A stretch of 64,000 nucleotides of DNA from Phycisphaerales bacterium. Its GTDB lineage: Bacteria; Planctomycetota; Phycisphaerae; Phycisphaerales; SM1A02. The DNA lies in assembly GCA_014238205.1 (NCBI GenBank), contig JABABM010000002.1, positions 62,001 through 126,000 of the forward strand, given 5' to 3'. Below, in pieces: positions 1 through 64,000 of the stretch (position 1 is its first letter; every line of letters starts with the position of its first letter). The position numbers were made by a program, and so were the translations under genes. The notes under the pieces are model-generated. The model had not been told where the DNA came from. It saw only the letters and a list, made by a program, of their open reading frames with translations, and did not search any database.

Positions 1-64
1 AGACACACTGCGCTGTCCGTCAAACTGGCCACGAACTGACTGTAGCACGGATATACTCGAAGCC

Positions 65-922
65 ATGGCCAGGGTCATTGCGATGCTGAATCAGAAGGGT
101 GGTGTCGGCAAGACCACGTCAGCGGTCAACTTGGCGGCAGCCTTGGCCAGTCGCGGGCAACGCACCTGCCTTGTTGACCTTGACCCGCAAGCTCACATGA
201 GCCTGCATGTCGGACTTGATCCGGACGAAGCAGGGTGCACGATATACGACCTGCTGCTCGATCCAGATCGGAACATCGAAGAAGCGATTGTGAAGGTTGA
301 CGAACGGCTTGATGCCATCGTCTCCGAAACCGATCTGGCAGCAGCCGAGACGGAGCTGGCCGGACAGGCTGGGCGACATGACATCCTGGCAAGGGCCTTC
401 AGCACGATTACCGATCGCTACGACATCGTCATGATCGACTGCCCCCCGAGCCTGGGTGTGCTCACGCTCAATGCCCTGGCAATGGCAAACGAAGTCTTCG
501 TTCCCATGCAGGCCCATTTCCTCGCGCTCCAGGGTGTTGGAAAACTCCTTGAAACAGTCGGACTGGTCTGTCAATCAGCAAATGAACGACTCGAGGTCAC
601 TGGGATACTCCTGTGCATGCACGACAAGCACACCAACCTTGCCCGCGAAGTCGTCGATGATCTCGAGGCATTCTTCGGAGAAGCAAGAAATACCGATCTG
701 CCCTGGCGGAATTGCAAGGTGCTGCTGCCTCCCATCCGGCGAAACATCAAGCTCGCGGAAGCACCCAGTTTCGGTCAGACCATCTTCCAGTATTCACCGA
801 CAAGTCATGGCGCACGCGACTATGGCAATCTTGCTGATGGGCTGCTCGAACGCTGGAGAGCGGATGGATCTGGCGAGGAAAATGCAGCCTGCGGAGCATC
901 CGAGACACAGGGCGTCGCGTGA
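65..922 (+). CDS. parA: ParA/Soj-family partition ATPase
   Basis: A 285-residue MinD/ParA-type P-loop ATPase, the usual length for a chromosomal ParA/Soj. The deviant Walker A motif KGGVGKTT lies at residues 11-18 with the family's signature first lysine. The Walker A' DLDPQA follows at about residues 38-43 and the Walker B-like IDCPP at about 124-128. In this family the ATP-bound dimer binds DNA non-specifically and moves ParB-parS complexes or other cargo. No ParB is seen after it; one could lie before the window edge, 64 bases upstream. The stop overlaps the next start (GTGA), so the two are probably cotranscribed. Family assignment is firm. Whether it segregates the chromosome or positions another cargo cannot be told from sequence alone. 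Confidence 0.92.
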   Translation: MARVIAMLNQKGGVGKTTSAVNLAAALASRGQRTCLVDLDPQAHMSLHVGLDPDEAGCTIYDLLLDPDRNIEEAIVKVDERLDAIVSETDLAAAETELAGQAGRHDILARAFSTITDRYDIVMIDCPPSLGVLTLNALAMANEVFVPMQAHFLALQGVGKLLETVGLVCQSANERLEVTGILLCMHDKHTNLAREVVDDLEAFFGEARNTDLPWRNCKVLLPPIRRNIKLAEAPSFGQTIFQYSPTSHGARDYGNLADGLLERWRADGSGEENAACGASETQGVA

Positions 923-2085
923 TCAGTACAGGGCTGCTCGAACCTGATGCGCTTCGGCGGGAACGGGTTGCAAGACCATGGCGTATTGCATTTGTTCTCT
1001 TCACGCTCGCACTGATCGTCGGTACGCACCTGCCAGGTCCGGCACCAGAGGACATTCAGAACACGCATGCTTCGCCGGACAAGTTCATGCATTTCGTGGG
1101 CTTCGGCGCATTCACGGTCCTGCTCTGGATGACCGGATGGCTTCGCTGGTGGTGGATCACGAGCGTGATCGCAATCGGGTTCGCCATCATCGATGAGTGG
1201 ACACAATCCTTCATCGGTATCAACCGCGAATCCTCCGGCAGTGACATTGCGGCAGGCGTGCTCGGCGTGCTGGCGGCAACAGGCTGGATGACGGCCCTCT
1301 CGCCTGCAGGTGACAAGGTGTCGCTGACCCGGAACAGGCGTGGCGGCTATATCCTGGAAAGTGTTCTGGGCCGAACCGAAAACTGGTTTCTTCTTGGACT
1401 TGCCGGCATCGTTCCGTTCATACTCGTGGCCGTACTCACCTATGCCTTCGCATGGAACATGATGGATACAAGCCTGCCGAACATTTCCTTCGCCCTCGGC
1501 ATGATTGCCGGCATCATTGCCGTGCTGGTCCTGTTCAAACGATTGATGGAACCCGTGCAAACGGCGATGCAGGACGACTGCCCCTGCTTCTTCTGCGGTG
1601 TGTCAATGGTTCAGAGTGAACCGAGCACCGATGGTTGGATGGAATGCTCCTCGTGCAGACGACCAGCACATCAATCGCAATGGCGGACGCTGGCATTGCC
1701 ACGAATACCTCTCTCCGTCATTCTTGCCTCGGACGGTGTAGTCGGGTTCGCCTGCCTATTCCTGTACATCGTCATCTCGATCATTGTCGGCCCGGCAATA
1801 CTGCTGACCGCCGGCCAACCTGGGCTGGCTGGCGTGATTGCCTGTACGGGCATCACCCTCCTGGCCGCCATGTTCTGGGCCTGGAGGCGGAACAGCCTGG
1901 CCATGATCTATCACGATCTTGGAAGCCGGTGTGTTGGATGTGGCCTTGATCTTTCTTCGAGAAGTGATCACCGCGGCGTGGGGTCCTGCCCGGATTGTGG
2001 ACTTGATTTTGCGCGTTTCAAGCATCGAACAGACGAAGAGTCGGGTGTAGCGGGCCGTGAACCCAAAACACACAATGATGCCTGA
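919..2085 (+). CDS. VanZ-like membrane protein with two zinc ribbons
   Basis: A 388-residue integral membrane protein. The first about 130 residues resemble VanZ-like proteins: hydrophobic segments at about 22-36, 60-75 and 78-95, with the typical D-x-x-x-H-F-x-x-F and D-E-x-x-Q-x-F signatures (around residues 54-62 and 92-99). The rest is unlike VanZ. It has more membrane segments (about 157-180, 190-207, 270-295, 300-320) and two Cys clusters likely to bind zinc: C221/C223/C226 with C243/C246, and C338/C341 with C357/C360. The start is GTG, overlapping the parA stop by four bases. VanZ proteins are of broad, poorly defined function, and there is no glycopeptide-resistance context here. The zinc-ribbon tail is a type common in planctomycete membrane proteins. 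Role unknown. Confidence 0.75.
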   Translation: MISTGLLEPDALRRERVARPWRIAFVLFTLALIVGTHLPGPAPEDIQNTHASPDKFMHFVGFGAFTVLLWMTGWLRWWWITSVIAIGFAIIDEWTQSFIGINRESSGSDIAAGVLGVLAATGWMTALSPAGDKVSLTRNRRGGYILESVLGRTENWFLLGLAGIVPFILVAVLTYAFAWNMMDTSLPNISFALGMIAGIIAVLVLFKRLMEPVQTAMQDDCPCFFCGVSMVQSEPSTDGWMECSSCRRPAHQSQWRTLALPRIPLSVILASDGVVGFACLFLYIVISIIVGPAILLTAGQPGLAGVIACTGITLLAAMFWAWRRNSLAMIYHDLGSRCVGCGLDLSSRSDHRGVGSCPDCGLDFARFKHRTDEESGVAGREPKTHNDA

Positions 2086-3649
2086 TCGACTCGAGTCCAA
2101 CACGCGTACCGTCACACTGGTGACTGCCTGCAGCCGCCTGACCGGGCTGGCACGGGATGCCGTTCTCAGCCGACTTTTCGGTGTGTCCGAGTTGATGAGC
2201 GACTTCTGGATCGCCTTTCTCGTGCCCAACCTGTTCCGCCGTCTCTTTGGCGAAGGAGCCATCGGGGCCTCCTATCTTCCGGTCTACACGAAACTGAGCA
2301 AGTCGAACCCAGACCAGGCCGGGCAGTTGGCCTCTCTGCTGCTTGCCGGGCTGCTTGCCGCCATGGGCATGATTGTCCTGTTGGGCGAACTTGTGCTCTT
2401 TCTCGTCTCGGCAACACGTGACCACTCGGATCCAGCCATCTGGCTCATGATGCTCATGCTCCCCTACATGCCCCTGGTGTGTCTTGTTGCGATCCTTGGT
2501 GTCATGCTGCAGGTCCATGGTCGTTTCGGACCACCTGCAGCAGCACCACTGTTGCTCAATGGAGCCATCATCGCTGCTGCCGTGGGCGTAAGCCTGGCGA
2601 CCGGCAATACGACACCTCACGCAAAGATCGTGACAATCGGCTCCGTTGCCGGAGCAGTTGTTCTTGCGGGAGTGCTCCAGGCCGCATGGCTCTTCTGGTC
2701 TCTTCGGAAGGAAGTCCAATGGACCTGGAACAGGGCGGAAGCTTCTGCCCCGTTGCGACGTGTACTTCTTGCTGCCGGTCCGATGCTGCTGGGCATCGGC
2801 GTCCTGCAGTTGAATACCTTCATGGATGGAATCATTGCCAGCTATCCCACCTTCTTCGACACGGACCAGTTCCTCGGCTGGCAGTACCCGCTGGACACGG
2901 GAGCCATGGCCGTCCTGAGTTTCGCCCAGCGGCTCTACCAGTTCCCCCTCGGCGTCTTCGCCATCTCGGTGGCCACTGCGATCTATCCATTGCTGGCACT
3001 CCAGGCTGAGGACGAATCCAGTTTCAGTGATACGGTTCGACGCGGGCTACGCCTCGTTCTCTTCATAGGCCTTCCCGCGAGCATCGGCCTGATCCTCGTC
3101 CGTGAACCCTTGACTGCCTGCGTCTACCAGGGAGGCGTCTTCACCTCGGCCGACACGATGCAGGTCAGTACTGTTCTCCTGGGCTATGCCGTCGCAATCT
3201 GGGCATATTCCGCCAACCAGGTCCTGACACGAGCCTGCTATGCAAAGCTTGATACACGGACACCTGTTCGCATTGCCGTACGCATGGTTGGATTGAATCT
3301 GCTTCTCAATGTCACGCTCATCTGGACTCCACTTGGCATCGCCGCCCTGGCATGGTCAACGGGCATCTGCGCCATCCTGCAGTTCATGCTGCTCCTGAAG
3401 GCATCCAGAGCACATGTTCAAAACCCCTTCGATGTGGTTGTCGCCCGATCAGCTCTTCGATCACTGGCGTTGGCGATTGCCATGGGAATCGGCGTTGGGT
3501 TCGTCATGCTCGGACTCGAAACCGGCAGCACGTTCCTTGAACATCTCCTGCAACTTGGAATCCTCGTCGTCGTCGGCACGGTGATCTACGGCGGCGGTGC
3601 CATGCTGCTGGGAATGCCTGAGTTGAAATGGGCGTTGGGGCGACGCTGA
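2057..3649 (+). CDS. murJ: Lipid II flippase MurJ (MviN family)
   Basis: A 530-residue polytopic membrane protein with about 14 hydrophobic segments, the normal size for MurJ. The N-terminus has the family pattern: S-R-L-T-G-L-A-R-D at about residues 27-35, and the F-R-R-L-F-G-E-G-A motif near residues 60-68 that marks MurJ within the MOP flippase superfamily. MurJ moves the peptidoglycan precursor lipid II to the outer face of the cytoplasmic membrane. Its presence fits the current view that planctomycetes make peptidoglycan. A GTG start at 2057 overlaps the previous gene by 29 bases; ATG codons at 2075 and 2078 are equally possible and would shorten it by 6-7 residues. It meets mqnE end to end with no spacer. 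Confidence 0.93.
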   Translation: MNPKHTMMPDRLESNTRTVTLVTACSRLTGLARDAVLSRLFGVSELMSDFWIAFLVPNLFRRLFGEGAIGASYLPVYTKLSKSNPDQAGQLASLLLAGLLAAMGMIVLLGELVLFLVSATRDHSDPAIWLMMLMLPYMPLVCLVAILGVMLQVHGRFGPPAAAPLLLNGAIIAAAVGVSLATGNTTPHAKIVTIGSVAGAVVLAGVLQAAWLFWSLRKEVQWTWNRAEASAPLRRVLLAAGPMLLGIGVLQLNTFMDGIIASYPTFFDTDQFLGWQYPLDTGAMAVLSFAQRLYQFPLGVFAISVATAIYPLLALQAEDESSFSDTVRRGLRLVLFIGLPASIGLILVREPLTACVYQGGVFTSADTMQVSTVLLGYAVAIWAYSANQVLTRACYAKLDTRTPVRIAVRMVGLNLLLNVTLIWTPLGIAALAWSTGICAILQFMLLLKASRAHVQNPFDVVVARSALRSLALAIAMGIGVGFVMLGLETGSTFLEHLLQLGILVVVGTVIYGGGAMLLGMPELKWALGRR

Positions 3650-4969
3650 TCAGTCGACATGCCATTCACGGCCATCACGCCGAACTGGCCTGTAGAGAGT
3701 GTCGCGTTCGACCGGCTGGAACCCGGCCTCTCGTGCCGCTCGCTGAAGATCACGGACCGTGACTTCCTGGTGCGTACCGGCCCCATCCACTTTCGTGATG
3801 TCGTACCAGACGACCGTACCGTCCATGTCATCCGCCCCGTTCTGAAGCATGAGTTGAGCCATCTCCAGGGTCTGCATGATCCAGAACGCCTTCACATGGG
3901 GAAAGTTGTCGAGCATCAGCCTGGATATGGACAGTGTCCTGAGATTCTCAAGGCCCATCGGACCCGGAAGGTGTTCAAGCCTGCTGTCATCCGGAATGAA
4001 GGGCAGGGGAATCAGTGTCTGGTAGTAGCCGGTTGAGCATGTCTCTGGAGTCGGTTGAAGCCGACGGATGGCGACATCGGGGTGCGAAAGTACAACCGCT
4101 CCATGTGGCCGACCTTCATGGTCGATCGAGTCGGCGAGCGGAACATCGTTGTCAAGAGCCCATTCCTTGAGCGTACGATCCTGCTCCTGTCGAAGAAGCT
4201 GCAGGTGACGTATTCGATCTGCGTGTGTTTCTACATGTCCATAGAGGATTGTTGCATTCGTATTCAAGCCTTCTTCGTGCGCAATGCGATGCACATCAAG
4301 CCATCGATCCCCGCTGATCTTGGTTCGATGCGTCTCTGCATGAACACGATCATCGAAGACCTCCGCTCCGCCACCGGGCAGCGATCCGAGGCCGGCATCA
4401 CGAAGTGACTGGATGACCCATCGAATTCCCTCGTCACCCTCACGGCCCTTCCCGGCAACCCTCGCGAAGTGCACGATCTCAACGGCAGTGAACGCCTTGA
4501 TATGCAATCCAGGCGCTGTATCACGGATCAATGACAGCATGTCGAGGTAGTACTGGAACGGAAGCCAGGGGTGAAGCCCGCCGACGATATGCATTTCGGT
4601 CGCACCGGCATTCAGGGCTTCAAGCACCTGTTCATGGATCTCGTCCAGTGAATACTCGTACGCTCCCTCGTCATCCTTCTTCCGCTGAAATGAACAGAAG
4701 GAGCAACTGAGCGCACAGATGTTCGAGTAGTTCAGATGCCTGTTGATGTTGTACCAGGCAACGTCTCCATTGAGACGCCTCCGGACGATGTGCGCCAGCG
4801 AGCCGACCGTCCAGATATCGGGGGTCTGGAACAACTGTAATCCGTCGTCGACGGTCAATCGATCACCGGCAATGACTCGGTCGATCACCGGGCGAAGCGA
4901 CGTATCGGTGAGGGCCGAATGGATGCGTTCGCCATCTGAGTCGATTGATGAGTGGGCCAGGGTCGTCAT
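3650..4969 (-). CDS. mqnE: Aminodeoxyfutalosine synthase MqnE (radical SAM)
   Basis: A 439-residue radical SAM enzyme. MqnE joins the enolpyruvyl compound made by MqnA to SAM, the second step of the futalosine route to menaquinone. The cluster motif is C85-x3-C89-x2-C92, and the following G-G-L-H-P stretch in a 'HIVGGLHP' context is characteristic of MqnE rather than of MqnC or CofH. I chose ATG 4969. A longer frame reaches 5158, but the extra 63 residues are low-complexity and unlike the family. No other mqn gene is in the window. The gene agrees with menaquinone-based respiration alongside the nuo genes further along. MqnC is the main alternative and is less likely from the motifs. Confidence 0.88.
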   Translation of the reverse strand: MTTLAHSSIDSDGERIHSALTDTSLRPVIDRVIAGDRLTVDDGLQLFQTPDIWTVGSLAHIVRRRLNGDVAWYNINRHLNYSNICALSCSFCSFQRKKDDEGAYEYSLDEIHEQVLEALNAGATEMHIVGGLHPWLPFQYYLDMLSLIRDTAPGLHIKAFTAVEIVHFARVAGKGREGDEGIRWVIQSLRDAGLGSLPGGGAEVFDDRVHAETHRTKISGDRWLDVHRIAHEEGLNTNATILYGHVETHADRIRHLQLLRQEQDRTLKEWALDNDVPLADSIDHEGRPHGAVVLSHPDVAIRRLQPTPETCSTGYYQTLIPLPFIPDDSRLEHLPGPMGLENLRTLSISRLMLDNFPHVKAFWIMQTLEMAQLMLQNGADDMDGTVVWYDITKVDGAGTHQEVTVRDLQRAAREAGFQPVERDTLYRPVRRDGREWHVD

Positions 4970-5122
4970 GGGTCGATGATTGTAGCGGTCCCGGGCCACT
5001 GCGAGGCTCCTCACTATCGGACCCACCCCACCACAACGAACTCCACAGCACACATTTACAGGCTTTTTCTCTTCCAAGCGAAGTGAACAGGGTGGCTCGT
5101 CGATCCTCTTCATGGAGCAAGA

Positions 5123-5350
5123 ATGATGTCCATATTCCATGCACACGATGACATGCACTGGCCCGGTACCGGACCGATTCCATTTCCCGGCAAGGAAGTA
5201 CGGGAATCCCTGCTGCCTCGGCAGCGTGATTCAGTCCAATATGCCCTGCTGGCAATCGGCTTGGCCGATCGCCGCATGAAGCAACTGGCCAGAACCTTGG
5301 GATGCCTGGGTCATTTCGAATCCGGCGAAGACGGGCCACGCGCAGCCTGA
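5123..5350 (+). CDS. Possible small protein, unrecognised
   Basis: A 75-codon reading frame in the 341-base space between mqnE and the next minus-strand gene. In its favour are a GGAG ribosome-binding site five bases before ATG 5123 (or eight before ATG 5126) and codon choice similar to the neighbours. Against it are the lack of any recognisable family and the 40-base antisense overlap with the end of the gene at 5311-5982. The product would be basic, with Q-R-D-S-V-Q-Y-A-L-L in its second half. The rest of the space (4970-5122) presumably carries the mqnE promoter; I see no clear -10/-35 pair, terminator or RNA gene there. Confidence 0.3.
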   Translation: MMSIFHAHDDMHWPGTGPIPFPGKEVRESLLPRQRDSVQYALLAIGLADRRMKQLARTLGCLGHFESGEDGPRAA

Positions 5351-5982
5351 TCCTCGCGTTCTTCCTCATCACCAGTTGCCCGCCAGACCAGTAAGAGCAT
5401 TACTTGTCGGCGATAGTCTTCGTCCAGGAGAAACCTGACATTTCCATCCTTGTCCATCTCATCGGGTGCAACGACGGGTGGAGTTTGATCAGGTGACAGG
5501 GAACGGACTCCCTGGGTATCACGAGCCTGGTAGCGGGCGGCATCGATGGCCGGTGCGGCAAGGACAGGATCGTGTCGCTGGGTTTCGTCGTTTCGTTCAC
5601 CGACCGCCGGTTCCAGAGGCAGGTTCCCGATATGGAATACGGTTCCTGGAGCTATGGTCGGTACGTATCCTGTTCGAGTCGGCATGTAGGTCGAGGTTGG
5701 TGACACTGCCCACAGACCACCCGCTCGACGCACGTACTGGCCGCCAAGCAAATCCGACTGCATCAGTTGTTCAAAGTTGTATGACTGCTGCAGGCTGAAC
5801 TGAACAGCCCTCAAGCTCGTGGACAGGGCGGTCGTGTCCGCCACGAATGCGTCAACAGGCTGCAGGTCGGCTGTTCGAAGGTCGATGGGGCGAAGATCCT
5901 GGACTTCAGCATTCCCTCCGGCCTGGCCGAAGGCAGGGGCTGTCAGCAACAGCAGCAGGATGGAACTCTTCAAACCAGGCAT
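5311..5982 (-). CDS. Secreted protein of unknown function
   Basis: A 223-residue protein beginning with a clear Sec signal peptide: a short charged start, a run of leucines at residues 9-13, and a likely cut after A-F-G-Q-A near residue 21. The mature part has no Cys. Its middle is rich in Tyr, Thr and Pro (residues about 65-115), and the end is acidic then mixed-charge. I do not recognise a family. It stands alone, divergent from mobA across 84 bases, and its end may be overlapped antisense by a small frame. Expected location is the periplasm or outside the cell. Confidence 0.7.
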   Translation of the reverse strand: MPGLKSSILLLLLTAPAFGQAGGNAEVQDLRPIDLRTADLQPVDAFVADTTALSTSLRAVQFSLQQSYNFEQLMQSDLLGGQYVRRAGGLWAVSPTSTYMPTRTGYVPTIAPGTVFHIGNLPLEPAVGERNDETQRHDPVLAAPAIDAARYQARDTQGVRSLSPDQTPPVVAPDEMDKDGNVRFLLDEDYRRQVMLLLVWRATGDEEEREDQAARGPSSPDSK

Positions 5983-6066
5983 GGATCAATTTCCCTTCTG
6001 AACAGTACACTCATCGACAAGTCGTGGCCCGGGGCTTTCCGGGTTTTCACGTGATGGGCCGTCAAC

Positions 6067-6636
6067 ATGTCTGGAAAGCACCCCATACCGGTCGCCGGAC
6101 TCCTCCTGGGAGGTACAAGCCGCCGAATGGGGAACCCGAAACACGAGTTGCAACTCCCCGATGGACGCCTGCTCCTTGAGCACATGCTCGATCTGTGTGA
6201 TGCAATAGCTGGCCGGACTCTGCTCTGCGGTGATGGAGTTCCTGGATTTGATCGAAACGCCGTCCCGGATCGAATCCAGGGAGCGGGGCCGTTGGCTGGA
6301 ATCGAGGCAGTTCTCAGAGAAGCCGGTTCAGGACGGTGCCTGGTCGTGCCTTGTGACATGCCTGCCCTGGAAGTTGAAGACCTGTCAAAGCTGGCGACAA
6401 CCGAGGGTGACATCGTCCTCTTCGAAGATCCGCCTGGTTCACCGCTGCAGGGTCTCCCAATGCTCATCAATGCAAACCAGCTTGGGGACCTCGAGCAATT
6501 CATGGATGCGGGGGGAAGGGCCATTCACAGGTTCATCGAGGACCGCGCACACGTCCGGGTACCCATTTCAAGTCAGGAACGCCTGCTGAACGTCAATACA
6601 CCGGAAGAATGGGCTGCGTACCTGGAGTCATGCTGA
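6067..6636 (+). CDS. mobA: Molybdenum cofactor guanylyltransferase MobA
   Basis: A 189-residue nucleotidyltransferase of the MobA group, close to the family length. The nucleotide-binding loop L-L-L-G-G-T-S-R-R-M-G with a following lysine spans residues 12-25. G-P-L-A-G-I is at about 74-79, the metal-binding C-D-M-P at about 96-99 (D97), and the C-terminal N-V-N-T-P-E-E motif is present. MobA transfers GMP to molybdopterin, giving the bis-MGD cofactor used by DMSO-reductase-type enzymes. The gene meets a molybdopterin oxidoreductase of that type (6628-8817) end to end, with a 9-base antisense overlap of the two 3' ends. That supports MobA over CTP- or sugar-nucleotide transferases of the same fold. 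Confidence 0.85.
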   Translation: MSGKHPIPVAGLLLGGTSRRMGNPKHELQLPDGRLLLEHMLDLCDAIAGRTLLCGDGVPGFDRNAVPDRIQGAGPLAGIEAVLREAGSGRCLVVPCDMPALEVEDLSKLATTEGDIVLFEDPPGSPLQGLPMLINANQLGDLEQFMDAGGRAIHRFIEDRAHVRVPISSQERLLNVNTPEEWAAYLESC

Positions 6637-8817
6637 AGTAACCTTCGAAACCCGGACCATGATGCCCTTGAATGCCGGTGTTCTCGAAGCTTCATCGACG
6701 TGGCGGGGAACCAGTGTGTTCGCCTCCGGGTAATACATGACTGCATTTCCCTTCCTGATGTCGATCGGACGAGGATGGACTCTCAGTGAGCCGGTTGCCG
6801 TCGCAACCTCCACGAGCTGGCTTTCTTCGAACCCGAGGCGAGCCATGTCGTCTGCGTGCATGAGAATTACATCGCGGCGGTCCTGTCCACGGTAGAGATC
6901 CTCCTCCTCGTAGACAACGGTATTGAACTGACCCTCGCTTCGAACCGTCATGAGACGGAGTTCATCTTCCGCTGGAACTGGACGTTCCTTCGGCTCGACA
7001 TCATGGACGACAGCCTTGCCGGTGGGAGTTGCAAAACTCGGTTCATGAAAGGTCCTTCCCGAGATCTGGAACTCACCACCATCAGGGTCACCAACCCGCG
7101 TGATCGACTCGTAACCGGGGACAACACGCGAAATCAACTCCCTGATGGCCGAGTGGTCATTGAGTCGTTCCCAATCCACCGGGCCATCGTCTCCCAGCAG
7201 GCGGCGGCCAAGCGACGCGATCACATCGACCTCGCTTCGAGGACCCTCGTGTCTCGCCTTTCCGCCATCACTGAGTCGAACGAAGTTGAACATCGACTCC
7301 TGTGTCGTCGACTGCTGCTCCTCGTCGCGAGGAAGGACGGGAAGAATGATCGTTTCTCGACCCCGACCATGTGCATGCCCCGTGTTCAAGGTCGTGCTGA
7401 GGTAGACGACCTGGTCGATACAACTGAAAGCCTCGCTTGCAAAGGCTGAATCCGGGTTCGAGCCATAGAGATTTCCTCCAAGACAGATCGCCGTACGCAT
7501 TCCACCTTCGCGTGCTGATTCAAGGCAGGCAAGCGTATCCTTCCCGGGCATTGTCGGCATGGGGACATCAAGCGCATGCTCCAGGGATCTGAAGAAGGCA
7601 TCCTTGAGCTTCGGCACCACTCCCATGGAACCTATTCCCTGGACATTTGAATGTCCACGCAGTGGAAGAAGGCCGCATCCTGGTCTGCCCAGTTGGCCGG
7701 TTGCTATCGCAAGGTTCGCGATCATCCGGACGTTGTCGACACCATGTGCATGGTGTGTGATGCCCATCGCCCAGCAGCAGATCATCCGGTTCGAGGCGGC
7801 ACAATGACCGGCAACCTGTTCGATGACACCCCTGGAAACTCCGCCGTGCTCGATGATCTGCTCCCACGTGGTTCCACTTGCACGAGCTTCGAACTCGGGC
7901 CAGCCGATCACATGCTCGGAGACGAAGGAGCGATCGATCGAGTCTCGTTCCACGAGCGCCTTGACGACACCAAGCAGAACCCACTCGTCTCCGCCAATGT
8001 GTCCCTGCACGTACAGGTCGTTGATTCGTGACGCTCTCAACATGCTGCGCCAGTCCGATGGGACCTTGAATCGATCAAGTCCGAGTTCACGGAGTGGGTT
8101 GATGATGATGACGACCCCGCCTCGTCGCCGGACTTCGACAAGTGTCCTCATGAAACGAGGGTGATTGGAAGAAGGATTTGCTCCAATCACGAGCACCAGG
8201 TCGCAGTGGTCGAGATCCTCGAGCACGACGGTTGCCGTTCCCGAGCCCGTAACGGAGGACAAGCCAACGCCTGAAGCCTGGTGACAGTAGTAGGAGCAGT
8301 TGTTGACATGATTCGTCCCGTGAAGCCTGGCAAGAAGCTGCAACAGGAAACCTGCTTCGTTCGACGACCGCCCTGAAAAGTAGAAGAAGGACTCCTCGGG
8401 CTTCGTCAACTTCACGCGGGAGGCCACGCGATCAAGCGCCTCGTCCCAGGTGATGGATCGATAGTGGGAATCCAGCGGACCACATGCAACCGGGTGCAAC
8501 AGTCTGCCGGAGGCTTCAAGTTCACGAGGAGTCATCGCGGCAAGTCGCTCGACCGGGACATCATCGAAGAAATGCCGGGGCAGACCTCCCTGCATGTCGG
8601 CAGCCATCGCCTGGACCGACTTCTTGCAGACCTCGGGGAATCGGCCCTGTTCATTGACCATGCCACCCTTCTGGCCCCCCATGCCCAGTGCACATGTCTT
8701 GCAGGCGTTCCGGGATCGCAGGGCGGCCCACATGCGAAGGAATCCACCAGCAGCGTGGGACTGCTTCAGTACATACCGGATGGCCGGCCATCCTCCAGCT
8801 GCTTTCGGAAATCGCAT
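6628..8817 (-). CDS. Molybdopterin oxidoreductase, FdhF/YdeP-like
   Basis: A 729-residue catalytic subunit of the DMSO-reductase superfamily. It belongs to the branch that includes E. coli YdeP and the CbbBc-type 'formate dehydrogenase alpha' proteins. Near the N-terminus is N-A-C39-x2-C42 with the G-M-G-G-Q-K-G-G stretch typical of this branch, and C64 could be a further cluster ligand. The probable molybdenum ligand is the Cys in Y-Y-C178-H-Q-A-S-G; there is no in-frame UGA, so no selenocysteine. The C-terminal third has the usual dinucleotide-binding fold. Members are soluble, and their physiological substrate is often unknown. No electron-transfer partner or fdhD is adjacent, but mobA is. 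The start at 8817 is the internal ATG that lies in an inverted repeat; ATG 8850 would add 11 residues. Confidence 0.85.
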   Translation of the reverse strand: MRFPKAAGGWPAIRYVLKQSHAAGGFLRMWAALRSRNACKTCALGMGGQKGGMVNEQGRFPEVCKKSVQAMAADMQGGLPRHFFDDVPVERLAAMTPRELEASGRLLHPVACGPLDSHYRSITWDEALDRVASRVKLTKPEESFFYFSGRSSNEAGFLLQLLARLHGTNHVNNCSYYCHQASGVGLSSVTGSGTATVVLEDLDHCDLVLVIGANPSSNHPRFMRTLVEVRRRGGVVIIINPLRELGLDRFKVPSDWRSMLRASRINDLYVQGHIGGDEWVLLGVVKALVERDSIDRSFVSEHVIGWPEFEARASGTTWEQIIEHGGVSRGVIEQVAGHCAASNRMICCWAMGITHHAHGVDNVRMIANLAIATGQLGRPGCGLLPLRGHSNVQGIGSMGVVPKLKDAFFRSLEHALDVPMPTMPGKDTLACLESAREGGMRTAICLGGNLYGSNPDSAFASEAFSCIDQVVYLSTTLNTGHAHGRGRETIILPVLPRDEEQQSTTQESMFNFVRLSDGGKARHEGPRSEVDVIASLGRRLLGDDGPVDWERLNDHSAIRELISRVVPGYESITRVGDPDGGEFQISGRTFHEPSFATPTGKAVVHDVEPKERPVPAEDELRLMTVRSEGQFNTVVYEEEDLYRGQDRRDVILMHADDMARLGFEESQLVEVATATGSLRVHPRPIDIRKGNAVMYYPEANTLVPRHVDEASRTPAFKGIMVRVSKVTSA

Positions 8818-8858
8818 GCGGCAATGGTACTCCTCACGAGGGGGTACCATTGCCGCAT
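8816..8858. repeat. Perfect 15-base inverted repeat between divergent genes
   Basis: The arms 8816-8830 (ATGCGGCAATGGTAC) and 8844-8858 (its exact reverse complement) flank a 13-base centre, 8831-8843. The outer ends of the arms supply the ATG of the + strand kinase gene (8857) and lie one base inside the start triplet of the minus-strand oxidoreductase (8815-8817). A purine-rich ribosome-binding-like stretch (GAGGAG on one strand, GAGGGG on the other) sits in the centre, about 12 bases from each ATG. It could be an operator bound by a dimer, an RNA hairpin hiding both starts, or both. Only 39 bases separate the two starts, so at least one promoter must lie inside the opposite gene. Confidence 0.75.
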
Positions 8859-10770
8859 GGGATCGAAAGCGTCACGGGGCGGTCGCGTCCTGGTCATCCA
8901 ACCCGACCCGATGAGTTCTGCGCTGCTCAGCGAGCATCTCCTCGCCGATGGTCACAAGGTCTGGGTTGCTGAATCAGCCCAGGAAGGTGCCCAGCAACTC
9001 GAAGATGAGACGTTCGACATCGTGCTCCTCGACCTGGACCTTGCCGATCGACTGGGCTTCGACCTGCTCAAGCAGATCAGATCCACCTACATTCCAGCGG
9101 TCCTTCCCGTCATCGTCTCCTCCGCTCGCGAGCATTCGGATGCGATCGTCGAGGCATTTGCTCTTGGAGCGAACGACTACGTCACGAAGCCGATCAACCT
9201 GCCGGTGCTTCGGGCGCGGATCCAGGCACTCCTGGCAGTCCGGGCGATGCCCGTCACCGACGAGACCTCGGATTCCTTTCCCTTTGCGGCAACGGAGGTG
9301 GACCTGCCCGCCATCGACCAGCGACTGCAGCGAGCAGAGGGTGGGGCAAGAAAGCTGCGATCCATCTGCGACATCCTTCGGGATGTACTTGATGCGGAGC
9401 GTGCATCGGTCTACAGGTACGACAAGGCACGCAACGAACTGCTCACGGTCGTGGCCCATTCGGACGAGACATCAGGAAGCAACGAGTCACTCCTGATCCG
9501 CATGTCGGCCGAGGAGGGACTGGCTGGAGCCGCCCTGTGTGCTGATGAACTGCAGAATGTCCCCGACGCCTATGAAGACGACCGCTTCAACCAGTCATTC
9601 GACCAGAAGACCGGGTTCCGGACTCGATCCGTCATCTCGTTCCCCCTGCACGCATACGAAGGTGAACTCATCGGGGTTGCGCAGGTGCTCAATCATCGTG
9701 ATGGCCCCTTCAGCGAAGAACATGTCCGGATGATCGAACAGCTTGCACCTCGATGTGCAGGCGCATTGTCCCTGGCTTTCTTCGAAGCTGACTCGGAACT
9801 GGAACTGGCCAAGACCATTGAAGCCGTTCCCGGAATCGACTCCCTCGCCGACACCATTCTTCCAGCGATTCCCGGCATCGCCGACGACACGCGACTCCAG
9901 GCAACCGCCCGGCCCGAAGTCAAGAATCCCCATTCGCTGGTCGGCAAGACGATTGGAAGGTATCGGGTCACACAAGTGCTCGGCATCGGAGGGCAGGGGT
10001 TCGTCCTCGATGCAGAGGATGAACTCATCGGGCGTGCCGTTGCGTTGAAGATGGTCAACATCGACTACACCAAGAATCCCCTGACCCGTGAGCGGTTCAT
10101 GAACGAAGTTCGCAGCATGGGACAGATCAATCACCCGAACACGGTTGCAATCCATGATGTCGGCGAATACGACGATGCGCTGTTCATCGTCATGGAAAAG
10201 GGGGATGGAGGTACCGCGTGGAAACTCATGAAGGACAAAGAGCGGGTTCCCTGGCATCGAGTCGTCGACATCGTCAGTGATGCCTGCAATGGACTCGATG
10301 CCGCACATCGACGGGGAATGATCCACCGTGACATCAAGCCGGACAACATCCTGCTGATTTCAGACGGCACGGCCAAGCTCACCGACTTCGGTCTTGCACT
10401 GGCTCCGAATGCAGAGGACATCGCAGGATCCGGTCGCATCGTCGGCACTCCCCATTACATGAGCCCTGAACAGTGCCGGGGAGATGATGTCGACCATCGC
10501 AGCGACATCTACTCGATGGGGGGGACCTTCTACCACATGCTTACCGGGGAACCTCCCTACCCGGAACGGGCAAGTGTCCACGACCTGCTGACCTCGCATT
10601 GCGATGATCCCGTACCTGATCCACGTGCGATCGATGCGGACCTTCCTGCTGAATGCACCGCAATCGTTCGGACATCAATGGCGAAGAATCCGGATGACCG
10701 ATACGCCAGTGCGGTTGAAATGCTCCAGGATCTCACGTGGCTGCGTGAACTTGCACGTCGCGTTGATTGA
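8857..10770 (+). CDS. Receiver-GAF-Ser/Thr protein kinase fusion
   Basis: A 637-residue cytoplasmic signalling protein. Residues about 10-128 form a response-regulator receiver domain with phosphoacceptor D59 (V-L-L-D-L-D) and conserved K111. Residues about 160-308 look like a GAF domain. Residues about 367-630 are a Hanks-type kinase with the glycine loop G-I-G-G-Q-G (376-381), K398, H490-R-D492-I-K-P-D-N, D510-F-G and S-P-E, so all catalytic residues are present. There is no membrane segment. The expected logic is phosphorelay plus small-molecule input controlling a Ser/Thr kinase. The STAS gene starting 64 bases downstream is an obvious substrate candidate. I chose ATG 8857; the open frame continues upstream only as antisense of the oxidoreductase gene. 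Confidence 0.9.
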   Translation: MGSKASRGGRVLVIQPDPMSSALLSEHLLADGHKVWVAESAQEGAQQLEDETFDIVLLDLDLADRLGFDLLKQIRSTYIPAVLPVIVSSAREHSDAIVEAFALGANDYVTKPINLPVLRARIQALLAVRAMPVTDETSDSFPFAATEVDLPAIDQRLQRAEGGARKLRSICDILRDVLDAERASVYRYDKARNELLTVVAHSDETSGSNESLLIRMSAEEGLAGAALCADELQNVPDAYEDDRFNQSFDQKTGFRTRSVISFPLHAYEGELIGVAQVLNHRDGPFSEEHVRMIEQLAPRCAGALSLAFFEADSELELAKTIEAVPGIDSLADTILPAIPGIADDTRLQATARPEVKNPHSLVGKTIGRYRVTQVLGIGGQGFVLDAEDELIGRAVALKMVNIDYTKNPLTRERFMNEVRSMGQINHPNTVAIHDVGEYDDALFIVMEKGDGGTAWKLMKDKERVPWHRVVDIVSDACNGLDAAHRRGMIHRDIKPDNILLISDGTAKLTDFGLALAPNAEDIAGSGRIVGTPHYMSPEQCRGDDVDHRSDIYSMGGTFYHMLTGEPPYPERASVHDLLTSHCDDPVPDPRAIDADLPAECTAIVRTSMAKNPDDRYASAVEMLQDLTWLRELARRVD

Positions 10771-10834
10771 TACCGGAAAGAGAACTCTCCTCCCTGCTGC
10801 AGCGTGGTACCATGCGATCCTTGTCCAGGATTGA

Positions 10835-11227
10835 ATGAACATGCAAGATGAGAATGAAACAACCATCGAATCGATCTTCGCACAGGTCCATGTTGAAGGC
10901 CGGACGCTCGTAGCACGGCTTCGAGGGCCGTCCATCGCCCAGCGAGAATCCGAACTCATCACGCAGGTTGTTGCCCCGGAAATCGAATCAGCTGACACGC
11001 TCTGCAAGTATCTCGTGCTGGACATGGAGGATGTCGAGTTCCTGAGCAGCATGGGCATCGGACTGCTGATCGATCTGCAGTCCCGCGCCAAGGCGAAGAA
11101 GATGAAGACGGTGCTTTCAAATGTCGGCGAGAAGCTCGACGAACTGCTTCGGCTCGTCAAGCTCGAGAGGGTGCTCACGCTCTGCCGCACCGAGCAGGAA
11201 TTCTCCAAGGCGATCAAGAAGAAGTGA
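10835..11227 (+). CDS. STAS-domain anti-sigma factor antagonist
   Basis: A 130-residue single STAS domain of the SpoIIAA/RsbV type. The core L-V-L-D-M-E-D-V-E-F-L-S-S-M-G-I-G (about residues 60-76) carries S71 and S72 at the place where family members are phosphorylated by a Ser kinase; the usual D-S-S-G is L-S-S-M-G here. In partner switching, the unphosphorylated protein binds an anti-sigma kinase and frees a sigma factor. Here the upstream neighbour is a full Hanks kinase, not an RsbW-type one, so the circuit may differ. The 3' end overlaps the decarboxylase gene on the other strand by 14 bases. A second in-frame ATG at 10841 is possible. Confidence 0.85.
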   Translation: MNMQDENETTIESIFAQVHVEGRTLVARLRGPSIAQRESELITQVVAPEIESADTLCKYLVLDMEDVEFLSSMGIGLLIDLQSRAKAKKMKTVLSNVGEKLDELLRLVKLERVLTLCRTEQEFSKAIKKK

Positions 11228-12668
11228 CTTCCTTCGCCACGCTTGAAATCTGATCCCAGCCCCTTCGCACATGATCCCGGGTCGTGCCCCACTGTCCTAT
11301 GGCAAGGCGGAGAACGAATCGGCCACCGACTTCACAGTGCGTCAGACTCATTGAACCGGATGCATTCACCGCCTCCATGATTGCACGGGTCGCCTCATCC
11401 CCGGCTTCATGCCTGAAACAGGCCAGGGTCAGGGAGGCAGGGGCTGCAAGGGCAAAGCCATCCGTCTCCTCTATCCAGGAGGCAAGTTCCCTGGTGATCT
11501 CGACGTGCTTCCTCACCATTGCCCGCAGTCCTTCCAGCCCGACGACCCTGTAGAGGAACCAGAGTTTCAACGAGCGGAACCTGCGACCGAGCTGGACATG
11601 CCAGTCACGGTAATCCACGACACCGCCCGAATCCGTCGCCTTGTTACGAAGGTACTCAGGCATGATGGACATCGAGTCCACCAGCAGCGATGCATCCTTC
11701 AGCCAGAGGCAGGAACAGTCGAAGGTCACACCCATCCACTTGTGCGGGTTGAATGACCAGCTGTCCGCCTGGTCAACGCCTGCATGCATCCACCTGTGTT
11801 CCTCGCAGAGTGCCGCTGTTCCAAACATCGCAGCGTCGACATGGAGCCAGCAACCGTGCTCCTTCGCCAGCGGGGCGATGGAATCCAGCGGGTCGAACGC
11901 ACCGGTTCCGGTGGTGCCGAGAGTCGCAGAGATGAAGAAGGGCCTGCAGCCGTCGGCAATGTCCTTGTTCATCACGGAAGCCAGGGCGAGGGGATCCATG
12001 GCAAGGTGTTCATCCGTCTCGATAAGGCGAAGGTTTCTCGAACCGATACCGCAGATGCGGGCGGACTTCTCGATGCTCGAGTGAGACTGGGCCGAGGCAT
12101 AGGCGACCAGTGGGGACGAGCCCTGGGAAAGCCCCTGGCTGTTACCAACTCCCCCTGTCGCCTGTTCTCGTGCTGCAACCATGCATGCCAGGACGGCACT
12201 GGATGCCGTGTCCTGGATCACACCGCCCCCCGGCCCAGGTGCATCGAATCGGAAATGAGCTGGAAGACCAAGTGCTTCCGCCGTCCAGTCCAGCATGCGC
12301 ATCTCAAGTTCGGTACACGCGGGGCTTGTTGACCAGAGCATGCCCTGTACGCCCAGGCCGCTTGAAAGCAGGTCCCCGAGTACGGACGGCTCGCTGGAGT
12401 TGCTCGGGAAGTACCCGAACCAGTTGGGTGATTGCCAGTGTGCAATCCCTGGAAGAAGATGTGTCTCGACATCCTCGAGGATCGCGGTGACATCCCCTGG
12501 AAGTTCCGGTGCTGATGCCGGCAGCGCTTCCAGGATGGATCCCGGGCTGGACTTGGACAGTACCGGGTACTGTTCTACGCCAGCCCGATACGAGGCGATC
12601 CAGTCGATGAGGGCATGCCCATCACGCCTGAACTCCTCCGGGGTCATGGCGGCATCAAGCGAACTCAT
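11214..12668 (-). CDS. PLP-dependent amino-acid decarboxylase (group II, AADC-like)
   Basis: A 484-residue fold-type I PLP enzyme of the aromatic L-amino-acid/tyrosine/histidine decarboxylase group, the usual length. The PLP lysine is K310 in N-P-H-K-W-M. The PLP-stacking His is H196 in Q-S-H-S-S-I-E-K, and the aspartate pairing with the pyridine nitrogen is D278 in H-V-D-A-A. The position after D-A-A holds Met, where most members have Tyr or Trp, so the substrate cannot be safely predicted. It is the last gene of a minus-strand run ispE / M3 peptidase / decarboxylase, starting 3 bases after the peptidase stop. Amine production for acid resistance or signalling is only a guess. Confidence 0.85.
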   Translation of the reverse strand: MSSLDAAMTPEEFRRDGHALIDWIASYRAGVEQYPVLSKSSPGSILEALPASAPELPGDVTAILEDVETHLLPGIAHWQSPNWFGYFPSNSSEPSVLGDLLSSGLGVQGMLWSTSPACTELEMRMLDWTAEALGLPAHFRFDAPGPGGGVIQDTASSAVLACMVAAREQATGGVGNSQGLSQGSSPLVAYASAQSHSSIEKSARICGIGSRNLRLIETDEHLAMDPLALASVMNKDIADGCRPFFISATLGTTGTGAFDPLDSIAPLAKEHGCWLHVDAAMFGTAALCEEHRWMHAGVDQADSWSFNPHKWMGVTFDCSCLWLKDASLLVDSMSIMPEYLRNKATDSGGVVDYRDWHVQLGRRFRSLKLWFLYRVVGLEGLRAMVRKHVEITRELASWIEETDGFALAAPASLTLACFRHEAGDEATRAIMEAVNASGSMSLTHCEVGGRFVLRLAIGQWGTTRDHVRRGWDQISSVAKEVTSS

Positions 12669-12671
12669 GTG

Positions 12672-14381
12672 TCATGCCGGGAGTTGCTGGAGTTGCGAAT
12701 CGACTTCTCCGATGAGCCGTTTCATCGTCGACGGACCGAAGTTGAACTCGAGTTCTGCGGCCTCGAACAATTCCGGCAATGCTCTGGAGCCACCCAGCGA
12801 CAACGCCCTCCGGTAGTTGGCAATGGCTTTATCCGGGTCATCCTGATACTGCAGCCAGAGTTGCAGGGCCCCCAATTGGGCAATCCCATATTCGATGTAG
12901 TAGAAAGGCACGCAGAAGAGATGCAGTTGACGATGCCACTGCTTGGCTCGCTGTGCTTCGAACCCTTCCCAGTCGACGTTCGGACCATAGAGACCATCAA
13001 GTTCGAGCCAGTAGATGTCCCGCTGTTCCCTCGTGTGATCCGGATGCGTGTAGATCCAGTGCTGGAACGCATCAATGGTCGCGATCCACGAAAGCGAACG
13101 GACGATACCCTCCAGGTGCGCCCGCTTCGAACGGGCCGCCGCCTCGGGATCATAGAACTCATCGAGGTAGGGATGGGCCATCAGCTCCATGCTCATCGAC
13201 GCCACTTCGGCGAACTCGATCGGAAGGAACTCGCTTCGATAGGCCACCAGTGGCTCGTCGCGTGAAAGCATCGCGTGAAACGCGTGCCCGGCCTCGTGCA
13301 CCATCGTCTCCAGATCACGCTGCAGCCCAGCTGCATTCATGAATATGAATGGCACACGCTTCCGAGAGCGATCGTACTGGTAGCCTCCGGGCGCCTTGCC
13401 CTTCCTCGACTCCAGGTCAAGGCAATCACCTCCGCGAAGCGTATCGAACATCGAACCGAGGGAGGAATCCATTCGGTGAAAGAGCCGGGACGAACGATCG
13501 ACGAGTTCATCCGACGTCTCGAAGGGACGCAGTGGTGCCCGTCCCTTGATATCGACCTCCAGGTCCCAGGGCCGGAGTGCATCCAGTTCAAGTGCGGTTG
13601 AGCGATCCGCATTGAGTTGGTGATAGACCGGTACGCAGATCGATCGTGCCGCTTCGTGGAACTGCCGGCAATCCTCAGGCCTGTAGTCGAAACGATGCAT
13701 TGCGGCAAAGGCGTACTCCATGAAGTTCTCGTGGCCGGCATTGATCGCAACCTGGTGGCGGAGGCTGACCATCTCGTCAAAGATCGAATCGATCCGGTCA
13801 TGTTCCTCGTAGCGTCGCATCACCATCGCAGTCCACGCCGATTCACGAACCGATCGATCCGTCTCCTGGATGAACCGACCCATCTGGGGCATGGTCCGTT
13901 CTTCCCCCTGGAAGTCGATGGTCATGGACCCGTTGATTTCGTCGTACTGCTGTCCGAGCTTCGTGTCCTCGGTCTGAAGGGGGATGTTCTCCTCGCGGAA
14001 GAGCTCGATGTTCGCCTCGAGGTTTCGGGCGTACACGCCGTATCGATCGGTATCGAGATCGTCGAGGTGGGGGCACTGAATGATGTGACGATCGAGCTTG
14101 AACGAGATGTCCTTGAGCTTCGGCTGGACATGCTCGACGTACTCGAGGTATGCCTTCGTCGCCTGTTCGTCATCGGTGTGGCAGGTCATGCGAATGTAGA
14201 GTTCGGCCTGCGCTTCGCTCGCAGCTGCATCGAGTTCACTTCGGTCGATGAGGAGCTGCTCGAGACAACCGGCACATTTCAACTCCCGGTCGATGAGCGA
14301 CTGATACAGTGGTTCAAGTTGAGACCAGCTGGCTCCATCGATATCGACCGGAACGTGATCATTGGGGGGTGGGTAGGTCAT
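12672..14381 (-). CDS. M3-family oligoendopeptidase (PepF-like)
   Basis: A 569-residue metallopeptidase of family M3. The zinc site H362-E363-A-G-H366 is followed by the third ligand in F-A-E392-V-A-S-M-S-M-E. The N-terminal half is highly helical and acidic, as expected for the PepF-type lobe. These enzymes cut short peptides in the cytoplasm. No signal peptide or membrane segment is seen. The start ATG shares one base with the ispE stop (TGATG), indicating translational coupling, and the stop is 3 bases before the decarboxylase start. PepF-like is more likely than the thimet or Dcp subgroups from the length. Confidence 0.88.
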   Translation of the reverse strand: MTYPPPNDHVPVDIDGASWSQLEPLYQSLIDRELKCAGCLEQLLIDRSELDAAASEAQAELYIRMTCHTDDEQATKAYLEYVEHVQPKLKDISFKLDRHIIQCPHLDDLDTDRYGVYARNLEANIELFREENIPLQTEDTKLGQQYDEINGSMTIDFQGEERTMPQMGRFIQETDRSVRESAWTAMVMRRYEEHDRIDSIFDEMVSLRHQVAINAGHENFMEYAFAAMHRFDYRPEDCRQFHEAARSICVPVYHQLNADRSTALELDALRPWDLEVDIKGRAPLRPFETSDELVDRSSRLFHRMDSSLGSMFDTLRGGDCLDLESRKGKAPGGYQYDRSRKRVPFIFMNAAGLQRDLETMVHEAGHAFHAMLSRDEPLVAYRSEFLPIEFAEVASMSMELMAHPYLDEFYDPEAAARSKRAHLEGIVRSLSWIATIDAFQHWIYTHPDHTREQRDIYWLELDGLYGPNVDWEGFEAQRAKQWHRQLHLFCVPFYYIEYGIAQLGALQLWLQYQDDPDKAIANYRRALSLGGSRALPELFEAAELEFNFGPSTMKRLIGEVDSQLQQLPA

Positions 14382-15286
14382 CAGGTTGACTCCATGAGTT
14401 CAGTCTCTGTTGCCCGGGCGGCAACCGGAACGGTAGCAACGCCCAACTGTTCACGCACACTGGCCCCGAGGGCACCGGCATGCAGCGCATCCGTGCAGGG
14501 TACGAAGAGCGTTGATCCACTGCCACTGACATGGACAGGAAGTTCTGCAATGGTCTGCACCTGGGCCATGAGTTCACCAAGGGGAGGCGCAACCCTGGTT
14601 GCTGGTTCAGCGAGGTCATTGAAGAACAGGGTGGGATCTGGCGGGGATGAGATGGCTCCTGCCACGACATCCGCCTTGAACGTTCCCTGTTCACCCTCAT
14701 CAAAGGCCTTGTACACGGCCCCAGTAGAGCAGGAGAATGCGGGCAGGACCAGCACTGCATGGAACTCCGGAACCTGCTCGTGGTACTCGAGGGTCTCCCC
14801 GACACCACTGACCATCGCGCTGCCTCCATGAAGCATGAAAGGCACATCACTCCCAAGACCCATCGCGATTGACACCATCTCTCCGGGATCCAGGTCCAGG
14901 TCGAAGAGTCTGTTCAAGGCACGGAGCATCCCGGCGGCATCGGCTGATCCGCCACCAAGACCACCTCCAACAGGGATTCTCTTCTGGAGTTTCACCTGGA
15001 CAGGCAATGCACGCCCGACATGGGCTTCAAGCGCCATGTGGGCACGAACCGCAAGGTCATCTGTAATCGACCAGTCGATTTCAGATGTCTGGGGGGCATC
15101 TTCGTGCCAAATCACGGCATAACGAGATAAATACCCCTCCTCGAGCATTGTCACGGCAAGGTCATCCGCGAAGTCGACTGTCACCATCCAGGAGGCAATG
15201 GGATGCAAACCCTCGGATCCCGCAGCATCAACAGCAAGCGCAAGGTTCAACTTAGCAGGGCAGGTACATGTCACGTGAGGACGCAT
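14381..15286 (-). CDS. ispE: 4-diphosphocytidyl-2-C-methyl-D-erythritol kinase IspE
   Basis: A 301-residue GHMP kinase. IspE phosphorylates CDP-methylerythritol in the MEP route to isoprenoids, including the menaquinone side chain and undecaprenyl carrier. The N-terminal C-P-A-K-L-N-L and the ATP-binding P-V-G-G-G-L-G-G-G-S-A-D-A-A-G (residues 105-119) are diagnostic. G-S-D-V-P-F follows at about 170, and the late G-S-G-S-T-L-F motif is also present. I chose ATG 15286; an upstream ATG at 15346 would add 20 residues unlike the family and run into the divergent promoter. It heads the operon ispE / M3 peptidase / decarboxylase. Confidence 0.9.
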   Translation of the reverse strand: MRPHVTCTCPAKLNLALAVDAAGSEGLHPIASWMVTVDFADDLAVTMLEEGYLSRYAVIWHEDAPQTSEIDWSITDDLAVRAHMALEAHVGRALPVQVKLQKRIPVGGGLGGGSADAAGMLRALNRLFDLDLDPGEMVSIAMGLGSDVPFMLHGGSAMVSGVGETLEYHEQVPEFHAVLVLPAFSCSTGAVYKAFDEGEQGTFKADVVAGAISSPPDPTLFFNDLAEPATRVAPPLGELMAQVQTIAELPVHVSGSGSTLFVPCTDALHAGALGASVREQLGVATVPVAARATETELMEST

Positions 15287-15325
15287 CGAGATCACAGCGT
15301 ACTCATTCAGGCCGAGGCATGCCCC

Positions 15326-15331
15326 TATAAT
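15326..15331 (+). promoter_or_regulatory. -10-like element TATAAT
   Basis: A consensus TATAAT stands 26 bases before the ATG at 15358. No good -35 hexamer is visible at 16-18 bases upstream. A clear ribosome-binding site (AAGGAG) follows at 15345-15350. The same C-TATAAT-CG sequence occurs before the gene at 20516, which supports its use as a promoter in this genome. Confidence 0.45.
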
Positions 15332-15357
15332 CGATCCCTGCACCAAGGAGCGCGTTC

Positions 15358-17661
15358 ATGCCATTGACTATCACGTATCTCGATGGCCCAATGCAGGATA
15401 CCTCGATCGAAATCGGCGACGACGTCGAACAGGTACTCCTCGGTCGGGATCCGGAACGATGCCAGATCGTCCTCCCCCCGGATCAGACCATGGTGGGTCG
15501 CGAGCACTGCTCGATCATCCGGAGCAGTGGACGTTACTTCCTTGAACTTGGGGCGGATCGAGCCGTACGGGTAAACGATGAACTGGTTGAAGGTGGCCGA
15601 GCCCTCCCGATGGCTTCTGAACTTCAACTGGGCCCCCGGGGCCCGCGGCTTCGCGTCCTCTGGGAGAAATCAAGCCGCCTCGAGGCCACCACTCCCCAGG
15701 AAATCGACCACGAGGAACTGGAACGACGTGAATCCAGGGCCGTTCGAGGAACCGAACTGGATGCACTGGCATCCTCTGCAGGCAGTACGAGGCGTGTCAC
15801 CTCCCTCGTGGGAATGGTCGTCCTCCTCCTCCTCTTCCTGGTTCCTGTCATCTACTTCGTGCTCCAGGGACGGGTCGGCGAAGTCGACCGCAAGGTTGCC
15901 GGCCTTGATCGCCTCGAACAAAAGTACGAAGTGATGTCCGATGCCATGGCTTCAAGTGGAGCCGGGCTCCAGGATGTTCTTGCAGGTGCAGCCGAATCGA
16001 CCTACCTGGTGGTCTACCAGGGGGAAGAGGGCAATGAACTTGGATTCGGAACTGCCTGGGTGGTCGGCCCCGGCTCTCTTGCAACGAATGCCCATGTCGC
16101 CGAAAAACTTGAGCAGATCGGTGACGCTGGCCGCATCGTCGTCCGCTCCTCCAGCCGGGCAGGAACCATCCCGGTGGATCACCTGGTTGAATCCACCAGC
16201 ATTCACCCGGGGTACGGTGAGTTTGCCGAGCTCTGGAAGGGATACGTGCCGGTCCGATTCAATGCGCTGAAGAACATGGAGCATGTCAGGTCCGCGGGAT
16301 CCGGATGTGATGTCGCCATCCTCCGTGTGGGTAATGCAGAACAACTCGCCCCACCGCTGCCACTGGCCGACATGGATACCCACGCTGCACTCAGCGCCGG
16401 TGAGCCTGTCGGTTATGTCGGTTACCCGATGGAGGGCATGGCCGTCGAAGGAGTGAACCTGCAACGGCCTACTCCGCAGGTCCAGGTTGGTCGCATTACT
16501 GCAATCACCAGTGACTTCAACATCTCCGAGAAGGAGTCGTACCCGGGCGAACTCAATACGTTGCTGCAGCATTCACTTCCTGCAACTGGTGGCGCAAGTG
16601 GCAGCCCGCTCATCAACTCGAAGGGGCAGGTTGTCGGCATACTCAGCGCCGTCAACTTCGCCATGCTCGGCAAGAAACGTATTCCAACCGGCGTGGGCGT
16701 GAACTTCGCCCAACGATCAAACCTTGTCGGCGAAGTCCTTGATGGGCAGACCGGCATGCACGCGACCCGATCCACCTACTGGAGCGAGGAGATCGACGAC
16801 CTGTACGCATCAGGCCGCGTCGCTCAGAAGGATGTGGATCTGGAGGTGCTCGTCGCAGGCTGGGAATCGATGATCAGCAGCCAGGAGGGAGAAGACACGC
16901 TTGTCAGTTCGACCTCCATCGAGGACGGCTTCTTCTCTACCGAGACGCTGCATGCCAATCCACTTGTCCTTGGCTCCGGTGACGACCTGGGAATCGACAT
17001 GTATGCAAGGGAGATCGAGTTGAGCCTCGAAGGCAACAGTCACTACCTCCTGGCCGCTGAATCCGACGGTCCGGTTGAACTGGAACTGCTCAACGAGGAT
17101 GGTTCTCTGGCCGAATCCGTCGTCATCAACGAATTCATCGAGGTACGACCGGGTCTGAAGGCGATCTCCTTCAGTACGAAGCAACAAGGTACCGTCCGCG
17201 GGAGGATCCTTGTAGGAACCGAGGCAGGCCACATGGCCTATTCACTGCACGAAGCGAAGGTTGCGAGAGTGACGCCCGAGATCGCACTGAACTGGGTGAA
17301 GGATGAATGGCTCAAGGGCCTGGAGACGCCCGATGGCGTTGCGCCGGAGATCATCGAGGTCGGTCACTGGAGTGGTTCGATCGACACACCCCATGCGACA
17401 CTCCAGGTTCATGCTGCACAGCAGTTGATCGAGCTCGAGGAGGCGGGTCCCTATCTCCTTGCAGCCATCTCGGATGACAAGGGCGAACTGGACATGCGAC
17501 TCCTTCGCGGAGATCCGCAGGAAGTCATCGCGGAAGATGATGCCGATGACTGGTATCCCTGCATCGCCTTCGATGCTTCGGGCAAAACCCGCCTGGAAGC
17601 CGAGATCTTCTCACCGAAGGCAGGAGCCTCGTACCGGATCTGGCTGTTCAAGACTCGCTGA
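15358..17661 (+). CDS. FHA domain - transmembrane - trypsin-like serine protease
   Basis: A 767-residue protein in three parts. Residues 1-105 form an FHA phosphothreonine-binding domain (L-L-G-R-D at 27-31, G-R-E-H at 47-50). A single membrane helix spans about 149-170. After it, a chymotrypsin-fold protease has H246 (T-N-A-H-V), D318 (C-D-V-A-I-L) and S414 (G-G-A-S-G-S-P), so the catalytic triad is intact. The last about 300 residues contain two beta-rich stretches and have no named family I recognise. The order implies a cytoplasmic FHA sensor, perhaps reading the Hanks kinase at 8857, and an extracytoplasmic protease. It is divergent from ispE and ends 3 bases from an FHA-HD-GYP gene on the other strand. 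Confidence 0.88.
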   Translation: MPLTITYLDGPMQDTSIEIGDDVEQVLLGRDPERCQIVLPPDQTMVGREHCSIIRSSGRYFLELGADRAVRVNDELVEGGRALPMASELQLGPRGPRLRVLWEKSSRLEATTPQEIDHEELERRESRAVRGTELDALASSAGSTRRVTSLVGMVVLLLLFLVPVIYFVLQGRVGEVDRKVAGLDRLEQKYEVMSDAMASSGAGLQDVLAGAAESTYLVVYQGEEGNELGFGTAWVVGPGSLATNAHVAEKLEQIGDAGRIVVRSSSRAGTIPVDHLVESTSIHPGYGEFAELWKGYVPVRFNALKNMEHVRSAGSGCDVAILRVGNAEQLAPPLPLADMDTHAALSAGEPVGYVGYPMEGMAVEGVNLQRPTPQVQVGRITAITSDFNISEKESYPGELNTLLQHSLPATGGASGSPLINSKGQVVGILSAVNFAMLGKKRIPTGVGVNFAQRSNLVGEVLDGQTGMHATRSTYWSEEIDDLYASGRVAQKDVDLEVLVAGWESMISSQEGEDTLVSSTSIEDGFFSTETLHANPLVLGSGDDLGIDMYAREIELSLEGNSHYLLAAESDGPVELELLNEDGSLAESVVINEFIEVRPGLKAISFSTKQQGTVRGRILVGTEAGHMAYSLHEAKVARVTPEIALNWVKDEWLKGLETPDGVAPEIIEVGHWSGSIDTPHATLQVHAAQQLIELEEAGPYLLAAISDDKGELDMRLLRGDPQEVIAEDDADDWYPCIAFDASGKTRLEAEIFSPKAGASYRIWLFKTR

Positions 17662-17664
17662 GGC

Positions 17665-19221
17665 CTATTCGCCCTGATCCTGGGCGACATGCTTCTGAAG
17701 CATGCGCTCGTAGTCGGCAAGATCAACCTTCATGAAGAGCATCGCAAGTTCAGGGTCGAACTGGCTGCCGGCATTGTCACGAACTTCACCCAGTGCATGT
17801 TCCTTGTCAAGCGCACCCCGGTAAGCCCTGGCTGAACTCATGGCATCGAAGGCATCGGCCACTGCCAGTATCCGGCCGAAGTAGGGAATCTCCTCTCCAG
17901 CGAGACCATCCGGGTATCCCTTTCCATCCCATCGTTCATGGTGTGAACGCACGCCATCCATCATTGCCTGCAGTTGCGGAACATCCTTGAGGATGCGACA
18001 CCCTGTCACGGGGTGTTCCTTGATCCGATCGAACTCCTCGTCGGTCAGGCGATCTGGTTTCCGAAGGATCGACTCCGGTATTCCGATCTTGCCGACATCG
18101 TGGACCAGGCCACTGACATGCAATCGATCAAGTGCGTCCTCGCCAAGGCCGGCAACGCGTCCCAGTTCCCTGCCCAGCCAGGCAACCCGTTCCGAGTGGC
18201 CCCGGGTGTAGGTGTCCTTGGCGTCGATGGCGGCTACGAGGGCTCGCACGGTCCCGAGGAAGAGTTCGCGCCGCTCCTGGGCAAGCCGTTGTTCAAGGTC
18301 GATCCGCGCGAGGCTGGCGTTGGCCATGGCCGTGATCCGACCAAGTCCTGCGCAGTACTCCATGTCGTTTCGGTCGAAGGGGCGGGCGCTCTTTCCACGA
18401 TTGTCCAGGTACAGGCAGGACACGACAGCGGGTCCGACCTTGATCGGGATGCAGAGCGCCTCCTGGATCCGAAGTTGCCGGATGCTCTCCGTGGGATTGT
18501 GTTCCTCAGCCCATTCCTGGGTGAAGTGCACCAGTTCGCCTTCGCTTGCAGCTCGCAGCAACGTGCGACTGAAGATGGCCGACTCCTTCCCCAGGTCGCC
18601 CGTACACGTAATGACGTCAACCACGTCATCCTGCCCAAGCGGGCGAAGCATGGCCGCATTCTCGAAGCCCGTGCCATTGATGGCGGCCTCGACAACAGCC
18701 TCGGCCAGTTCCTGCTCGTTCGTTGCGCCATGAATCGAACTTGCACAGTCAAGCAGCAGTTCCAAGCGCTCCTTGGCCATCTGGGTACCGCGAACATCGG
18801 GCATCCGAGTCAGTCGAGGATCCTCGCTTGTGTCCTCGGGTGATGAGGAGGTCACAGGGGCAAGTTGCTCGGTCTGTTCACCGTCGAATGCAGGATCGAG
18901 CACCTGGAAGGTCCAGGGTTCGATGACGACCAGGTCACGGTGCCGGAGCAGGACTGCGTGGTCCGGGTCGATCCGGGTTCCATTGAGCCACGTACCCGCC
19001 TTGCTGCCCTGGTCGGTAATCGTCCACTGGCCACCATCGGGCCCCAATCGAAAATCAAGTTGGGCGTGATCACGTGAAACGGTGTTGTAGGACTCCAACT
19101 GCAGGTCACACTTGGATCGTCGGCCGATGCTGCAAGGGCCTGGTGGCACGAGCATGATCGATCGCGGATCGGGTCCCGCCACGGACGTGAACTTCAGGGT
19201 TGTGTCCTTGTCCTGGGTCAT
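17665..19221 (-). CDS. FHA-GAF-HD-GYP phosphodiesterase
   Basis: A 518-residue cytoplasmic signalling protein. An FHA domain comes first (G-R-R-S then S-R-D-H in the first 60 residues), then a GAF domain at about 150-300. The C-terminal HD-GYP domain has H-S-E-R, H-D-V-G-K-I-G-I-P, H-H-E-R-W-D-G-K-G-Y-P and A-D-A-F-D-A-M, the full set of metal and GYP motifs. HD-GYP domains hydrolyse cyclic di-GMP, so this is likely a phosphodiesterase tuned by phosphothreonine binding and a GAF ligand. I used ATG 19221; ATG 19260 would add 13 residues and cannot be excluded. Together with 8857-17661 it forms a signalling block. Confidence 0.9.
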   Translation of the reverse strand: MTQDKDTTLKFTSVAGPDPRSIMLVPPGPCSIGRRSKCDLQLESYNTVSRDHAQLDFRLGPDGGQWTITDQGSKAGTWLNGTRIDPDHAVLLRHRDLVVIEPWTFQVLDPAFDGEQTEQLAPVTSSSPEDTSEDPRLTRMPDVRGTQMAKERLELLLDCASSIHGATNEQELAEAVVEAAINGTGFENAAMLRPLGQDDVVDVITCTGDLGKESAIFSRTLLRAASEGELVHFTQEWAEEHNPTESIRQLRIQEALCIPIKVGPAVVSCLYLDNRGKSARPFDRNDMEYCAGLGRITAMANASLARIDLEQRLAQERRELFLGTVRALVAAIDAKDTYTRGHSERVAWLGRELGRVAGLGEDALDRLHVSGLVHDVGKIGIPESILRKPDRLTDEEFDRIKEHPVTGCRILKDVPQLQAMMDGVRSHHERWDGKGYPDGLAGEEIPYFGRILAVADAFDAMSSARAYRGALDKEHALGEVRDNAGSQFDPELAMLFMKVDLADYERMLQKHVAQDQGE

Positions 19222-19298
19222 CAAGCCTGCCTTGCTGCCTGCGTTTCGGTCATGGTACAACCTAGGCCAAAGCAGGCGAACCAGCAGCTCCGTAGAAC

Positions 19299-20423
19299 TC
19301 AGGCTTCCGTCCAGGGCGTGCGGTCGCGACTCGACACCGTGAAGGCGCAGCCGGGCATTACCGCAGCCAGTCGATCACGCAGCAGCGGAAGGTAGCCACG
19401 CTCGGTATTCGTGTGTCCGGCGAGCATCACCGTGATCCCACGATCCCGCGCCGCCAACACGTCGTGATGACGCATCTCGCCCGTGACGAACAACGTGCAC
19501 CCCCGCGCCGCCGCCTCATCCAGCAATGAGCCGCCCGCGCCCGGGCAAAGCCCGACATGCTCATGGGATGCCGGCCCTCCGCGACCCTCGGCGACGCGCA
19601 ATGTCGACACGCCGAGGTGCGCCTTCAGCGAGGCGATCACGTCAGCCGTTGATTTCGGCTCGGCAAGTGCCAGGCATCGACCGATGCCCGTGTCGTGCAT
19701 CGGGCGGTCGGCCAATGGAATCACGTGCACCGGCGGTTCCTCGTAGGGATGCGCTGTTCGCAAGGCGGCCAGGACTGCAGCCAACCCGCGAATGGAACTG
19801 ACCATCATCAGGCGACGCTCTGTGACACGCTCCAACTGGCCAGCCTTCCCCGACGCAGGCTTCGTCGAGGGTCCACCGATGTAGGTGCCCTCGTTTTCGA
19901 TGCTCGTTGAGCAATGCGTGTAGTCGCCGATCGTGCCCGCGCCGGCATCACCCATCGCGCTGCGAACCGCGTCCATTGCTTCAAGCGGCACGTACGTCAC
20001 GACCTTGCACTGCTCATGTGAACCCAGTTCGGTCGCTGCCTGCAACGGACTGGCCTCGCCTGCGCCGATGCCATCGGCCAGCCAGTCGGTCATGCCGCCG
20101 GGAGCAGCGTCCAGCGCCGTGTGCGGACTGAAGACCGCGATGCGCGAGGCCGCAGCCTGGAGCACTACCGCAGAAGCCGGGTCGGAGGCGATGAATCGCT
20201 TCAGCCCGGAGAAGATGGGGGGGTGGTAGGCAATGATGGCGTCGGCATCAGCCTGCTCGGCCTCGATCAATACGTCCATGTCCAGGTCGATGGCCAGGAA
20301 GACGGTGTGCAGGGTCCAGTTGCCCGAGCCCACGAGCAGGCCGACATTGTCCCATTCCGCGGCATGGCCGATGGGCGCAATCGACTCCCAGGTGTCAACA
20401 AGGTCCTGAACGACGTGTGGCAC
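19299..20423 (-). CDS. NIF3/YqfO-type dinuclear metal protein
   Basis: A 375-residue protein of the NIF3 family, often annotated as GTP cyclohydrolase 1 type 2 homologue. The N-terminal metal ligands show in Y-H-P-P and in H-T-A-L-D, and the C-terminal ones in G-H-T-N-T-E. Between them lies a YqfO-like insert of about 130 residues containing H-P-Y-E-E-P, which is why it is longer than the 250-residue E. coli YbgI. Metal-dependent hydrolase activity is proposed for the family, but the cellular role is unsettled. The start is GTG 20423, fixed by a GGAGGAG site four bases upstream; longer ATG-started versions lack one. The gene is visibly richer in GC than its neighbours. Confidence 0.88.
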   Translation of the reverse strand: MPHVVQDLVDTWESIAPIGHAAEWDNVGLLVGSGNWTLHTVFLAIDLDMDVLIEAEQADADAIIAYHPPIFSGLKRFIASDPASAVVLQAAASRIAVFSPHTALDAAPGGMTDWLADGIGAGEASPLQAATELGSHEQCKVVTYVPLEAMDAVRSAMGDAGAGTIGDYTHCSTSIENEGTYIGGPSTKPASGKAGQLERVTERRLMMVSSIRGLAAVLAALRTAHPYEEPPVHVIPLADRPMHDTGIGRCLALAEPKSTADVIASLKAHLGVSTLRVAEGRGGPASHEHVGLCPGAGGSLLDEAAARGCTLFVTGEMRHHDVLAARDRGITVMLAGHTNTERGYLPLLRDRLAAVMPGCAFTVSSRDRTPWTEA

Positions 20424-20479
20424 GGTACTCCTCCAGGAGGGCGTTGTACCACATGCAGCTGCTGATTGAACAGGCCCGC

Positions 20480-20485
20480 TATAAT
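20480..20485 (+). promoter_or_regulatory. -10-like element TATAAT
   Basis: A consensus TATAAT lies 30 bases before ATG 20516 in the 92-base divergent space between the NIF3 gene and the Bax-inhibitor-like gene. A TTGAAC eight bases upstream is too close to be its -35. The ribosome-binding site AAGGAG follows at 20502-20507. Confidence 0.45.
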
Positions 20486-20515
20486 CGTCCTCCTTCCAGT
20501 CCAAGGAGCCCATCC

Positions 20516-21319
20516 ATGCGCAGGTTCAGCCTGAACGAATCTACGAATCCCGCCCTCAAGCACCAGGAACTCTTCGCCCCCGTCAGTGGAACGGAGACAG
20601 CCAGCATCCAGGGCGTGGTCAACAAGACCGCCATGCTGACCGTCATCGCCATCATCGGTGGCATGATCGGTGTTGCAATCACTCCGAAACTCCCACAGGG
20701 AGCCGGGATCGCAATCAGCATCGTCACCGCGATCGTAACCCTCGGACTCTACTTTGCTGCCATCGCACGGCCCATGATGGCCGTAGTACTTGCGCCGATC
20801 TATGCCATCGTCGAGGGTTGCTTCCTTGGAATTCTCACGGGAGTCATTGACAAGTGGCTTGCCTTGAACGAGACAACCGTGGCAGGAGGCGTTGCATTGC
20901 AAGCCTTCATCATCACCATCGCCATCCTTGCAGCCATGTTGATTCTGTACTCGTTGCGCATCATCCAGCCCACGAAGAAGTTCCAGGCAGTCGTCGGCAC
21001 ATGCACGATGGGCATCTTCCTCGTGTACCTCATCTCCCTCCCCCTGATGCTCTTTGGTGTCGAGGTGCCCTTCATCTCGGTCTTCACCACGCCCACTTCC
21101 GGCAGCGGAATGTTGATCGGCATCGGCGTAAACCTCTTCATCCTGTTGATCGCCTCCTTGATGCTCATCATCGACTTCGGCATCATCGAACGCCTGGTCA
21201 AGAACGGATCACCCAAGCGCATGGAGTGGTTCTGCGGATTCATCCTGCTCGTAACGCTGGCATGGATCTACTTCCAGGCGATGCAACTGGTGGCGAGACT
21301 CGCTTCCAGCAGGAATTGA
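20516..21319 (+). CDS. Bax inhibitor-1/YccA-like membrane protein
   Basis: A 267-residue membrane protein with seven hydrophobic segments. It matches the bacterial Bax-I (YccA/YetJ) pattern, in the branch with an N-terminal F-x-L-N-E-S-x-N-P-A-L-K tail of about 40 residues. Acidic residues near the end of helices 6 and 7 (I-I-D-F-G-I-I-E) resemble the di-aspartyl calcium-leak sensor region of the family. Members are thought to be pH-gated calcium leak channels or modulators of membrane proteolysis. ATG 20516 has an AAGGAG site eight bases upstream. A frame start at 20417 would read through the promoter. The next gene starts 35 bases downstream. Confidence 0.85.
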   Translation: MRRFSLNESTNPALKHQELFAPVSGTETASIQGVVNKTAMLTVIAIIGGMIGVAITPKLPQGAGIAISIVTAIVTLGLYFAAIARPMMAVVLAPIYAIVEGCFLGILTGVIDKWLALNETTVAGGVALQAFIITIAILAAMLILYSLRIIQPTKKFQAVVGTCTMGIFLVYLISLPLMLFGVEVPFISVFTTPTSGSGMLIGIGVNLFILLIASLMLIIDFGIIERLVKNGSPKRMEWFCGFILLVTLAWIYFQAMQLVARLASSRN

Positions 21320-21354
21320 CCGTGACGACCCTCCAGTCATCAAGAGAGACCAGC

Positions 21355-22533
21355 ATGGCCCTTTCGCCCATCGAGGACATTCTCGAAGAACTCAAGGCGG
21401 GACGCATGGTCGTTCTCGTTGATGATGAGAATCGTGAGAACGAGGGTGATTTCGTCTGCGCGGCCGAGCACGTGGACGTGGACATGATCAACTTCATGAC
21501 CCGAATCGGTGGTGGATACCTGTGCGTAGCCCTTGCCGGTGAAGACTGTGATCGGCTCGATCTTTCGCCACAGACCGCCGTAAACACCTCGTTGCGTACG
21601 ACGCCTTTTACCGTCAGTGTCGACGGCCATCCAAGGCATGGTGTCGGCACAGGCATCTCGGCAGGTGATCGAGTCACGACCATCAAGCTGCTGGCTGATC
21701 CAGAATCACGACCCGATGACTTCGTTCGCCCCGGACACATCAATCCGCTTCGGGCCCGCGACGGGGGGACCCTCGTACGGACAGGTCAGACCGAGGGAAG
21801 CGTCGACCTGATGCGACTGGCCGGGCTGAAACCCGCCGCAGTCATCATCGAGGTCGTTCGACCCGATGGTGAAATGGCACGCATGCCGGACCTGGAAGCC
21901 ATCTGCCAAGAGCACGAACTGAAGATGTGCAGCGTCGAGCAGGTCATTGCATACCGGCTGGCACGTGAATCACTCGTTGAACGCGTCGAACCCCTCGAGG
22001 GAACCCCGATTGAGACGCCGCATGGCACCTTCACACTGCATGCCTATCGCAGTGCCATCGATCCCCAGCCACACATCGCACTGGTCGTCGGCGATCTTGA
22101 TACTGATGAACCAACTCTTGTCCGAGTGCAGCGACGAGACCTGCTGGGCGACATCTTCGACGCGACCGACCGGCCGACAGGGCGGCAACTGCGAGCCTGC
22201 CTGCGGCAACTCCAGGAAGCAGGACGTGGCGTTCTCGTCTACCTGCGACCTGAACACATGGGCGACGGACTGCTTGACCAACTGCAGAGCATCCAGCGAC
22301 CCGACCGGGACGATCCGGATCGCCCAGACCTCACTCGTGCCGACGGCATAGGCTCATCACGTCCCATCGAAGAACGTGAACTGGGCACCGGGAGTCAGAT
22401 TCTGCGGGATCTTGGTGTACGGAAACTTCGACTGTTGACCAACAGCCCGCGACCCTATCCGGGCCTGCATGGCTACGGGCTTGAAATCGTCGAACACGTT
22501 CCCATCGATGTTGAAGACACCGATCGAAACTGA
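21355..22533 (+). CDS. RibBA homologue with altered active sites
   Basis: A 392-residue fusion with the layout of RibBA: a DHBP synthase domain (about 1-205), then a GTP cyclohydrolase II-like domain (about 210-390). The first half keeps D-D-E-N-R-E-N-E-G-D-F and R-P-G-H. However, the metal-binding G-H-T-E of RibB reads G-Q-T-E (codon CAG near 21799), equivalent to His153 to Gln in E. coli RibB. In the second half the stretch that should hold the three zinc Cys (H-S-E-C-L-x-G-D...C-x-C) reads R-V-Q-R-R-D-L-L-G-D with no Cys, although the C-terminal G-Y-G-L-E-I-V-E is intact. RibBX-type proteins with a dead second half are known; change in both halves is odd. GTG 21322 is an alternative start. 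Confidence 0.82.
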   Translation: MALSPIEDILEELKAGRMVVLVDDENRENEGDFVCAAEHVDVDMINFMTRIGGGYLCVALAGEDCDRLDLSPQTAVNTSLRTTPFTVSVDGHPRHGVGTGISAGDRVTTIKLLADPESRPDDFVRPGHINPLRARDGGTLVRTGQTEGSVDLMRLAGLKPAAVIIEVVRPDGEMARMPDLEAICQEHELKMCSVEQVIAYRLARESLVERVEPLEGTPIETPHGTFTLHAYRSAIDPQPHIALVVGDLDTDEPTLVRVQRRDLLGDIFDATDRPTGRQLRACLRQLQEAGRGVLVYLRPEHMGDGLLDQLQSIQRPDRDDPDRPDLTRADGIGSSRPIEERELGTGSQILRDLGVRKLRLLTNSPRPYPGLHGYGLEIVEHVPIDVEDTDRN

Positions 22534-22554
22534 TCCAGTTCATGCTTGAACCAA

Positions 22555-23466
22555 TCAGTTCATGGATCCGTTGATTCGGATCTGCATGCCCAGGACCGCT
22601 CGAGCCTGGTCAAAGTCTCCCAGTTCGACAAGTGATTCACGAACAACCATGGCTGCTGCATTGCGCACGGGCAGGGCAATGGCGTCATCGCCGATGAGGG
22701 GAAAGAGAATCTCGAGGCGTCCTTCGGGCTCAAGGTGTTGCCTGGCTTCCCAGACGCCAAAGAGCGCGACCTTGATCGGATCGGACAAGGCATCAGCAAT
22801 CATGCCGGACATCTCCAGCTTGCCAACGAACTCGCCGCCCTCCTGGAAGAATGGATCCTCTTCACCTCGATCCATGTGGGGGGGTTCCATGTGCCGCGGA
22901 TCCATGTGCCGCGGGTCCATGTGCCGGGGGTCCATGTGCCGGGGGTCCATGTCGATGAGGAATTCATGCCTGCCATCATCCCTGGACATGAACATCTCGT
23001 GCATCTCATCTTCGTCCATGTGCATGAACCTCTCGTGCATCTCTCCCTCGCCATGTCCCATTCGCTCCATGACCATCTCACGGACAAAGTGGGGAACACC
23101 CTCCATGTCACCCATGTCACCCATGATTTCGATGTGGATTTCACCCTCCATCTCGCCCTCGGACATGTCGCCAAGGTCGAAACGCATCACACGGTGCTGC
23201 TCATCGTTCATGCCCCGTGGTCCGGGGCCATCATGGCCACGATCCCCACCATGATCCGGTCGCCTGTCTCGAGCACGATCCTCTTGCCGATTCCTGTCTT
23301 CGCCACGAATACGTCCTTCGGCGCGCAACTGGGCTCGAAGCGCTTCGATCTCTGCTTCCAGGGCCTTGATCTTCTGGGCATTTTCACTGTCCTGTGTCTC
23401 GGCCGACATGGCGGGCAGGGTCGAGAAAGCGAGGACGGCGGTTGCAAACAGCATGGGGGTCTTCAT
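22555..23466 (-). CDS. Exported Met/His-rich protein with DPRHM repeats
   Basis: A 303-residue protein with a signal peptide (M-K-T-P then a hydrophobic stretch, cut near A-M-S-A at about residue 19). A short coiled coil (about 27-45) follows, then a long low-complexity part full of Met, His, Asp, Glu and Arg. Within it are four tandem D-P-R-H-M units and a fifth degenerate unit E-P-P-H-M. The last about 90 residues look folded and carry no repeats. The Met/His/acid richness suggests binding of soft or transition metals in the periplasm, but this is inference; no family is recognised. ATG 23466 has a GGAG site and a plausible promoter upstream. It converges with the RibBA-like gene. Confidence 0.75.
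   Translation of the reverse strand: MKTPMLFATAVLAFSTLPAMSAETQDSENAQKIKALEAEIEALRAQLRAEGRIRGEDRNRQEDRARDRRPDHGGDRGHDGPGPRGMNDEQHRVMRFDLGDMSEGEMEGEIHIEIMGDMGDMEGVPHFVREMVMERMGHGEGEMHERFMHMDEDEMHEMFMSRDDGRHEFLIDMDPRHMDPRHMDPRHMDPRHMEPPHMDRGEEDPFFQEGGEFVGKLEMSGMIADALSDPIKVALFGVWEARQHLEPEGRLEILFPLIGDDAIALPVRNAAAMVVRESLVELGDFDQARAVLGMQIRINGSMN
22876..22950. repeat. Five tandem 15-base units coding DPRHM
   Basis: Units start at 22876, 22891, 22906, 22921 and 22936 (GTGCCGCGGATCCAT-like on the + strand). The last two are identical, the middle ones differ by one or two bases, and the first is degenerate. They are in phase with the minus-strand gene and change its length by five residues each, as expected of a slippage-prone coding minisatellite. 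Confidence 0.9.
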
Positions 23467-23506
23467 GGTCAACTCCAAGGAAGGGGGTATATGCGTGGGA
23501 TACCAT

Positions 23507-23535
23507 CTTATAGAGATGCACCCATGGCGTCTGAA
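23507..23535 (-). promoter_or_regulatory. Candidate promoter of the Met/His-rich gene
   Basis: On the minus strand a -35-like TTCAGA (23530-23535) is separated by 17 bases from a -10-like TATAAG (23507-23512), about 41 bases upstream of ATG 23466. The spacing is ideal for a housekeeping sigma factor and the -10 is a five-of-six match. Confidence 0.5.
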
Positions 23536-23574
23536 GTCGGTTCGTCGCATGGATTACGGAAGCTTGGAGCAGGC

Positions 23575-24867
23575 TCAGTTCCCTGATCCAACAACGCGGG
23601 CCTCGATCGAGATCCGTTCCACCTGTGTCGGGGTTGTCGCCGTTGCAGTGAAACGATGTCCATTCTCGTCAAATGATTCACCTGTCACGGGCACATGCCC
23701 GATGCACGCCATCAGCCAGCCACCGACCGTGTCGTATTCCTCGTCCTCGGGAAGACCAAGGTCAAGGGCCTCATTGAGGTCATCGATGTGGTAGTTCCCA
23801 TCGACCTCGTACTGCCCCTCGGCGAGCGGCCTGAGGGTTGGGTGCTCTTCATCATCCGGTTCATGTTCGTCCACGATCTCCCCGACAATCTCCTCGAGGA
23901 CATCCTCGATCGTGACAAGCCCGGCCGTGCCGCCATATTCGTCGACGACCATGGCCATGTGGACCTCTGATCGCTGGAAGTCTGCAAGCAGATCCGCAAC
24001 CTGCTTCGTCTCGGGAACAACGATGGGCCTCCGGAGCAGCGGCCTCAATGTGAAGTCCGCGGCTTCTTCGCCCAACCACCTCACCAGGTCCTTGGCATAG
24101 AGGATCCCGGCAATGTGATCCAGGTCCTCCTCGTAGACGGGTATGCGTGAGTGACCCACTTCCCCGATCAACCGTCGGATCTCCGAGAGATCATCGGTGT
24201 ATTCCAGGCCGTCGATGTCGGTGCGAGGTGTCATGACCTCTCCGACATCCGTACTGCTGAACTCCACGACATTCTCGATCAAGGCGACGGCGCTTTCATC
24301 AATACCACCCTCGCGGTGAGATTGCTCGATGCTTCGCAGGAGTTCCGCCTCAGCCTCCGCCTGTTCACCATTCATCTCAGCTCCTGCGCCACTGAGTCGC
24401 CGGATGACCTCATCAATGAAGCGTGCCATCCAGGATACGCAGAACGCCGTGCAATCGAACAGTCGAAGGACCGGGAAGAACAACGAAACGGTAGCTGGTC
24501 CTGCATGGCGTGCGATGCCGGAGGCAACAAGATCGAGTGCTATCCAACACAGGAATGTTCCCGTGCAGATACCAACGAAGAATCCCGCGGTCGAGAACCC
24601 CTCCCCGGGCAGTCCACTGAAATCAAGCACCCACAACGCCAACCAGGCGACCGCGACAACGATCGACTTCAAGGCGGCAGCATGCGCAATAAACGAACGG
24701 CGTGGTTCCATCTTCTGCCAAGCGGCATGGCAACCCTTTGCAGCAAGCCGACGTTCAATGGCCGAACGACCACCATTCCGCAGGATGAGCGAGAGTGCCA
24801 TGCACAGGGTCGAGTAGACAGCGGCAATGGTGATCAAGATCCACCAGGTTGCGCTCCAGGCCATCAC
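23575..24867 (-). CDS. CNNM/CorC-type protein with CBS domains (hemolysin C-like)
   Basis: A 430-residue protein. Hydrophobic segments at about 5-30, 62-85, 95-118 and 125-148 form a CNNM-like membrane domain. A CBS pair follows at about 208-325 (V-M-T-P-R-T-D-I-D, then D-E-Y-G-G-T-A-G-L-V-T-I-E-D-V-L-E-E-I-V-G), and a CorC_HlyC domain closes the protein at about 340-420. The family is linked to magnesium and other divalent-cation transport. The start overlaps the ybeY stop by four bases (ATGA). A ybeY-corC order is widespread in bacteria, and a functional link to ribosome maturation or Mg supply is plausible. Confidence 0.88.
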   Translation of the reverse strand: MMAWSATWWILITIAAVYSTLCMALSLILRNGGRSAIERRLAAKGCHAAWQKMEPRRSFIAHAAALKSIVVAVAWLALWVLDFSGLPGEGFSTAGFFVGICTGTFLCWIALDLVASGIARHAGPATVSLFFPVLRLFDCTAFCVSWMARFIDEVIRRLSGAGAEMNGEQAEAEAELLRSIEQSHREGGIDESAVALIENVVEFSSTDVGEVMTPRTDIDGLEYTDDLSEIRRLIGEVGHSRIPVYEEDLDHIAGILYAKDLVRWLGEEAADFTLRPLLRRPIVVPETKQVADLLADFQRSEVHMAMVVDEYGGTAGLVTIEDVLEEIVGEIVDEHEPDDEEHPTLRPLAEGQYEVDGNYHIDDLNEALDLGLPEDEEYDTVGGWLMACIGHVPVTGESFDENGHRFTATATTPTQVERISIEARVVGSGN

Positions 24868-25397
24868 GCGTCACCTCCATCACCACGGTCGTAGATTCGC
24901 CCGATCCCGATCGCTTCAAGAAGTCGATCCTCCTCGGCGTGCATGCGATCGCTGTCTTCAGGCTTCTTGTCGTCATGACCGCAGCAATGCAGCAGCCCGT
25001 GAATGACGTAGAGCAGCAGCTCCTCCGCGACGCCATGACCACGAGATTCCACCTGCCTGCGAGCTTCATCGAGGCAGATCGCGATGTCCACTTCAAGCGG
25101 GGCTTCCGGGTCGGGCGTAGATGGGAAGGTCAACACGTCGGTCGTCGTCGAGTCATCATGGAACTTCGCATGAAGGGCGGTCATGGCTTCATCATCGATG
25201 ACTTGAACTGCCAGTCGCTCAACAAGGCGAGGAAGAAGTGGAAGGAGCAACTCGACCTGTTCACGCAGCCAGGACGGATCGAGGTTCGGAGCCTCGACTT
25301 CACAGACACAGGTGACGGTCGGTTCTGGAGGGACGTCCGGCTCGTTTGTACAGCCAGGTTCGTCGCAGTCGGCGATAGCCGGTTCGGGTGTATTCAT
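24864..25397 (-). CDS. ybeY: Endoribonuclease YbeY, third zinc ligand changed
   Basis: A 177-residue protein of the YbeY/UPF0054 family, which acts in 16S rRNA 3'-end maturation and ribosome quality control. T-T-D-V-L-T-F-P, the E-V-D-I-A-I-C strand and the metal helix H-G-L-L-H-C-C-G-H-D-D are clear. In the family pattern H-x3-H-x5-H the last residue is His; here it is Asp, although a His occurs two residues earlier. The first about 40 residues (after ATG 25397) are Cys- and Pro-rich and not conserved. An ATG at 25499 would add 34 residues of unlikely sequence. The 156 bases up to nuoF show no clear terminator or promoter. Confidence 0.85.
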   Translation of the reverse strand: MNTPEPAIADCDEPGCTNEPDVPPEPTVTCVCEVEAPNLDPSWLREQVELLLPLLPRLVERLAVQVIDDEAMTALHAKFHDDSTTTDVLTFPSTPDPEAPLEVDIAICLDEARRQVESRGHGVAEELLLYVIHGLLHCCGHDDKKPEDSDRMHAEEDRLLEAIGIGRIYDRGDGGDA

Positions 25398-25553
25398 CGT
25401 CTTCTTACGTTCCTCATCTTCCCAGTTGCCCAACCCCGGAATGGGAGGCAACGCGCAAAAGGTAGGGCCAAACAGGGTTGTAATCCAGTCGAAAAACAAG
25501 AGTGACGTTTCAGAGGCATGGGAGGGGGATTATCGGCCCTGCCTTGATCCAGC

Positions 25554-26906
25554 TCACTTCGTTGCGCCGACCGTGACAGGCACGATCGAAGGCTTGACCC
25601 TGGCTTCGAACTCATCACGGAACTTGTTCACGATTGTTCGAACCGCCCAGTTGTTGCCATCGGCAAGACCGCAGATGGTCGTACCGGGTATGACTCCCAT
25701 CGAGCCTGCAATCTCAAGGGTCATGTCCAGGTCGCGACTTCGGCCGTCCCCCACCTCGATGCGCCTGAGCAACTGGTAGAGCCATTCAGAACCTTCCCTG
25801 CATGGAGTGCACTGGCCACAGGATTCGTTCCGGAAGAAACGGGCGATGTTCCGTGCAACAGACACCATGTCGGTGTCCTCGTCACAGATGATCGGGCAGG
25901 CTGTGCCAAGTCCCATCAGGTCATAGCGTGCGCCGATATCGAAATCGAGTTCCGCCTCGTACTGGTCCGGGCCAAGCACCCCCATGCTCACTCCTCCGGG
26001 AATGCAGGCCTTGTATGCCTTGCCGCCACGCATTCCCCCGCAATACTGCTCGACGAGGTCACGCACGGAGATTCCCAGGTCGCATTCATATACGCCCGGT
26101 CGTGTCACGTGCCCGGAGACTCCCATGAGTTTCGATCCATAGGAACCAGGCTTGCCGATGCTCGATGCACACCCCATGGTCTTGTACCAGTCCGCGCCTC
26201 GCGTAACGATGTCCGGAACGGCTGCGAGGGTTTCAACGTTGTTCACGATCGTCGGCCTACGAAATATCCCTTCGACCGCGGGGAAGGGGGGCTTGACGCG
26301 TGGCCATGCCCGCTTGCCTTCGATTGCCTCGATGAGTCCCGTTTCCTCACCACAGATGTACGCGCCTGCGCTTCGATGCAGGAAGCAATCAACCTTGAGG
26401 TCGACCTTGCCCTTCAACAGGCCCTGGGGTCCGAAGATCCCATGGTCATAGGCTTCCTGGATTGCGGCTTCGACCACGCCTGCCTGGCTTCGGTACTCAC
26501 CGCGGATGAAGAAGTAGGCGGTATCGAGTCGACAGGCCCAGCATGCAATCGCAATGCCCTCGAGCACCAGGTGCGGGTCGTAGTCGATGAGCAGTCGATC
26601 CTTGAATGTTCCAGGCTCGGCCTCGTCGCAATTCACCGCCAGGTATCTCTGGCCACCATCCGGGTCTGGAAGAAAACCCCACTTCACTCCACAAGGGAAG
26701 CCGGCTCCGCCACGTCCACGCAGTTCCGAATCACGAACGACGGAGATGACATCGGCAGGATCCATCGACAATGCCTGCTCGAGAGCTGCATAGCCACCCG
26801 TCTTGATGTACTCGTCGATGGTGACGATGTGTCGATCGGCGACGTCGCCCCAGGGGGGAGTCGGAATGCGCCTGCAGAGAACCGGCTCATCCATTGGAGT
26901 CACCAT
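25554..26906 (-). CDS. nuoF: NADH-quinone oxidoreductase subunit F
   Basis: A 450-residue NuoF, the NADH- and FMN-binding subunit of complex I, of normal length. The Rossmann-like G-R-G-G-A-G-F-P stretch (near residue 65), the N-C-D-E-A-E-P-G-T-F-K-D-R FMN motif, and the N3 cluster ligands E-S-C-G-Q-C-T-P-C-R-E-G with a further Cys near 'TICGLADG' are all present. It lies last in nuoD-nuoE-small gene-nuoF. The start overlaps the small gene by 20 bases if ATG 26906 is used, or by 8 if ATG 26894 is used. The product works in the cytoplasmic arm and passes electrons from NADH to NuoE and NuoG. Confidence 0.95.
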   Translation of the reverse strand: MVTPMDEPVLCRRIPTPPWGDVADRHIVTIDEYIKTGGYAALEQALSMDPADVISVVRDSELRGRGGAGFPCGVKWGFLPDPDGGQRYLAVNCDEAEPGTFKDRLLIDYDPHLVLEGIAIACWACRLDTAYFFIRGEYRSQAGVVEAAIQEAYDHGIFGPQGLLKGKVDLKVDCFLHRSAGAYICGEETGLIEAIEGKRAWPRVKPPFPAVEGIFRRPTIVNNVETLAAVPDIVTRGADWYKTMGCASSIGKPGSYGSKLMGVSGHVTRPGVYECDLGISVRDLVEQYCGGMRGGKAYKACIPGGVSMGVLGPDQYEAELDFDIGARYDLMGLGTACPIICDEDTDMVSVARNIARFFRNESCGQCTPCREGSEWLYQLLRRIEVGDGRSRDLDMTLEIAGSMGVIPGTTICGLADGNNWAVRTIVNKFRDEFEARVKPSIVPVTVGATK

Positions 26907-27114
26907 CCTGGATCGTGGAGGAATGCACCTCGACCTCGTCGATGGTCGTTCGGCGCAGGGTCACGCCCTGCTCATTGGTCGTCTCCTCGACCGTGCGATT
27001 CACCTCGACACGCTCCGAATCCTCGCCTGGTTTGGCCCTGACGCCCTTGGCGATATTCCCGAAGAACTCGCCAAGACATCGCATCAGGGGCTTCCTTGGT
27101 TCTGAAACGGTCAT
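26887..27114 (-). CDS. Small acidic/basic protein inside the nuo operon
   Basis: A 75-residue protein of unknown function lying between nuoE and nuoF with overlaps on both sides: ATGA with nuoE, and 8-20 bases with nuoF. The first 30 residues are basic with a possible short helix (M-R-C-L-G-E-F-F-G-N-I). The rest is polar, with many Thr, Glu and Val, and is probably extended or beta. There is no signal peptide, Cys motif or membrane segment. The tight coupling suggests it is made with complex I as an accessory or assembly factor; that is inference. Confidence 0.65.
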   Translation of the reverse strand: MTVSEPRKPLMRCLGEFFGNIAKGVRAKPGEDSERVEVNRTVEETTNEQGVTLRRTTIDEVEVHSSTIQDGDSNG

Positions 27115-27641
27115 CGTGCACGCTCCTGCTCGATGAGACGGTCAAGACCCTCGAGAGTCAGGTTGTCGAAACGCTCGTCATTGACAAGGGCACATGGTGC
27201 CGTGTCACATGAACCGAGACACTCGAGCGTCAGGAGCGTGAAGATCCCGTCATTGGTCGTCTCGTGTGGTTCGATCTGCAGTTCGTTCCGGACATGATCG
27301 ACCAGCGCCTGGTGTCCACACATCTCGCACGCAACCGACTGGCAGATGCCGATGACGCAGCGACCGACCGGCTCGAGATGGTATTCCTCGTAGAAGGAAG
27401 CAGTGTCGAGAATGTCGGCGGGATTGAGACCCAGGACGGTCGCCAGCTCGATCATCGCCTGGTAGGCGATGTATCCATGTTCGTGCTGGATTGCATGCAG
27501 GGAGTGCATGATGGCGCCCATGGGCTTCTCGTAGCGGGGCATGATCGTTTCACGGATCTCCTGCTCGATCGCCGGCGTCAGCCAGGGCTCGTCGCGACTG
27601 GGGATCTCCATGCTTCCAGATGGTTTCGCCTTCCAGGCCAT
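27111..27641 (-). CDS. nuoE: NADH-quinone oxidoreductase subunit E
   Basis: A 176-residue thioredoxin-fold 2Fe-2S subunit (cluster N1a) of complex I. The helix-rich start with H-A-I-Q-H-E-H-G-Y-I and the A-S-F-Y-E-E-Y-H motif are typical. Cluster ligands show as C-Q-S-V-A-C and, about 40 residues later, C-L-G-S-C, the NuoE spacing. The start shares one base with the nuoD stop (TGATG), so translation is coupled. An in-frame ATG at 27611 is an alternative that would drop ten residues. Confidence 0.94.
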   Translation of the reverse strand: MAWKAKPSGSMEIPSRDEPWLTPAIEQEIRETIMPRYEKPMGAIMHSLHAIQHEHGYIAYQAMIELATVLGLNPADILDTASFYEEYHLEPVGRCVIGICQSVACEMCGHQALVDHVRNELQIEPHETTNDGIFTLLTLECLGSCDTAPCALVNDERFDNLTLEGLDRLIEQERAR

Positions 27642-28930
27642 CAGCGATCAAGCTCCGCGGCAATGACATTGATGGATCCCAGGACAGCCACGAGGTCGGC
27701 CAGTTGATGGCCTTCGAGCATCTTCGAGAATGCCCCGAAGTTGATGAAGGAAGGCGGACGAACCGCGACACGCCATGGGCACTTGGTTCCATCTGCAACG
27801 ATGAAGTACCCAAGTTCCCCGTTGGGAGATTCAACAGCCGAGTAGATCTCACCGACCGGAGCGGGCCAGCCACGGTTGGTCATGAAGATCTCGAAGTGCT
27901 GGATGGTCGCCTCGATCGAGCCGTAGACATCGCCCTTCTCGGGAATATGGATCTTGCCATCCGGGTCGGCATTGATCGGTCCATCGGGCAGGTCATCGAT
28001 GAGCTGGTCGATGATGCCTGCGCTCTGTCGCAGTTCCTCAAGTCGAACCAGGTACCGGCTGTAGCAGTCACCGTCGGTGGCGATCGGAACACTGAACTTC
28101 ACCGCCTCGGCGCCCTGGCCATCCCAGTTGTCCGCATAGCAGAGGTAGGGAGAATCCTTCCGGAGATCCCGCTTGACGCCCGAAGCACGGGCAAGGGGAC
28201 CGGTCAATGACCAGGCAGTCGCTTCTTCACCGGACACGATGCCCACGCCCTTGACGCGGTCGATGAAGATACGGTTTCGATTCAGGAGCGTCTCCATGTC
28301 CTTCATGGCTCCGGGCAGCCGGACATCGATGAAGTTCCGCACCATTCGCTTGAAAACCTCGTCGTCCGGGATATCCCTCATCACGCCGCCAAGGCGGGTG
28401 TAGTCAGGATGAAATCGCTGACCGGAGATGTAGTCGAGGATGTCGTAGATTCGTTCCCGCTCATTGAAGCCGTAGAGGAAGCCGGTGAAGGCGCCCAGGT
28501 CCAGAGCCGCGGCGCCGACGCAGAGCAGGTGGTTCTGGATCCGCCCCAGCTCCATGAGAATGGTCCGCACGACCTTGCATCGAGGAGTCAGGTCGATGTC
28601 GAAGAGTTGCTCGCAGGCCTGGTGCCAGGCAATGTCATTGACGATCGGGCTGACGTAGTCCATCCTCGAGATGGTGCAGACGTACTGGTTGTAGTCGTGG
28701 TGCTCGCCGAGCTTCTCGAACCCGCTGTGGAGATAGCCGATGTGGGGCGTAGCCCGGACAACGCGTTCGCCATCGAGCTCGAGGATTATCCGAAGAGTCG
28801 TATGGGTTGCCGGGTGCTGCGGGCCGAAGTTGAGAATCCACCGGTCACCTGCCGGAGGGCGATCCTTCAGGTAATCGAGTCGATCGACGTCGATGTCCCA
28901 TGTCTCGGCTGGATGCAGTTGGTATGGCAT
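27641..28930 (-). CDS. nuoD: NADH-quinone oxidoreductase subunit D
   Basis: A 429-residue NuoD, the 49-kDa-type subunit that forms the quinone pocket together with NuoB. Signature stretches are G-P-Q-H-P-A-T-H (near residue 36), H-I-G-Y-L-H-S-G-F-E-K and the C-terminal D-x-V-x-x-L-G-S-I-N. It is the first gene of the local operon. nuoA, B and C are not in the 89 bases upstream or anywhere else in the window, so complex I genes are spread over more than one locus; nuoG is at 35918-37558. Confidence 0.95.
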   Translation of the reverse strand: MPYQLHPAETWDIDVDRLDYLKDRPPAGDRWILNFGPQHPATHTTLRIILELDGERVVRATPHIGYLHSGFEKLGEHHDYNQYVCTISRMDYVSPIVNDIAWHQACEQLFDIDLTPRCKVVRTILMELGRIQNHLLCVGAAALDLGAFTGFLYGFNERERIYDILDYISGQRFHPDYTRLGGVMRDIPDDEVFKRMVRNFIDVRLPGAMKDMETLLNRNRIFIDRVKGVGIVSGEEATAWSLTGPLARASGVKRDLRKDSPYLCYADNWDGQGAEAVKFSVPIATDGDCYSRYLVRLEELRQSAGIIDQLIDDLPDGPINADPDGKIHIPEKGDVYGSIEATIQHFEIFMTNRGWPAPVGEIYSAVESPNGELGYFIVADGTKCPWRVAVRPPSFINFGAFSKMLEGHQLADLVAVLGSINVIAAELDR

Positions 28931-28990
28931 GGTGGGACGACTGGCGGGTATGCGGGTGATCCAGGGGTGGTTGAAAGCTCTGAAAGGCCC

Positions 28991-28996
28991 AGTATA
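28991..28996 (-). promoter_or_regulatory. -10-like element TATACT upstream of nuoD
   Basis: A minus-strand TATACT lies about 60 bases before the nuoD ATG in the 89-base gap after the permease gene. No convincing -35 is seen, so this rests on the -10 match and on the need for a promoter here. Confidence 0.3.
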
Positions 28997-29019
28997 GCGG
29001 GGAGGGCTTCATGGCCATT

Positions 29020-30747
29020 TCAGACCCGGAAGATGGCACCCATCTTCTTACCCATGAGGATCGATGCGCCGATGAGCGTCACGGCCAGCAGCACCATGGC
29101 CCAGACGCCCATCGCACTGGCGATGTAGGGGCCATCTCCAAGGCGCTCAAAGAGCGTATAGATCGCCTTCGTGATCGGGTAATCCGACTCGCGCTGGGCA
29201 AGGATCAGTGAATCGGACACCTCGAGCATGGCAAAGGAAAAGGCCAGCAGGCCACCGGCGATCAGGTTCGCCATGATCAGGGGGACGATGATGGTGCGCA
29301 CAGCGCGGACGCGACCGGCACCGAGATTCATCGCGGCTTCCTCCAGTTCGCCCGAGGTCTGTTCCAGGCCCGCAACAGCAGCACGCACGATGTACGGGAG
29401 GCGGCGGACTCCGTAGGCGATGACCAGCAGGAACATCGGGTTGGGATCGGCGCCGATGACACTGATGAATCCCTCAAGTGGATCTCCCTTCCCGAAGGGC
29501 CATCGCAATGTCATTGCCACGTAGCCGAAGGCCATCACGAGTCCAGGCACGGCAAGAGGCATCATGGAGAGCGCATCCAGCAAGCTGCGCCCACGGATGC
29601 GCGTCCGGACCACGATGTAGGCGATGCACAGGCCAAGGATCAGGTCGAGGACCACCGCCAGGCTCGAGTAGAGCAGACTGTTCTGGATGGAGCCCACCGC
29701 AAGTGGGTGCGTCAGTGCCTGGTCGAAATGCCGCATGGTCCATTGCTGCGGGAAGACCGAGTTGTACCAGGAGGCCTCTCCGGAAAGGCTTGTCAGAACC
29801 ACGCTGATGTGTGGAAGGACGGCCAACCCGATCACAACGGAAAATGCCAGGAGTGCCCCAAGGCCCTTGACCCCGACAAGCCGCGTCGGCTTGGATTGAA
29901 TCGACGCCTTGGCGTACATGGCATAGGCCTTCCCGCCGAAGACGAGTTTGCCCAGTACATAGAAGCCCACGGCGCACAGCAGGAGTACCGCTGTCAGCGC
30001 ATAGGGCTGCTTGGAGGCCGCCATCTCCTTGATCCCGTTGAAGATCTGGACCGGGGTGACGTCCTGGTAGTTGAACATCAAGGGTGTTCCCAGTTCCGTG
30101 AACGACCAGATGAAGACAATCGTCGCCCCGGCGAAGAGTCCGGGTCGGATCAGGGGAAGTACTACGTCCTTGAAACGTCGCCATGGAGATGCGCCGAGAT
30201 TCTCAGCAGCCTCCTCGAGAGCCGGGTCGAGGTTCGCCAGTGCTGCCGTCGCATTCAGGTAGAGGATTGGATAGAGGTGCAGCGCCTCGACAAAGACGAT
30301 CGCCCAGAAACCGCCTTGCCCGATGAAGTCCACGCCCTGCTCGATGAACCCCATGTTGATCAGGAGCGTGTTGATCGCGCCTGTTCGGCCAAGCAGGTGA
30401 TGCAGACCGATGGCTCCGACGAATGGCGGAAGAATGAGGGGAACCAGGATGAGTGCACTCATCACGCCCTTGCCACGAAAGTCGAATCTCGCGGCGAGGA
30501 CCGCCAGGGGCAGCCCGATGACGAGACTCAGGGTCGTCGTTGCAACAGCGATGCCCAGTGCATTGAACAGTCCTCGCCTGCTGGCCTCGTCGCGAAAGAC
30601 ATCAAACACGTGGTAGAGGGTGAAGCCTCCATCACTGGACTCGAAGCCGGAGGCGATGGTCAACCAGATTGGATAGAGCAGGAAGGCCGCGAAGAAAGCG
30701 AACAGTCCAGCGAGCAGCAGATGTGGAACCAGGCTCCGTCGTTGCAT
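29020..30747 (-). CDS. Iron(III)-type ABC transporter permease, duplicated domains
   Basis: A 575-residue membrane protein with two fused binding-protein-dependent permease domains, the FbpB/SfuB layout for ferric iron (also seen for related thiamine/spermidine-type importers). Each half has about six helices and one EAA loop, E-E-A-A-E-N-L-G-A-S near residue 190 and E-E-A-A-M-N-L-G-A-G near residue 475, which would contact the ATPase. No ATPase or substrate-binding gene flanks it: upstream is a lipoprotein and downstream is nuoD. The partner proteins must be elsewhere, and substrate identity is therefore uncertain. Confidence 0.85.
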   Translation of the reverse strand: MQRRSLVPHLLLAGLFAFFAAFLLYPIWLTIASGFESSDGGFTLYHVFDVFRDEASRRGLFNALGIAVATTTLSLVIGLPLAVLAARFDFRGKGVMSALILVPLILPPFVGAIGLHHLLGRTGAINTLLINMGFIEQGVDFIGQGGFWAIVFVEALHLYPILYLNATAALANLDPALEEAAENLGASPWRRFKDVVLPLIRPGLFAGATIVFIWSFTELGTPLMFNYQDVTPVQIFNGIKEMAASKQPYALTAVLLLCAVGFYVLGKLVFGGKAYAMYAKASIQSKPTRLVGVKGLGALLAFSVVIGLAVLPHISVVLTSLSGEASWYNSVFPQQWTMRHFDQALTHPLAVGSIQNSLLYSSLAVVLDLILGLCIAYIVVRTRIRGRSLLDALSMMPLAVPGLVMAFGYVAMTLRWPFGKGDPLEGFISVIGADPNPMFLLVIAYGVRRLPYIVRAAVAGLEQTSGELEEAAMNLGAGRVRAVRTIIVPLIMANLIAGGLLAFSFAMLEVSDSLILAQRESDYPITKAIYTLFERLGDGPYIASAMGVWAMVLLAVTLIGASILMGKKMGAIFRV

Positions 30748-30832
30748 CGACCGCCATGATAAGCGACTTCAACGACTCAACTCCTCGAGGAGGACATGAG
30801 ACAGCCTGGGCCCTCAACAGGCGATGGATGGT

Positions 30833-31510
30833 TCAGCGGGATGGGGAGGGGGATTCGGAAGCCATATGCTGATCTTCCTGGGGAAGGGAAAGATCCCTGG
30901 CAACCTGCGCGAGGAAACGATGCTCTGCAGCAGGATCTCGTGCTTCGGGTGTCCAGAATACGTTCGAAGATTCTTCCCAGTCCTCGTCATCGAAGGCATG
31001 GGTGGTCTTGCTGTGCAACTGGCGTGACCATGTGTGCAGCCGCTGCCCGACCGTGTGACGACGCTCGCGAAATACCTGCACTCTCAACTCGAGAGGTTCC
31101 TTCGACATGGTCAGGTCGACCGGCTCGGTACCCAGTGCAAGAAGGTCCGGCGCAGTTGACTTGCCTGTGTCCGGCAGAATCCCAACTGGAATGAACTCGA
31201 ATCTCGCCTTCATCCTGTACTGCGACAGCGTGTTTTCAATCCCCTGGGTTACATTGGCGGTGTTGGGATACCAGGGTTCGAGAACTGTTCCGGCGATGAC
31301 GGGATCGGTTTCGATGATCCCATTGCGTCTATCGCGAAGAATCGGATCCATCCCGTTCACCCGGGCCACTTCCAAGGCAGCATTGAATGCATCCGTATAC
31401 TGCCCTGCGGGAATAGTCAGCGTATCTGGGCCCGCAGAACCTGCACAACCCGCCAAAAACAGGTAAAGGCACAGGGAGAAGGGTCCGAAAATACACCAAC
31501 GTTTCAGCAC
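30833..31510 (-). CDS. Lipoprotein of unknown function
   Basis: A 225-residue protein with a lipoprotein signal peptide and lipobox L-A-G-C22. The mature part begins with a possible T-I-P-A-G-Q-Y loop and a helix, D-A-F-N-A-A-L-E-V-A-R. A stretch on disease- or stress-unrelated ground follows with the 'R-R-N-G-I-I-E-T-D' pattern, seen in many planctomycete lipoproteins of unknown role, and the end is charged and polar. No Cys other than those in the signal. It is divergent from the multiheme cytochrome across 167 bases and could share regulation with it. No function is claimed. Confidence 0.7.
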   Translation of the reverse strand: MLKRWCIFGPFSLCLYLFLAGCAGSAGPDTLTIPAGQYTDAFNAALEVARVNGMDPILRDRRNGIIETDPVIAGTVLEPWYPNTANVTQGIENTLSQYRMKARFEFIPVGILPDTGKSTAPDLLALGTEPVDLTMSKEPLELRVQVFRERRHTVGQRLHTWSRQLHSKTTHAFDDEDWEESSNVFWTPEARDPAAEHRFLAQVARDLSLPQEDQHMASESPSPSR

Positions 31511-31603
31511 ACGAGAAGTCTATCCATTGTGCTTCCTAGGCTCCAGTGCGGTTTGTGAGGGCAACAGGGCATTTCAAGACCTGCATTGGGAGAAAGAATG
31601 CAT

Positions 31604-31631
31604 TGACCAGGAGGACTCCTGGAGTACATTT
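31604..31631 (+). promoter_or_regulatory. Promoter-like site overlapping a perfect palindrome
   Basis: A -35-like TTGACC (31604-31609) and a weak -10-like TACATT (31626-31631) lie 16 bases apart, about 50 bases before the cytochrome ATG. The spacer contains the palindrome CCAGGAG-GA-CTCCTGG (31607-31622), arms perfect over 7 bases. This is an arrangement typical of repressor control, but no regulator is identified. Confidence 0.35.
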
Positions 31632-31677
31632 CATAGGCTTCAGACGGCCTGGAAGGGTCGGGGAAGGGCACGCCTAG

Positions 31678-33657
31678 ATGAGAAGAAACCGGTCTGCTAC
31701 CTGGATCGCCCTGGCGATCACGGCTGTAACCCTCTCTGCCGGTGCAGATGGAGTGGGTCGGCCTGCGCAGACAGGGGCCCAGGAACATCCCTCGACTCCC
31801 CATCGTGGATTGCTCCCATTGCCGACAACGGCAAACGATTTCTTCCAACCCGGCACCCAGCCGCGACCAGACACACCTGATGAAGCTCCATTTCACGAGT
31901 TCCAGATCAGCTTCTTCAACTGCCTCAACTGTCATGCACTTGGTCAGAGTGATGACAACCCCCTTGAAGTGACGGGACCCTATGACACCTGGGCAACGAG
32001 CCTGATGGCGCAGTCTGCACGGGATCCCGTCTGGCATGCTGCGCTGGCAATCTCGAACCAGGATGCCACCGGCTCGGGGGAGTACTGCATCCGGTGCCAT
32101 GCGCCCATGGCCTGGGGCAGTGGCCGATCCTCAACAGGTGACATGTCAGAGTTCATCCTGCCAGACGATCTGGATGCGGTCAGTTGCCACTTCTGCCACA
32201 GGGTGGTTGATCCAATCACCAGTTTCGAAAATCCATCCCAGGATTACGACATCCTCCAGGCACTTGTCAACGCTGGAACCTACCCGGACGAACCGGGCAA
32301 TGGTCGTTTCATCTTCGACCCGACGGATACACGCCGTGGTCCCGAGGCGGACTGGGGCGTAAACATGCATGGCGCCGACATCCTCGTTTCACCGCATCAC
32401 GATGAAGGTTCGTTCTGCGCATCCTGCCACGACCTGAGCAACCCCGTCTTCGACCTGCAGCCTGATGGAAGCTATGACCTGAATGCCGTTGACGCCGCCC
32501 ACCCGACACAGGGCGTTCACGACATGTTCCCCGAGCAGCGAACCTTCAGCGAGTGGGAACGAAGTGATTTCGCCAATGGCGGCGTGTACTTTCCGGATGG
32601 ACGGTTCGGTGGTGACATCGATCCCGGCACCTCGATGTCCTCATGCCAGGACTGCCACATGCCCAAGCACTACGGGGGATCCTGCATCTTCTGGTACATC
32701 GAGGAAGTCGGAACAAGCCCGGACATCCCCGATCATGCATTCGTAGGTGCCAACAACTGGGTCATCGGTGCCGTGCATGACATCTATGACATTGATGGAA
32801 ATGCCTACACCGGTCTTACGGATGAATCCGTTGAACGACAGATTTCCCAGACCGAGGCATTCATGGCTGCAGCCTCGGACATGGACCTGGATGTCATCAA
32901 CGATGAACTGCGTGTCACGATCACGAACTGGTCCGGGCACAAGTTGCCAACGGGGTTCCCCGAGGGTCGGCGCATGTGGATCAACATCCAGTTCCAGGAT
33001 GCCGGCGGAGCGATCATCGAGGAATACGGTGGATACGACTACGCCACGGCTGATACGGACCTGATCGGCACCAAGGTCTACGAGATGAAGATCGGCCTGG
33101 ATACCGAGATGGCGACGGCAACGGGAATGCCCGAGGGTGAAACATTCCATGTGACACTCGCCAACACGATTCTGAAGGACAATCGCATCCCGCCCGCGGG
33201 ATTCACCAATGCGGCGTTCGAGGAGATCAAGGCATCACCTGTGGGAGCTACATACGCGGACTACCAGCACTGGGACGAAACCTACTACACCATTCCAGCG
33301 GACACGGAGGAAGCCCTCGTGACGCTCATGTACCAGGCGTCCACGAAGGAGTACATGGAGTTCCTCCGAGATACGGCTCCCACCGATGAAGAAGGGGTGA
33401 ACCCGGGACATGTCGCCTACGACGCCTGGGTCGCCAGGGACATGAGTACCCCCATCATCATGGACAGCCAGGTGATCGAGATCAACCCGACGTTCAACCC
33501 CGCCGATGTGAACCAGGATGGCGAAGTCGACGTCAATGACCTGCTGCTTGTCATCGGTGACTGGGGCTGTACGAGCAGTTGCACGGCCGACATAGATGGG
33601 GACGGCAGCGTGAACGTCACAGACCTGCTGGCCGTCATTGCCAACTGGGGACTCTGA
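31678..33657 (+). CDS. Secreted multiheme cytochrome c with dockerin-like tail
   Basis: A 659-residue exported protein with a signal peptide (about residues 1-22). Five C-x-x-C-H haem-binding motifs lie in the first half: C82, C137, C170, C247 and C323. Residues about 395-590 lack haem motifs, look beta-rich and contain W-S-G-H-K-L-P-T-G, a stretch found in several multihaem cytochromes. The last about 55 residues hold two calcium-type repeats, D-V-N-Q-D-G-E-V-D-V and D-I-D-G-D-G-S-V-N-V, each followed by D-L-L-x-V-I, a dockerin-like pair used widely on secreted Phycisphaerae proteins. The likely role is extracellular or periplasmic electron transfer with attachment through the tail; the donor and acceptor are unknown. 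Confidence 0.85.
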   Translation: MRRNRSATWIALAITAVTLSAGADGVGRPAQTGAQEHPSTPHRGLLPLPTTANDFFQPGTQPRPDTPDEAPFHEFQISFFNCLNCHALGQSDDNPLEVTGPYDTWATSLMAQSARDPVWHAALAISNQDATGSGEYCIRCHAPMAWGSGRSSTGDMSEFILPDDLDAVSCHFCHRVVDPITSFENPSQDYDILQALVNAGTYPDEPGNGRFIFDPTDTRRGPEADWGVNMHGADILVSPHHDEGSFCASCHDLSNPVFDLQPDGSYDLNAVDAAHPTQGVHDMFPEQRTFSEWERSDFANGGVYFPDGRFGGDIDPGTSMSSCQDCHMPKHYGGSCIFWYIEEVGTSPDIPDHAFVGANNWVIGAVHDIYDIDGNAYTGLTDESVERQISQTEAFMAAASDMDLDVINDELRVTITNWSGHKLPTGFPEGRRMWINIQFQDAGGAIIEEYGGYDYATADTDLIGTKVYEMKIGLDTEMATATGMPEGETFHVTLANTILKDNRIPPAGFTNAAFEEIKASPVGATYADYQHWDETYYTIPADTEEALVTLMYQASTKEYMEFLRDTAPTDEEGVNPGHVAYDAWVARDMSTPIIMDSQVIEINPTFNPADVNQDGEVDVNDLLLVIGDWGCTSSCTADIDGDGSVNVTDLLAVIANWGL

Positions 33658-33663
33658 TCGAGT

Positions 33664-34614
33664 TCAACCCAGCAGCCCGGCCAAGGCCGCCATTCGAACT
33701 GCAACGCCATTCGTGACCTGCTCGAGGATCAGGCTGCGTTCGCCATCAGCAACTTCGTGCGCCAACTCGAAGCCACGATTGATCGGTCCTGGATGCAGGA
33801 CCGGAACGCCGGGGCCAAGACGATCGGCTCGTTGAACATCCAGGCCGAAACGCTCCCGGTAATCGTCTGGCATGCCTTCACCGTCATGTCGCTCGTACTG
33901 GACTCGCAGCATCATGATGATGTCGATCTGGTCGAGCACTGCATCAAGGTCATGACTGATCCGAACCGTACCGCTGCCTGGTCCAGGAGACACCATCGAT
34001 TCAAACTCCGTGGGAACAAGTGACTCGGGACCGACCAGGAGCACATTCGCTCCACAGGTGGTCAGGGAATGGATGTTTGATCGTGCAACCCGGCTGCTGG
34101 CGATATCCCCGACGATCGCAACCGTGACATCATCCAGATCCCTTCGGTCGAGATGACGAGTCACGGTGAGCAGGTCAAGCAGACCCTGTGTCGGGTGTTC
34201 GTGTCGGCCATCCCCTGCATTGAGCACGGGGATGTTCACATGCTCTGCAATGAGCGCAGCGCCCCCTGACTCACTGCAGCGGACCACCAGTCCATCCACA
34301 CCCATGGCCGCGATGTTCGTTGCCGTGTCGACGAGGCTTTCGCCCTTTGATGCACTGGAAGTGCTCCCAAGAAGATCTACGACATCCGCTCCAAGCCTCC
34401 TGGCGGCCACGGAGAAACTCACGCGGGTTCTCGTCGAATTCTCCAGGAAGAGGTTGGCAACAACCCTGCCCGAGAGCACATCACCCATATCCGTGATTCC
34501 CTGCACGGCCGGGAGAAAGGATTCGGCATCATCAAGAATCGAATGAAGCTGTTCCCGGGTAAGTCCCTCGAGGCCCAGCAGGTGACCGGAAGATGTCCAC
34601 GTCGCGGTCGACAT
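33664..34614 (-). CDS. pyrB: Aspartate carbamoyltransferase catalytic subunit
   Basis: A 316-residue transcarbamylase, the normal length. It makes carbamoyl-aspartate in pyrimidine synthesis. E-N-S-T-R-T-R (carbamoyl-phosphate site), H-P-T-Q-G-L-L-D and H-P-G-P-I-N-R-G mark it as PyrB and not ornithine transcarbamylase. No pyrI or pyrC is adjacent. I chose ATG 34614. Directly before it lies the 15-base CACAGG-ATA-CCTGTG inverted repeat (34619-34633), whose centre includes a TATCCT that could be a -10 element or an operator. Starts at 34635 and 34695 are possible but would place the repeat in the coding part. Confidence 0.92.
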   Translation of the reverse strand: MSTATWTSSGHLLGLEGLTREQLHSILDDAESFLPAVQGITDMGDVLSGRVVANLFLENSTRTRVSFSVAARRLGADVVDLLGSTSSASKGESLVDTATNIAAMGVDGLVVRCSESGGAALIAEHVNIPVLNAGDGRHEHPTQGLLDLLTVTRHLDRRDLDDVTVAIVGDIASSRVARSNIHSLTTCGANVLLVGPESLVPTEFESMVSPGPGSGTVRISHDLDAVLDQIDIIMMLRVQYERHDGEGMPDDYRERFGLDVQRADRLGPGVPVLHPGPINRGFELAHEVADGERSLILEQVTNGVAVRMAALAGLLG

Positions 34615-34808
34615 GCGACACAGGATACCTGTGCCCATCGGGGAATGACACCCTGCTCGATGAGCATCGAAGTCGAACGAAACGATACTGGGCATGCCTG
34701 TGGGCCGATTTCGTGTGTTTTTGAATAACCCTGGCCCGTTTCGGGATCTTCCTTCATGAACAAAGCGTATTGAGAAGAGAACCTTCCCCCTTCAAGGCAC
34801 TGAACTGC

Positions 34809-35255
34809 ATGACCACGCCCCAGGACACGCTCGACTCCCCCGGCCAGTCCATGCACGATTCCATCATGCGAATCCGTGTAATACCGATGGCATTGATCGG
34901 GGCCTATTCGGCCATCTGCATTGCAACCCTGATGGATGCCCTCCATGGCCAGAACCTCATCGCAACATCCAGCCTCCTCCTCGTGGGAGGTATAGCACTC
35001 GCATTGCTTCATTGTTCCAGATTCCTGGCGCCACTGGAGACGATCGATGACTGGCTTTGGCAACTGGCCCGCTGCAGCGCTCTGGCTGGACTCTGCGGCG
35101 CAACGATCGGACTGTGCATCCTGTTTCTTGGCGATGGCTCATTCCACACGATGACCACCGGTCTCTCCCTGGCGGCTTTCTCGGTGCTCTACGGAGTGCT
35201 GATCGCCATGCCGGCCGGCTGCATGGTGGTTCTGACCGACGACGCATCAAACTGA
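34809..35255 (+). CDS. Small membrane protein, unknown
   Basis: A 148-residue membrane protein. After a polar start come about four hydrophobic segments (about 23-40, 52-67, 85-105 and 110-137), with an I-D-D-W-L-W-Q-L-A-R-C loop between the second and third. The overall shape recalls the membrane part of MotA/TolQ-type proteins, but no diagnostic residues are seen, so this is not claimed. ATG 34809 is chosen because an upstream frame start at 34770 adds only a charged stretch. The 194 bases between it and pyrB hold possible -10 hexamers but nothing clear. Confidence 0.6.
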   Translation: MTTPQDTLDSPGQSMHDSIMRIRVIPMALIGAYSAICIATLMDALHGQNLIATSSLLLVGGIALALLHCSRFLAPLETIDDWLWQLARCSALAGLCGATIGLCILFLGDGSFHTMTTGLSLAAFSVLYGVLIAMPAGCMVVLTDDASN

Positions 35256-35276
35256 TCCAGCGGACTCACTCGTTTC

Positions 35277-35921
35277 CTACCCACAGGAGTATGGCCATGC
35301 CTTTCGCTGCTCTTTGGATAGCGGTGCCATGTAGGAAATCATCAACCACCAGAAAAAATATCCTATGGAACTTGCACCCCCTGCTGGCCAGGACCATGCC
35401 AACAGCTGCAGTACCAGGAATGAGCTCGAAAGAATGAAGAGGAAGAACGAAGAGTAGCCAAGAAGCTGCCGCACCGGCTCCGGCAACCTGAGTGCCATCT
35501 GAAGCAGCAGCAGAATCGGGATCGCATTGCACAGCCAGGCAAACTGCAGGCAGATTGAATAGGCGTGCACGAGCAGTTTCGACCACCATGGATCTCTGGC
35601 CCTGAAGCCCTTCTGGACACCATGCCCATCCACCCTGCTGCCATACAGCAGGACAGCGGCGATCATCGTCTTGTCAGAAACGGACTCCCTGGCTGCTTGT
35701 GAAGGCGCGATCGCCTTGTACACATCGTCATACGAGTTGAAAAAAAGCTGCCAGGACATCGCAGCTGCTTCATAGCCGTATACGACGTCCTTGCGTCCCA
35801 TTGTTGTGTCTGGATTGCCGATCACGGGCGCGAAGAACGTAGCCATGAAGCCGATGAGGAGGGCAACGTAATAGCAGATGAGGCGTTTCTTGGACCAGGA
35901 TAGGTCCGGGTGACTCCTCAC
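35277..35921 (-). CDS. Membrane protein coupled to nuoG, unknown
   Basis: A 214-residue protein with a hydrophobic segment at about 15-35, a soluble, presumably external loop at about 36-115, and two or three hydrophobic segments after about 118. The start overlaps the nuoG stop by four bases (ATGA), so it is translated with nuoG. No complex I subunit fits this pattern and no family is recognised. The Trp- and Tyr-rich ends suggest interfacial helices. It could assist complex I or simply share transcription. Confidence 0.65.
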   Translation of the reverse strand: MRSHPDLSWSKKRLICYYVALLIGFMATFFAPVIGNPDTTMGRKDVVYGYEAAAMSWQLFFNSYDDVYKAIAPSQAARESVSDKTMIAAVLLYGSRVDGHGVQKGFRARDPWWSKLLVHAYSICLQFAWLCNAIPILLLLQMALRLPEPVRQLLGYSSFFLFILSSSFLVLQLLAWSWPAGGASSIGYFFWWLMISYMAPLSKEQRKAWPYSCG

Positions 35922-37558
35922 AGCTCGATCATTTCCATGTCCGATTCGACCGGGGCCGTCACCTCGGGGAGATGAACTTCATCAAGGAACATCTTCAGCG
36001 CCGGTTCAATCGCCATCTGTTGTCGTGTCATGACCGCGTTGAACCATTCCGGCTTCGAGCCGTCGAGACCGGCAAGCAGGTCGAGGGCAATCTGGGCCTC
36101 GCTCTTGCAGTAGTCCACTGGTTCGATGGCCCGCTCGAATGCCTGGAGACGACCGTCGACGTTCTCGAATGTCCCGCTCTTCTCCATCCACGTCGCCGCT
36201 GGAAGAAAGACATCGGCACGTTCTTCAAGACGATTGGGCATGGTGTCCAGCAGGACAACGAAGCGATCTCCCAAGGCACCTTCAAGGGACTCCGTCACCC
36301 AGGCACTGGGATAGTTTCCTGTAAGAAGCACCGAAGCAGGGCCTCCGCCGGAGGCCAGAAGTTCTTCGAAGGCAGTTGCATCGAGAATCTCATCACCGAA
36401 GGATTCAAGCACGCGACGGACACCCCTGGCATTGGGCGCCTTCTCCGCTCGCAAGGTATATCCGCCAGGGAAGGTCTTGTCCTCGCCATCAATCGGGACT
36501 GGACCGAGAGCAAGCACTGCATCCGGGTCGATCGATTTCACCAGCCTTGCCAGGTGCCAGGCATCTTCGCAGCCGAGCATCGGACTGATGAGCGCGGCGA
36601 TGTGCGTGCCCTGCATGCCCGACAATGCCGCATCGGTTGCGCTCTTCCAGGCCAGGTCGGCCTGCTGCGGGTCATGAGGGTCAAGTCCACGAACGCGGGG
36701 CATGCGCCTGCGTGATTCATCATGTATGAACTTCCATCCCCAGCGGATCTCGTCTGAAATCCACCAGGTGTTGACCTCCAGGTTCGTCCGAGGCTTGATC
36801 CGATAGACGATGCCGTGGTTGTGCTCAACACTGATGTTGTCGCCACCGCTGGTCAGGCCGTCGATTGATGGAGTCCGCGTCAGATACCACACTCGCTGCT
36901 GGAAGAGGAAGTCCTTGTCGAGCAGTGCGCCCACCGGGCAGAGATCGATGACGTTTCCACTGAGCTCGTTGTCGAGAGCACGTCCCGGGAAGACGTCAAT
37001 CGATTCCTGCGCGCCCCTTCCTTCGACCATGAGTTCGCAAGTACCGGTGACCTCGCGCGTAAAGCGGACACACCTGGAACACATGATGCATCGGTCGCTG
37101 TACAGCAGGATGTCAGGCCCAAGGTCCTTCTTGGGCTGCTTGATCTTCGTTTCCTCGAATCGACTTGCGGATCGGCCATACCTGTAGGCATAGTCCTGCA
37201 AGGTGCACTCGCCGGCCTGGTCACATACGGGGCAGTCCACCGGGTGGTTGATGAGGAGGTACTCCATGACGGCCCGCTGGTTTGCCGTAGCCTTGGGCGA
37301 ATCGGTATGGACCACCTGCCCGTCCGCGGCTGGCGTCTGGCAGGCCGGGAGCAACTTGGGAATGGCTTCAAGCTTGTTGTCGTTTCGGGGGTTTGGCGCC
37401 CACACTTCCACGAGGCAGATCCTGCAACTGGCGACGACCGACAGGCCCGGATGCCAGCAGTAATGAGGAATCTCCAGCTCACTCGACAAGGCCACTTCGA
37501 GGATCGACTGTCCGTCCTCGAAGCCGATTTCCTGGCCATTGATGGTAAGTTGCGGCAT
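35918..37558 (-). CDS. nuoG: NADH-quinone oxidoreductase subunit G
   Basis: A 546-residue NuoG. An N-terminal 2Fe-2S ferredoxin domain has C-W-H-P...C-R-I-C-L-V-E-V within the first 60 residues. Then comes the H-x3-C-x2-C-x5-C site H-P-V-D-C-P-V-C-D-Q-A-G-E-C, a C-I-M-C-S-R-C-V-R-F 4Fe-4S site, and a shortened molybdopterin-enzyme-like domain that carries no cofactor in complex I. It is shorter than the E. coli protein (about 900 residues), as in many bacteria. It lies about 7 kb from nuoD-E-F and on the same strand. ATG 37558 is chosen; an upstream ATG at 37594 is less likely. Confidence 0.93.
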   Translation of the reverse strand: MPQLTINGQEIGFEDGQSILEVALSSELEIPHYCWHPGLSVVASCRICLVEVWAPNPRNDNKLEAIPKLLPACQTPAADGQVVHTDSPKATANQRAVMEYLLINHPVDCPVCDQAGECTLQDYAYRYGRSASRFEETKIKQPKKDLGPDILLYSDRCIMCSRCVRFTREVTGTCELMVEGRGAQESIDVFPGRALDNELSGNVIDLCPVGALLDKDFLFQQRVWYLTRTPSIDGLTSGGDNISVEHNHGIVYRIKPRTNLEVNTWWISDEIRWGWKFIHDESRRRMPRVRGLDPHDPQQADLAWKSATDAALSGMQGTHIAALISPMLGCEDAWHLARLVKSIDPDAVLALGPVPIDGEDKTFPGGYTLRAEKAPNARGVRRVLESFGDEILDATAFEELLASGGGPASVLLTGNYPSAWVTESLEGALGDRFVVLLDTMPNRLEERADVFLPAATWMEKSGTFENVDGRLQAFERAIEPVDYCKSEAQIALDLLAGLDGSKPEWFNAVMTRQQMAIEPALKMFLDEVHLPEVTAPVESDMEMIEL

Positions 37559-37611
37559 GGTTGGAAGTTCCTCGGCACCCGGGGAAGAACGCAAATGGTA
37601 ACAGAGTCGAG

Positions 37612-38385
37612 TCAGGAACCGGGGGGCGGAAGCGTCCGAGCAGTGATGGTTATATCTCCATCCCCAAGCAACACCCCGTCAATCTCCACGATGCGGTCAT
37701 CAACCAGTTCCAGCAAGGCGGGAAAACCCCGCCCCTCCAGCAGGTAGTCCACGACGAAAGACGAAGCATCATCTCCTTCGCCCGCTGCCGTGCGGAGAGG
37801 TTCAAGGAGAGTCGAGGGAGGAGTTGGAACAGGAAGCCGGCCGAGCAGGCCGCCGTTGATTGAGAGAACGATATTTCCTTCGATGATGGTTGGCAGAACC
37901 TTCATCCCGAGAATGCTTGTGACACGACCGTGCTTGACCAACCCGACAGCAACAATGATGCCCGTCGGGGTCGCATGTACCTGGGGCACCGTGATGAAAT
38001 CCGGCCACGGGGGATGATCATCATGTGCCAACCAATCCTCGAGTCGCAGGGCCAACCAGGCATTGACTGCCTTGTCAGGTATTCGAAGTCGCCAGGGTTC
38101 CCCCGTTGCACGAATCTTCTGCAACTCCTCTACCAGCCTGAACTCAGCCTGTTCCGCCAGTTGAACCGCATCGGGGTCGTTGGGCGCGGGGGGGTCGTAC
38201 CAACCTGGGCGAAGAAATGTCAGGATCAGGCAGAACAGGAATGCTCCGCCCACTCCGAGCAGGAGAACTCCCAGCAGGAGTTTTACATTGGTGGCCCTGG
38301 GCTTTGGAGACAAGGCTGGCAAGTCCGTCGAGGGCGTGGCATTGACACTATTGGACTGGTTGTCGTCTACTGGATCAGTTCCCAT
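37612..38385 (-). CDS. Membrane-anchored protein upstream of nuoG, unknown
   Basis: A 257-residue protein with an N-terminal polar stretch, one strong hydrophobic helix (about 35-59) and a soluble domain of about 195 residues outside the membrane. That domain has alternating hydrophobic residues and a G-R-V-T-S-I-L-G-M-K-V-L-P motif. It recalls planctomycete DUF-type proteins, but I cannot name it. It ends 53 bases before nuoG on the same strand and may share its transcript. Signal-anchor, not cleaved, judging from the length of the helix and the lack of a cleavage site. Confidence 0.6.
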   Translation of the reverse strand: MGTDPVDDNQSNSVNATPSTDLPALSPKPRATNVKLLLGVLLLGVGGAFLFCLILTFLRPGWYDPPAPNDPDAVQLAEQAEFRLVEELQKIRATGEPWRLRIPDKAVNAWLALRLEDWLAHDDHPPWPDFITVPQVHATPTGIIVAVGLVKHGRVTSILGMKVLPTIIEGNIVLSINGGLLGRLPVPTPPSTLLEPLRTAAGEGDDASSFVVDYLLEGRGFPALLELVDDRIVEIDGVLLGDGDITITARTLPPPGS

Positions 38386-38484
38386 GGCTCGATGGTATCC
38401 GCTTGAGAATATTGTTTGGCACAGGGAGACCCGCAGGGTGCCTCATGGCTCCAATCAACCCCGGTCCCCTGGAACTGGTTTACT

Positions 38485-39618
38485 TCAACGCACGCGGAGG
38501 AAGTCGACGGGGTGATCGGTGCGACCATCCGTTGAAAGGTCGGCAAGAATCTCCCCAATCACGCTCGACATCTTGAACCCATGGCCCGAGAAGCCCGTGG
38601 CAACGGTGACCCGTTCGTGCTCGGGATGACGGTCGATGATGAAATGCTCATCCGGAGAGTTCGTATACATGCAGGTACGCATGGTATCGATACGGCTGCC
38701 TGCAGCCGGAATCCAGTTCGTGACATGCTCCAGGAAGGACGCTTCGTCACCAGGCCCAGCATCGCGATTGATCGTGTCTGGATCATCCCGCTCCCCGGCT
38801 GCATGCATTGCGACCTTGAACCCGGCCGGTCCCGGCAGGCCTGCGCCCGTTGCAACAGGGAAGCCGTAGAGTTGACCCACGCCGACCGTGTCAATGGCCC
38901 ACACGGGCAGTGAACCCAGCGCAAGTGCACCTGGATCATCTGGATGCATCCACCCCAGCACCTGGCGAGTCACCTGCAGTGGGAGGTCGGCACGCGATAC
39001 CGAGGGCATCCACGCGCCTGCACTCAGAACAAGGTGTTCTGCTTCATATGTTCCACTCCGTGTCTGAACTTGAACAGAGTTGGCTCCCGTCGACCAGTCG
39101 ACGACAGGTTCGCCTTCCCGGATGTCCGCGCCATGCTCCCTGGCCAGTCGAACGTGATCCTCGATGCACCATTCCGGAACGAGGAAGCCCGCCTGTGTCT
39201 CATGCATCCCGATGAAGTTCTCCGGCAGATTGAACTGCGGAAATCGATCACCGAGCTGGGCATGATCCAGAGACTCGTGCTCAAGACCATGCTCCGAGGC
39301 CGCCTGTCGACTGGCCTCGACGAACTCGCACCCGGCCGGACCCATGTAGAGACCGCCTGTTGGAAAGAGCAGGTCGCGACCTGCTTCGTCCTGGAGTTCC
39401 TCCCACAGCGCCCAGGATCGAAGGAGCAGGGGAACATAGTCCGGGTGCTCGTAGTAGGCGCAACGGATCATGCGGGACTGGCCGTGGGATGAGCCAAGAT
39501 CATGTGGGATTGAATGCTGCTCAAGACCGAGCACCTTCACGCCTCGCCGAGCAAGATGGCAGCAGGCCGACGAGCCCATGGCCCCGACTCCGACCACGAT
39601 GATGTCAAAGGACTCCAT
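38485..39618 (-). CDS. FAD-dependent N-methyl amino-acid oxidase (MSOX/SolA type)
   Basis: A 377-residue flavoenzyme of the monomeric sarcosine oxidase group. The dinucleotide loop V-V-G-V-G-A-M-G-S-S is at residues 8-17. The R-x-I-R-x-A-Y-Y-E-H-P-D-Y-V-P-L stretch near residue 50 and the C-M-Y-T-N-S-P-D motif near residue 317, whose Cys carries the covalent FAD in this family, are both present. Such enzymes oxidise sarcosine, N-methyltryptophan or pipecolate to the aldehyde or imine with H2O2 production. Which substrate applies cannot be read from the sequence. It is divergent from a DUF1080 lipoprotein, with only 38 bases between. Confidence 0.88.
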   Translation of the reverse strand: MESFDIIVVGVGAMGSSACCHLARRGVKVLGLEQHSIPHDLGSSHGQSRMIRCAYYEHPDYVPLLLRSWALWEELQDEAGRDLLFPTGGLYMGPAGCEFVEASRQAASEHGLEHESLDHAQLGDRFPQFNLPENFIGMHETQAGFLVPEWCIEDHVRLAREHGADIREGEPVVDWSTGANSVQVQTRSGTYEAEHLVLSAGAWMPSVSRADLPLQVTRQVLGWMHPDDPGALALGSLPVWAIDTVGVGQLYGFPVATGAGLPGPAGFKVAMHAAGERDDPDTINRDAGPGDEASFLEHVTNWIPAAGSRIDTMRTCMYTNSPDEHFIIDRHPEHERVTVATGFSGHGFKMSSVIGEILADLSTDGRTDHPVDFLRVR

Positions 39619-39656
39619 GCCGACAGGCTAGCAGGAGTGTCCGCTAGGATGCCCGG

Positions 39657-40310
39657 ATGACGCGAACCACGCTGCTCCTGCTTCTCACTGCCCTCCTGGT
39701 CGGCTGCAACAGTCATCAGGCGGACGATGGCTTTGTTTCACTCTTCAACGGCAGGAACTTTGAAGGTTGGACTGGTGATACGAATGGGTACGTCGTCGTG
39801 GATAGCCAGATCAAGTCCCGTATTCCCGAGCCGGGAGAACACCTTGGCAACCTGTACACGCAGGATGAATATGCGAACTTCATTCTCCGCTTCCAGTTCA
39901 AGTTGACCCCGGGAGCCAACAATGGACTTGGGATTCGTTCACCCCTCACCGGAGATGCCGCGTACGCCGGCATTGAACTGCAGATCCTGGAAAACACGCA
40001 CGAGAAGTGGGCCAACCTGAAACCGTGGCAGTACCACGGATCGGTCTATGGAGTTGCTGCTGCGGAACGTGGATTCCAGGAACCAGTCGGAGAGTGGAAC
40101 TGGCAGGAAGTGCTCGTTGACGGACGCCATGTCAAGGTGACGCTCAATGGACACGTGATCCTCGATGTCGATCTCGACGAGGCAAGTCGTGATGGCACCA
40201 TCGACGGCCACGACCATCCCGGGCTTGCCCGTACAACTGGCCATATCGGATTTCTCGGACACGGCGACCTGGTCGCCTTCAGGAACATCTCGATCAAGAC
40301 GTTGCCCTGA
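39657..40310 (+). CDS. DUF1080 lipoprotein (3-keto-glycoside hydrolase-like)
   Basis: A 217-residue lipoprotein with lipobox L-V-G-C17 and one DUF1080 (3-keto-disaccharide hydrolase, concanavalin-like) domain. F-N-G-R-N-F-E-G-W near the start, N-N-G-L-G-I-R-S-P and G-I-E-L-Q-I-L in the middle, and the C-terminal G-H-I-G-F-L-G-H-G and F-R-N-I-S-I-K are the usual family marks. DUF1080 proteins are strongly expanded in Planctomycetes and Bacteroidetes, act on glycans in the envelope, and in characterised cases cleave 3-keto-sugars. A second copy lies at 40748-41512 on the other strand. Confidence 0.85.
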   Translation: MTRTTLLLLLTALLVGCNSHQADDGFVSLFNGRNFEGWTGDTNGYVVVDSQIKSRIPEPGEHLGNLYTQDEYANFILRFQFKLTPGANNGLGIRSPLTGDAAYAGIELQILENTHEKWANLKPWQYHGSVYGVAAAERGFQEPVGEWNWQEVLVDGRHVKVTLNGHVILDVDLDEASRDGTIDGHDHPGLARTTGHIGFLGHGDLVAFRNISIKTLP

Positions 40311-40313
40311 GCT

Positions 40314-40751
40314 CTAACCTTCAGTCGACTTCGGAGGGAGGGGCGGAGGTGGGTCCATGTCCACGGTCCACTGGTTGCAGAACACGCGCCATCCCCATGA
40401 AGTAGATGCCCGGTTGTAGGGCCTGCCGCACTCGGGACACCGACCCTCAGGAGGCAGCGTGTCCAACGGGTAGGCACATTGGAGGCACAGCAGCCACTGG
40501 TGGTGAGCAAGTCGTCGCTTCCAGCGGGTTCGCCAGAAATGCGCCCCTATCGCCAAGACCGAACCCATGATGAGGAACTGAGGGCCCATGGTCACATTTG
40601 AGAAGAAGAAGAGCGAAAGGACAATGACGGGCACCGCCAGCAGGAACATCAGGCAGAAGACCAACGGGTGGTTCACCTGCGCTGCAATGGGACGATAGGG
40701 AATGAACGGCCCCGGAAATCCCCTGTACTTGATGGGGACTCTGGCTTTCAA
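40314..40751 (-). CDS. Small membrane protein with zinc ribbon
   Basis: A 145-residue protein. Two membrane helices (about 30-50 and 55-72) are followed by a zinc-ribbon-like C-L-Q-C...C-P-E-C-G at about residues 89-110 and a Pro-rich tail. Similar membrane/zinc-ribbon proteins occur at the start of the window (919-2085) and are typical of this group; the function is unknown. It overlaps the stop of the next minus-strand gene's neighbour by four bases (start at 40751, DUF1080 stop at 40748), so it is coupled to the DUF1080/FKBP run. Confidence 0.7.
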   Translation of the reverse strand: MKARVPIKYRGFPGPFIPYRPIAAQVNHPLVFCLMFLLAVPVIVLSLFFFSNVTMGPQFLIMGSVLAIGAHFWRTRWKRRLAHHQWLLCLQCAYPLDTLPPEGRCPECGRPYNRASTSWGWRVFCNQWTVDMDPPPPLPPKSTEG

Positions 40752-41512
40752 AGTTCTCGAACAGATATGTTGCGGAAATACAGCGTGTTGCCATGATTCT
40801 GCAACTCGATGGGTCCGCTGGGAAAGATCGGCTGCGATCGGTCCCAGTAGTTCTCCAGGACGACATCATCCGCGACCAGTTGCCCGTTGAGCCAGATACT
40901 CACTCGTTCGCCGATCATCCGTATGCGGAACGTGTTCCACTCTCCAACAGGATTGTCTGCCACGACCAGGGGTTCCGAGGGATTCGCCTGGTTGTTGTAG
41001 AGACCGCCTGAACCAATGGGGTTGTCCCATATCTGCACTTGCGGACTGCCGCGGAGGTAGATGCCGCTGTCACCCTCGGCCTTGATCTTCCAATCCACGA
41101 GGAGTTCGAAATCCTCGTAGTCGTCGACCGTCACAAGGCTGTCGCCCCCGCCATCGAACACGAGCACTCCATCGACAACCGACCAGTGCTCTTGCATGCG
41201 AACATCAGCCGCAGCCTGCGCCTCGGCACGTTCAGCGGGAGTCATCGCTGCTCGCGAGATGGGGTTCCCGAACAGGCCTTTCCAGCCCTCGAGATCCTTC
41301 CCATTGAACAGTGGACTTGCCTGCCCAGGACTGCTGGATGCTGGTTGCGTACAGGCCTGCAACGAAAGAGCAAGCACGATCAGGATGTGGGAAGCCAGGT
41401 TGATTACTTCCCTCCATCTCCGGCTGGCACGTCCGGACCTACGATCTCGATCATCTCCACGTCGAAGATAAGCGTTGCCCCCGCTGGAATCGGGCCCGAG
41501 GATGGTTTCCAC
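40748..41512 (-). CDS. Second DUF1080 lipoprotein
   Basis: A DUF1080 protein of at most 254 residues. F-N-G-K-D-L-E-G-W, D-S-G-I-Y-L-R-G-S-P-Q-V-Q-I-W, N-x-F-R-I-x-M-I-G-E and the end Y-F-R-N-I-S-V-R are clear. A lipobox-like L-Q-A-C lies near residue 54. The only in-frame ATG (41512) is 40 codons before the hydrophobic signal stretch and overlaps the FKBP gene by 109 bases. The true start may be a rare codon closer to 41407, where a GGAGG site stands. The copy at 39657 is on the other strand and not adjacent enough to be a recent tandem. Confidence 0.8.
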   Translation of the reverse strand: METILGPDSSGGNAYLRRGDDRDRRSGRASRRWREVINLASHILIVLALSLQACTQPASSSPGQASPLFNGKDLEGWKGLFGNPISRAAMTPAERAEAQAAADVRMQEHWSVVDGVLVFDGGGDSLVTVDDYEDFELLVDWKIKAEGDSGIYLRGSPQVQIWDNPIGSGGLYNNQANPSEPLVVADNPVGEWNTFRIRMIGERVSIWLNGQLVADDVVLENYWDRSQPIFPSGPIELQNHGNTLYFRNISVREL

Positions 41513-42432
41513 CCGTAGGCGAGTTCCGCGGGAATGATCAATTTACGAGTGCCCCCGACACGCATCGTCTTCAGGCCTTCAAGCCAACCGGCAATGACGC
41601 CCCCCTGCATGTTGACGGTATAGGGAACTCCCCGATCAACAGAGGAATCGAACTTCAGGTCATTGACCAGCCAGCCTGTGTAATGCACCTTCACACTGTC
41701 AGTGGGACTCGGCGAAGGCCCGTCCCCTACGACGACGTCATACCAGCTCAGCCCGGTCTCACTGGACTGCATCTTGCTTTCACCGATGTCGGCCCCAGGC
41801 AACGTCTCGGGAAGTGTGATGAACTCATCGATCCCGTTAAGCGTGATTTCAAGCACGATGGGGCTGCCCGGATTACTGAGCTGCTTGCTGATCTCGGATC
41901 CGGGGGGAGCCCAGATCTTCCTGGTTGACCCGAGTTTCATGCCACCAAGAGCGCCCGTCCAGCCGGCGAAGACCATCTTGTCATCGAACGGCATGACCAT
42001 TTCACGGGCAGGGATTATTCCATGTGCATGATCACCATGCATGTTCCATGCCTCCATCTGGATTGAAACCCCCCTGGCGTCATCCGCCAGAACCGGAGCA
42101 TCTTCACTCTTGGACTCCTTGACGGTTCCGATCCACAGCCCACTGGCAAGTTCTTTCATCGTGCCGTCGCCGATGATGGCGCCACCAGGCAGATCAGCAA
42201 CCACCGGACCGCTTGATGCAGGCTCCGGCTTGGGTTCCGGCTTTGGCTCCGGCTCAGGTTCCGGCTTGGGTTCCGGTTTTGGTTCGGGGGCAGGAGCAGG
42301 GGCAGCTTCGGCTGGAGAGGTGACCGTCGACACGTTGCCAGCCGAGGCATCGGAGGATTGAACATCACATCCAGACAATGATGCAGCGAAGGCAATGGTG
42401 GCAGGTACCAGTACGGCAGTGAACAGGTTCAT
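41404..42432 (-). CDS. FKBP-type peptidyl-prolyl isomerase lipoprotein
   Basis: A 342-residue lipoprotein (lipobox L-S-G-C22). After the signal is a Pro/Glu/Lys linker of about 24 residues (P-E-P-K repeats), then two FKBP-like domains. The first (about 95-210) keeps the fold pattern (G-D-H-A-H-G, F-A-G-W-x-G-A-L-G-G-M-K-L-G) but looks degenerate. The second (about 228-335) has V-H-Y-T-G-W, F-D-S-S, V-I-A-G-W-L-E-G-L-K-T-M and P-A-E-L-A-Y-G, a canonical isomerase. It probably folds envelope proteins near the membrane. ATG 42432 is chosen over 42495, which would start in the terminator region. Confidence 0.88.
   Translation of the reverse strand: MNLFTAVLVPATIAFAASLSGCDVQSSDASAGNVSTVTSPAEAAPAPAPEPKPEPKPEPEPEPKPEPKPEPASSGPVVADLPGGAIIGDGTMKELASGLWIGTVKESKSEDAPVLADDARGVSIQMEAWNMHGDHAHGIIPAREMVMPFDDKMVFAGWTGALGGMKLGSTRKIWAPPGSEISKQLSNPGSPIVLEITLNGIDEFITLPETLPGADIGESKMQSSETGLSWYDVVVGDGPSPSPTDSVKVHYTGWLVNDLKFDSSVDRGVPYTVNMQGGVIAGWLEGLKTMRVGGTRKLIIPAELAYGWKPSSGPIPAGATLIFDVEMIEIVGPDVPAGDGGK
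42221..42290. repeat. 6-base-phased repeats coding the P-E-P-K linker
   Basis: GGTTCC/GGCTCC-type units alternating with GGCTTG/GGTTTT encode Pro-Glu-Pro-Lys or Pro-Glu-Pro-Glu on the minus strand across about 70 bases. It is a low-complexity coding repeat, a periplasmic spacer by inference. Confidence 0.8.
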
Positions 42433-42495
42433 CTTGATGCCCCTTTCCATGGGTGGGAACAACTGGAGGGGAAGGCTGCGTAACAGGGTACTCAA

Positions 42496-42540
42496 AAATG
42501 AACGCCCCCCGGTTCCCGGGGGGCGGCTGCATGTTCATTT
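42496..42540 (-). terminator. Intrinsic terminator after atpD
   Basis: A perfect 10-base stem (42503-42512 with 42516-42525, loop TTC) of mostly G-C pairs is nested in outer arms AAATGAAC (42496-42503) and GTTCATTT (42533-42540). On the minus strand the GC hairpin ends in GTTCATTTTT. It begins 9 bases after the atpD stop, and lies before the FKBP start. It should end atpD transcripts and separate atpD from the FKBP gene. Confidence 0.85.
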
Positions 42541-42549
42541 ATACGCCGG

Positions 42550-44079
<1,530 letters not shown>

Positions 44080-44179
44080 TCAAAGACGATCTCCGCCAAT
44101 GTCCAGCATGGTGCTCATGACCGGCCCGGTGCTCGGTACCATGCCCGCCCACGATCATCTCAGCAGGCAGAGGCATTTC

Positions 44180-44584
44180 ATGCAGTTCACCTTTCTGGAC
44201 AACGTGACAGAACAGTCCGAAGACAGGATCCGAGCTTCCAAGCTGGTTCGGGCCGAGGAGGAATACCTCGCAGATCACTTCCCGAGCTTCCCTATTCTTC
44301 CCGGTGTTCTGATGATCGAGGTGCTTGTCCAGGCAGCAAGGCGGCTCCTGGAAGCCAGGGGGCTTGAACGGTTCGTGCTTGGGGAGGTCAAGGCCCTCAA
44401 ATACGGGTCCATGGTCAAGCCTGGTGAAACCCTTGAAGTCGATGTTGAACTGCTCGGAGAAGGGGAGTCGGGTGGATGGAATTTCCGGGGGAAGGGAACT
44501 CTCGGCGGGGGCGAAAATGACGGGGAGACAGTTCTCTCTGGACGATTTACAATGCGGCCCGTCCGCGATACGCCGACGGCATGA
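44180..44584 (+). CDS. FabZ-like hotdog dehydratase, first
   Basis: A 134-residue hotdog protein of the FabZ/FabA group. It has D-H-F-P-S-F-P-I-L-P-G-V-L-M-I-E, the family core with the catalytic His and Glu in their usual positions, followed by a helix. ATG 44180 is preferred because an AGAGG site lies six bases upstream and the resulting protein begins as FabZ does; starts at 44099, 44117 and 44141 lack a site. It would act on 3-hydroxyacyl-ACP, presumably bound to the ACP encoded next. The 184 bases up to the atpD start hold the divergent promoters but no clear pair of hexamers. Confidence 0.82.
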   Translation: MQFTFLDNVTEQSEDRIRASKLVRAEEEYLADHFPSFPILPGVLMIEVLVQAARRLLEARGLERFVLGEVKALKYGSMVKPGETLEVDVELLGEGESGGWNFRGKGTLGGGENDGETVLSGRFTMRPVRDTPTA

Positions 44585-44641
44585 TCTACACCTCGTGGAC
44601 ATGGCCCGCGTGCCAGTTCACCTCACTTGGAGTATCCAACG

Positions 44642-45055
44642 ATGTCCATGAGCAAGGACGAGATCTTCACCAATGTTCAGATGGTGCTTGTGGAAGCCCT
44701 GGGCGCCGACGAGGATGAGATTACCGAGAACGCCAGCCTGACTGCCGATCTTGGCGCAGAGTCCATTGATTTCCTCGACATCGTCTTCCGCCTTGAGAAG
44801 TCATTCTCAACTGATGATGCTCCCTTCAAGATTTCGCAGGGGGAACTCTTTCCAGAGAACCTCATGGAGAATGATGACTGGGTAAGTGATGGAAAGTTCA
44901 CTGAATCAGGCCTCGCCATGCTCAAGGAACGAATGCCGCACATCGATTTCACCGAGTTCAGCGCCGACCCGGATCTCGGGAAGGTCGCCGACCTCATCAC
45001 GGTGTCCTCGCTCGTAACATTCGTTTCCAACAAGCTCGAAAGTGCCGCAGCCTGA
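44642..45055 (+). CDS. Enlarged acyl carrier protein
   Basis: A 137-residue ACP. The first 50 residues match an ordinary ACP, with the phosphopantetheine serine in D-L-G-A-E-S-I-D-F-L-D. Ordinary ACPs (about 80 residues) would then need 30-40 residues; here a 50-60-residue insert, K-I-S-Q-G-E-L-F-P and on to P-H-I-D-F-T, follows helix II. A normal-looking helix IV (L-I-T-V-S-S-L-V-T-F-V) closes the protein. ATG 44642 has a GGAG site 11 bases upstream; ATG 44648 is possible. The stop overlaps the next start. It is the carrier of this small cluster. Confidence 0.85.
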   Translation: MSMSKDEIFTNVQMVLVEALGADEDEITENASLTADLGAESIDFLDIVFRLEKSFSTDDAPFKISQGELFPENLMENDDWVSDGKFTESGLAMLKERMPHIDFTEFSADPDLGKVADLITVSSLVTFVSNKLESAAA

Positions 45056-45620
45056 GTTTTTTCACCCGGGCAGGGCCCCCGATGCAGCGAGGCATGACAT
45101 GCGTTGGATGTGGATCGATCGAATCATTGAGTTCGAAACCGAAAAACGGATGGTTGCTGTCAAGAGCATCTCGCTGTCCGAAGATCACCTCCACGATCAC
45201 TTCCCGGCAACCGACTCGCTGGATGCACAGCCGCTGATGCCAGCGACCCTGATCATCGAGGGCATGGCTCAGACCGCCGGCATCCTCGTAGGGTCCGTCA
45301 ATGGGTTCACCGAAAAGGTGATTCTTGCCAAGATAAAACGGGCCAGGATCGATGCAGACGTGTTCCCGGGACAGACCATTCGATTCGATGCGACCATCGA
45401 ACGAATCGATGCAGGGGGTGCAGCAACGACGGGGATCATTGAACGACGATCAAACGGGAGCAAGGATGAAGGCTGGGAACCAATCGGCTGCATTGACCTG
45501 ATGTTCAGTCACATTGATCAGAACATGGCCGGTGTCGAATTCCCAGAGCACAATTTCGTCTTCTCGGACAACTTCAAGATGATCCTGCACAGCGCAGGAC
45601 TCGAACACCTGGTCCGCTGA
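45042..45620 (+). CDS. FabZ-like hotdog dehydratase, second
   Basis: A 192-residue hotdog protein. M-R-W-M-W-I-D-R-I-I and D-H-L-H-D-H-F-P...Q-P-L-M-P-A-T-L-I-I-E-G-M-A-Q-T-A-G mark the FabA/FabZ core. The P-G-V of FabZ is replaced by P-A-T, and the catalytic acid is expected at the E of I-I-E-G. It differs from the first hotdog gene in sequence and length, so the two probably do not act on the same intermediate. The GTG start at 45042 overlaps the ACP gene by 14 bases. ATG 45099 is an alternative start near the conserved core. It converges with coaD. Confidence 0.8.
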   Translation: MPQPEFFHPGRAPDAARHDMRWMWIDRIIEFETEKRMVAVKSISLSEDHLHDHFPATDSLDAQPLMPATLIIEGMAQTAGILVGSVNGFTEKVILAKIKRARIDADVFPGQTIRFDATIERIDAGGAATTGIIERRSNGSKDEGWEPIGCIDLMFSHIDQNMAGVEFPEHNFVFSDNFKMILHSAGLEHLVR

Positions 45621-45640
45621 GCCTGCAGTCGTACGATCGA

Positions 45641-46216
45641 TCACTCTACGTGAACGTCCCTGGCCATCTGGTGCAGGGGAGAATCCGGTGACACCTGGAG
45701 TTCACGCAGTCGATCTATGACCAGGTCGGGAACCATGTTCCTCAAGCGTTCAAGGTCTCCACCAAGCCCGGCAATCTGGCGAATGAGGCCGGAGGAGGTG
45801 AATGCAAACTCCTCTCCCGTGACAATGAAGACCGTCTCGATATCTGCAACCTGTCGATTGGTGATGGCAAGTTGACACTCGCTGGCCAGGTCCGTGACAT
45901 TTCTTATGCCCCTGACCAAGGCCGTTGCACCCATGACCTTGGCAAAATCAACAGTCAGTCCGTCGTAGGCATGGACACTCACCGGGGCCTTCCCGGCACC
46001 ATCACCCAGTTCATTCACAAGAGTCCTGGCCATGGTCTCTCGTTCCTCGAAGGAGAAGAGCGTCGGCTTGTCTGGATTGTGACCGATCCCCAGGATCATC
46101 CTGTCGAACATCCCCCGCGCACGTTGCAGTACATCGAGGTGCCCCTTCGTGATGGGGTCGAATGAGCCGGCATAGATGGCAAGATGTTCCGTCAAGAAAG
46201 GGCCTCCGGGGGACAT
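45641..46216 (-). CDS. coaD: Phosphopantetheine adenylyltransferase CoaD
   Basis: A 191-residue CoaD, which makes dephospho-CoA from 4'-phosphopantetheine and ATP. Y-A-G-S-F-D-P-I-T-K-G-H-L-D is the nucleotidyltransferase motif; R-G-I-R-N-V-T-D and the C-terminal S-S-G-L-I-R-Q-I are also diagnostic. It is about 30 residues longer than E. coli CoaD through an extended C-terminus and a polar start. It faces the ACP/hotdog genes and would support their need for the 4'-phosphopantetheine arm. Confidence 0.92.
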   Translation of the reverse strand: MSPGGPFLTEHLAIYAGSFDPITKGHLDVLQRARGMFDRMILGIGHNPDKPTLFSFEERETMARTLVNELGDGAGKAPVSVHAYDGLTVDFAKVMGATALVRGIRNVTDLASECQLAITNRQVADIETVFIVTGEEFAFTSSGLIRQIAGLGGDLERLRNMVPDLVIDRLRELQVSPDSPLHQMARDVHVE

Positions 46217-46540
46217 GGTACCCCGGGCAGGTCAACCAACCTGCGCAATGCGCAGGAAACGACCTTCCGCAGGCCAAAAATCACGATGTCCGCTTGGCGT
46301 GGAGCAATGTGAATTGGACTGTGCCAATGAACACATGAGGAAGCAGGCCCCAGCCCCCTGAACCGATTGTCGGACCAGGACATACCGGGTCCCGGACAAT
46401 CTCCCTTCTCTCTCTCGATGGATTGCAACCCACGCAATCCCACCCTTCCTTTCCCCATGGGACCACGCTTCCGTGTGCACTCCACGGCCCTGCATCTGCA
46501 GGGCCGTGGCAATTGCGGTCGCCTGTTCCCCATGAAGAAC
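46217..46540. other. Untranslated stretch with three successive hairpins
   Basis: This 324-base space lies between two minus-strand genes and holds no credible gene. It contains three good inverted repeats in a row. Hairpin 1 is 46365-46401: GATTGTC pairs with GACAATC, then GGACC with GGTCC around an 11-base loop. Hairpin 2 is 46420-46440: GGATTGC with GCAATCC. Hairpin 3 is 46482-46509: 13 perfect pairs around a two-base loop. None is followed by a T run, so ordinary intrinsic termination is unlikely. It could be an untranslated leader of coaD, the 3' end of the upstream gene or a small RNA. I do not recognise any known RNA family. Confidence 0.5.
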
Positions 46541-47209
46541 TCAGGTGTGTATGAGGTTGTCCCGCCCGGGAACAAGCAGGTCGGCGATTTCAACCGCTTC
46601 CTTGAATGATTCAATTGCCCTGTTCCTGTCCCAGCAGTCTTCCAGGACCATTCCGCGTTCGTAGTGCTCGGTCGTGGCCACCGCGTCTCCGCAGACCAGA
46701 ATCGTGTTTCTCGGCTGCGGCAGGAGCAGTCCACAGCAACCTGGGGAAACTCCATGAAGCGGGAAGAGATCAACGCCCTCCGCGATTGAATCAGGAGCAA
46801 TCTTCACGCGTTCAAGGAGTTGATGCTCGTCATTGATGAGGACAAGGCGCTCCGTGTCCTGGTGTGACTCGGCCTCTGCACGTTCCTGTACCAGGAATGA
46901 CTCCATGGCATCACGCTCTGTCTCCGCCATGATCCATGATGCATGTTCAAGTCCAGTCAGGCCTCGGCGGTGGTCAGGGTAGAAGCTCGTAAGGAAAACA
47001 TCTGTCACACCAGAGAGGCCGATACCCGAACGTTCCTTGAGACGCACATCCAGCATGGGCGGTGGCAACGAGGGGTTGACGAGGACCTCCCGGTCCCCTG
47101 AAGTGATCAGCGTCGTGGTTGCATGTGGCGTCCGTGGATCGGAGGTTTCGGTCCAGAGTGGGTGGGAGGCAAGTGTCCCGAGAGAGATGATCCTGAATGA
47201 CGTCGACAT
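46541..47209 (-). CDS. Metallo-beta-lactamase-fold protein, degenerate motif
   Basis: A 222-residue protein with the secondary-structure order of an MBL-fold enzyme. T-S-F-Y-P-D-H-R-R-G-L-x-G-L-E occupies the place of the T-H-x-H-x-D-H motif (near residue 75), but the first two histidines are Ser and Tyr. H-G-V-S-P-G-C-C is the counterpart of H-x-P-G-H, and V-C-G-D-A-V-A-T-T matches the late metal-binding strand. The metal site is therefore partly lost, so it may bind one metal or none. It lies upstream of the structured stretch and coaD on the same strand; no functional link is evident. Confidence 0.7.
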   Translation of the reverse strand: MSTSFRIISLGTLASHPLWTETSDPRTPHATTTLITSGDREVLVNPSLPPPMLDVRLKERSGIGLSGVTDVFLTSFYPDHRRGLTGLEHASWIMAETERDAMESFLVQERAEAESHQDTERLVLINDEHQLLERVKIAPDSIAEGVDLFPLHGVSPGCCGLLLPQPRNTILVCGDAVATTEHYERGMVLEDCWDRNRAIESFKEAVEIADLLVPGRDNLIHT

Positions 47210-47322
47210 TGGAAGATGGAGAGTGTAATCCAGTGCAGGAAACCTGGCTGGTTGAACATCAACATGGAAGGTCTCCGATGCTCAACTGGCACATCATGGT
47301 GCCTCCCGCATAGACTTACCTC

Positions 47323-49323
47323 ATGTTCCTGCGCACCGTCCTGATATCAATTCTCTGCCTTTCATCGTGGTCGATGGCAACCCAGAAAGCCCCGATACAA
47401 GCAGGGCCACCCGCACCAGCGAAGGTTCCTGGAGGATTGCGAGACGATGTTAGCTGGCCCTCCAGGTTGGCGATGCGGACGTCAATGATCCGGGGAGCCT
47501 TCCCGATTTCGAGCCAGGTCGTGCTCGTCCCCGATGCGGCGACCTACCTTGATGAACTTGGAAAGTGGACGAAGCACAATCGATGGCCTGTGCTCCTTGA
47601 AGATGACTTCTACGCACCGATGTTCATGAGGGCCTACCAGCCCGAAGTGATCTACCGACGTGAATCGATCGGGGCACTTCCCCCTGATCACGATGAACGC
47701 AAGAGGATGATCGAGGAAATCGTCGCACGAGCCTGGCGCCTCGATGGGTCAGAAGCGACAACGAGTACCAAGGCATTCGATGAACGTGGTTTCATGCCCG
47801 TCGGGGTCGTTCTCTCTTCGCTGGAAGATCCCGCATGGACCGCTGCTGTAACCCTTGCAGCCGCTCATGGGCAGTACATCCGCTGGCTTGACGGCGAATG
47901 GGGTGGGTTGAACGAGATCCTCGACCTGGCAAAGACACGAGCACTCCTCAAGGAAGCGAACAGTCTTGTTGATTCAACAGGCCAGAGCTGGGATGAGATC
48001 GGTGATGCCATCGAACTCGTGACCGTGTGTCGCACACTTCCTGCACGATGTTTCTTCGATGCCGGGGAACTTCCAGAAGGCATGCCTCCACAGATCCTGA
48101 ATGGCCCCCGGGCAATCACGGATTGCATCGGTCGAAACATGGACGGTTCAAGGTGGGGATTTGCCGGGATGATCACCGGGGGGCAGCGGGCCTCGGTCTA
48201 CGCCGCCATGTGCAGTTACTTCCTGTTCCGGACGAATGTCTGGCTCGGAAACACCTACCCGAACGAAGAGCAGTGGGCTGCCTACCGGCTTGATGAAACA
48301 GCGGCACTTGATGACCAGTTCGGGTTCGCCGTACAGAATCATGACATGTTGTCTCTTCCCGAGCTACGAGCCATCAGTGCAACCGGCATTACGAGCGACC
48401 TGGCGATGATGACATCCAAAGGGAATGCTGATTTCTTCGATCTTGGAACAGATCGCGCCTCACCATTCGAAGTCCCCGTTCTCAATACTCCTACAGCTCT
48501 CTACCTGCTGCACAGCTGGTCGCTGAAGACACCTGGGGATCCACTGAGCGTCGGAGGACGATGGATGCGGAATGGAGCGTACGCGGTTGTGGGATCTTCA
48601 CATGAACCACTCCTCAGCGGCTTTGTTCCACCGATCGTCGTGTCAAAACGATTCATTGGCGGAATACCGCTTGGTGCAGCGGTTCGATACTGGCCCGGTG
48701 AAGGGGCGTTGTCCATCCCCTGGCGCATCAACGTGCTTGGCGACCCGTTCATGCGGTGTGTTCGCCCTGGCGAGATGATTAGGCAGACCGCCCTGACAGG
48801 AGACGGTGCCGGCATGACGGATATTGCTGAAGCCGCTGTCAGTGCTGCAGAACGTGCCCTTGAATCAACTGATGACGAACGCTATGCCGAAGCCATCAGG
48901 CTCCAGGTCCTGCTCGGCGCAGACCTGGTAGCTGTTGATCTCTGGAACAGGGCCGCTGGAGCTGGAGCCGATGGGCCCTCCTCGGCGAAAGCCGCCATTG
49001 GCTCGCTCTTCCGGGAAGGCAAGGCCATGGGATTTGCGGGTGCGTTTGAACGGCTTGAACACAAGACTTCGATGGACCGTGACATGCTCTGGTCGCTTCT
49101 TGGCAACACTCTTTCCCAACCCGGAGATCCTGTGTTCGTTGATCTACTGGACGACAATGTCCGGACCCGGTTCCCTTCTGGAGACATGCAGCGGCTTGCC
49201 CCGGCACTTCAACGAGTTCATGGCAGTGCATATGTGCGACAGCGAATTAATGAACTCGGGGCAGGCGCATCAAACCAGCGGGAACAGAAGGCCCTCGATG
49301 AACTTGGTTCCAGGTACCGTTGA
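47323..49323 (+). CDS. Large exported protein, gingipain/TIGR03790-like at best
   Basis: A 666-residue protein with a signal peptide (about 1-19). The region near residues 405-480 contains R-W-M-R-N-G-A-Y-A-V-V-G-S-S-H-E-P and R-Y-W-P-G-E-G...G-D-P-F-M-R-C, an arrangement I associate with caspase-fold gingipain/TIGR03790-type proteins of planctomycetes. The remaining parts (an N-terminal 350 residues and a helical C-terminal 150) are not recognised, and the catalytic Cys/His pair was not found with confidence. The function is open. It is divergent from the MBL-fold gene and lies ahead of the two-partner secretion pair. Confidence 0.6.
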   Translation: MFLRTVLISILCLSSWSMATQKAPIQAGPPAPAKVPGGLRDDVSWPSRLAMRTSMIRGAFPISSQVVLVPDAATYLDELGKWTKHNRWPVLLEDDFYAPMFMRAYQPEVIYRRESIGALPPDHDERKRMIEEIVARAWRLDGSEATTSTKAFDERGFMPVGVVLSSLEDPAWTAAVTLAAAHGQYIRWLDGEWGGLNEILDLAKTRALLKEANSLVDSTGQSWDEIGDAIELVTVCRTLPARCFFDAGELPEGMPPQILNGPRAITDCIGRNMDGSRWGFAGMITGGQRASVYAAMCSYFLFRTNVWLGNTYPNEEQWAAYRLDETAALDDQFGFAVQNHDMLSLPELRAISATGITSDLAMMTSKGNADFFDLGTDRASPFEVPVLNTPTALYLLHSWSLKTPGDPLSVGGRWMRNGAYAVVGSSHEPLLSGFVPPIVVSKRFIGGIPLGAAVRYWPGEGALSIPWRINVLGDPFMRCVRPGEMIRQTALTGDGAGMTDIAEAAVSAAERALESTDDERYAEAIRLQVLLGADLVAVDLWNRAAGAGADGPSSAKAAIGSLFREGKAMGFAGAFERLEHKTSMDRDMLWSLLGNTLSQPGDPVFVDLLDDNVRTRFPSGDMQRLAPALQRVHGSAYVRQRINELGAGASNQREQKALDELGSRYR

Positions 49324-49329
49324 GGTCGA

Positions 49330-49611
49330 TCAGTCGGCCCCGGCAATTGCCAGGTATTCAACCGGTTCAGCGGATGCGAACAGGTGCCATGCCCAGATCG
49401 ACTGGCCAAGACCATCACCTGCACTGACGCACAGCGGGTTCATCGACTGTTCAACAACCATGGGCGTACATGAGCCCTCGTCTTCCATGACGGAAAGTGA
49501 CACGAGTACGGGTTGATGTTCATGCATGACCGTTGCAGTCGTTGCCGTACAACCTTGTACGACTCCAAGTGCTGAACATGCCAGGATTGCCTTGATCGTT
49601 CGTGTGTTCAT
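49330..49611 (-). CDS. Small lipoprotein, unknown
   Basis: A 93-residue lipoprotein with lipobox V-Q-G-C21. The mature part is about 72 residues, with Cys at two positions (C-T-P and C-V-S) that could form a disulphide, and a W-A-W-H motif near the end. It lies just after the large exported protein, on the other strand. It starts with ATG 49611, which would overlap by four bases with a further small frame upstream. Function unknown. Confidence 0.6.
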   Translation of the reverse strand: MNTRTIKAILACSALGVVQGCTATTATVMHEHQPVLVSLSVMEDEGSCTPMVVEQSMNPLCVSAGDGLGQSIWAWHLFASAEPVEYLAIAGAD

Positions 49612-49922
49612 TCCTGCCCCTCGGATGTGGAAACCGGGCTTGAAACGGCTCGATTTCCCAGGTCTACCAAGTCGTCGGCAGGTTCCAGGGGCTCCTGAAG
49701 CGGGAGGTGGAAATAGACCCGGAATCGGTCTCCAGCATGTCCTGACCGATAATCAACCCCCGCTGGATGGTCTTGAATTGGCAATTCAAAGCGATCAGGA
49801 CGATCACAGCGATTGAGCGTGTCGATGTAGTCTGTAGGGACTGAAGAGTATTTCTCCTGGGAACGCGACCATGGAATTCGTGAAATGTATGTATGCAAGC
49901 ATTGCCTGCGTGGTGGTCGCAT
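49608..49922 (-). CDS. Possible small protein upstream of the lipoprotein
   Basis: A reading frame of at most 104 codons that ends four bases inside the lipoprotein gene (ATGA). Its second half (D-R-F-R-V-Y-F-H-L-P, then an acidic stretch) looks like a real protein. Its only ATG start (49922) lies 52 bases inside the TpsB gene on the other strand, and no good start is found closer. It may be real with an unusual start, or a chance frame. Confidence 0.3.
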   Translation of the reverse strand: MRPPRRQCLHTYISRIPWSRSQEKYSSVPTDYIDTLNRCDRPDRFELPIQDHPAGVDYRSGHAGDRFRVYFHLPLQEPLEPADDLVDLGNRAVSSPVSTSEGQE

Positions 49923-51754
49923 GCGCCTCCCAGTCGATGGCTGTCGACATCACCCCGACCGAGTCCCAGGATGGATACGTCTATGGTGTTTCCGACTTCA
50001 ACTTGAAATGGAATCACGAGCACCCAGATCTGCCCTCGATGGAATCTCTCCTGTCAATGCCGCTTGCATTGACGAAGACGAGTGAAGGGTGGATCGGGCC
50101 CAGGGCTGATCATGTAGTCCTCACGTCGCTCAATGAGATCAATGCCGCCGGCGGAGGAACCTTCTGGTCGTCGGCGCTGGGAACCATTTCGACCAGCCTG
50201 TCTGCAAAGTTGATCCAGGACGGGCTCATGGGCGTCTTCGTTACGGTCGACCAGTCACAAATCAGTGCTTCCGCGGCTTCTCTTGGACAGGATCTTCGGG
50301 AGGGGTGGGATCTTGAACTCGCCTACATCATGACGGTCGGCCAGATTTCCGAGGTCAGGACAGTCGCTGCTGGCGACCGACTGGATTCGGAAGTTGGAAT
50401 CAACAACCCCATCCACCAGCAGATCATCAAGGATTCACCGCTACAAGGGAACTCTGATGGATCGCCGGGAGATCTTCTTTGGCGCAAACAACTTGAGGAG
50501 TATTTCCTGTACCTGAGTCGACATCCCGGCCGTACGGTTGAGGCGTCCGTTGCAGCTTCCACACAACCAGGCGGGGTATCACTGGACTTTCTGGTACGGG
50601 AGAACAAGCCGCTTACTCTCTTTGTTGAAATGTCGAATACAGGTACATCGCAGGAAGGCTACTTCCGACAGCGATATGGCCTGTTCCACTCGCAACTGAC
50701 GGGAAATGATGACACCCTGTCGTTGACGTACCTCACCTCCGACTTCGATCGATCGAATGCATTCTTTGGAAAGTACGATGCAAGGTTGCCTGGCACGGAT
50801 CGGATGCGATGGAGTGTTGCGGGTGACTGGAGCCAGTTTGTTGCCGATGAGTTTGGCATCCTGACCGATGCATTCGAAGGTAATTCCTGGTCCGTCACGG
50901 GAGATGTGACAGCGAACATTGCACAGAACGGATCATTCTTCCTCGATGTCGTTGCGGGACTTCGATACCAGCACCTCTTCGTTCGGAACAACTTGTTCCA
51001 AATCGAAAGCAGTGTCGAATGCCTTCTGCCCATCATCATGCTTGAAGCGGACCATCTCGGGGATTGGTCGAACTTCACGGGCACCGTGGGACTCGAGTTC
51101 AACACCCTGGGAAACAGCGAGGAAGACCTGGTGCTGATGGGACGGTTCGATCCATCGGAGAACTGGGCAAGGATGAACTGGAGCCTTACGAACTGGGTGT
51201 TTCTCGAGCCCCTCCTGAACCCGGTCGCATGGGCCGATCCATCCACTCCGGAGTCATCCACGCTTGCCCACGAGGTGATGTTGTCATTCAGTGGCCAGTA
51301 TGCCTTCAACAGTCGCCTGATTCCCCAGTTCCAGGGTGTCCTTGGTGGCATGTACTCGGTTCGAGGCTATCCCCAGTCTGTTGCGGCTGGTGATTCGACG
51401 CTGCTGGGGAAGGCGGAGTACCGGTTTCACGTACCTAGGGTCTTCGCGATCGATCCAGTTCCCATTGAATTTCTCGGGGATCCCTTCCGTGCATCCCCCC
51501 AGCATGTCTATGGACGACCCGATTGGGATCTGATGCTCTGCGCATTCATCGATGCCGGCACGACGATGCAGTCACACCGTGCATTTTTCGAAACGGATAA
51601 CACGCTGATCGGAACGGGTGTTGGTTTCGAAATCCTGTACAAGCAGAACATCCGCTTCAGGCTCGACTGGGGCTTCCCTCTGAAGGATCTTCCTGCAGCG
51701 GGTGTCAAAGTCGGAGACGAGCGTGTCTATGTCTCCGGTTCGATCGTGTTCTAG
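49871..51754 (+). CDS. TpsB-type outer membrane transporter (ShlB/FhaC family)
   Basis: A 627-residue outer-membrane protein of the Omp85/TpsB superfamily. A signal peptide (residues about 1-24, A-S-Q-S-M-A) is followed by an N-terminal part of about 200 residues in the POTRA position. A beta-barrel of about 400 residues has aromatic strand ends and ends in Phe. The V-R-G-Y motif that sits inside the barrel pore of all family members is near residue 496 (G-M-Y-S-V-R-G-Y). It should secrete the TpsA-like protein encoded next. TpsB proteins are usually about 560 residues; the extra length is in the N-terminal half. ATG 49886 is an alternative start. Confidence 0.88.
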   Translation: MEFVKCMYASIACVVVACASQSMAVDITPTESQDGYVYGVSDFNLKWNHEHPDLPSMESLLSMPLALTKTSEGWIGPRADHVVLTSLNEINAAGGGTFWSSALGTISTSLSAKLIQDGLMGVFVTVDQSQISASAASLGQDLREGWDLELAYIMTVGQISEVRTVAAGDRLDSEVGINNPIHQQIIKDSPLQGNSDGSPGDLLWRKQLEEYFLYLSRHPGRTVEASVAASTQPGGVSLDFLVRENKPLTLFVEMSNTGTSQEGYFRQRYGLFHSQLTGNDDTLSLTYLTSDFDRSNAFFGKYDARLPGTDRMRWSVAGDWSQFVADEFGILTDAFEGNSWSVTGDVTANIAQNGSFFLDVVAGLRYQHLFVRNNLFQIESSVECLLPIIMLEADHLGDWSNFTGTVGLEFNTLGNSEEDLVLMGRFDPSENWARMNWSLTNWVFLEPLLNPVAWADPSTPESSTLAHEVMLSFSGQYAFNSRLIPQFQGVLGGMYSVRGYPQSVAAGDSTLLGKAEYRFHVPRVFAIDPVPIEFLGDPFRASPQHVYGRPDWDLMLCAFIDAGTTMQSHRAFFETDNTLIGTGVGFEILYKQNIRFRLDWGFPLKDLPAAGVKVGDERVYVSGSIVF

Positions 51755-51874
51755 ATCGACCCCGAAATACAAACATCTCCCGGATGTAAAACTACATTGC
51801 GACACGCTCGAACCCCTTCCAGGTTCCGTCTGGAGGGGTCGCGAGGGATATCGGACCCTAAATACGTCAACTCC

Positions 51875-51905
51875 TTGAGACCACACTTAAAAGGCGTGGT
51901 ATGTT
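51875..51905 (+). promoter_or_regulatory. Candidate promoter of the TpsA-like gene
   Basis: A -35-like TTGAGA (51875-51880) and a -10-like TATGTT (51900-51905) are separated by 19 bases, in the about 220-base gap between the TpsB and TpsA genes. The same gap contains the imperfect hairpin GCGAC...ACCCCTTCC / GGAGGGGTCGC (51799-51844), which could attenuate read-through from the TpsB gene and thereby set the ratio of the two. Confidence 0.4.
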
Positions 51906-51974
51906 TTCCATGGTCCTCTTCAGGGGATTCCGGGTGCAGTGGGACTCAATGCCCGCTTTCAGGGACATGAACCA

Positions 51975-54900
51975 GTGAAAGAGATGCTTACGTCCATCAT
52001 GAATATGGTGTGCATTCCGCTACGCCGCTGGAGCAGGCTGCTTGCAGCAGTCGCCGCAGGGTGGCTTGGGACGGTTGCATTCGCCATACCCGACGGTGGA
52101 ACGTGGGAATATGGAAATGGAACCATCACCTACAGCGGTGGTGGAACAACCCTCACGATCAATGCTTCTTCCAACAGCAGCATCATCAACTGGCTTCGCT
52201 TCAATATCGCCAATGGGGAGAGCGTCTTCTTCAACCTCCCCGGCTCCTCGTCGCGAGTACTCAATCGCATCAATGCAGCAAACGGCATCTCCTTCATCAA
52301 TGGAGTGCTTGCATCGAATGGGCAGGTCTACCTGGTGAATCCAGCAGGCATCACCTTCGGGGCCAACTCGATCCTGAATGCAAACCGCATCTACGCAGCG
52401 GCGGGTGACATGAGTTCCGATGATTTCCTTACCGGCATCGACCGCTTCACGAACCTCCAGGGAGAAATCATCAACCAGGGCTCGGTCACAGCGAACGAGG
52501 TCCATTTCGTCGGACATCGTGTCGTGAATGACACGACCGGCGTCGTCCAGGGCGGATTGATCAGCTTCAGCACGGGAAACGAGGTATGGATTCAACGCGT
52601 TGGAGACGGTATCTCCATCCGAATCGATGGACAGGACCTTGGAGATCCGCAGGAAGGGACAGTCAACGCATCACTTGACGGTGCCGGAGGCATCGAGAAT
52701 CACGGCTCCATCATCGCCGATCCCGGAGGCGCGATACATCTCGCGGCCGGTGACCTGCATGGTCTTGCACTGCTGAATACCGGCACGATCCAGGCGTCCG
52801 GAGGAACCATCCAGCTCACAGCTCGAGGCGGAGCGATACACAATGACGTGACAGGCGTCATCGACGCTTCCAACAGCACTGGTGATGGTGGCAACGTCCT
52901 TATCCAGGGGCCCGTCATCGTCAACCGCGGTCTCATTGCCGCAAATACGGATGCTGTCGGCGGCGAAGCCGGAACGATCGACGTCCGGGCGCATACGAAC
53001 GCCATCTTCACGGAGACCAGCAATGTCGAAGCCCGTGGCAACATTGCCGGGAGCGGTGGTGAAATAAACATCGAGGCAACAAATGGAACCGTCTACCTTG
53101 CCGAAGGTGGAACGCTCGATGTCAAGGGCGGCCTCCTTGGTGGAGACGGCGGCTCCGTCTCGATCACCGGAGGCCAGGTTTACCACAGAGCCACGACAAA
53201 GGTCGGGGCAATCAATGGCGCTGACGGCTCACTCTCCGTCACCGTTGACGAAAGCATTGTCACGACCGACGCATCCGTCGGGGACCCGGTGGGAGATCCT
53301 TCCGGCCTGGACCTGACTTCCGCAATCAATGTCACCAGCCAGATCGGAACCAATGTCCTGCACATGTTCGATGGAGATGTCTCGATCGACTCCTCGGAGA
53401 ACGTCTCCGTCATTGACGGGTTTGATCTGAATGGACATGACCTGGACATCAATGCAGGAAGCAACATCAATCTCTTCAACGAAGTCACAGGATTGAATGA
53501 TTTCACGCTTACTGCAGGCAACACGATCGAGTTCGGTGACAGTTTCACGGATATTGCCGGTAACGCCGCATTCACCGCGACCGAGATCAGGATCAACGCT
53601 TCTTCCCCCGTCTCCATCGAGACAGGTGGTTGGCAGACCTGGGATGGCGATGTCGTTCTGCAGGAAACAGACCTTTCCGTAACCGCGGAATCAGCTGAAT
53701 TCACCGGCACGATTGATTCGGACGGTCCAATGCATGCTTCCGAACTGAGCATCGATGTCGATGGTGAACTGCAGATTCTCGGTTCGATCGGTGCAAACGG
53801 GACCCTTGGTGCGATCGACCTGTCAGCAGACCTGATCACGCTCGGTGGAACTGAAATCAACGCCTTCGGTGACATCCTCCTGAATGCGGACGGTCATGCC
53901 GAGTTCGGTGATGTTGCAACCATCGTCGGGCTCGCGGATTCTCTTTCAATCACCTCTTTCCTGGGCGACATCCTGCTCGGGCAGAACGAGGTCTTTACCC
54001 AACTGGGCGATCTCTCCATGGAATCCGCTGGACTGGTCAGGATCGGCGACATCAATACCCTTGGCGATTTCAGCGTAACTGCGCCCGACATCGAGATCAT
54101 GAGTCGTGAAGGCGGTGACATACTCCAGTCTGATGGCACCTATGCATTCTCCCCTGGTGTTGCATGCATCGCCGGTGGCTCCATCTTCTTCTCAAGCACG
54201 CCGACCATACTTGGGTCTCTTGGTGCCGATCCGGTATTTGCTTCGGCCGAGGAATCAAGTTCATTCGTCTCAACCCTCAGTGGTTTCGAGACCATGCAGA
54301 TTGAACCTCTGGACATAAGCGACTTCACCTTCGGGGACGTGGTCCTCAATCTTCATCCCGTTCCAGCAGACGATGGAGGCGGAGATGATCCGGCAAACGG
54401 TAACGATGACTCTTCCCCCGGAGGAACGACACAAGGTGATCTGCCGGGATTGAACATCAGTTCCCTGCTTGCTTCCGCTGAACAGGTCGGTGCGACTGAA
54501 GACGGTCCACTGGTAATCGAGGATCCAGAAGAAGGCGTTCTTGCCGATTCCGAGGGTCTCATCGTCACGGCTACCGACCTTTCAATCGAGGTGGAAGTCC
54601 TTTCGGAGAATCCTGATGATCAACAGGGGTCCCTTACCCGGTCGGATATTCTCGCCAACTATCCTGTGAACAGCGTCAACCCGACCACTGGAAACATCCG
54701 GGTCAAGCAACGACGGTTGAATCGCACCATGCTTCGCAAGAGCCTTGGGAAGTACCAGGAGCTGCTTGCGATGCAGCCAGGTGACGTCGAGGCCAACCTC
54801 GAGAACAACAACACGACTCACATTGCAGATTCAATCAACTCCGCCTGGGCCGAGTATTCCGAGTCCCGGGAGGGCCAGGCCACTGGCGCCGGCTTCGGGG

Positions 54901-55106
54901 ATTGGGTGGAGTCGAATGCAGGGCAGGTGGAAACCCGGCAGTACATCCGCGACCTGCAGGAGGTCTTCAGCGACCTCAACAGGAGCGGGCTCAGCAGTGG
55001 GGAGTTCAACTACGCCCGAAACAGAACGATTCAACGGATCATGGAAAGCAGCACTGGGCCGAGTGGGATGACATCATCGCAACTCAGTGCCACACTGGGA
55101 TCCTGA
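51975..55106 (+). CDS. TpsA-type secreted exoprotein (filamentous haemagglutinin-like)
   Basis: A 1043-residue exported protein. A long signal peptide with a polar n-region and core A-A-V-A-A-G-W-L-G-T-V-A-F-A precedes the TPS secretion domain (residues about 38-270). That domain has F-N-I-A-N-G-E-S-V and V-N-P-A-G-I-T-F-G (the N-P-N-G-I counterpart). The middle (about 270-780) is a Gly/Asp/Asn-rich right-handed beta-helix of irregular repeats. An acidic Gly/Pro linker follows (about 795-830), then an unusual basic, helical C-terminal domain of about 200 residues. No Cys pair is seen at the C-terminus. GTG 51975 is chosen for its AGGGA site nine bases upstream; ATG 51984 and GTG 51939 are alternatives. 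Confidence 0.85.
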   Translation: MKEMLTSIMNMVCIPLRRWSRLLAAVAAGWLGTVAFAIPDGGTWEYGNGTITYSGGGTTLTINASSNSSIINWLRFNIANGESVFFNLPGSSSRVLNRINAANGISFINGVLASNGQVYLVNPAGITFGANSILNANRIYAAAGDMSSDDFLTGIDRFTNLQGEIINQGSVTANEVHFVGHRVVNDTTGVVQGGLISFSTGNEVWIQRVGDGISIRIDGQDLGDPQEGTVNASLDGAGGIENHGSIIADPGGAIHLAAGDLHGLALLNTGTIQASGGTIQLTARGGAIHNDVTGVIDASNSTGDGGNVLIQGPVIVNRGLIAANTDAVGGEAGTIDVRAHTNAIFTETSNVEARGNIAGSGGEINIEATNGTVYLAEGGTLDVKGGLLGGDGGSVSITGGQVYHRATTKVGAINGADGSLSVTVDESIVTTDASVGDPVGDPSGLDLTSAINVTSQIGTNVLHMFDGDVSIDSSENVSVIDGFDLNGHDLDINAGSNINLFNEVTGLNDFTLTAGNTIEFGDSFTDIAGNAAFTATEIRINASSPVSIETGGWQTWDGDVVLQETDLSVTAESAEFTGTIDSDGPMHASELSIDVDGELQILGSIGANGTLGAIDLSADLITLGGTEINAFGDILLNADGHAEFGDVATIVGLADSLSITSFLGDILLGQNEVFTQLGDLSMESAGLVRIGDINTLGDFSVTAPDIEIMSREGGDILQSDGTYAFSPGVACIAGGSIFFSSTPTILGSLGADPVFASAEESSSFVSTLSGFETMQIEPLDISDFTFGDVVLNLHPVPADDGGGDDPANGNDDSSPGGTTQGDLPGLNISSLLASAEQVGATEDGPLVIEDPEEGVLADSEGLIVTATDLSIEVEVLSENPDDQQGSLTRSDILANYPVNSVNPTTGNIRVKQRRLNRTMLRKSLGKYQELLAMQPGDVEANLENNNTTHIADSINSAWAEYSESREGQATGAGFGDWVESNAGQVETRQYIRDLQEVFSDLNRSGLSSGEFNYARNRTIQRIMESSTGPSGMTSSQLSATLGS

Positions 55107-55114
55107 GTCGACGT

Positions 55115-55912
55115 TCAACTCGAAAGAAGGTCGCCTGCAGGTACTGGTTCGCCGGACTCCTCGGATGAGGTTCCGAAGATCGCAGAACCGATTCGAACGA
55201 CATTCGCACCGCATTCAAGTGCAAGCTCGAAATCACCGCTCATGCCCATTGACAGGATGTTGAACTGGCTGCCCGCTGCTCCAGATTCGGCGATTTCATT
55301 GAACAACTCACGGGTGCGCACGAAGATTGGACGCAATGCCTCCGGATCCTCGATGTTCGGGGCCATGCACATGAGTCCACGCACCCTGATATCCGGCAGA
55401 TCCGCAATCTGATCGATGAGATGGGATGTTGCAGGCGGAGCGATCCCATGCTTTCCCCGCTCACTGGCGGTATTTACCTGAATGAGAACCTGTGTCTTCT
55501 TCCCTTCCTCGCGACCAGGACAACTCTGTATTTCCTCTGCAAGGCGAAGAGAGTCGACGGAGTGGATGAGCGTGGTCAACGAGAGAATCTTGCGGACCTT
55601 GTTCCTCTGCAGATGCCCGATGAAATGCCAGCGAACCTCCTCCGGTATCGTGCCACCCCGACCGCCAAGTTCGCGGTGGCGTTCGAGGAAATCCGCAACC
55701 TGTGCTTCGAACTGGATGAAATGCTGCATACGGCTCTCGCCGAAGTCCACGTGTCCATGCTCGATCAACTCGCGGACCTGTGATATCGATGCATTCTTCG
55801 TTACAGCAACAAGAATGACCCGCTCAGGATCCGTGCCACCCTTTACAGCAGCCTCGGCAACTCGTTCACGAACCTCTTCATACCTGCGGATTGTGGCACT
55901 GTTGGTGGGCAT
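55115..55912 (-). CDS. yggS: PLP homeostasis protein YggS/PLPBP
   Basis: A 265-residue alanine-racemase-barrel PLP-binding protein. The PLP lysine is in V-A-V-T-K-N, near residue 37. H-F-I-G-H-L-Q-R-N-K, G-L-M-C-M-A-P, M-G-M-S-G-D-F and R-I-G-S-A-I-F-G are the family signature. It maintains PLP and amino-acid balance and has no known enzyme activity. ATG 55912 is chosen; ATG 55936 would add eight residues. It ends nine bases from the TpsA-like gene on the other strand and is 66 bases downstream of rex. Confidence 0.9.
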   Translation of the reverse strand: MPTNSATIRRYEEVRERVAEAAVKGGTDPERVILVAVTKNASISQVRELIEHGHVDFGESRMQHFIQFEAQVADFLERHRELGGRGGTIPEEVRWHFIGHLQRNKVRKILSLTTLIHSVDSLRLAEEIQSCPGREEGKKTQVLIQVNTASERGKHGIAPPATSHLIDQIADLPDIRVRGLMCMAPNIEDPEALRPIFVRTRELFNEIAESGAAGSQFNILSMGMSGDFELALECGANVVRIGSAIFGTSSEESGEPVPAGDLLSS

Positions 55913-55977
55913 TGATGGTCGAGGATACGCGAGCAAATGCAGTCGAGCAAGACATGGCGGGAAATCGTGCCGATACG

Positions 55978-56631
55978 TCAGGCCTCAGCGGCGGCAATCT
56001 GGTAGGTCAGCTGCTCCAGGGACCGAGATACATCGACACTCGTCACCTCCACGCCGGCCCCGATGTTCAACCGCACAGGGGCAAAGTTCAATATTCCTCG
56101 GATCCCGGCCTCGACGAGCGTATTCGCTACGTCCTGTGCCGCATGTTCCGGTACCGACAGGATCGCGATCTGTACCTGGTGTTCCCTGATGTATTCATGC
56201 AACATCTCCATTGAAAGGACCCTGCACCCCCCGGCCTCCATTCCCACCCGGTCGGGAGCAGCGTCGAACGCCGCAATGATCCTGAATCCCTTGTCGCCGA
56301 ATCTTGGATAACTCATGATGGCTCGGCCAATGTTTCCAGCACCAACGACGATCGCATTCCATTCGCGATCCACCTTCAGGATGTGACGGATTTCAACAGC
56401 CAGGCCTGCGACCCGGTAGCCGATTCCAGGTTGCCCGAACTGGCCGAAACAACTGAGATCCTTCCGGACCTGTGCATCGGTAATGCCGACTGAAGCACCC
56501 AATTGGCGAGAGTTTACGGTTGGCTTCCCATCGGATTCATGCCTCTCCAGCTCCCGCAGGTAGAGGCTCAGTCGCTTGATGGTAGGGCGGGGTATGTTCG
56601 TCGGATCCGGCACGCAATCGCAGTGTATCAC
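55978..56631 (-). CDS. rex: Redox-sensing transcriptional repressor Rex
   Basis: A 217-residue Rex. An N-terminal winged helix (about 10-85; I-P-R-P-T-I-K-R-L-S-L-Y then S-V-G-I-T-D-A-Q-V-R-K-D-L) binds the operator. A Rossmann domain (V-V-G-A-G-N-I-G-R-A at about 95-104) senses the NADH/NAD+ ratio, followed by the domain-swapping helix. GTG 56631 is chosen because it leaves 65 bases for the divergent metF promoter; GTG 56613 and ATG 56694 are alternatives. Rex typically represses fermentation and respiratory genes, and its presence here matches the nuo and cytochrome genes in the window. A half-operator-like TTCACA lies at about 56690. Confidence 0.9.
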   Translation of the reverse strand: MIHCDCVPDPTNIPRPTIKRLSLYLRELERHESDGKPTVNSRQLGASVGITDAQVRKDLSCFGQFGQPGIGYRVAGLAVEIRHILKVDREWNAIVVGAGNIGRAIMSYPRFGDKGFRIIAAFDAAPDRVGMEAGGCRVLSMEMLHEYIREHQVQIAILSVPEHAAQDVANTLVEAGIRGILNFAPVRLNIGAGVEVTSVDVSRSLEQLTYQIAAAEA

Positions 56632-56696
56632 CCGATGCTCACGGCCGGTCGCTCCATTCAGCGCTGCAGGCGTCCCACGGTGTAGGATGTTCACAG

Positions 56697-57611
56697 ATGC
56701 ATTTTGAGGACATCCGACAACGAGACGCTCGAACCATCAGTTTCGAGTTCTTTCCTCCGGCTTCGAGCAAGGCTCTTGAAGCGCTGCGGGAGAGACTGGC
56801 TGATTTCATCTCCCTCGACCCTTCCTTTGTTTCAATCACCTACGGCGCAGGTGGATCGACAAGGGAGAGAACCCATGACCTGGTCGTTGAACTCCAGGGA
56901 TCAGGCAAGGTTGATCCGATTCCCCATTTGACCTGTGTAAATCAGACACGGGATGAAGTTCAAGTCATTCTGGAACGATATGCATCCTCCAAGGTAAGCA
57001 ACCTGCTGGCCCTCCGAGGCGATGCGCCGGCAGATGATGACGAGTATGAGCGTGGGGATGATGAGTACACATTTGCGATAGATCTCGTCAAACATGTATG
57101 CAGGTTCAATGAATCAGGGCTGCACCCTGACCCACGTGGATTTGGCATTGGCGTCGCCGGTTTCCCTGAAGGTCATCCTGAGACTCCCAATCGGCTCAAG
57201 CAACTGGGCTTTCTCAAGGAGAAGGTGGATGCTGGCGCACACTGGGTCACCACCCAGTTGTTCTTTGACAATGCTGCTTTCTACGACTGGCGAGAACGGT
57301 GTGACCTGATCGGAATCAATGTTCCGCTCGTTGCGGGCATCATGCCCCTCACCAGCATGAAGGGGCTCCACAGGATGGCGGAACTCGCTGCCGGAACCAA
57401 CTTCCCAGCCAGGCTTCAGCGGGAAATCTACCGGCACCAGGATGATCCGAAGGCTGTTGAGCAAGTTGGGATCGAGTGGGCGACTCAGCAGTGCAGGGAT
57501 CTTCTCGAACAGGAAGCAGCCGGGATCCATTTCTACACGTTGAACAACTCCGATGCGACCATGCAGATCTTCCGCTCCCTGGGCGCCAAGGATGCTTCCG
57601 GCCTGCGTTGA
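56697..57611 (+). CDS. metF: Methylenetetrahydrofolate reductase MetF
   Basis: A 304-residue flavoprotein that reduces 5,10-methylene- to 5-methyl-tetrahydrofolate for methionine synthesis. F-E-F-F-P-P at residues 16-21 contains the catalytic Glu. T-Y-G-A-G-G-S-T-R, L-T-C-V-N-Q, N-L-L-A-L-R-G-D and F-D-N-A-A-F-Y-D-W form the FAD/NADH site. The size is that of bacterial MetF. It heads a row of closely spaced + strand genes running to the aldehyde dehydrogenase genes. No S-box or other methionine riboswitch fits in the short region upstream. Confidence 0.93.
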   Translation: MHFEDIRQRDARTISFEFFPPASSKALEALRERLADFISLDPSFVSITYGAGGSTRERTHDLVVELQGSGKVDPIPHLTCVNQTRDEVQVILERYASSKVSNLLALRGDAPADDDEYERGDDEYTFAIDLVKHVCRFNESGLHPDPRGFGIGVAGFPEGHPETPNRLKQLGFLKEKVDAGAHWVTTQLFFDNAAFYDWRERCDLIGINVPLVAGIMPLTSMKGLHRMAELAAGTNFPARLQREIYRHQDDPKAVEQVGIEWATQQCRDLLEQEAAGIHFYTLNNSDATMQIFRSLGAKDASGLR

Positions 57612-57657
57612 AGTGCAATTTGCCTTCCAAGGTCGTTCCATCTACCCTCATTTGTTC

Positions 57658-57879
57658 ATGTCCAGATTGCGAACCATTCTTGGAATGTTTTCCGTACCGG
57701 GGTTCTGCTGCGCGATTGCCGCTGCCGCCGAGACTCCCAGCGGGCCACTTCCTCCGCCGAACCCGAGCCAGAATCAGAATGCTCCTGCCGTATGGATGGG
57801 GATGCTCCTCATGTTCGTCGTCGTTGCGATCATCGTGAGCGTCAGCATGATGCCCTCGAAGCGTGGCCACCAGGACTGA
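57658..57879 (+). CDS. Small single-pass membrane protein
   Basis: A 73-residue protein with a signal-like first stretch and a strong hydrophobic helix near residues 45-62, separated by a Pro/Asn segment. The first part (V-P-G-F-C-C-A-I-A-A-A-A-E-T) could be cleaved, leaving one membrane span. It begins 46 bases after metF, ahead of two more envelope proteins. No function is known. Confidence 0.6.
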   Translation: MSRLRTILGMFSVPGFCCAIAAAAETPSGPLPPPNPSQNQNAPAVWMGMLLMFVVVAIIVSVSMMPSKRGHQD

Positions 57880-57885
57880 ATACAC

Positions 57886-58203
57886 ATGAAACCGATGCCA
57901 CGCAGACATGTTGCCGGAAACAGGCCCGCGTCCCGGTTCCTGCTGGGCCTGAATGCGATGCTGCTGCTGCTTGTTGCTCTCGTGACATGGTCTCCAACCG
58001 TCCAGGCTCAACTCGGACTCCGCGGACACTATCTCCTTGTTTCCGGCGCCGGTGAATCGGAACGATCAGACCGGGTCTGGGTTTTTGATACACGGGGAGC
58101 GGAACTCATCACGCTTCAATGGAAGGACCCGGGCAAGGGAATCCGTTCTACGGCACACCGGAATATCCATCGCGATATCGAGAACATCCTCCGGACACGA
58201 TGA
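57886..58203 (+). CDS. Small exported protein, unknown
   Basis: A 105-residue protein with a signal peptide: basic start, then leucines at about 24-31, with cleavage likely near A-Q-A. The mature part of about 65 residues is basic, with a strand-rich start (Y-L-L-V-S-G-A). It starts 6 bases after the previous gene. The arrangement hints at a small envelope assembly made together with the next gene; function unknown. Confidence 0.6.
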   Translation: MKPMPRRHVAGNRPASRFLLGLNAMLLLLVALVTWSPTVQAQLGLRGHYLLVSGAGESERSDRVWVFDTRGAELITLQWKDPGKGIRSTAHRNIHRDIENILRTR

Positions 58204-58206
58204 ACA

Positions 58207-58545
58207 ATGAATCAACCTACAACATCAAGCTGGTTCTCTTCTTCAACTGATCGAATCCTCGGTCTTGGAGCAGTCATCATGGCGGGCTTCCTGGGGTTCC
58301 TGCTGCTCCAGGCACCAGCACCAGCGGTCGAAGCAGGCATGATCGTCTCCGGCGAAACGTTCACCCTCATGACAGCGGCTGCTCGAACGGACGGAACTGT
58401 CACGGATGAGGATGCTCTCTACATCGTCGACAACCACAACGGGATCCTCCTGGTCTACAGGGCGCAGATGCAGGGTGGAGTAGAGCGAATCGTTCTCGTG
58501 GATGGTGGGTTCGTCGATGACCTCTTTGCCACGGTACGGAATTAG
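58207..58545 (+). CDS. Membrane-anchored small protein, unknown
   Basis: A 112-residue protein with one hydrophobic helix near residues 17-35 and a soluble part of about 70 residues. L-Y-I-V-D-N-H-N-G-I-L-L-V-Y resembles a single beta-propeller-like or PQQ-like strand pair. It starts 3 bases after the previous gene. Its length and D-x-x-x-G-x-L-L-V-Y pattern resemble those of its upstream neighbour, so the two may share a fold. Confidence 0.6.
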   Translation: MNQPTTSSWFSSSTDRILGLGAVIMAGFLGFLLLQAPAPAVEAGMIVSGETFTLMTAAARTDGTVTDEDALYIVDNHNGILLVYRAQMQGGVERIVLVDGGFVDDLFATVRN

Positions 58546-58586
58546 GTTCGACATCCCGATTGGTTCCCGTGGAGTACGATGGGACC

Positions 58587-59504
58587 ATGCCAGTCGAACG
58601 CAGAGTTGATACCGTCATGGTGGACCAGAGAGCCGGGGCATTCTCCCGGAGATCCATCAAGACGGATTCAAAGGCTGCAGGCCTTCGACTGGCCATCTCA
58701 ATGCTGGACCTGACGACACTCGAAGGGAAAGACTCCCCCGACAAGGTTCGTTCTCTTTGCCGAAAAGCCATGAGGCCCTATGCCGGGGAACTGGATCTGC
58801 CCGTGCCCGCAGTAGCAGCAATCTGCGTCTACCCATCACATGTACAGACTGCCGCCCGCATGCTTGCAGGATCAGGTGTCAAGGTCGCTTCGGTTGCCAC
58901 GGGCTTTCCAAGCGGCCAGTATCCCCTGGATGTACGCCTGAAAGATGTCAGCGCTGCCATCGATGCGGGAGCGGATGAGATCGACATGGTCATCAACCGC
59001 GGCGCGTTCCTGTCAGGAAGAGAGACCGAGGTTGCCGAAGAAATCCGTCAGGTCTGGCAGGCATGTGATGGTGCCCATCTGAAGATCATCCTTGAAACCG
59101 GTGAGCTCGAGACCTACCAGAACATCAGGAAGGCCAGTGACCTGGTAATCGAAGCCGTCGCATCAACAGGGGTGCTTCGTGATGGCGAGGTATTCATCAA
59201 GACCTCAACCGGCAAGATCTCGCCTGCAGCGACAATGCCAGTCACCCTTGTCATGCTGGAAGCCATTCGAGACCACTTCATTTCGACTGGAATCCGGATC
59301 GGCATGAAGCCGGCGGGAGGAATCAAGACCGCCAAGCAGGCTCTCCATTACCTTGTCATGGTCAAAGAGACGCTTGGGGAGGATTGGTTGACCCCCGGAC
59401 TCTTCCGGTTCGGAGCTTCAAGTCTGGCAAACGACCTCCTGAGACAGCTGCTGAAGGGATTGACGGGACACTACATGGCCATGCACGATTTTTCCGAGGC
59501 TTGA
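58587..59504 (+). CDS. deoC: Deoxyribose-phosphate aldolase DeoC
   Basis: A 305-residue aldolase. DeoC splits deoxyribose 5-phosphate into acetaldehyde and glyceraldehyde 3-phosphate by a Schiff-base lysine. A-A-I-C-V-Y-P near residue 82, E-I-D-M-V-I-N-R-G and the active-site V-F-I-K-T-S-T-G are the family marks. It is about 50 residues longer than E. coli DeoC, through an extended N-terminus. ATG 58587 is chosen; TTG 58560 and GTG 58569 are alternatives. The aldehyde dehydrogenase genes that follow would oxidise the acetaldehyde or related products. Confidence 0.92.
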   Translation: MPVERRVDTVMVDQRAGAFSRRSIKTDSKAAGLRLAISMLDLTTLEGKDSPDKVRSLCRKAMRPYAGELDLPVPAVAAICVYPSHVQTAARMLAGSGVKVASVATGFPSGQYPLDVRLKDVSAAIDAGADEIDMVINRGAFLSGRETEVAEEIRQVWQACDGAHLKIILETGELETYQNIRKASDLVIEAVASTGVLRDGEVFIKTSTGKISPAATMPVTLVMLEAIRDHFISTGIRIGMKPAGGIKTAKQALHYLVMVKETLGEDWLTPGLFRFGASSLANDLLRQLLKGLTGHYMAMHDFSEA

Positions 59505-59511
59505 ACCACCC

Positions 59512-60975
59512 ATGACAGGCGTTGATTCACATACCGCAGGAACCACCGGCTGGGAATACAGTCCCGCCCCCGAGCGAACACGTGTCGCGATCAAGGATGA
59601 ATACGGTCTCTTCATCAATGGCTCCTTTTGCGCCCCGAAATCTCGCCGGCGATTCGACACGATCAACCCTGCTACCGAGGAAACGCTCTCGCGTGTGGCC
59701 GAGGCGGGACCAGCGGATGTCAATGCCGCCGTCGAGGCTGCAAAGGCTGCAGGCCCGGGCTGGGCACGATTGAAGCCCTCCGAGCGTGCAAAGTTCCTCT
59801 TTCGAATTGCCCGTCGGATACAGGAACGCTCACGTGAACTGGCGGTGCTTGAAACCATGGATGGTGGCAAGCCGATCAAGGAGTCCCGGGATATCGACCT
59901 GCCGCTCGTGGCACAGCATTTCTTCTACCACGCAGGCTGGGCAGACAAGCTCGCCTACGCGTTCCCGGGTCGAACACCAAGGCCCGTCGGCGTGTGTGGT
60001 CAGATCATTCCGTGGAACTTCCCCCTGCTCATGGCTGCATGGAAACTCGCTCCGGCACTGGCCTGTGGGAATACGTGTGTTCTCAAGCCCGCTGAAACGA
60101 CTTCCCTGACAGCGCTTCACCTTGCGGAGATCTTCCAGGAAATCGAACTTCCTCCCGGCGTTGTCAACATCATCACGGGCGCCGGGGAGACAGGTGCTGC
60201 GATCGTGGAACATCCGGATGTCAAGAAGGTCGCGTTTACCGGATCGACGGAGGTTGGCAAGCATCTTGCCCGGTCCGTCGCCGGTACCGGCAAGAAACTG
60301 ACACTTGAACTGGGTGGAAAGAGCCCGAACATCATCTTTGCCGATGCCGCAATCGACCAGGCCATAGAGGGAATCGTCGCTTCCATCTGGTTCAACCAGG
60401 GACATGTCTGCTGTGCAGGTTCACGACTGTTCGTCCAGGAATCGATCGCCGACGAGGTCATCGACAAGCTGGCCCATCGAATGCGATCGCTTCGAATAGG
60501 GGATCCGCTCGACAAGAATACCGACGTGGGTGCGATCAACTCCAGTACACAGCTGAAGACCATCGAGCGATACATCGACGCAGGTGGAGATGAGGGTGCC
60601 GTTCTGCACGAGGTCAATGAACAGCCTCTTCCAGACAAGGGGTACTGGTGCCGTCCATGCTTCTTCACGGGGGTCCAGCCTTCCCATGTCATCGCCCGGG
60701 AAGAGATCTTCGGACCGGTTCTTTCGGTCATGACCTTCCGTACGCCCGAGGAGGCGCTGGCCCGGGCGAACAACACGCCCTATGGATTGGCCGCGGGTGT
60801 CTGGACGAATACGGGATCGAAGATCTTCGAGATCGCCAGGAAACTCGATGCAGGTGTGGTCTGGTGCAACACCTACAACAAGTTCGACGCAAGTTCTCCC
60901 TTTGGTGGATTCAAGGAATCCGGATTCGGTCGTGAGGGTGGTCGCCACGGCCTGAGGGCCTATGTGAAGTTCTGA
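59512..60975 (+). CDS. Aldehyde dehydrogenase, catalytic half of an ALDH16-like pair
   Basis: A 487-residue NAD(P)-dependent aldehyde dehydrogenase with all functional motifs: P-W-N-F-P (near residue 164), L-E-L-G-G-K-S-P-N with the catalytic Glu, and G-H-V-C-C-A-G-S with the catalytic Cys near residue 300. It follows deoC by seven bases. Together with the truncated ALDH-like gene at 61316 it matches the layout of ALDH16, in which a complete ALDH domain is fused to a second one that lacks catalysis. Here a membrane-protein gene lies between. Acetaldehyde oxidation to acetate is the likely role. Confidence 0.88.
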   Translation: MTGVDSHTAGTTGWEYSPAPERTRVAIKDEYGLFINGSFCAPKSRRRFDTINPATEETLSRVAEAGPADVNAAVEAAKAAGPGWARLKPSERAKFLFRIARRIQERSRELAVLETMDGGKPIKESRDIDLPLVAQHFFYHAGWADKLAYAFPGRTPRPVGVCGQIIPWNFPLLMAAWKLAPALACGNTCVLKPAETTSLTALHLAEIFQEIELPPGVVNIITGAGETGAAIVEHPDVKKVAFTGSTEVGKHLARSVAGTGKKLTLELGGKSPNIIFADAAIDQAIEGIVASIWFNQGHVCCAGSRLFVQESIADEVIDKLAHRMRSLRIGDPLDKNTDVGAINSSTQLKTIERYIDAGGDEGAVLHEVNEQPLPDKGYWCRPCFFTGVQPSHVIAREEIFGPVLSVMTFRTPEEALARANNTPYGLAAGVWTNTGSKIFEIARKLDAGVVWCNTYNKFDASSPFGGFKESGFGREGGRHGLRAYVKF

Positions 60976-60977
60976 TC

Positions 60978-61292
60978 ATGAGTGAACCCATTCCACACGA
61001 ACGAACCCTCCTGCTGCGTGTCCTTGGACATGCCGGCATGCGATGCATCGAGGCATTCGTGCTGGCCTGGATCGTGTGGTTTGCCGCAGACCTGGTGCTT
61101 ACTTCAGGGGAGCGGGACCACAGCATGTGGGAATACATGGTGCAGAATGGCATCGGGGAGTTCTGGGAGCACCTCTTCCTGGTCAAGGACTCGGCGGTCC
61201 GTGGAGGCGCCTGGGGACTGGTCTTCGGCTGCCTCTGCATCGTGTGCTTCATGCGGTATCGAGTACAACTCAGGAACCTTCTGGAAGGCTGA
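60978..61292 (+). CDS. Small membrane protein between the two ALDH genes
   Basis: A 104-residue protein with two hydrophobic helices near residues 24-42 and 76-92, joined by a soluble loop rich in Trp, Glu and His (M-W-E-Y-M-V-Q-N...E-F-W-E-H-L-F). It begins two bases after the catalytic ALDH stop and ends 23 bases before the second ALDH gene. The position is conserved enough in spacing to be part of the operon. It might anchor the ALDH complex, but that is a guess. Confidence 0.65.
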   Translation: MSEPIPHERTLLLRVLGHAGMRCIEAFVLAWIVWFAADLVLTSGERDHSMWEYMVQNGIGEFWEHLFLVKDSAVRGGAWGLVFGCLCIVCFMRYRVQLRNLLEG

Positions 61293-61315
61293 TCAACTGT
61301 AGGCTGGAGCTGTAC

Positions 61316-62191
61316 ATGCCCGAACGTCTGGACATCATCAAGACCTGCAAGCTCTTCATCGGGGGATCCTTCCCTCGAACCGAGTCCGGTCGGTCCGCGC
61401 CCGTCCATGATGGACGTGGTCGCGTGATAGCCCACGTCTGCATCGCTTCCAGGAAGGATCTTCGGGAAGCAGTCGAGTCGGCTCGTCGAGTGTCTGACAG
61501 CTGGGCCGATGCCTCCGCCTATCTCCGGGGACAGATTCTCTACCGGATGGCGGAGATGCTGGAAAGCCGGCGGGAGGAGTTCGCATCGGCCATCAGCACG
61601 ACCACGCCGCTTACGCCTGCAAAGGCGCGACGTGAAGTTGATGCAAGTGTTGATCGCCTTGTCCGGTTCGCAGGCTGGACTGACAAGTTCCAGCAGGTGC
61701 TCGGATGCCAGAATCCGGTTGCCGGTCCCTATTACAACTTCTCTGTTCCACAGCCAAGCGGCATCACCGGCATCCTGTCACCGGATGCCCCATCGCTTCT
61801 TGGCCTGGTAACAATGATTTCCGCGCCGTTGTGTACCGGATGCCCTGTCGTTGCAGTTGCCTCGGATTCAACCCCACTGCCAGCGGTTCTGCTTGGTGAA
61901 GTCTGCGCAACCTCCGATATTCCAGGCGGTGTTGTCAACATCCTCACCGGGAACCGGGCTGAACTCATTGAGCCCATGGCTGAACACCGGGAAGTACAGG
62001 TCATTGCGGCAGCCAATCTGAAGCCTGCGCAGCGTGAGTTGATTCAGACTGCAGCTGCTGATGGGCTCAAGCGCATACACCTGCTCGAGCATTCAGATTC
62101 ATCGTGGCTTGATGATGATGCTGCAGCTTCGCCCTGGGAAATCGATCCCTACCTCGATACCAAGACGATCTGGCATCCTTCGGCAACTTGA
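61316..62191 (+). CDS. Non-catalytic ALDH-like protein (ALDH16 C-terminal half)
   Basis: A 291-residue protein with the N-terminal half of an ALDH fold (F-I-G-G, V-A-S-A-R-R, a P-x-G-x-x-G-I-L-S-P-D nucleotide-site analogue, P-G-G-V-V-N-I-L-T-G). It ends before the region that would hold the catalytic Cys, and the P-W-N-F counterpart reads S-P-D-A. It is therefore a non-catalytic partner. The combined length with the first ALDH gene (778) is that of ALDH16, and the second domain there is also degenerate. No frameshift or stop remnant is seen past its end: a lipoprotein gene converges 15 bases downstream. The start is ATG 61316. Confidence 0.8.
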   Translation: MPERLDIIKTCKLFIGGSFPRTESGRSAPVHDGRGRVIAHVCIASRKDLREAVESARRVSDSWADASAYLRGQILYRMAEMLESRREEFASAISTTTPLTPAKARREVDASVDRLVRFAGWTDKFQQVLGCQNPVAGPYYNFSVPQPSGITGILSPDAPSLLGLVTMISAPLCTGCPVVAVASDSTPLPAVLLGEVCATSDIPGGVVNILTGNRAELIEPMAEHREVQVIAAANLKPAQRELIQTAAADGLKRIHLLEHSDSSWLDDDAAASPWEIDPYLDTKTIWHPSAT

Positions 62192-62206
62192 CCTTCGGTT
62201 CCCGGA

Positions 62207-63190
62207 TCAGAGAAGAGGAACCTCGACCAGTCGCGGCGACTGTGGACGACCGCCCTTGGAGGGATCCTGCGGATCATAGAGATCAATGAGCGGCTCGCCA
62301 TTGACAAGCCGCTGGGGGAACTGCATCACGAAACGTTCGACTTCCGGGCTCTTTATCCCGGTTGATGCATCCATGGCCCTGTGATCAAAGACTCCAACGG
62401 TGACCATGCTCATCTGCCGCGCATCATCATGGTGGAAGAATGCGGGCATACCCTGCTGCCTCAAGGCTCTCGCGTATCCCTCCGCCGCACTTCGCCGTCG
62501 AGACGGGGGGTACTCTCCGCTTTCAAAGTCTCCCCAGACAGCGATCTCCAGGGTGTACAGGGTACGGACATCCGGATACTTGATGCGAAGCGAAACCAAC
62601 TCGTTGTCGGGAACGGTGCTTGGATCACGTGGGACCTTCAACTCTGCAATCATCGCCTGTGGAAATATCTGGCGATTGTTCACTGTCAGGTTTCGAAGTC
62701 TCTGGACATCAGCACGTGCCTCAGGATCCGTCCAGTCCACGTAACTGCCGAAGACTACGAGGGAGCCTCTGGCATCTGGATGTGTTCGAAGACTGGAATC
62801 GAGTGATGGGAGCAATGTCCCCAATCTCCTGCGATATTCAACGGCCTGGTCCACATGGCCCGTGGATGTGAACGTGGCAAGAACGATGCCGAAGCCTGAT
62901 GACAGATTCCCTGTATTCGAACCTCCTTCAGGCAGATCGACAGGCGATGAACTGGCTCGCTGCTTTCGCTGTGATGCCGAAGCAACTCCAAGCCGGTCCT
63001 CAATCGAATCCCAGTCATGGCCAAGATCACGTTCTGGATTCTTTTCCTTGCTGGGATGCATCCGCTCGGGCTGCGCAGGCGTATCAAATCGAGAATGAGC
63101 AACAGGTCTCACAGGTTCGTTCGACTGGCACCCCATGGAAAGGGAGGCCGTAATGAGCAGGAGCATGGATGTGAATTGTCTTGGCACCAA
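62207..63190 (-). CDS. Lipoprotein of unknown function
   Basis: A 328-residue lipoprotein with lipobox S-M-G-C21. The start is TTG 63190 (or GTG 63187), fixed by an AGGAG site eight bases upstream; the only upstream ATG is 135 bases further away. After a polar, low-complexity stretch (about 22-100) follows a domain of about 220 residues. It contains F-G-S-Y-V-D-W and a V-T-V-G-V-F-D-H motif, a pattern of SPOR-like or planctomycete DUF-type proteins that I cannot name with confidence. It converges with the ALDH-like gene. Confidence 0.7.
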   Translation of the reverse strand: MVPRQFTSMLLLITASLSMGCQSNEPVRPVAHSRFDTPAQPERMHPSKEKNPERDLGHDWDSIEDRLGVASASQRKQRASSSPVDLPEGGSNTGNLSSGFGIVLATFTSTGHVDQAVEYRRRLGTLLPSLDSSLRTHPDARGSLVVFGSYVDWTDPEARADVQRLRNLTVNNRQIFPQAMIAELKVPRDPSTVPDNELVSLRIKYPDVRTLYTLEIAVWGDFESGEYPPSRRRSAAEGYARALRQQGMPAFFHHDDARQMSMVTVGVFDHRAMDASTGIKSPEVERFVMQFPQRLVNGEPLIDLYDPQDPSKGGRPQSPRLVEVPLL

Positions 63191-63438
63191 GTTGGATTCT
63201 CCTAGGGAAGGAATCGTATCCTTCCTTTGGCCGATGGGCACCTGGTGCCGTGGGCAGAGAGTTGCCAAATGCCTCCTGGAAGACAAAAAACAGGGGTTCC
63301 TGGAATCAGCAAGTTGCACATTCAAGCCCGTGGACGTGGCGGGACGATGTAGGTCTTGGAGACGGGCTTTCCCAGGTGCCCCGCCTCCTTTCGGATTCAG
63401 GGAAGAATCTGCGAATCAGACGATGGATGAGACTGTCA

Positions 63439-63459
63439 CGACCCCGTGATCCGGGGTCG
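63439..63459 (+). promoter_or_regulatory. Hairpin in the leader of flgM
   Basis: CGACCCCG (63439-63446) pairs perfectly with CGGGGTCG (63452-63459) around a five-base loop. It ends two bases before the GAGGAG ribosome-binding site of flgM (63462-63467). On mRNA it could limit ribosome access, or it could be the end of an upstream transcript; as DNA it could be an operator. There is no T run for termination. Positions 63191-63438 show no gene. Confidence 0.45.
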
Positions 63460-63477
63460 GTGAGGAGTTCTATCAAG

Positions 63478-63774
63478 ATGCCAGATATCGCATCAGTAAG
63501 TAATTCGGTGGGCCCACTGCACTCGACTCCGGGTGTAGGAAGGGAGGGAATCGAGCGACCCGCTTCCCTGGAAACTCCGGTTGACCGCCTTGGGCGACAG
63601 GATCGTGTGGAAGTATCACGACATGCGGAGTGGTTCCAGGCACTACGTGAAATGCCGGACATACGGCAGGATCGTGTGGAAGCCATACAGAAGGCCATCC
63701 AGGAAGATGCCTACGTGACGCCGGAGAAGATCGACGTCGCCGTAGAAGGCCTCCTCCAGGATGTGCGTGGCTGA
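63478..63774 (+). CDS. flgM: FlgM-like anti-sigma-28 factor
   Basis: A 98-residue protein. The C-terminal 55 residues have the FlgM pattern: D-R-V-E-V-S-x-x-A, a spacer helix, D-I-R-Q-D-R-V-E-A-I-Q-K-A-I-Q and Y-x-x-x-P-E-K-I-D-V-A-V-E. The first about 40 residues are unstructured, as in FlgM. It holds the flagellar sigma factor FliA until the hook-basal body can export FlgM. ATG 63478 has a GAGGAG site ten bases upstream. No other flagellar gene is seen in the window, so it is a lone flgM here. Confidence 0.85.
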   Translation: MPDIASVSNSVGPLHSTPGVGREGIERPASLETPVDRLGRQDRVEVSRHAEWFQALREMPDIRQDRVEAIQKAIQEDAYVTPEKIDVAVEGLLQDVRG

Positions 63775-63833
63775 GAAACCCACTTTGAAGACCTGAACAG
63801 GTCGGGGCATGCCCGGACGGGTATCCTTCATCC

Positions 63834-64000
63834 ATGCGATCAAGGTCGATCCTCTTATCAGCGTGCGTTGCTCTCGTAGCCCTGCCAGCTTGCCAGCCGG
63901 CCAATACGAGCAGCAAGCGATCGGGAACGGTCGACAAGGTTGCTCAATGGCCTTTCGCCCCTGAATCGATCCGAGTACATCCACTGTCTCGTATCAAGTT
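63834..64000 (+). CDS. Lipoprotein, cut by the window end
   Basis: A frame starts at ATG 63834 and runs off the window after 55 codons. It has a signal peptide with a basic start (M-R-S-R-S), a hydrophobic run, and the lipobox L-P-A-C20. The visible mature part ends in E-S-I-R-V-H-P-L-S-R-I-K, a pattern I associate with conserved envelope lipoproteins, though no family can be named from this fragment. It begins 59 bases after flgM and may be cotranscribed. Confidence 0.6.
   Translation, partial: MRSRSILLSACVALVALPACQPANTSSKRSGTVDKVAQWPFAPESIRVHPLSRIK

Follow-up and report, generated by a model that had tools for sequence, protein, structure and literature searches.

What is a multihaem cytochrome doing with a dockerin-like tail? 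The question arises from one open reading frame (31678–33657, plus strand, ATG to TGA, 659 amino acids) in the window, by which we mean the whole 64,000-nucleotide stretch analysed. A sequence-only reading of this DNA had proposed that five CxxCH motifs and two calcium-type dockerin repeats occur together in one exported protein, and that the tail attaches the cytochrome to a cell-surface partner for electron transfer. The first part is borne out by the motif positions. Against the five CxxCH motifs of the actual protein, 20,000 shuffles of its sequence gave two at most, with at least two in a single shuffle, and a strict calcium loop arose in 2 of the 20,000. Pfam Dockerin_1 (PF00404) scored 30.5 bits on residues 609–655, compared with a cut-off of 22.9.

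The protein, all of whose features lie on the plus strand, can be divided into four regions. The first (approximately residues 1–44, 31678–31809) is a probable Sec signal peptide with a linker, assigned by eye: an arginine-rich start followed by a hydrophobic stretch and small residues suggests export. Residues 1–37 have pLDDT values below 50 in the AlphaFold2 model, and the alignment with homologues begins around residue 44. The pentahaem domain (residues 72–395, 31891–32862), supported by the match to 5ze8, contains the haem sites CLNCH at residue 82 (31921–31935), CIRCH at 137 (32086–32100), CHFCH at 170 (32185–32199), CASCH at 247 (32416–32430), and CQDCH at 323 (32644–32658). It is followed by a beta-rich Ig-like domain (residues ~398–606, 32869–33495), defined by the AlphaFold strands and lying within the 5ze8 match, and by the dockerin-type C-terminal tag (residues 605–659, 33490–33654), which was recognised by PF00404, by a fold match and by matches to tails across the genome. 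The tag has two strict EF-hand-like loops, DVNQDGEVDVND (residues 610–621, 33505–33540) and DIDGDGSVNVTD (residues 638–649, 33589–33624), which might bind calcium. The tail of the model superimposes on the solved dockerin 2y3n_B with a Z-score of 8.9 at 2.1 Å over 56 residues. With the gathering score passed, two calcium loops and the dockerin fold, the tail belongs to the type I dockerins (PF00404).

The haem-binding core is strongly conserved. Any match to the window cytochrome was found in 35 of the 41 genomes searched, many of them to the tail alone; 24 of these genomes yielded homologues that cover the core (loci L031–L054), and all five CxxCH motifs are present in 24/24 of the core-covering proteins, including that of the own genome. 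One of them (L053), in which the frame is broken, was omitted from the alignment of this set (A1). A larger planctomycete alignment comprises 76 proteins, namely the window protein and 75 of 80 named loci, the other five having been omitted for a wrong frame (L089, L116), truncation by a contig end (L113, L118) or runs of N (L127); a domain alignment (A3) includes 59 of the 76. The best named relatives are from Phycisphaerae/Phycisphaerales MAGs. Each of the five haem sites is retained in 76/76 aligned proteins, as are H231, H353 and H421 (100%), with H241 at 95% and H491 at 96%. H421, part of a GHKLPTG motif, and H491 lie in the Ig-like domain. Judging from this conservation, the five histidines might be the distal ligands, five candidates for five haems.

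The predicted structure led to a known family. AlphaFold2 with the family alignment (A2) gave a model with a pLDDT of 88.7 and a pTM of 0.86. Fold lists for the whole model were crowded by Ig-like domains, and the sole Foldseek match at E ≤ 0.001 was Thermochromatium tepidum cytochrome c552 (5ze8, E 2.7e-14), to which VIA-align assigned a Z-score of 22.8 at 2.9 Å for 339 aligned residues with 22% identity. The family profile also reached 5ze8 by sequence (E 1.4e-5). The pentahaem domain alone had no Foldseek match at E ≤ 0.001; VIA on a candidate list of 20 chains placed 5ze8 first (Z 13.1), followed by lower scores for NrfA (7.0), octahaem nitrite reductase (6.8) and OcwA (5.4). Five c-type haem motifs were thus found together with the pentahaem and Ig-like fold of 5ze8, and by its predicted structure the core of the window protein is a pentahaem cytochrome of the PHC/cytochrome c552-like kind. 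The haem-motif conservation, the 5ze8 fold and the 2y3n_B match agree with the earlier view of a multihaem c-type cytochrome bearing a genuine dockerin-fold tail. The ExtKL model matched 58 of the 76 family members at E ≤ 0.01; the window protein itself reached 8.2 bits on the ExtKL equivalog model NF040886, far below the cut-off of 250, so it is kin to ExtKL and not ExtKL.

The same fold comparisons bear on the possibility that the protein is not an electron carrier and instead an enzyme, similar to a nitrite, sulfite or selenite reductase or to a peroxidase, with one pentacoordinate haem. The pentahaem domain does resemble NrfA and octahaem nitrite reductase, the accessible part of PMC11976967 predicts a pentacoordinate haem for cable-bacterium PHCs, and that of PMC5877670, on the Geobacter ext cluster, presents ExtKL as a candidate in selenite reduction. 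However, Z-scores of about 7 are within reach of unrelated folds, and the likeness to NrfA, octahaem nitrite reductase and OcwA is weaker than that to 5ze8. The NrfA-type catalytic CxxCK is absent from the window protein, the motif being CxxCH at all five sites in 76/76 proteins, and five conserved candidates for the distal histidine are available for five haems. We therefore consider the enzyme interpretation unlikely.

The surroundings of the gene offered few clues to a redox partner. On its strand the gene is isolated, with a lipoprotein-like ORF (30833–31510, minus strand), which has no Pfam match and whose relatives adjoin the cytochrome in 16 loci, on one side and a carbamoyltransferase-family gene with OTCace domains on the other; nuo genes and an ABC permease gene are also neighbours. 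No redox operon or partner was found near the cytochrome gene, and the 16 loci show housekeeping genes and the lipoprotein-like gene. A search for MtrB/PioB porins in the own genome, a MAG of 2.44 Mb in 78 contigs with 95% completeness (G000), gave 0 matches at E ≤ 1, and other porins could serve. A search for PF01578 haem-assembly proteins found none in this genome; 37 of the 41 genomes searched, among them G001 of the same genus, have one, and the absence here is likely to be a gap in the MAG. A whole-genome count of CxxCH (402 sites, and 78 in the reversed control), for which only the first places are among the matches listed, was set aside because the control ignores codon context. Elsewhere in the own genome, a second ORF with five CxxCH motifs (L149:3572–6238, plus strand, 888 amino acids) has no tail by the simple calcium-loop pattern. 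The window also contains a ShlB-type transporter (49871–51754) beside a 1055-amino-acid protein with a TPS secretion domain (51939–55106, both plus strand), likely a two-partner secretion pair; the exoprotein is not among the tail-profile matches of the own genome.

Is the tail peculiar to the cytochrome? A profile built from local tails (A4; 19 of 25 tails, that is, 24 and the cytochrome's) gave 105 matches in the 2.44-Mb genome, which merge into 93–97 places, and the same genome has 49 Dockerin_1 matches at E ≤ 0.01 and 44 matches to NF041540, the GC-type dockerin model. A stop codon follows within 12 amino acids of the tail in 24 of the 30 NF041540 loci fetched. Residues D4, D15, L17, W23, D32, D43, L44, L45 and W51 are invariant in the 19 tails chosen from the 25. 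Ten tail carriers scanned with Pfam represent unrelated functions, among them an M14 peptidase (zinc carboxypeptidase), an esterase, FG-GAP and PMP-repeat proteins and a glucose/sorbosone dehydrogenase. Because about 90 other proteins carry the tag, it is better seen as a general label for delivery or anchoring than as a special connection for electron transfer. In one place of the own genome (L150:1440–2195, minus strand), a protein adjoining a dockerin-tailed one has a C-terminal stretch that we take to be a PEP-CTERM-like motif; this genome may thus use two kinds of C-terminal label.

The cohesin-like receptors that had been suggested as a check were sought in the own genome, and PF00963 gave 0 matches at E ≤ 10 in this 95% complete MAG, in which a cohesin could have diverged strongly or fallen into a gap. 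Among the 41 genomes, six have any cohesin match at E ≤ 0.01 and three have one above the cut-off. With 93–97 similar tails on unrelated proteins and no Pfam cohesin found, the proposed link to a dedicated surface partner loses its footing. The sequence-only reading had itself named the contrary outcome, a generic sorting signal present on most secreted proteins and having no receptor; the generic signal and the missing receptor are largely what we observed, on tails that are not necessarily those of most secreted proteins.

The tails differ between lineages. We compared 48 tails from seven genomes, using the 24 of 30 own-genome loci that end at a stop; from the 28 typed loci of six other genomes, four without a C-terminal tail were dropped, and L175 and L181 were left out. 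Overall, the cytochrome tail is nearer to the tails of its own genome (difference 0.12; 0 of 5000 label permutations). Row by row, the highest value fell to the own genome in 4 of 7 cases, with one tie and two lower, and the lead in the G000 row was just 0.47 compared with 0.46. A second comparison was restricted to named contigs on which further ORFs with a tail lie no more than about 8 kb from the cytochrome; 22 such contigs were reduced to 21 by dropping a neighbour (L134) homologous to the cytochrome. The tails of a contig's own neighbours were closer than distant cytochrome tails (core identity below 0.5) were on average in 21/21 contigs and closer than the best of these distant tails in 17/21. 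They were closer than the nearest cytochrome's tail in 5/21, the cores there being 57–66% identical to the nearest relative; in 16/21 contigs the tail follows the core at short distance. These results indicate that close relatives inherit tail and core as a unit and that over longer distances the tail resembles those of its own genome. Beyond short distance, the evolution of the tag is that of a lineage "dialect", uncoupled from the cytochrome core.

The forms that the tail takes are varied. A regular double-loop tail is present on 56 of the 75 named cytochromes. Three others (L091, L103, L114) keep a shared tag (ADLAPPFG...) though its calcium residues are gone, and their tags are alike among neighbours, with up to 96% identity. 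Some homologues end in an unrelated beta-type domain, and for two of these (L110, L130) a neighbour carries the same domain. Tail-less homologues occur in G010, G035 and G039, genomes with 1, 9 and 4 Dockerin_1 matches (E ≤ 0.01), respectively, compared with the 49 of the own genome. G023 has a tailed cytochrome, yet only 6 Dockerin_1 matches (E ≤ 0.001), so the link between tail presence and tag abundance is loose.

The reading that we favour, with a probability of roughly 70%, is that of an exported five-haem PHC/c552-like cytochrome that a general dockerin-type tag brings to the outer envelope or keeps there. The protein would cross the inner membrane of a planctomycete of the Phycisphaerales type and be loaded with five haems, and its C-terminal tag would take it to the outer part of the envelope or retain it there, so that cytochrome and many other proteins might share one envelope compartment. 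A common reader, either a receptor or a sorting machine and not a recognisable cohesin, could recognise all tags of the genome. In its place, the cytochrome probably relays electrons among partners that are soluble or located in the envelope, and it may have a part in extracellular electron transfer. Against this reading stand the missing PF01578 haem-assembly protein in the own genome, the own genome being best in just 4 of the 7 rows, the 16/21 contigs in which the tail follows the core, and the low score of the window protein (8.2 bits) on the ExtKL model.

The dialect pattern suggests one common partner, not a recognisable cohesin, for all tags of a genome, and it predicts a receptor gene that co-varies with them. 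A conserved protein with swappable tails might thus help to reveal what reads the dockerin-type tails so abundant in planctomycetes in which no cohesin can be recognised. In a bolder version, which we put forward only tentatively, planctomycetes would possess a genome-wide tag system with lineage dialects and a single non-cohesin reader, and would use it to display at the surface a pentahaem cytochrome of the ExtKL/c552 type, which would be related to one that forms nanowires. The core would stay while the tag is rewritten into the local dialect, for which the observed forms include FFDVSAFL, SPADFNAWI, GADLGLLL, VxVxDLLxVI, forms without calcium residues and the unrelated beta domain.

The same pattern could also arise from copying of tails between genes of one genome, with no receptor involved. 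The tail might then be a cap for folding or stability, or an inert leftover spread by recombination, that binds calcium and has no partner. Such copying predicts concerted, genome-specific tail sequences, and both the tail-less homologues and the tags retained after loss of the calcium residues (L091, L103, L114) are in its favour. Strong conservation within a genome on dozens of unrelated proteins would, however, be unexpected for an inert tail, and homologues without a dockerin (L110, L130) bear another C-terminal domain that is shared with a neighbour; we find this explanation decidedly doubtful. We regard it as very unlikely that the tail docks the cytochrome onto a surface scaffold of its own that hands electrons on to minerals or neighbouring cells. 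In favour of such a scaffold are the dockerin fold with intact calcium loops, the papers that place ExtKL and cable-bacterium PHC, both relatives within the PHC family, in a context of extracellular electron transfer (accessible part of PMC11976967; for the ExtKL family also PMC5877670), and the cohesin/dockerin "planctosome" proposed for freshwater Phycisphaerae (accessible part of PMC6461901). Against it, the tail is common to 93–97 places of a genome in which neither a cohesin (E ≤ 10) nor an MtrB-type porin (E ≤ 1) was detected, and no redox operon was found around the gene.

A putatively exported cytochrome with a general C-terminal tag can be compared with several known systems. Like the cellulosome, the "planctosome" and the dockerin/cohesin proteins described for ANME archaea in the accessible part of PMC9012536, the tail has a dockerin fold with calcium loops; unlike cohesin-dockerin systems, its own genome contains no detectable cohesin. 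The proteins anchored by GC-type dockerin domains (NF041540) likewise carry a C-terminal double-loop tag on many proteins, and this is the nearest NCBIfam tail model, although the cytochrome's own tail, at 22.9 bits, falls short of the 29-bit cut-off that 12 other tails of the own genome exceed. As to the core, T. tepidum cytochrome c552 has five haems according to its structure title and shares the fold over the 339 residues, and the CQxCHMP and H-x-x-PTG motifs align; its chain of 385–435 residues is shorter than the 659 of the window protein, and the match does not include the dockerin part. The archaeal nanowire cytochrome AvECN, to which c552 may be related according to PMC11976967 in its accessible part, was not among the matches listed in the fold searches with the whole model or the pentahaem domain, an absence from a list that excludes nothing. 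The same text groups ExtKL, Gsu2801 and the cable-bacterium PHCs as structurally homologous to c552 and describes their architecture as a pentahaem domain plus an Ig-like domain. Among the papers listed on multiheme cytochromes with dockerins and on planctomycete dockerins, none is indicated as dealing with a dockerin-tailed pentahaem cytochrome from planctomycetes. The window protein shares the pentahaem and Ig-like domains with the PHC family (Geobacter ExtKL/Gsu2801, cable-bacterium sPHC/lPHC) and differs from it in having no ext-like cluster, the porin ExtI, ExtM and ExtN genes not being found beside the cytochrome gene, and in the added dockerin tag. The cytochrome broadens the PHC/ExtKL kind by a planctomycete branch that is widespread and bears a putative envelope tag in addition.

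Follow-up and report, generated by a model that had tools for sequence, protein, structure and literature searches.

A two-partner secretion pair in a Phycisphaerae planctomycete with a clade-specific helical domain at the C-terminus of the exoprotein

Introduction

The export route is established for the Bordetella system FHA/FhaC: the Sec system exports the exoprotein (TpsA), the POTRA domains of the outer-membrane transporter (TpsB) recognise it, and the chain is threaded through the transporter barrel to fold into a β-helix outside the cell (PMC5422565). A C-terminal portion of the FHA precursor remains unsecreted; the mature C-terminal domain depends on it for folding, and it also controls release (PMC5422565). 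C-terminal retention of the exoprotein is known for HMW1, HxuA and CdrA: the first two appear to be retained by a globular loop at the C-terminus that is locked in the TpsB pore, and the C-terminal tail of CdrA is periplasmic (PMC5422565). In most TpsB proteins, a plug helix (H1) and a linker are predicted, and the helix is dispensable (PMC5422565). Two-partner secretion (TPS) transporters have been given for Proteobacteria and Chlorobi (PMC4827864).

Here we describe a gene pair from a marine bacterium of the order Phycisphaerales, found in a stretch of 64,000 nucleotides that was analysed as a whole and is hereafter called the window. We consider the pair to be a two-partner (type Vb) secretion system with a probability of about 97%. 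Judging from sequence, it would export a single, very large surface protein by way of its own outer-membrane pore. Sequence comparison and structure prediction identified both partners, their order, and the helical domain at the end of the exoprotein together with the distribution of this domain. The findings extend a pathway known mainly from work on Proteobacteria to roughly 30% of the genomes sampled from a planctomycete class. In this under-described group the pair is an ordinary TPS system, and its clade-specific tails mark it as a variant. What is new lies at the C-terminus: the exoproteins end in two families of helical domains, each associated with one transporter clade and neither with a match in the libraries searched. 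A comparison of tails and transporters across clades would make it possible to test what determines whether a TpsA is retained or released.

Results and discussion

Organization of the tpsB-tpsA locus

The two genes are separated by 184 bp and lie in the B-then-A order on the forward strand (Table 1). The initial annotation had proposed a complete two-partner secretion pair in a planctomycete-type genome in this order, and both proposals were borne out, as a ShlB-family TpsB is followed by a TpsA with a TPS domain. The gene order in the window is coaD, a 222-aa gene, a 666-aa gene, a 93-aa lipoprotein-like gene, tpsB, tpsA, yggS, rex and metF, where coaD, yggS, rex and metF are presumed names that we took from reading the sequences. 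The yggS-like gene is convergent with tpsA at a distance of 8 bp, so that no immunity gene follows tpsA. Within the limits of their contigs, five relatives, including G001, retain most of this arrangement; in several others, yggS is found with rex and metF, and the pair is not adjacent. The pair looks like an old locus that has been kept vertically in this part of the family. The gap between tpsB and tpsA folded no better than its shuffles (z -0.67), no sigma-70 promoter pattern was found, and terminator patterns were no more frequent than expected by chance.

Two upstream genes were also observed. The 666-aa gene showed a weak, sub-threshold match to TIGR03790, and its position beside the pair is kept in five relatives. 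The 93-aa lipoprotein-like gene (MNTRTIKAILACSALGVVQGC...) precedes tpsB in divergent orientation, and three relatives carry a counterpart.

Table 1. Positions of the described features; L-numbered entries lie on loci of other genomes.
Feature	Position	Strand	Description
666-aa gene	47323-49323	+	Upstream of tpsB
93-aa lipoprotein-like gene	49330-49611	-	Divergent before tpsB
tpsB	49871..51754	+	Omp85/TpsB superfamily outer-membrane transporter, 627 aa; Pfam ShlB, AlphaFold2 model, FhaC/CdiB fold matches
TpsB periplasmic part, residues ~36-245	49976..50605	+	Read as two POTRA domains (~36-156, ~158-245) from strand/helix order in the model; borders from the model only
TpsB transmembrane barrel, residues ~246-627	50606..51751	+	Sixteen long strands in the model; fits FhaC, CdiB, BamA and TamA barrels
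V-R-G-Y motif, TpsB residues 497-500	51359..51370	+	Loop L6 signature; 24 aligned homologues
tpsA	51939..55106	+	Secreted exoprotein, up to 1055 aa; Pfam TPS, TIGR01901, HMW1 and EtpA matches
TPS (secretion) domain, TpsA residues ~49-303	52083..52847	+	PF05860; local profile 51-303
Acidic β-helical shaft, TpsA residues ~304-820	52848..54398	+	Similarity to solved β-helices up to 410-415 (HMW1, EtpA) and 652 (EtpA 8vba); remainder presumed
Acidic proline/glycine-rich linker, TpsA residues ~821-900	54399..54638	+	Net charge -18, pI 4.05
C-terminal helical domain (type 1), TpsA residues ~901-1055	54639..55103	+	Family of ~25 TpsA ends; AlphaFold2 model; cysteine-free
CARDB-repeat proteins with C-terminal copy of the first TpsB periplasmic domain	L118:843-6839, L119:7429-12972, L120:6827-11992	-	
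Standalone type-2 predicted lipoproteins	L192:4248-4853, L195:3207-3785	-	Lipobox LSGC / LTGC

Structural comparison of TpsB with homologous proteins

The upstream gene of the pair encodes a genuine TpsB. In the Pfam search, it matched ShlB (PF03865) with an E-value of 3.5e-7 and 30.4 bits against a cut-off of 22.7, which places it in the ShlB/FhaC/HecB family. The structure prediction was confident, with a mean pLDDT of 87 and a pTM of 0.79 for the AlphaFold2 model, which was built from 24 homologues. In this model, predicted POTRA domains precede a barrel whose long strands, counted as sixteen, lie between residues 248 and 626; the Pfam search returned no POTRA match. The best solved fold matches were FhaC (4ql0; E 7.7e-24, Z 28.8) and CdiB (6wim; E 3.5e-23, Z 28.4), and BamA and TamA ranked closely behind, as expected within the superfamily. 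The V-R-G-Y motif noted in the initial annotation was confirmed, with R498 and G499 invariant in the 24 aligned homologues. Additionally, the comparison with G001, an independent MAG, revealed purifying selection on both genes of the pair, with a dN/dS of 0.05 for TpsB.

The window's pair shares with FHA/FhaC and CdiA/CdiB the B-then-A arrangement, the TPS domain followed by a β-helix and the TpsB fold over nearly the whole chain, as the alignments of FhaC and CdiB to the model start at residues 24-36 and end at residue 627. The sequence identity of the window's TpsB to solved FhaC and CdiB is about 15%. A further possible difference concerns the N-terminus, where the model, in a low-confidence stretch, contains only a signal-peptide helix (residues 2-17) and a four-residue helix (31-34) ahead of a first strand starting at residue 37. 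As modelled, a plug helix and a 30-residue linker like those of FhaC (PMC5422565) would hardly fit ahead of POTRA1.

The domain that comes first in the periplasmic part of TpsB (profile positions ~31-153) also occurs outside this arrangement. It is repeated at the N-terminus of some TpsB proteins (L088, L093 and L094) and, in three genomes, stands at the C-terminal end of CARDB-repeat proteins of 1,722-1,999 aa.

TPS domain and β-helical shaft of TpsA

The TPS domain of TpsA was recognised by PF05860 (E-value 2.1e-18, 67.6 bits, cut-off 33.5; Pfam) and by TIGR01901 (5.2e-17, 61.5 bits, cut-off 29.1; NCBIfam), and it matched both Haemophilus proteins HMW1 (2odl) and HxuA (4i84). The true start of tpsA may be an in-frame ATG at 51984 or 51999, directly before the signal peptide, as suggested by the sequence and by the relative in G001. 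In the PDB sequence search, TpsA matched the solved β-helices of HMW1 2odl (1e-18, residues 60-415) and EtpA 8cpk (3e-18). Overall, the similarity to solved HMW1 and EtpA spans residues 48-652, which points to a right-handed β-helix up to about residue 652; the helix probably continues further on. The TPS domain and β-helix that the initial annotation had assigned to TpsA thus agree with these matches. The acidic linker that it noted is present but does not stand out, as residues 49-820 are acidic as a whole (net charge -80, pI 4.05).

The C-terminal helical domain

The domain that ends TpsA, here called type 1, was collected by an iterated search from residues 906-1055 from about 25 proteins, in which it lies at or near the end. 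AlphaFold2 predicted a helical fold of ~145 residues, confident from about residue 911 (pLDDT 88, pTM 0.80). The domain had been described as helical and basic; the former holds, whereas its net charge is -1 with a pI of 5.9, and a basic stretch occurs only locally, around residues 921-939. Relatives carry mostly acidic type-1 tails, and their charge varies widely.

The initial annotation had not recognised the domain, and the searches run gave no credible match in Pfam, in NCBIfam or, by sequence, in the PDB. No significant fold match was found either (best Foldseek E-value 0.81), which is not by itself proof of a new fold. Three kinds of candidate were discarded. The spidroin N-terminal domain (best VIA match, Z 4.7, 82 residues, rmsd 4.3) was at the noise level for helical models; the designed helical repeats found in the PDB profile search with the type-1 alignment matched through one 30-residue helix, a matter of composition; and weak type-1 matches (E ~1e-4) to ORFs of about 110-970 aa were treated as chance.

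Unlike FHA and CdiA, the window's TpsA shows neither a prodomain match nor a toxin match, and its helical tail family is absent from the libraries searched. The pair could still be read as a contact-dependent inhibition system with the tail as its toxin, because the transporter and exoprotein classes are the same and CdiB is among the best fold matches of TpsB. We consider this highly improbable: the tail is one family across genera and is not polymorphic as variable toxins are, the Pfam searches of TpsA and of the tail gave no credible toxin-family match, the TpsA translation contains no VENN motif, and the convergent downstream gene is not a small co-directed immunity gene.

The pair also resembles HMW1/HMW1B and HxuA/HxuB, in which a small globular C-terminal domain ends a β-helical exoprotein, as in the window (PMC5422565). 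In contrast to HMW1 and HxuA, residues 900-1055 of the window's TpsA contain zero cysteines, so that a disulfide loop cannot form, and the tail is a predicted helical domain. Membership in the HMW1 type of anchor therefore fails for want of a cysteine pair.

Distribution of TPS pairs and type-1 tails in Phycisphaerae

We surveyed 297 genomes of the class, each at least 80% complete. TPS domains were present in 91 of them and TpsB also in 91, with both in 86. The pair is thus common in the class, contrary to the rarity outside Proteobacteria that had been implied; as to whether it was already described, a literature search with partial coverage found no paper devoted to TPS in Phycisphaerae. 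The co-occurrence in 86/297 genomes supports the export of TpsA by TpsB, as far as sequences can indicate. In a phylum-wide sample, 28 of 294 genomes had a TPS domain, 15 of these outside the class. The window's genome holds a single TPS domain and a single TpsB, and hence this pair is its sole TPS pair. A relative carries a corresponding pair (TpsB 88% and TpsA 84% identical), and the TpsB search revealed the pair in the public MAG Phycisphaerae bacterium isolate SP202, the one named close relative.

The TpsB proteins fall into two groups, which were first split by E-value and later recovered as clades in a tree of the fetched TpsBs (support 0.94 and 0.99). The type-1 tail was found in 55 genomes across the class at E<=1e-8; it occurred in 52 of the 59 genomes with the window's TpsB clade compared with none of the 25 with the second clade, where these counts are of genomes related by descent and the association does not represent a set of independent events. 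In several of the exceptions, TpsA was cut by a contig end; some apparently complete TpsAs of the window's clade had no clear type-1 tail (L165, L091 and L071), and L086 was marginal. Three genomes appeared to have a type-1 tail without a TPS domain, and in these the ORFs were cut at contig starts.

A different tail in the second TpsB clade

To the extent of their layout, the second-clade TpsAs of Phycisphaerae resemble that of the window: they belong to the same class, are part of the same kind of pair and carry a conserved domain at the extreme C-terminus. The domain itself (type 2) is different; it is helix-rich by appearance and has conserved cysteines (GCP...PCxAC), whereas the window's tail is cysteine-free. 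It was found in 21 of the 25 genomes of the second clade but not in any genome of the window's clade. Comparison of the two tails detected no relation, which leaves a shared origin unsupported.

In two genomes, the type-2 domain also stands alone, as a predicted lipoprotein of ~200 aa with a lipobox (LSGC / LTGC); neither a TPS domain nor a TpsB was found in these two genomes. A position behind a lipobox fits an envelope location and in this respect favours a periplasmic anchor, although it is a property of the other tail, which is apparently unrelated to that of the window.

Proposed export and retention of TpsA

By analogy with the TPS family to which the pair belongs, Sec would export TpsA, the POTRA domains of TpsB would recognise its N-terminal TPS domain, and the chain would thread through the barrel to the surface, where it would fold as an acidic β-helical fibre. 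The C-terminal helical domain may fold in the periplasm or at the pore entrance and, being unable to follow, would keep the fibre attached to the cell, like the C-terminal anchor of HMW1 and HxuA minus its cysteines. That the tail is such a periplasmic anchor, holding the fibre on the cell, is a reading to which we give even chances. We favour it because the tail is last in the chain, is compact, is kept despite length variation and follows the transporter clade; presence by clade would also be expected from plain inheritance. The different helical tail that the second clade carries in the corresponding position and the C-terminal retention of HMW1, HxuA and CdrA (PMC5422565) speak for an anchor as well. 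Among TpsAs with a type-1 tail at or near the end, the length of the open frame varies between about 600 and more than 11,000 residues. Surface adhesion by TpsA is plausible, and the most likely surface role would be attachment to particles or cells.

Some observations speak against an anchor. The complete-looking TpsAs of the clade without a clear type-1 tail are one; the main one is the dN/dS between the window and G001, which was 0.04 for the TPS domain, 0.065 for the shaft and 0.22 for the tail, faster than expected of a fixed anchor. Such faster evolution would be compatible with a tip or a prodomain as well. As a tip, the tail would be exported with the rest and would bind a ligand or partner on an adhesin that is either surface-bound or released; surface-exposed binding domains often change in this way between close relatives, and the wide variation in tail charge points in the same direction. 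We nevertheless consider a tip unlikely, since the fold is common to TpsAs of many genera and several families and the tail tracks the transporter clade instead of varying between loci. An FhaB-like periplasmic prodomain, which would govern the folding or timing of export and then be cut off, leaving the mature protein released or held otherwise, has a precedent in the unsecreted C-terminal part of FHA with its control of folding and release (PMC5422565), and the acidic linker before the domain is where a cut could fall. This appears more improbable still, as no protease gene was seen beside the pair and no cleavage site was identified.

Returning to the anchor, we tentatively suggest, with more doubt than belief, that the lineage-specific helical tails, one per TpsB clade and cysteine-free in that of the window, form a new anchor class through which each exoprotein is matched with the TpsB cognate to it.

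Finally, two giant TpsAs were observed, with open frames of 7,829 aa (G036:C59) and 11,087 aa (G210:C12), in both of which the TPS domain and the type-1 tail are present.

What the first reader, a model, noticed from the sequence alone, without database searches (positions are those of the whole stretch)
58587..62191. Split ALDH16-like locus next to deoC, with a membrane-protein gene between the halves
A complete aldehyde dehydrogenase (487 residues) and a second, non-catalytic ALDH-fold protein (291 residues) follow deoC. Their sum, 778 residues, equals the size of ALDH16, a two-domain enzyme with a dead C-terminal domain known in animals and some bacteria. Here the two halves are separate genes with a 104-residue membrane protein gene between. 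This could be a natural 'unfused' ALDH16 that forms a membrane-attached aldehyde-oxidising complex fed by DeoC.
Basis: partly seen in the sequence, partly recalled or inferred. Interest (0 to 1): 0.75.

Follow-up and report, generated by a model that had tools for sequence, protein, structure and literature searches.

The report
Two-gene ALDH16-like aldehyde dehydrogenase beside deoC
The locus encodes, as two neighbouring genes, the working half and the dead helper half of an aldehyde-oxidising enzyme that elsewhere is a single protein (ALDH16); the same two-gene arrangement, next to the DNA-sugar-breaking gene deoC, is widespread in planctomycetes and actinobacteria, so it is a natural system for asking what the dead half is for.

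Summary
deoC, an intact catalytic ALDH (487 aa), a 104-aa two-helix membrane protein and a 291-aa non-catalytic ALDH-fold protein (here called C16) are packed in one operon. Both ALDH proteins match the solved bacterial ALDH16 (6MVR) better than any other structure, C16 over its whole length. C16 is not a pseudogene (dN/dS 0.05). It occurs with the catalytic half in 88 of 94 same-family genomes that carry either. Deletions are complementary: the catalytic half has lost the oligomerisation hairpin and terminal strand of ordinary ALDHs, and C16 keeps both but lacks the catalytic domain. The arrangement is not unique: 101 split loci were examined in Planctomycetota, Actinomycetota and Verrucomicrobiota, and 90 have deoC within 2.5 kb upstream; 17 of 19 fused ALDH16 loci do too. 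Split and fused forms are sister clades. Best reading: a two-subunit ALDH16-like enzyme oxidising the acetaldehyde released by DeoC. The membrane gene is not part of the unit: it occurs only in two genera (5 of 121 genomes), and other lineages have other genes, or none, between the halves. Split ALDH16 was not found in the open-access papers searched. Complex formation and substrate are inferred, not shown.

The parts
58587..59504 (+). deoC, deoxyribose-phosphate aldolase (305 aa from ATG 58587; open from TTG 58560)
   Evidence: TIGR00126 equivalog 162.8 bits over cut-off 117.3; PF01791
59512..60975 (+). catalytic half: complete, apparently active ALDH of ALDH16 N-terminal type (487 aa); catalytic Cys, Glu, Asn, Lys present; short hairpin; ends at GLRAYVKF without the last strand
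   Evidence: best PDB match 6mvr residues 12-475, E 1.3e-162; site columns; ends and hairpin
60978..61292 (+). 104-aa two-helix membrane protein of unknown function, inserted between the halves only in genera g1 and g7
   Evidence: no family; hydropathy; 5 of 121 family genomes; dN/dS 0.16-0.38
61316..62191 (+). C16: non-catalytic half equal to the whole C-terminal domain of ALDH16 (291 aa); keeps hairpin and terminal strand (YLDTKTIWHP), lacks catalytic domain and the NAD-binding Lys
   Evidence: best PDB match 6mvr residues 500-765; AF2 model pLDDT 91, pTM 0.90; Foldseek best 6mvr/6mvs/6mvu, TM 0.87-0.88 over 288 columns
61302..61309 (+). possible ribosome-binding site (GGCTGGAG) just upstream of the C16 start codon
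   Evidence: read from sequence

Best explanation
The locus makes a two-subunit ALDH16-like aldehyde dehydrogenase for deoxyribose (deoxynucleoside) breakdown. DeoC splits deoxyribose-5-phosphate into glyceraldehyde-3-phosphate and acetaldehyde (established for the DeoC family). The catalytic subunit oxidises the acetaldehyde to acetate with NAD(P)+. The C16 subunit has no active site. It supplies the oligomerisation flap (hairpin plus terminal strand) that the catalytic subunit has lost, and packs on it as the second subunit of an ordinary ALDH dimer would, restoring in trans the arrangement that fused ALDH16 holds in one chain. Shown: homology of both halves to ALDH16, complementary sequence losses, co-conservation and operon linkage with deoC. 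Inferred: physical heterodimer, requirement of C16 for folding or activity, acetaldehyde as substrate. The 104-aa membrane gene is a lineage-specific insertion in the operon, not a part of the enzyme.
For: Sequence: C16 to 6mvr, overall E 4.2e-63, next best ordinary ALDH 3.8e-25; profile aligns to residues 501-765 including the end strand, E 2.9e-88; catalytic half best PDB match 6mvr. Fold: AF2 model of C16 pLDDT 91; Foldseek ranks 1-3 are bacterial ALDH16, 288 columns, TMq 0.87-0.88, ordinary ALDHs about 250 columns and 0.76-0.80. Complementary losses: segment holding the hairpin is 31 residues in an ordinary ALDH of the same order (L016), 28-31 in C16, 18-22 in the catalytic halves; the L016 end YLETKTVWV is matched by C16 YLDTKTIWHP while catalytic halves stop at GLRAYVKF. 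Active site: Cys302, Lys192, Glu399 equivalents in 46/46 split and 18/18 fused; Glu268 and Asn169 in 45/46 and 18/18; the Lys is absent from every C16. Selection: dN/dS against the same-genus genome 0.038 (catalytic), 0.054 (C16), 0.041 (DeoC). Co-occurrence 88 of 94 genomes, Fisher p 1.7e-20, not corrected for phylogeny; at least one exception (G005) is a contig end. deoC upstream in 90/101 split and 17/19 fused loci. In many Streptomyces/Amycolatopsis loci the catalytic stop codon overlaps the start of C16, as in translationally coupled subunits.
Against: No complex was modelled or measured; the tools fold single chains only, and the catalytic half alone gave an unusable model (pLDDT 41.5 from five rows). 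In some genomes C16 lies far from or without a nearby catalytic half (L160 9 kb; L045, L075, L158 none in the stretch), so tight linkage is not essential. Acetaldehyde as substrate rests on gene linkage; the catalytic half reaches no NCBIfam equivalog cut-off. No thymidine phosphorylase (TIGR02644) was found in the 95%-complete genome, although purine nucleoside phosphorylase-family genes were.
Confidence: 0.75

Rival explanations
1. Membrane-attached complex: the 104-aa membrane protein anchors the two ALDH halves to the membrane near DeoC.
For: The gene lies between the halves in all five genomes that have it, is under purifying selection, and is predicted to have two transmembrane helices.
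Against: Absent from 116 of 121 family genomes, most of which carry the split enzyme; other split loci have nothing or unrelated genes between the halves; fastest-evolving gene of the operon.
Confidence: 0.07
2. C16 works apart from the catalytic half, for instance as a binding or regulatory protein that is merely co-transcribed.
For: C16 can lie kilobases from the catalytic gene (L160) or without it nearby (L045, L075, L158).
Against: Near-perfect co-occurrence, single-chain fusion of the same two parts in the sister clade, complementary flap losses.
Confidence: 0.12
3. C16 is a decaying truncated duplicate of the neighbouring ALDH with no function.
For: It is homologous to the N-terminal half of ordinary ALDHs and lacks catalytic residues.
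Against: dN/dS 0.05, intact frame in the full-length loci examined, 44-46 invariant residues, presence across three phyla, internal deletion keeping the far C-terminal strand.
Confidence: 0.01
4. The two-subunit enzyme is real but oxidises another aldehyde (a sugar aldehyde, glyceraldehyde phosphate, or a general aldehyde load), deoC linkage reflecting shared regulation.
For: Fused loci also sit with RbsD/FucU, ribokinase, aldose epimerase and sugar ABC transporters, so a sugar substrate is possible; no equivalog cut-off reached.
Against: deoC is the one gene shared by split and fused loci, and its product acetaldehyde is a typical ALDH substrate (general knowledge).
Confidence: 0.25

Closest known systems
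Bacterial ALDH16, Loktanella sp. (PDB 6MVR/6MVS/6MVT/6MVU; Liu and Tanner 2019, as reviewed in PMC8160307)
   Same: Both halves match it best by sequence, C16 also by fold; catalytic half active-site residues intact; catalytic half without hairpin and last strand; C-terminal domain with the flap, without catalytic domain; deoC next to the fused gene in the proteobacterial loci examined here
   Different: One polypeptide there (17-30 residue linker in the fused loci examined here), two genes here; separate sister clade
Vertebrate ALDH16A1
   Same: Same domain order if the two genes are read together
   Different: One polypeptide whose catalytic domain lacks the Cys (PMC8160307); the split catalytic halves keep it. 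Its sequence was not compared here
Long PutA proteins with a C-terminal non-catalytic ALDH-fold domain (from memory)
   Same: A dead ALDH-fold domain covering a working aldehyde dehydrogenase domain
   Different: Part of a proline-oxidising fusion enzyme; not among the 60 best PDB sequence hits of C16. Not otherwise tested
Ordinary ALDH1/2-type homo-oligomers
   Same: Fold and catalytic residues
   Different: Carry their own hairpin and end strand; no partner pseudo-subunit

Membership tests
ALDH16 | N-terminal catalytic ALDH domain of ALDH16 type, with Cys and Glu in bacterial members | tested here: met
   6mvr best PDB match; residues conserved; split and fused form one clade against three outgroup ALDHs, support 99
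ALDH16 | C-terminal non-catalytic ALDH-fold domain lacking the catalytic domain | tested here: met
ALDH16 | Both domains in one polypeptide of about 770-800 residues | tested here: not met
   two separate ORFs with a third gene between them; no fused gene in the split clade
ALDH16 | Flap (hairpin and end strand) missing from the catalytic domain and supplied by the C-terminal domain | tested here: met
   at sequence level, split and fused alike; strand 280-288 in the C16 model
ALDH16 | ALDH16-type dimer built from four ALDH-like units | not testable with these tools
   no complex modelling; single-chain model of the catalytic half failed
Ordinary truncated ALDH gene | Closest to ordinary ALDHs, with decay or no lineage-wide conservation | tested here: not met
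DeoC (TIGR00126) | Score over the curated equivalog cut-off | tested here: met
   162.8 against 117.3 bits

The most novel reading that the evidence does not exclude
The two-gene form is the ancestral state of ALDH16: a working ALDH and a diverged ALDH copy first became an obligate heterodimer by complementary loss of flap and catalytic domain, feeding on DeoC acetaldehyde, and were later fused once in the lineage of the single-chain ALDH16s. The trees do not exclude it (sister clades, root between them; both halves of the split form lie slightly nearer the outgroup), but neither do they exclude one fission.
Probability: 0.45. Interest if true: 0.65.

Novelty: new variant of a known kind. Interest (0 to 1): 0.52.

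Why it matters
The role of the dead domain of ALDH16, including the vertebrate protein linked to gout, is unclear. A natural version with the dead half as a separate gene, present in culturable Streptomyces, lets one remove, titrate or swap that half directly. The constant deoC neighbour in both forms gives a testable physiological substrate. The complementary losses would be a clear case of tertiary structure in one protein standing for quaternary structure in another.

Tried and rejected
Pseudogene or truncation (dN/dS). Membrane protein as a constant part. Frameshift or assembly split: rejected because independent genomes share the two-gene form with other spacings. In-frame TGA in deoC of several relatives: the ones re-checked were alignments running upstream of the start codon or no stop at all. 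Tandem origin of C16 from the neighbouring ALDH: not resolved; C16 is a long separate branch. Structure of the catalytic half: alignment too shallow, model unusable. Published split ALDH16 or an ALDH16-deoxyribose link: nothing found in open-access papers; the primary 6MVR paper is not in the library. The eight rows that one search prints as fused with a negative linker are loci without a catalytic half, not fusions. A first alignment had two rows on the wrong strand and was replaced; the deoC count failed and was redone.

Full report
Observation. The window is part of a 2.44 Mb, 95% complete genome, G000. deoC, a 487-aa ALDH, a 104-aa ORF and a 291-aa ALDH-fold ORF lie in that order on the + strand with gaps of 7, 2 and 23 nt. 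Families: DeoC equivalog; PF00171 over the whole long protein and over only the first half of the profile in the short one; nothing for the 104-aa ORF.

What the halves are. By sequence, the short protein (C16) hits bacterial ALDH16 6mvr with overall E 4.2e-63 against 3.8e-25 for the best other ALDH. A 14-row profile extends the match to residues 501-765 of the 767-residue chain. The long protein also has 6mvr as best PDB match. The AlphaFold2 model of C16 is confident (pLDDT 91, pTM 0.90), and Foldseek puts three bacterial ALDH16 structures first, over 288 columns. C16 is therefore a complete ALDH16 C-terminal domain encoded as its own gene.

How the halves fit. The segment around the oligomerisation hairpin is 31 residues in an ordinary ALDH (L016), 28-31 in C16 and 18-22 in the catalytic halves. 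The terminal strand motif (YLETKTVWV in L016) is present in C16 (YLDTKTIWHP) and missing from the catalytic half, which ends at GLRAYVKF. C16 in turn lacks the catalytic domain. Each half lacks what would have no partner surface in a one-to-one pair: the catalytic half has no flap, because C16 has no catalytic domain to receive it; C16 has the flap. The same holds in fused ALDH16 rows here and agrees with the published description that tertiary contacts in ALDH16 mimic ALDH quaternary contacts (PMC8160307). Catalytic residues are intact in the catalytic half and the NAD-binding lysine is absent from every C16. That the two bind is inferred.

Distribution. In 121 genomes of the same family, C16 was counted in 92 and the catalytic half in 90, with 88 shared. 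C16 was counted from the table at E of about 1e-50 or better. The overlap test (Fisher p 1.7e-20) does not correct for shared ancestry. Beyond the family, split loci were found in other Planctomycetota, many Streptomyces and Amycolatopsis and other Actinomycetota, and Verrucomicrobiota; the sample is weighted to Streptomyces by the scan. Of 101 loci tallied as split, 82 have under 120 nt between the catalytic stop and the C16 domain, often with stop/start overlap. Fused genes were found in Sinorhizobium, Caballeronia, Nitratireductor, Agrobacterium, Pseudochrobactrum and Paracoccus plasmids and in some Planctomycetota.

Link to deoC. deoC lies within 2.5 kb upstream on the same strand in 90 of 101 split and 17 of 19 fused loci, and within 300 nt in 79 and 15. 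Fused loci also carry RbsD/FucU, ribokinase, aldose epimerase, deoR-type regulator and sugar transporter genes. This supports a role in deoxyribose breakdown; acetaldehyde as substrate is inferred.

Tree. The catalytic tree separates fused (18 rows, support 99) and split (46 rows, support 98) as sister clades; the C16 tree agrees (97 and 87). These were quick trees with three outgroup rows, one of them on a long branch. One event, fusion or fission, explains the data; direction is open. Path lengths to the outgroup are slightly shorter for split rows in both trees, which is weak.

Membrane gene. It occurs in 5 of 121 family genomes, genera g1 and g7, always between the halves, with dN/dS 0.16-0.38 against 0.04-0.15 for its neighbours (synonymous sites are near saturation). 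Other lineages have a SIMPL-domain gene (L041; a similar ORF in L052), a POT transporter (L076), a GNAT acetyltransferase (L036) or an unrelated membrane ORF (L038) in the gap. It is best read as a local insertion, possibly with its own function.

Verdict. A two-gene variant of ALDH16, widespread, linked to deoC, ordinary in chemistry but informative about a poorly understood family. The single-chain criterion of ALDH16 is not met, so it is filed as a variant rather than as a member in the strict sense. The literature search covered open-access full text only, so earlier description in subscription journals cannot be excluded.

Noticed in passing
L027:5777-7381 (genome G020, another family of the same order): A split catalytic half with several active-site motifs changed (Glu268 to Gln, Asn169 to Gly, Phe401 to Pro; catalytic Cys kept) in an otherwise intact frame next to deoC and C16: possibly a dying or pseudo-enzyme form, as in vertebrate ALDH16A1. 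No second genome of that family was held.
   Followed up: partly
L160 (C16 9 kb from the catalytic half); L045, L075, L158 (no catalytic half in the stretch): C16 can be unlinked from its partner gene.
   Followed up: partly
L058, L064, L074 and many other Streptomyces/Amycolatopsis loci, around 6001-6008: Catalytic stop codon overlaps the beginning of the C16 frame, suggesting translational coupling of the two subunits.
   Followed up: partly
L041:5248-5985; L052 gap; L076:4522-5877; L036:4325-4828; L038:5606-6001: Unrelated genes have been inserted between the two halves in different lineages (SIMPL domain, POT transporter, GNAT acetyltransferase, other membrane ORF).
   Followed up: yes
window 57553-58545: Short ORFs upstream of deoC (108, 105 and 112 aa) with hydrophobic stretches and no family over its cut-off; relation to the operon unknown.
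   Followed up: no
window 51939-55106: 1055-aa ORF that looks like a filamentous-haemagglutinin-type secreted repeat protein (read from its sequence, not searched).
   Followed up: no
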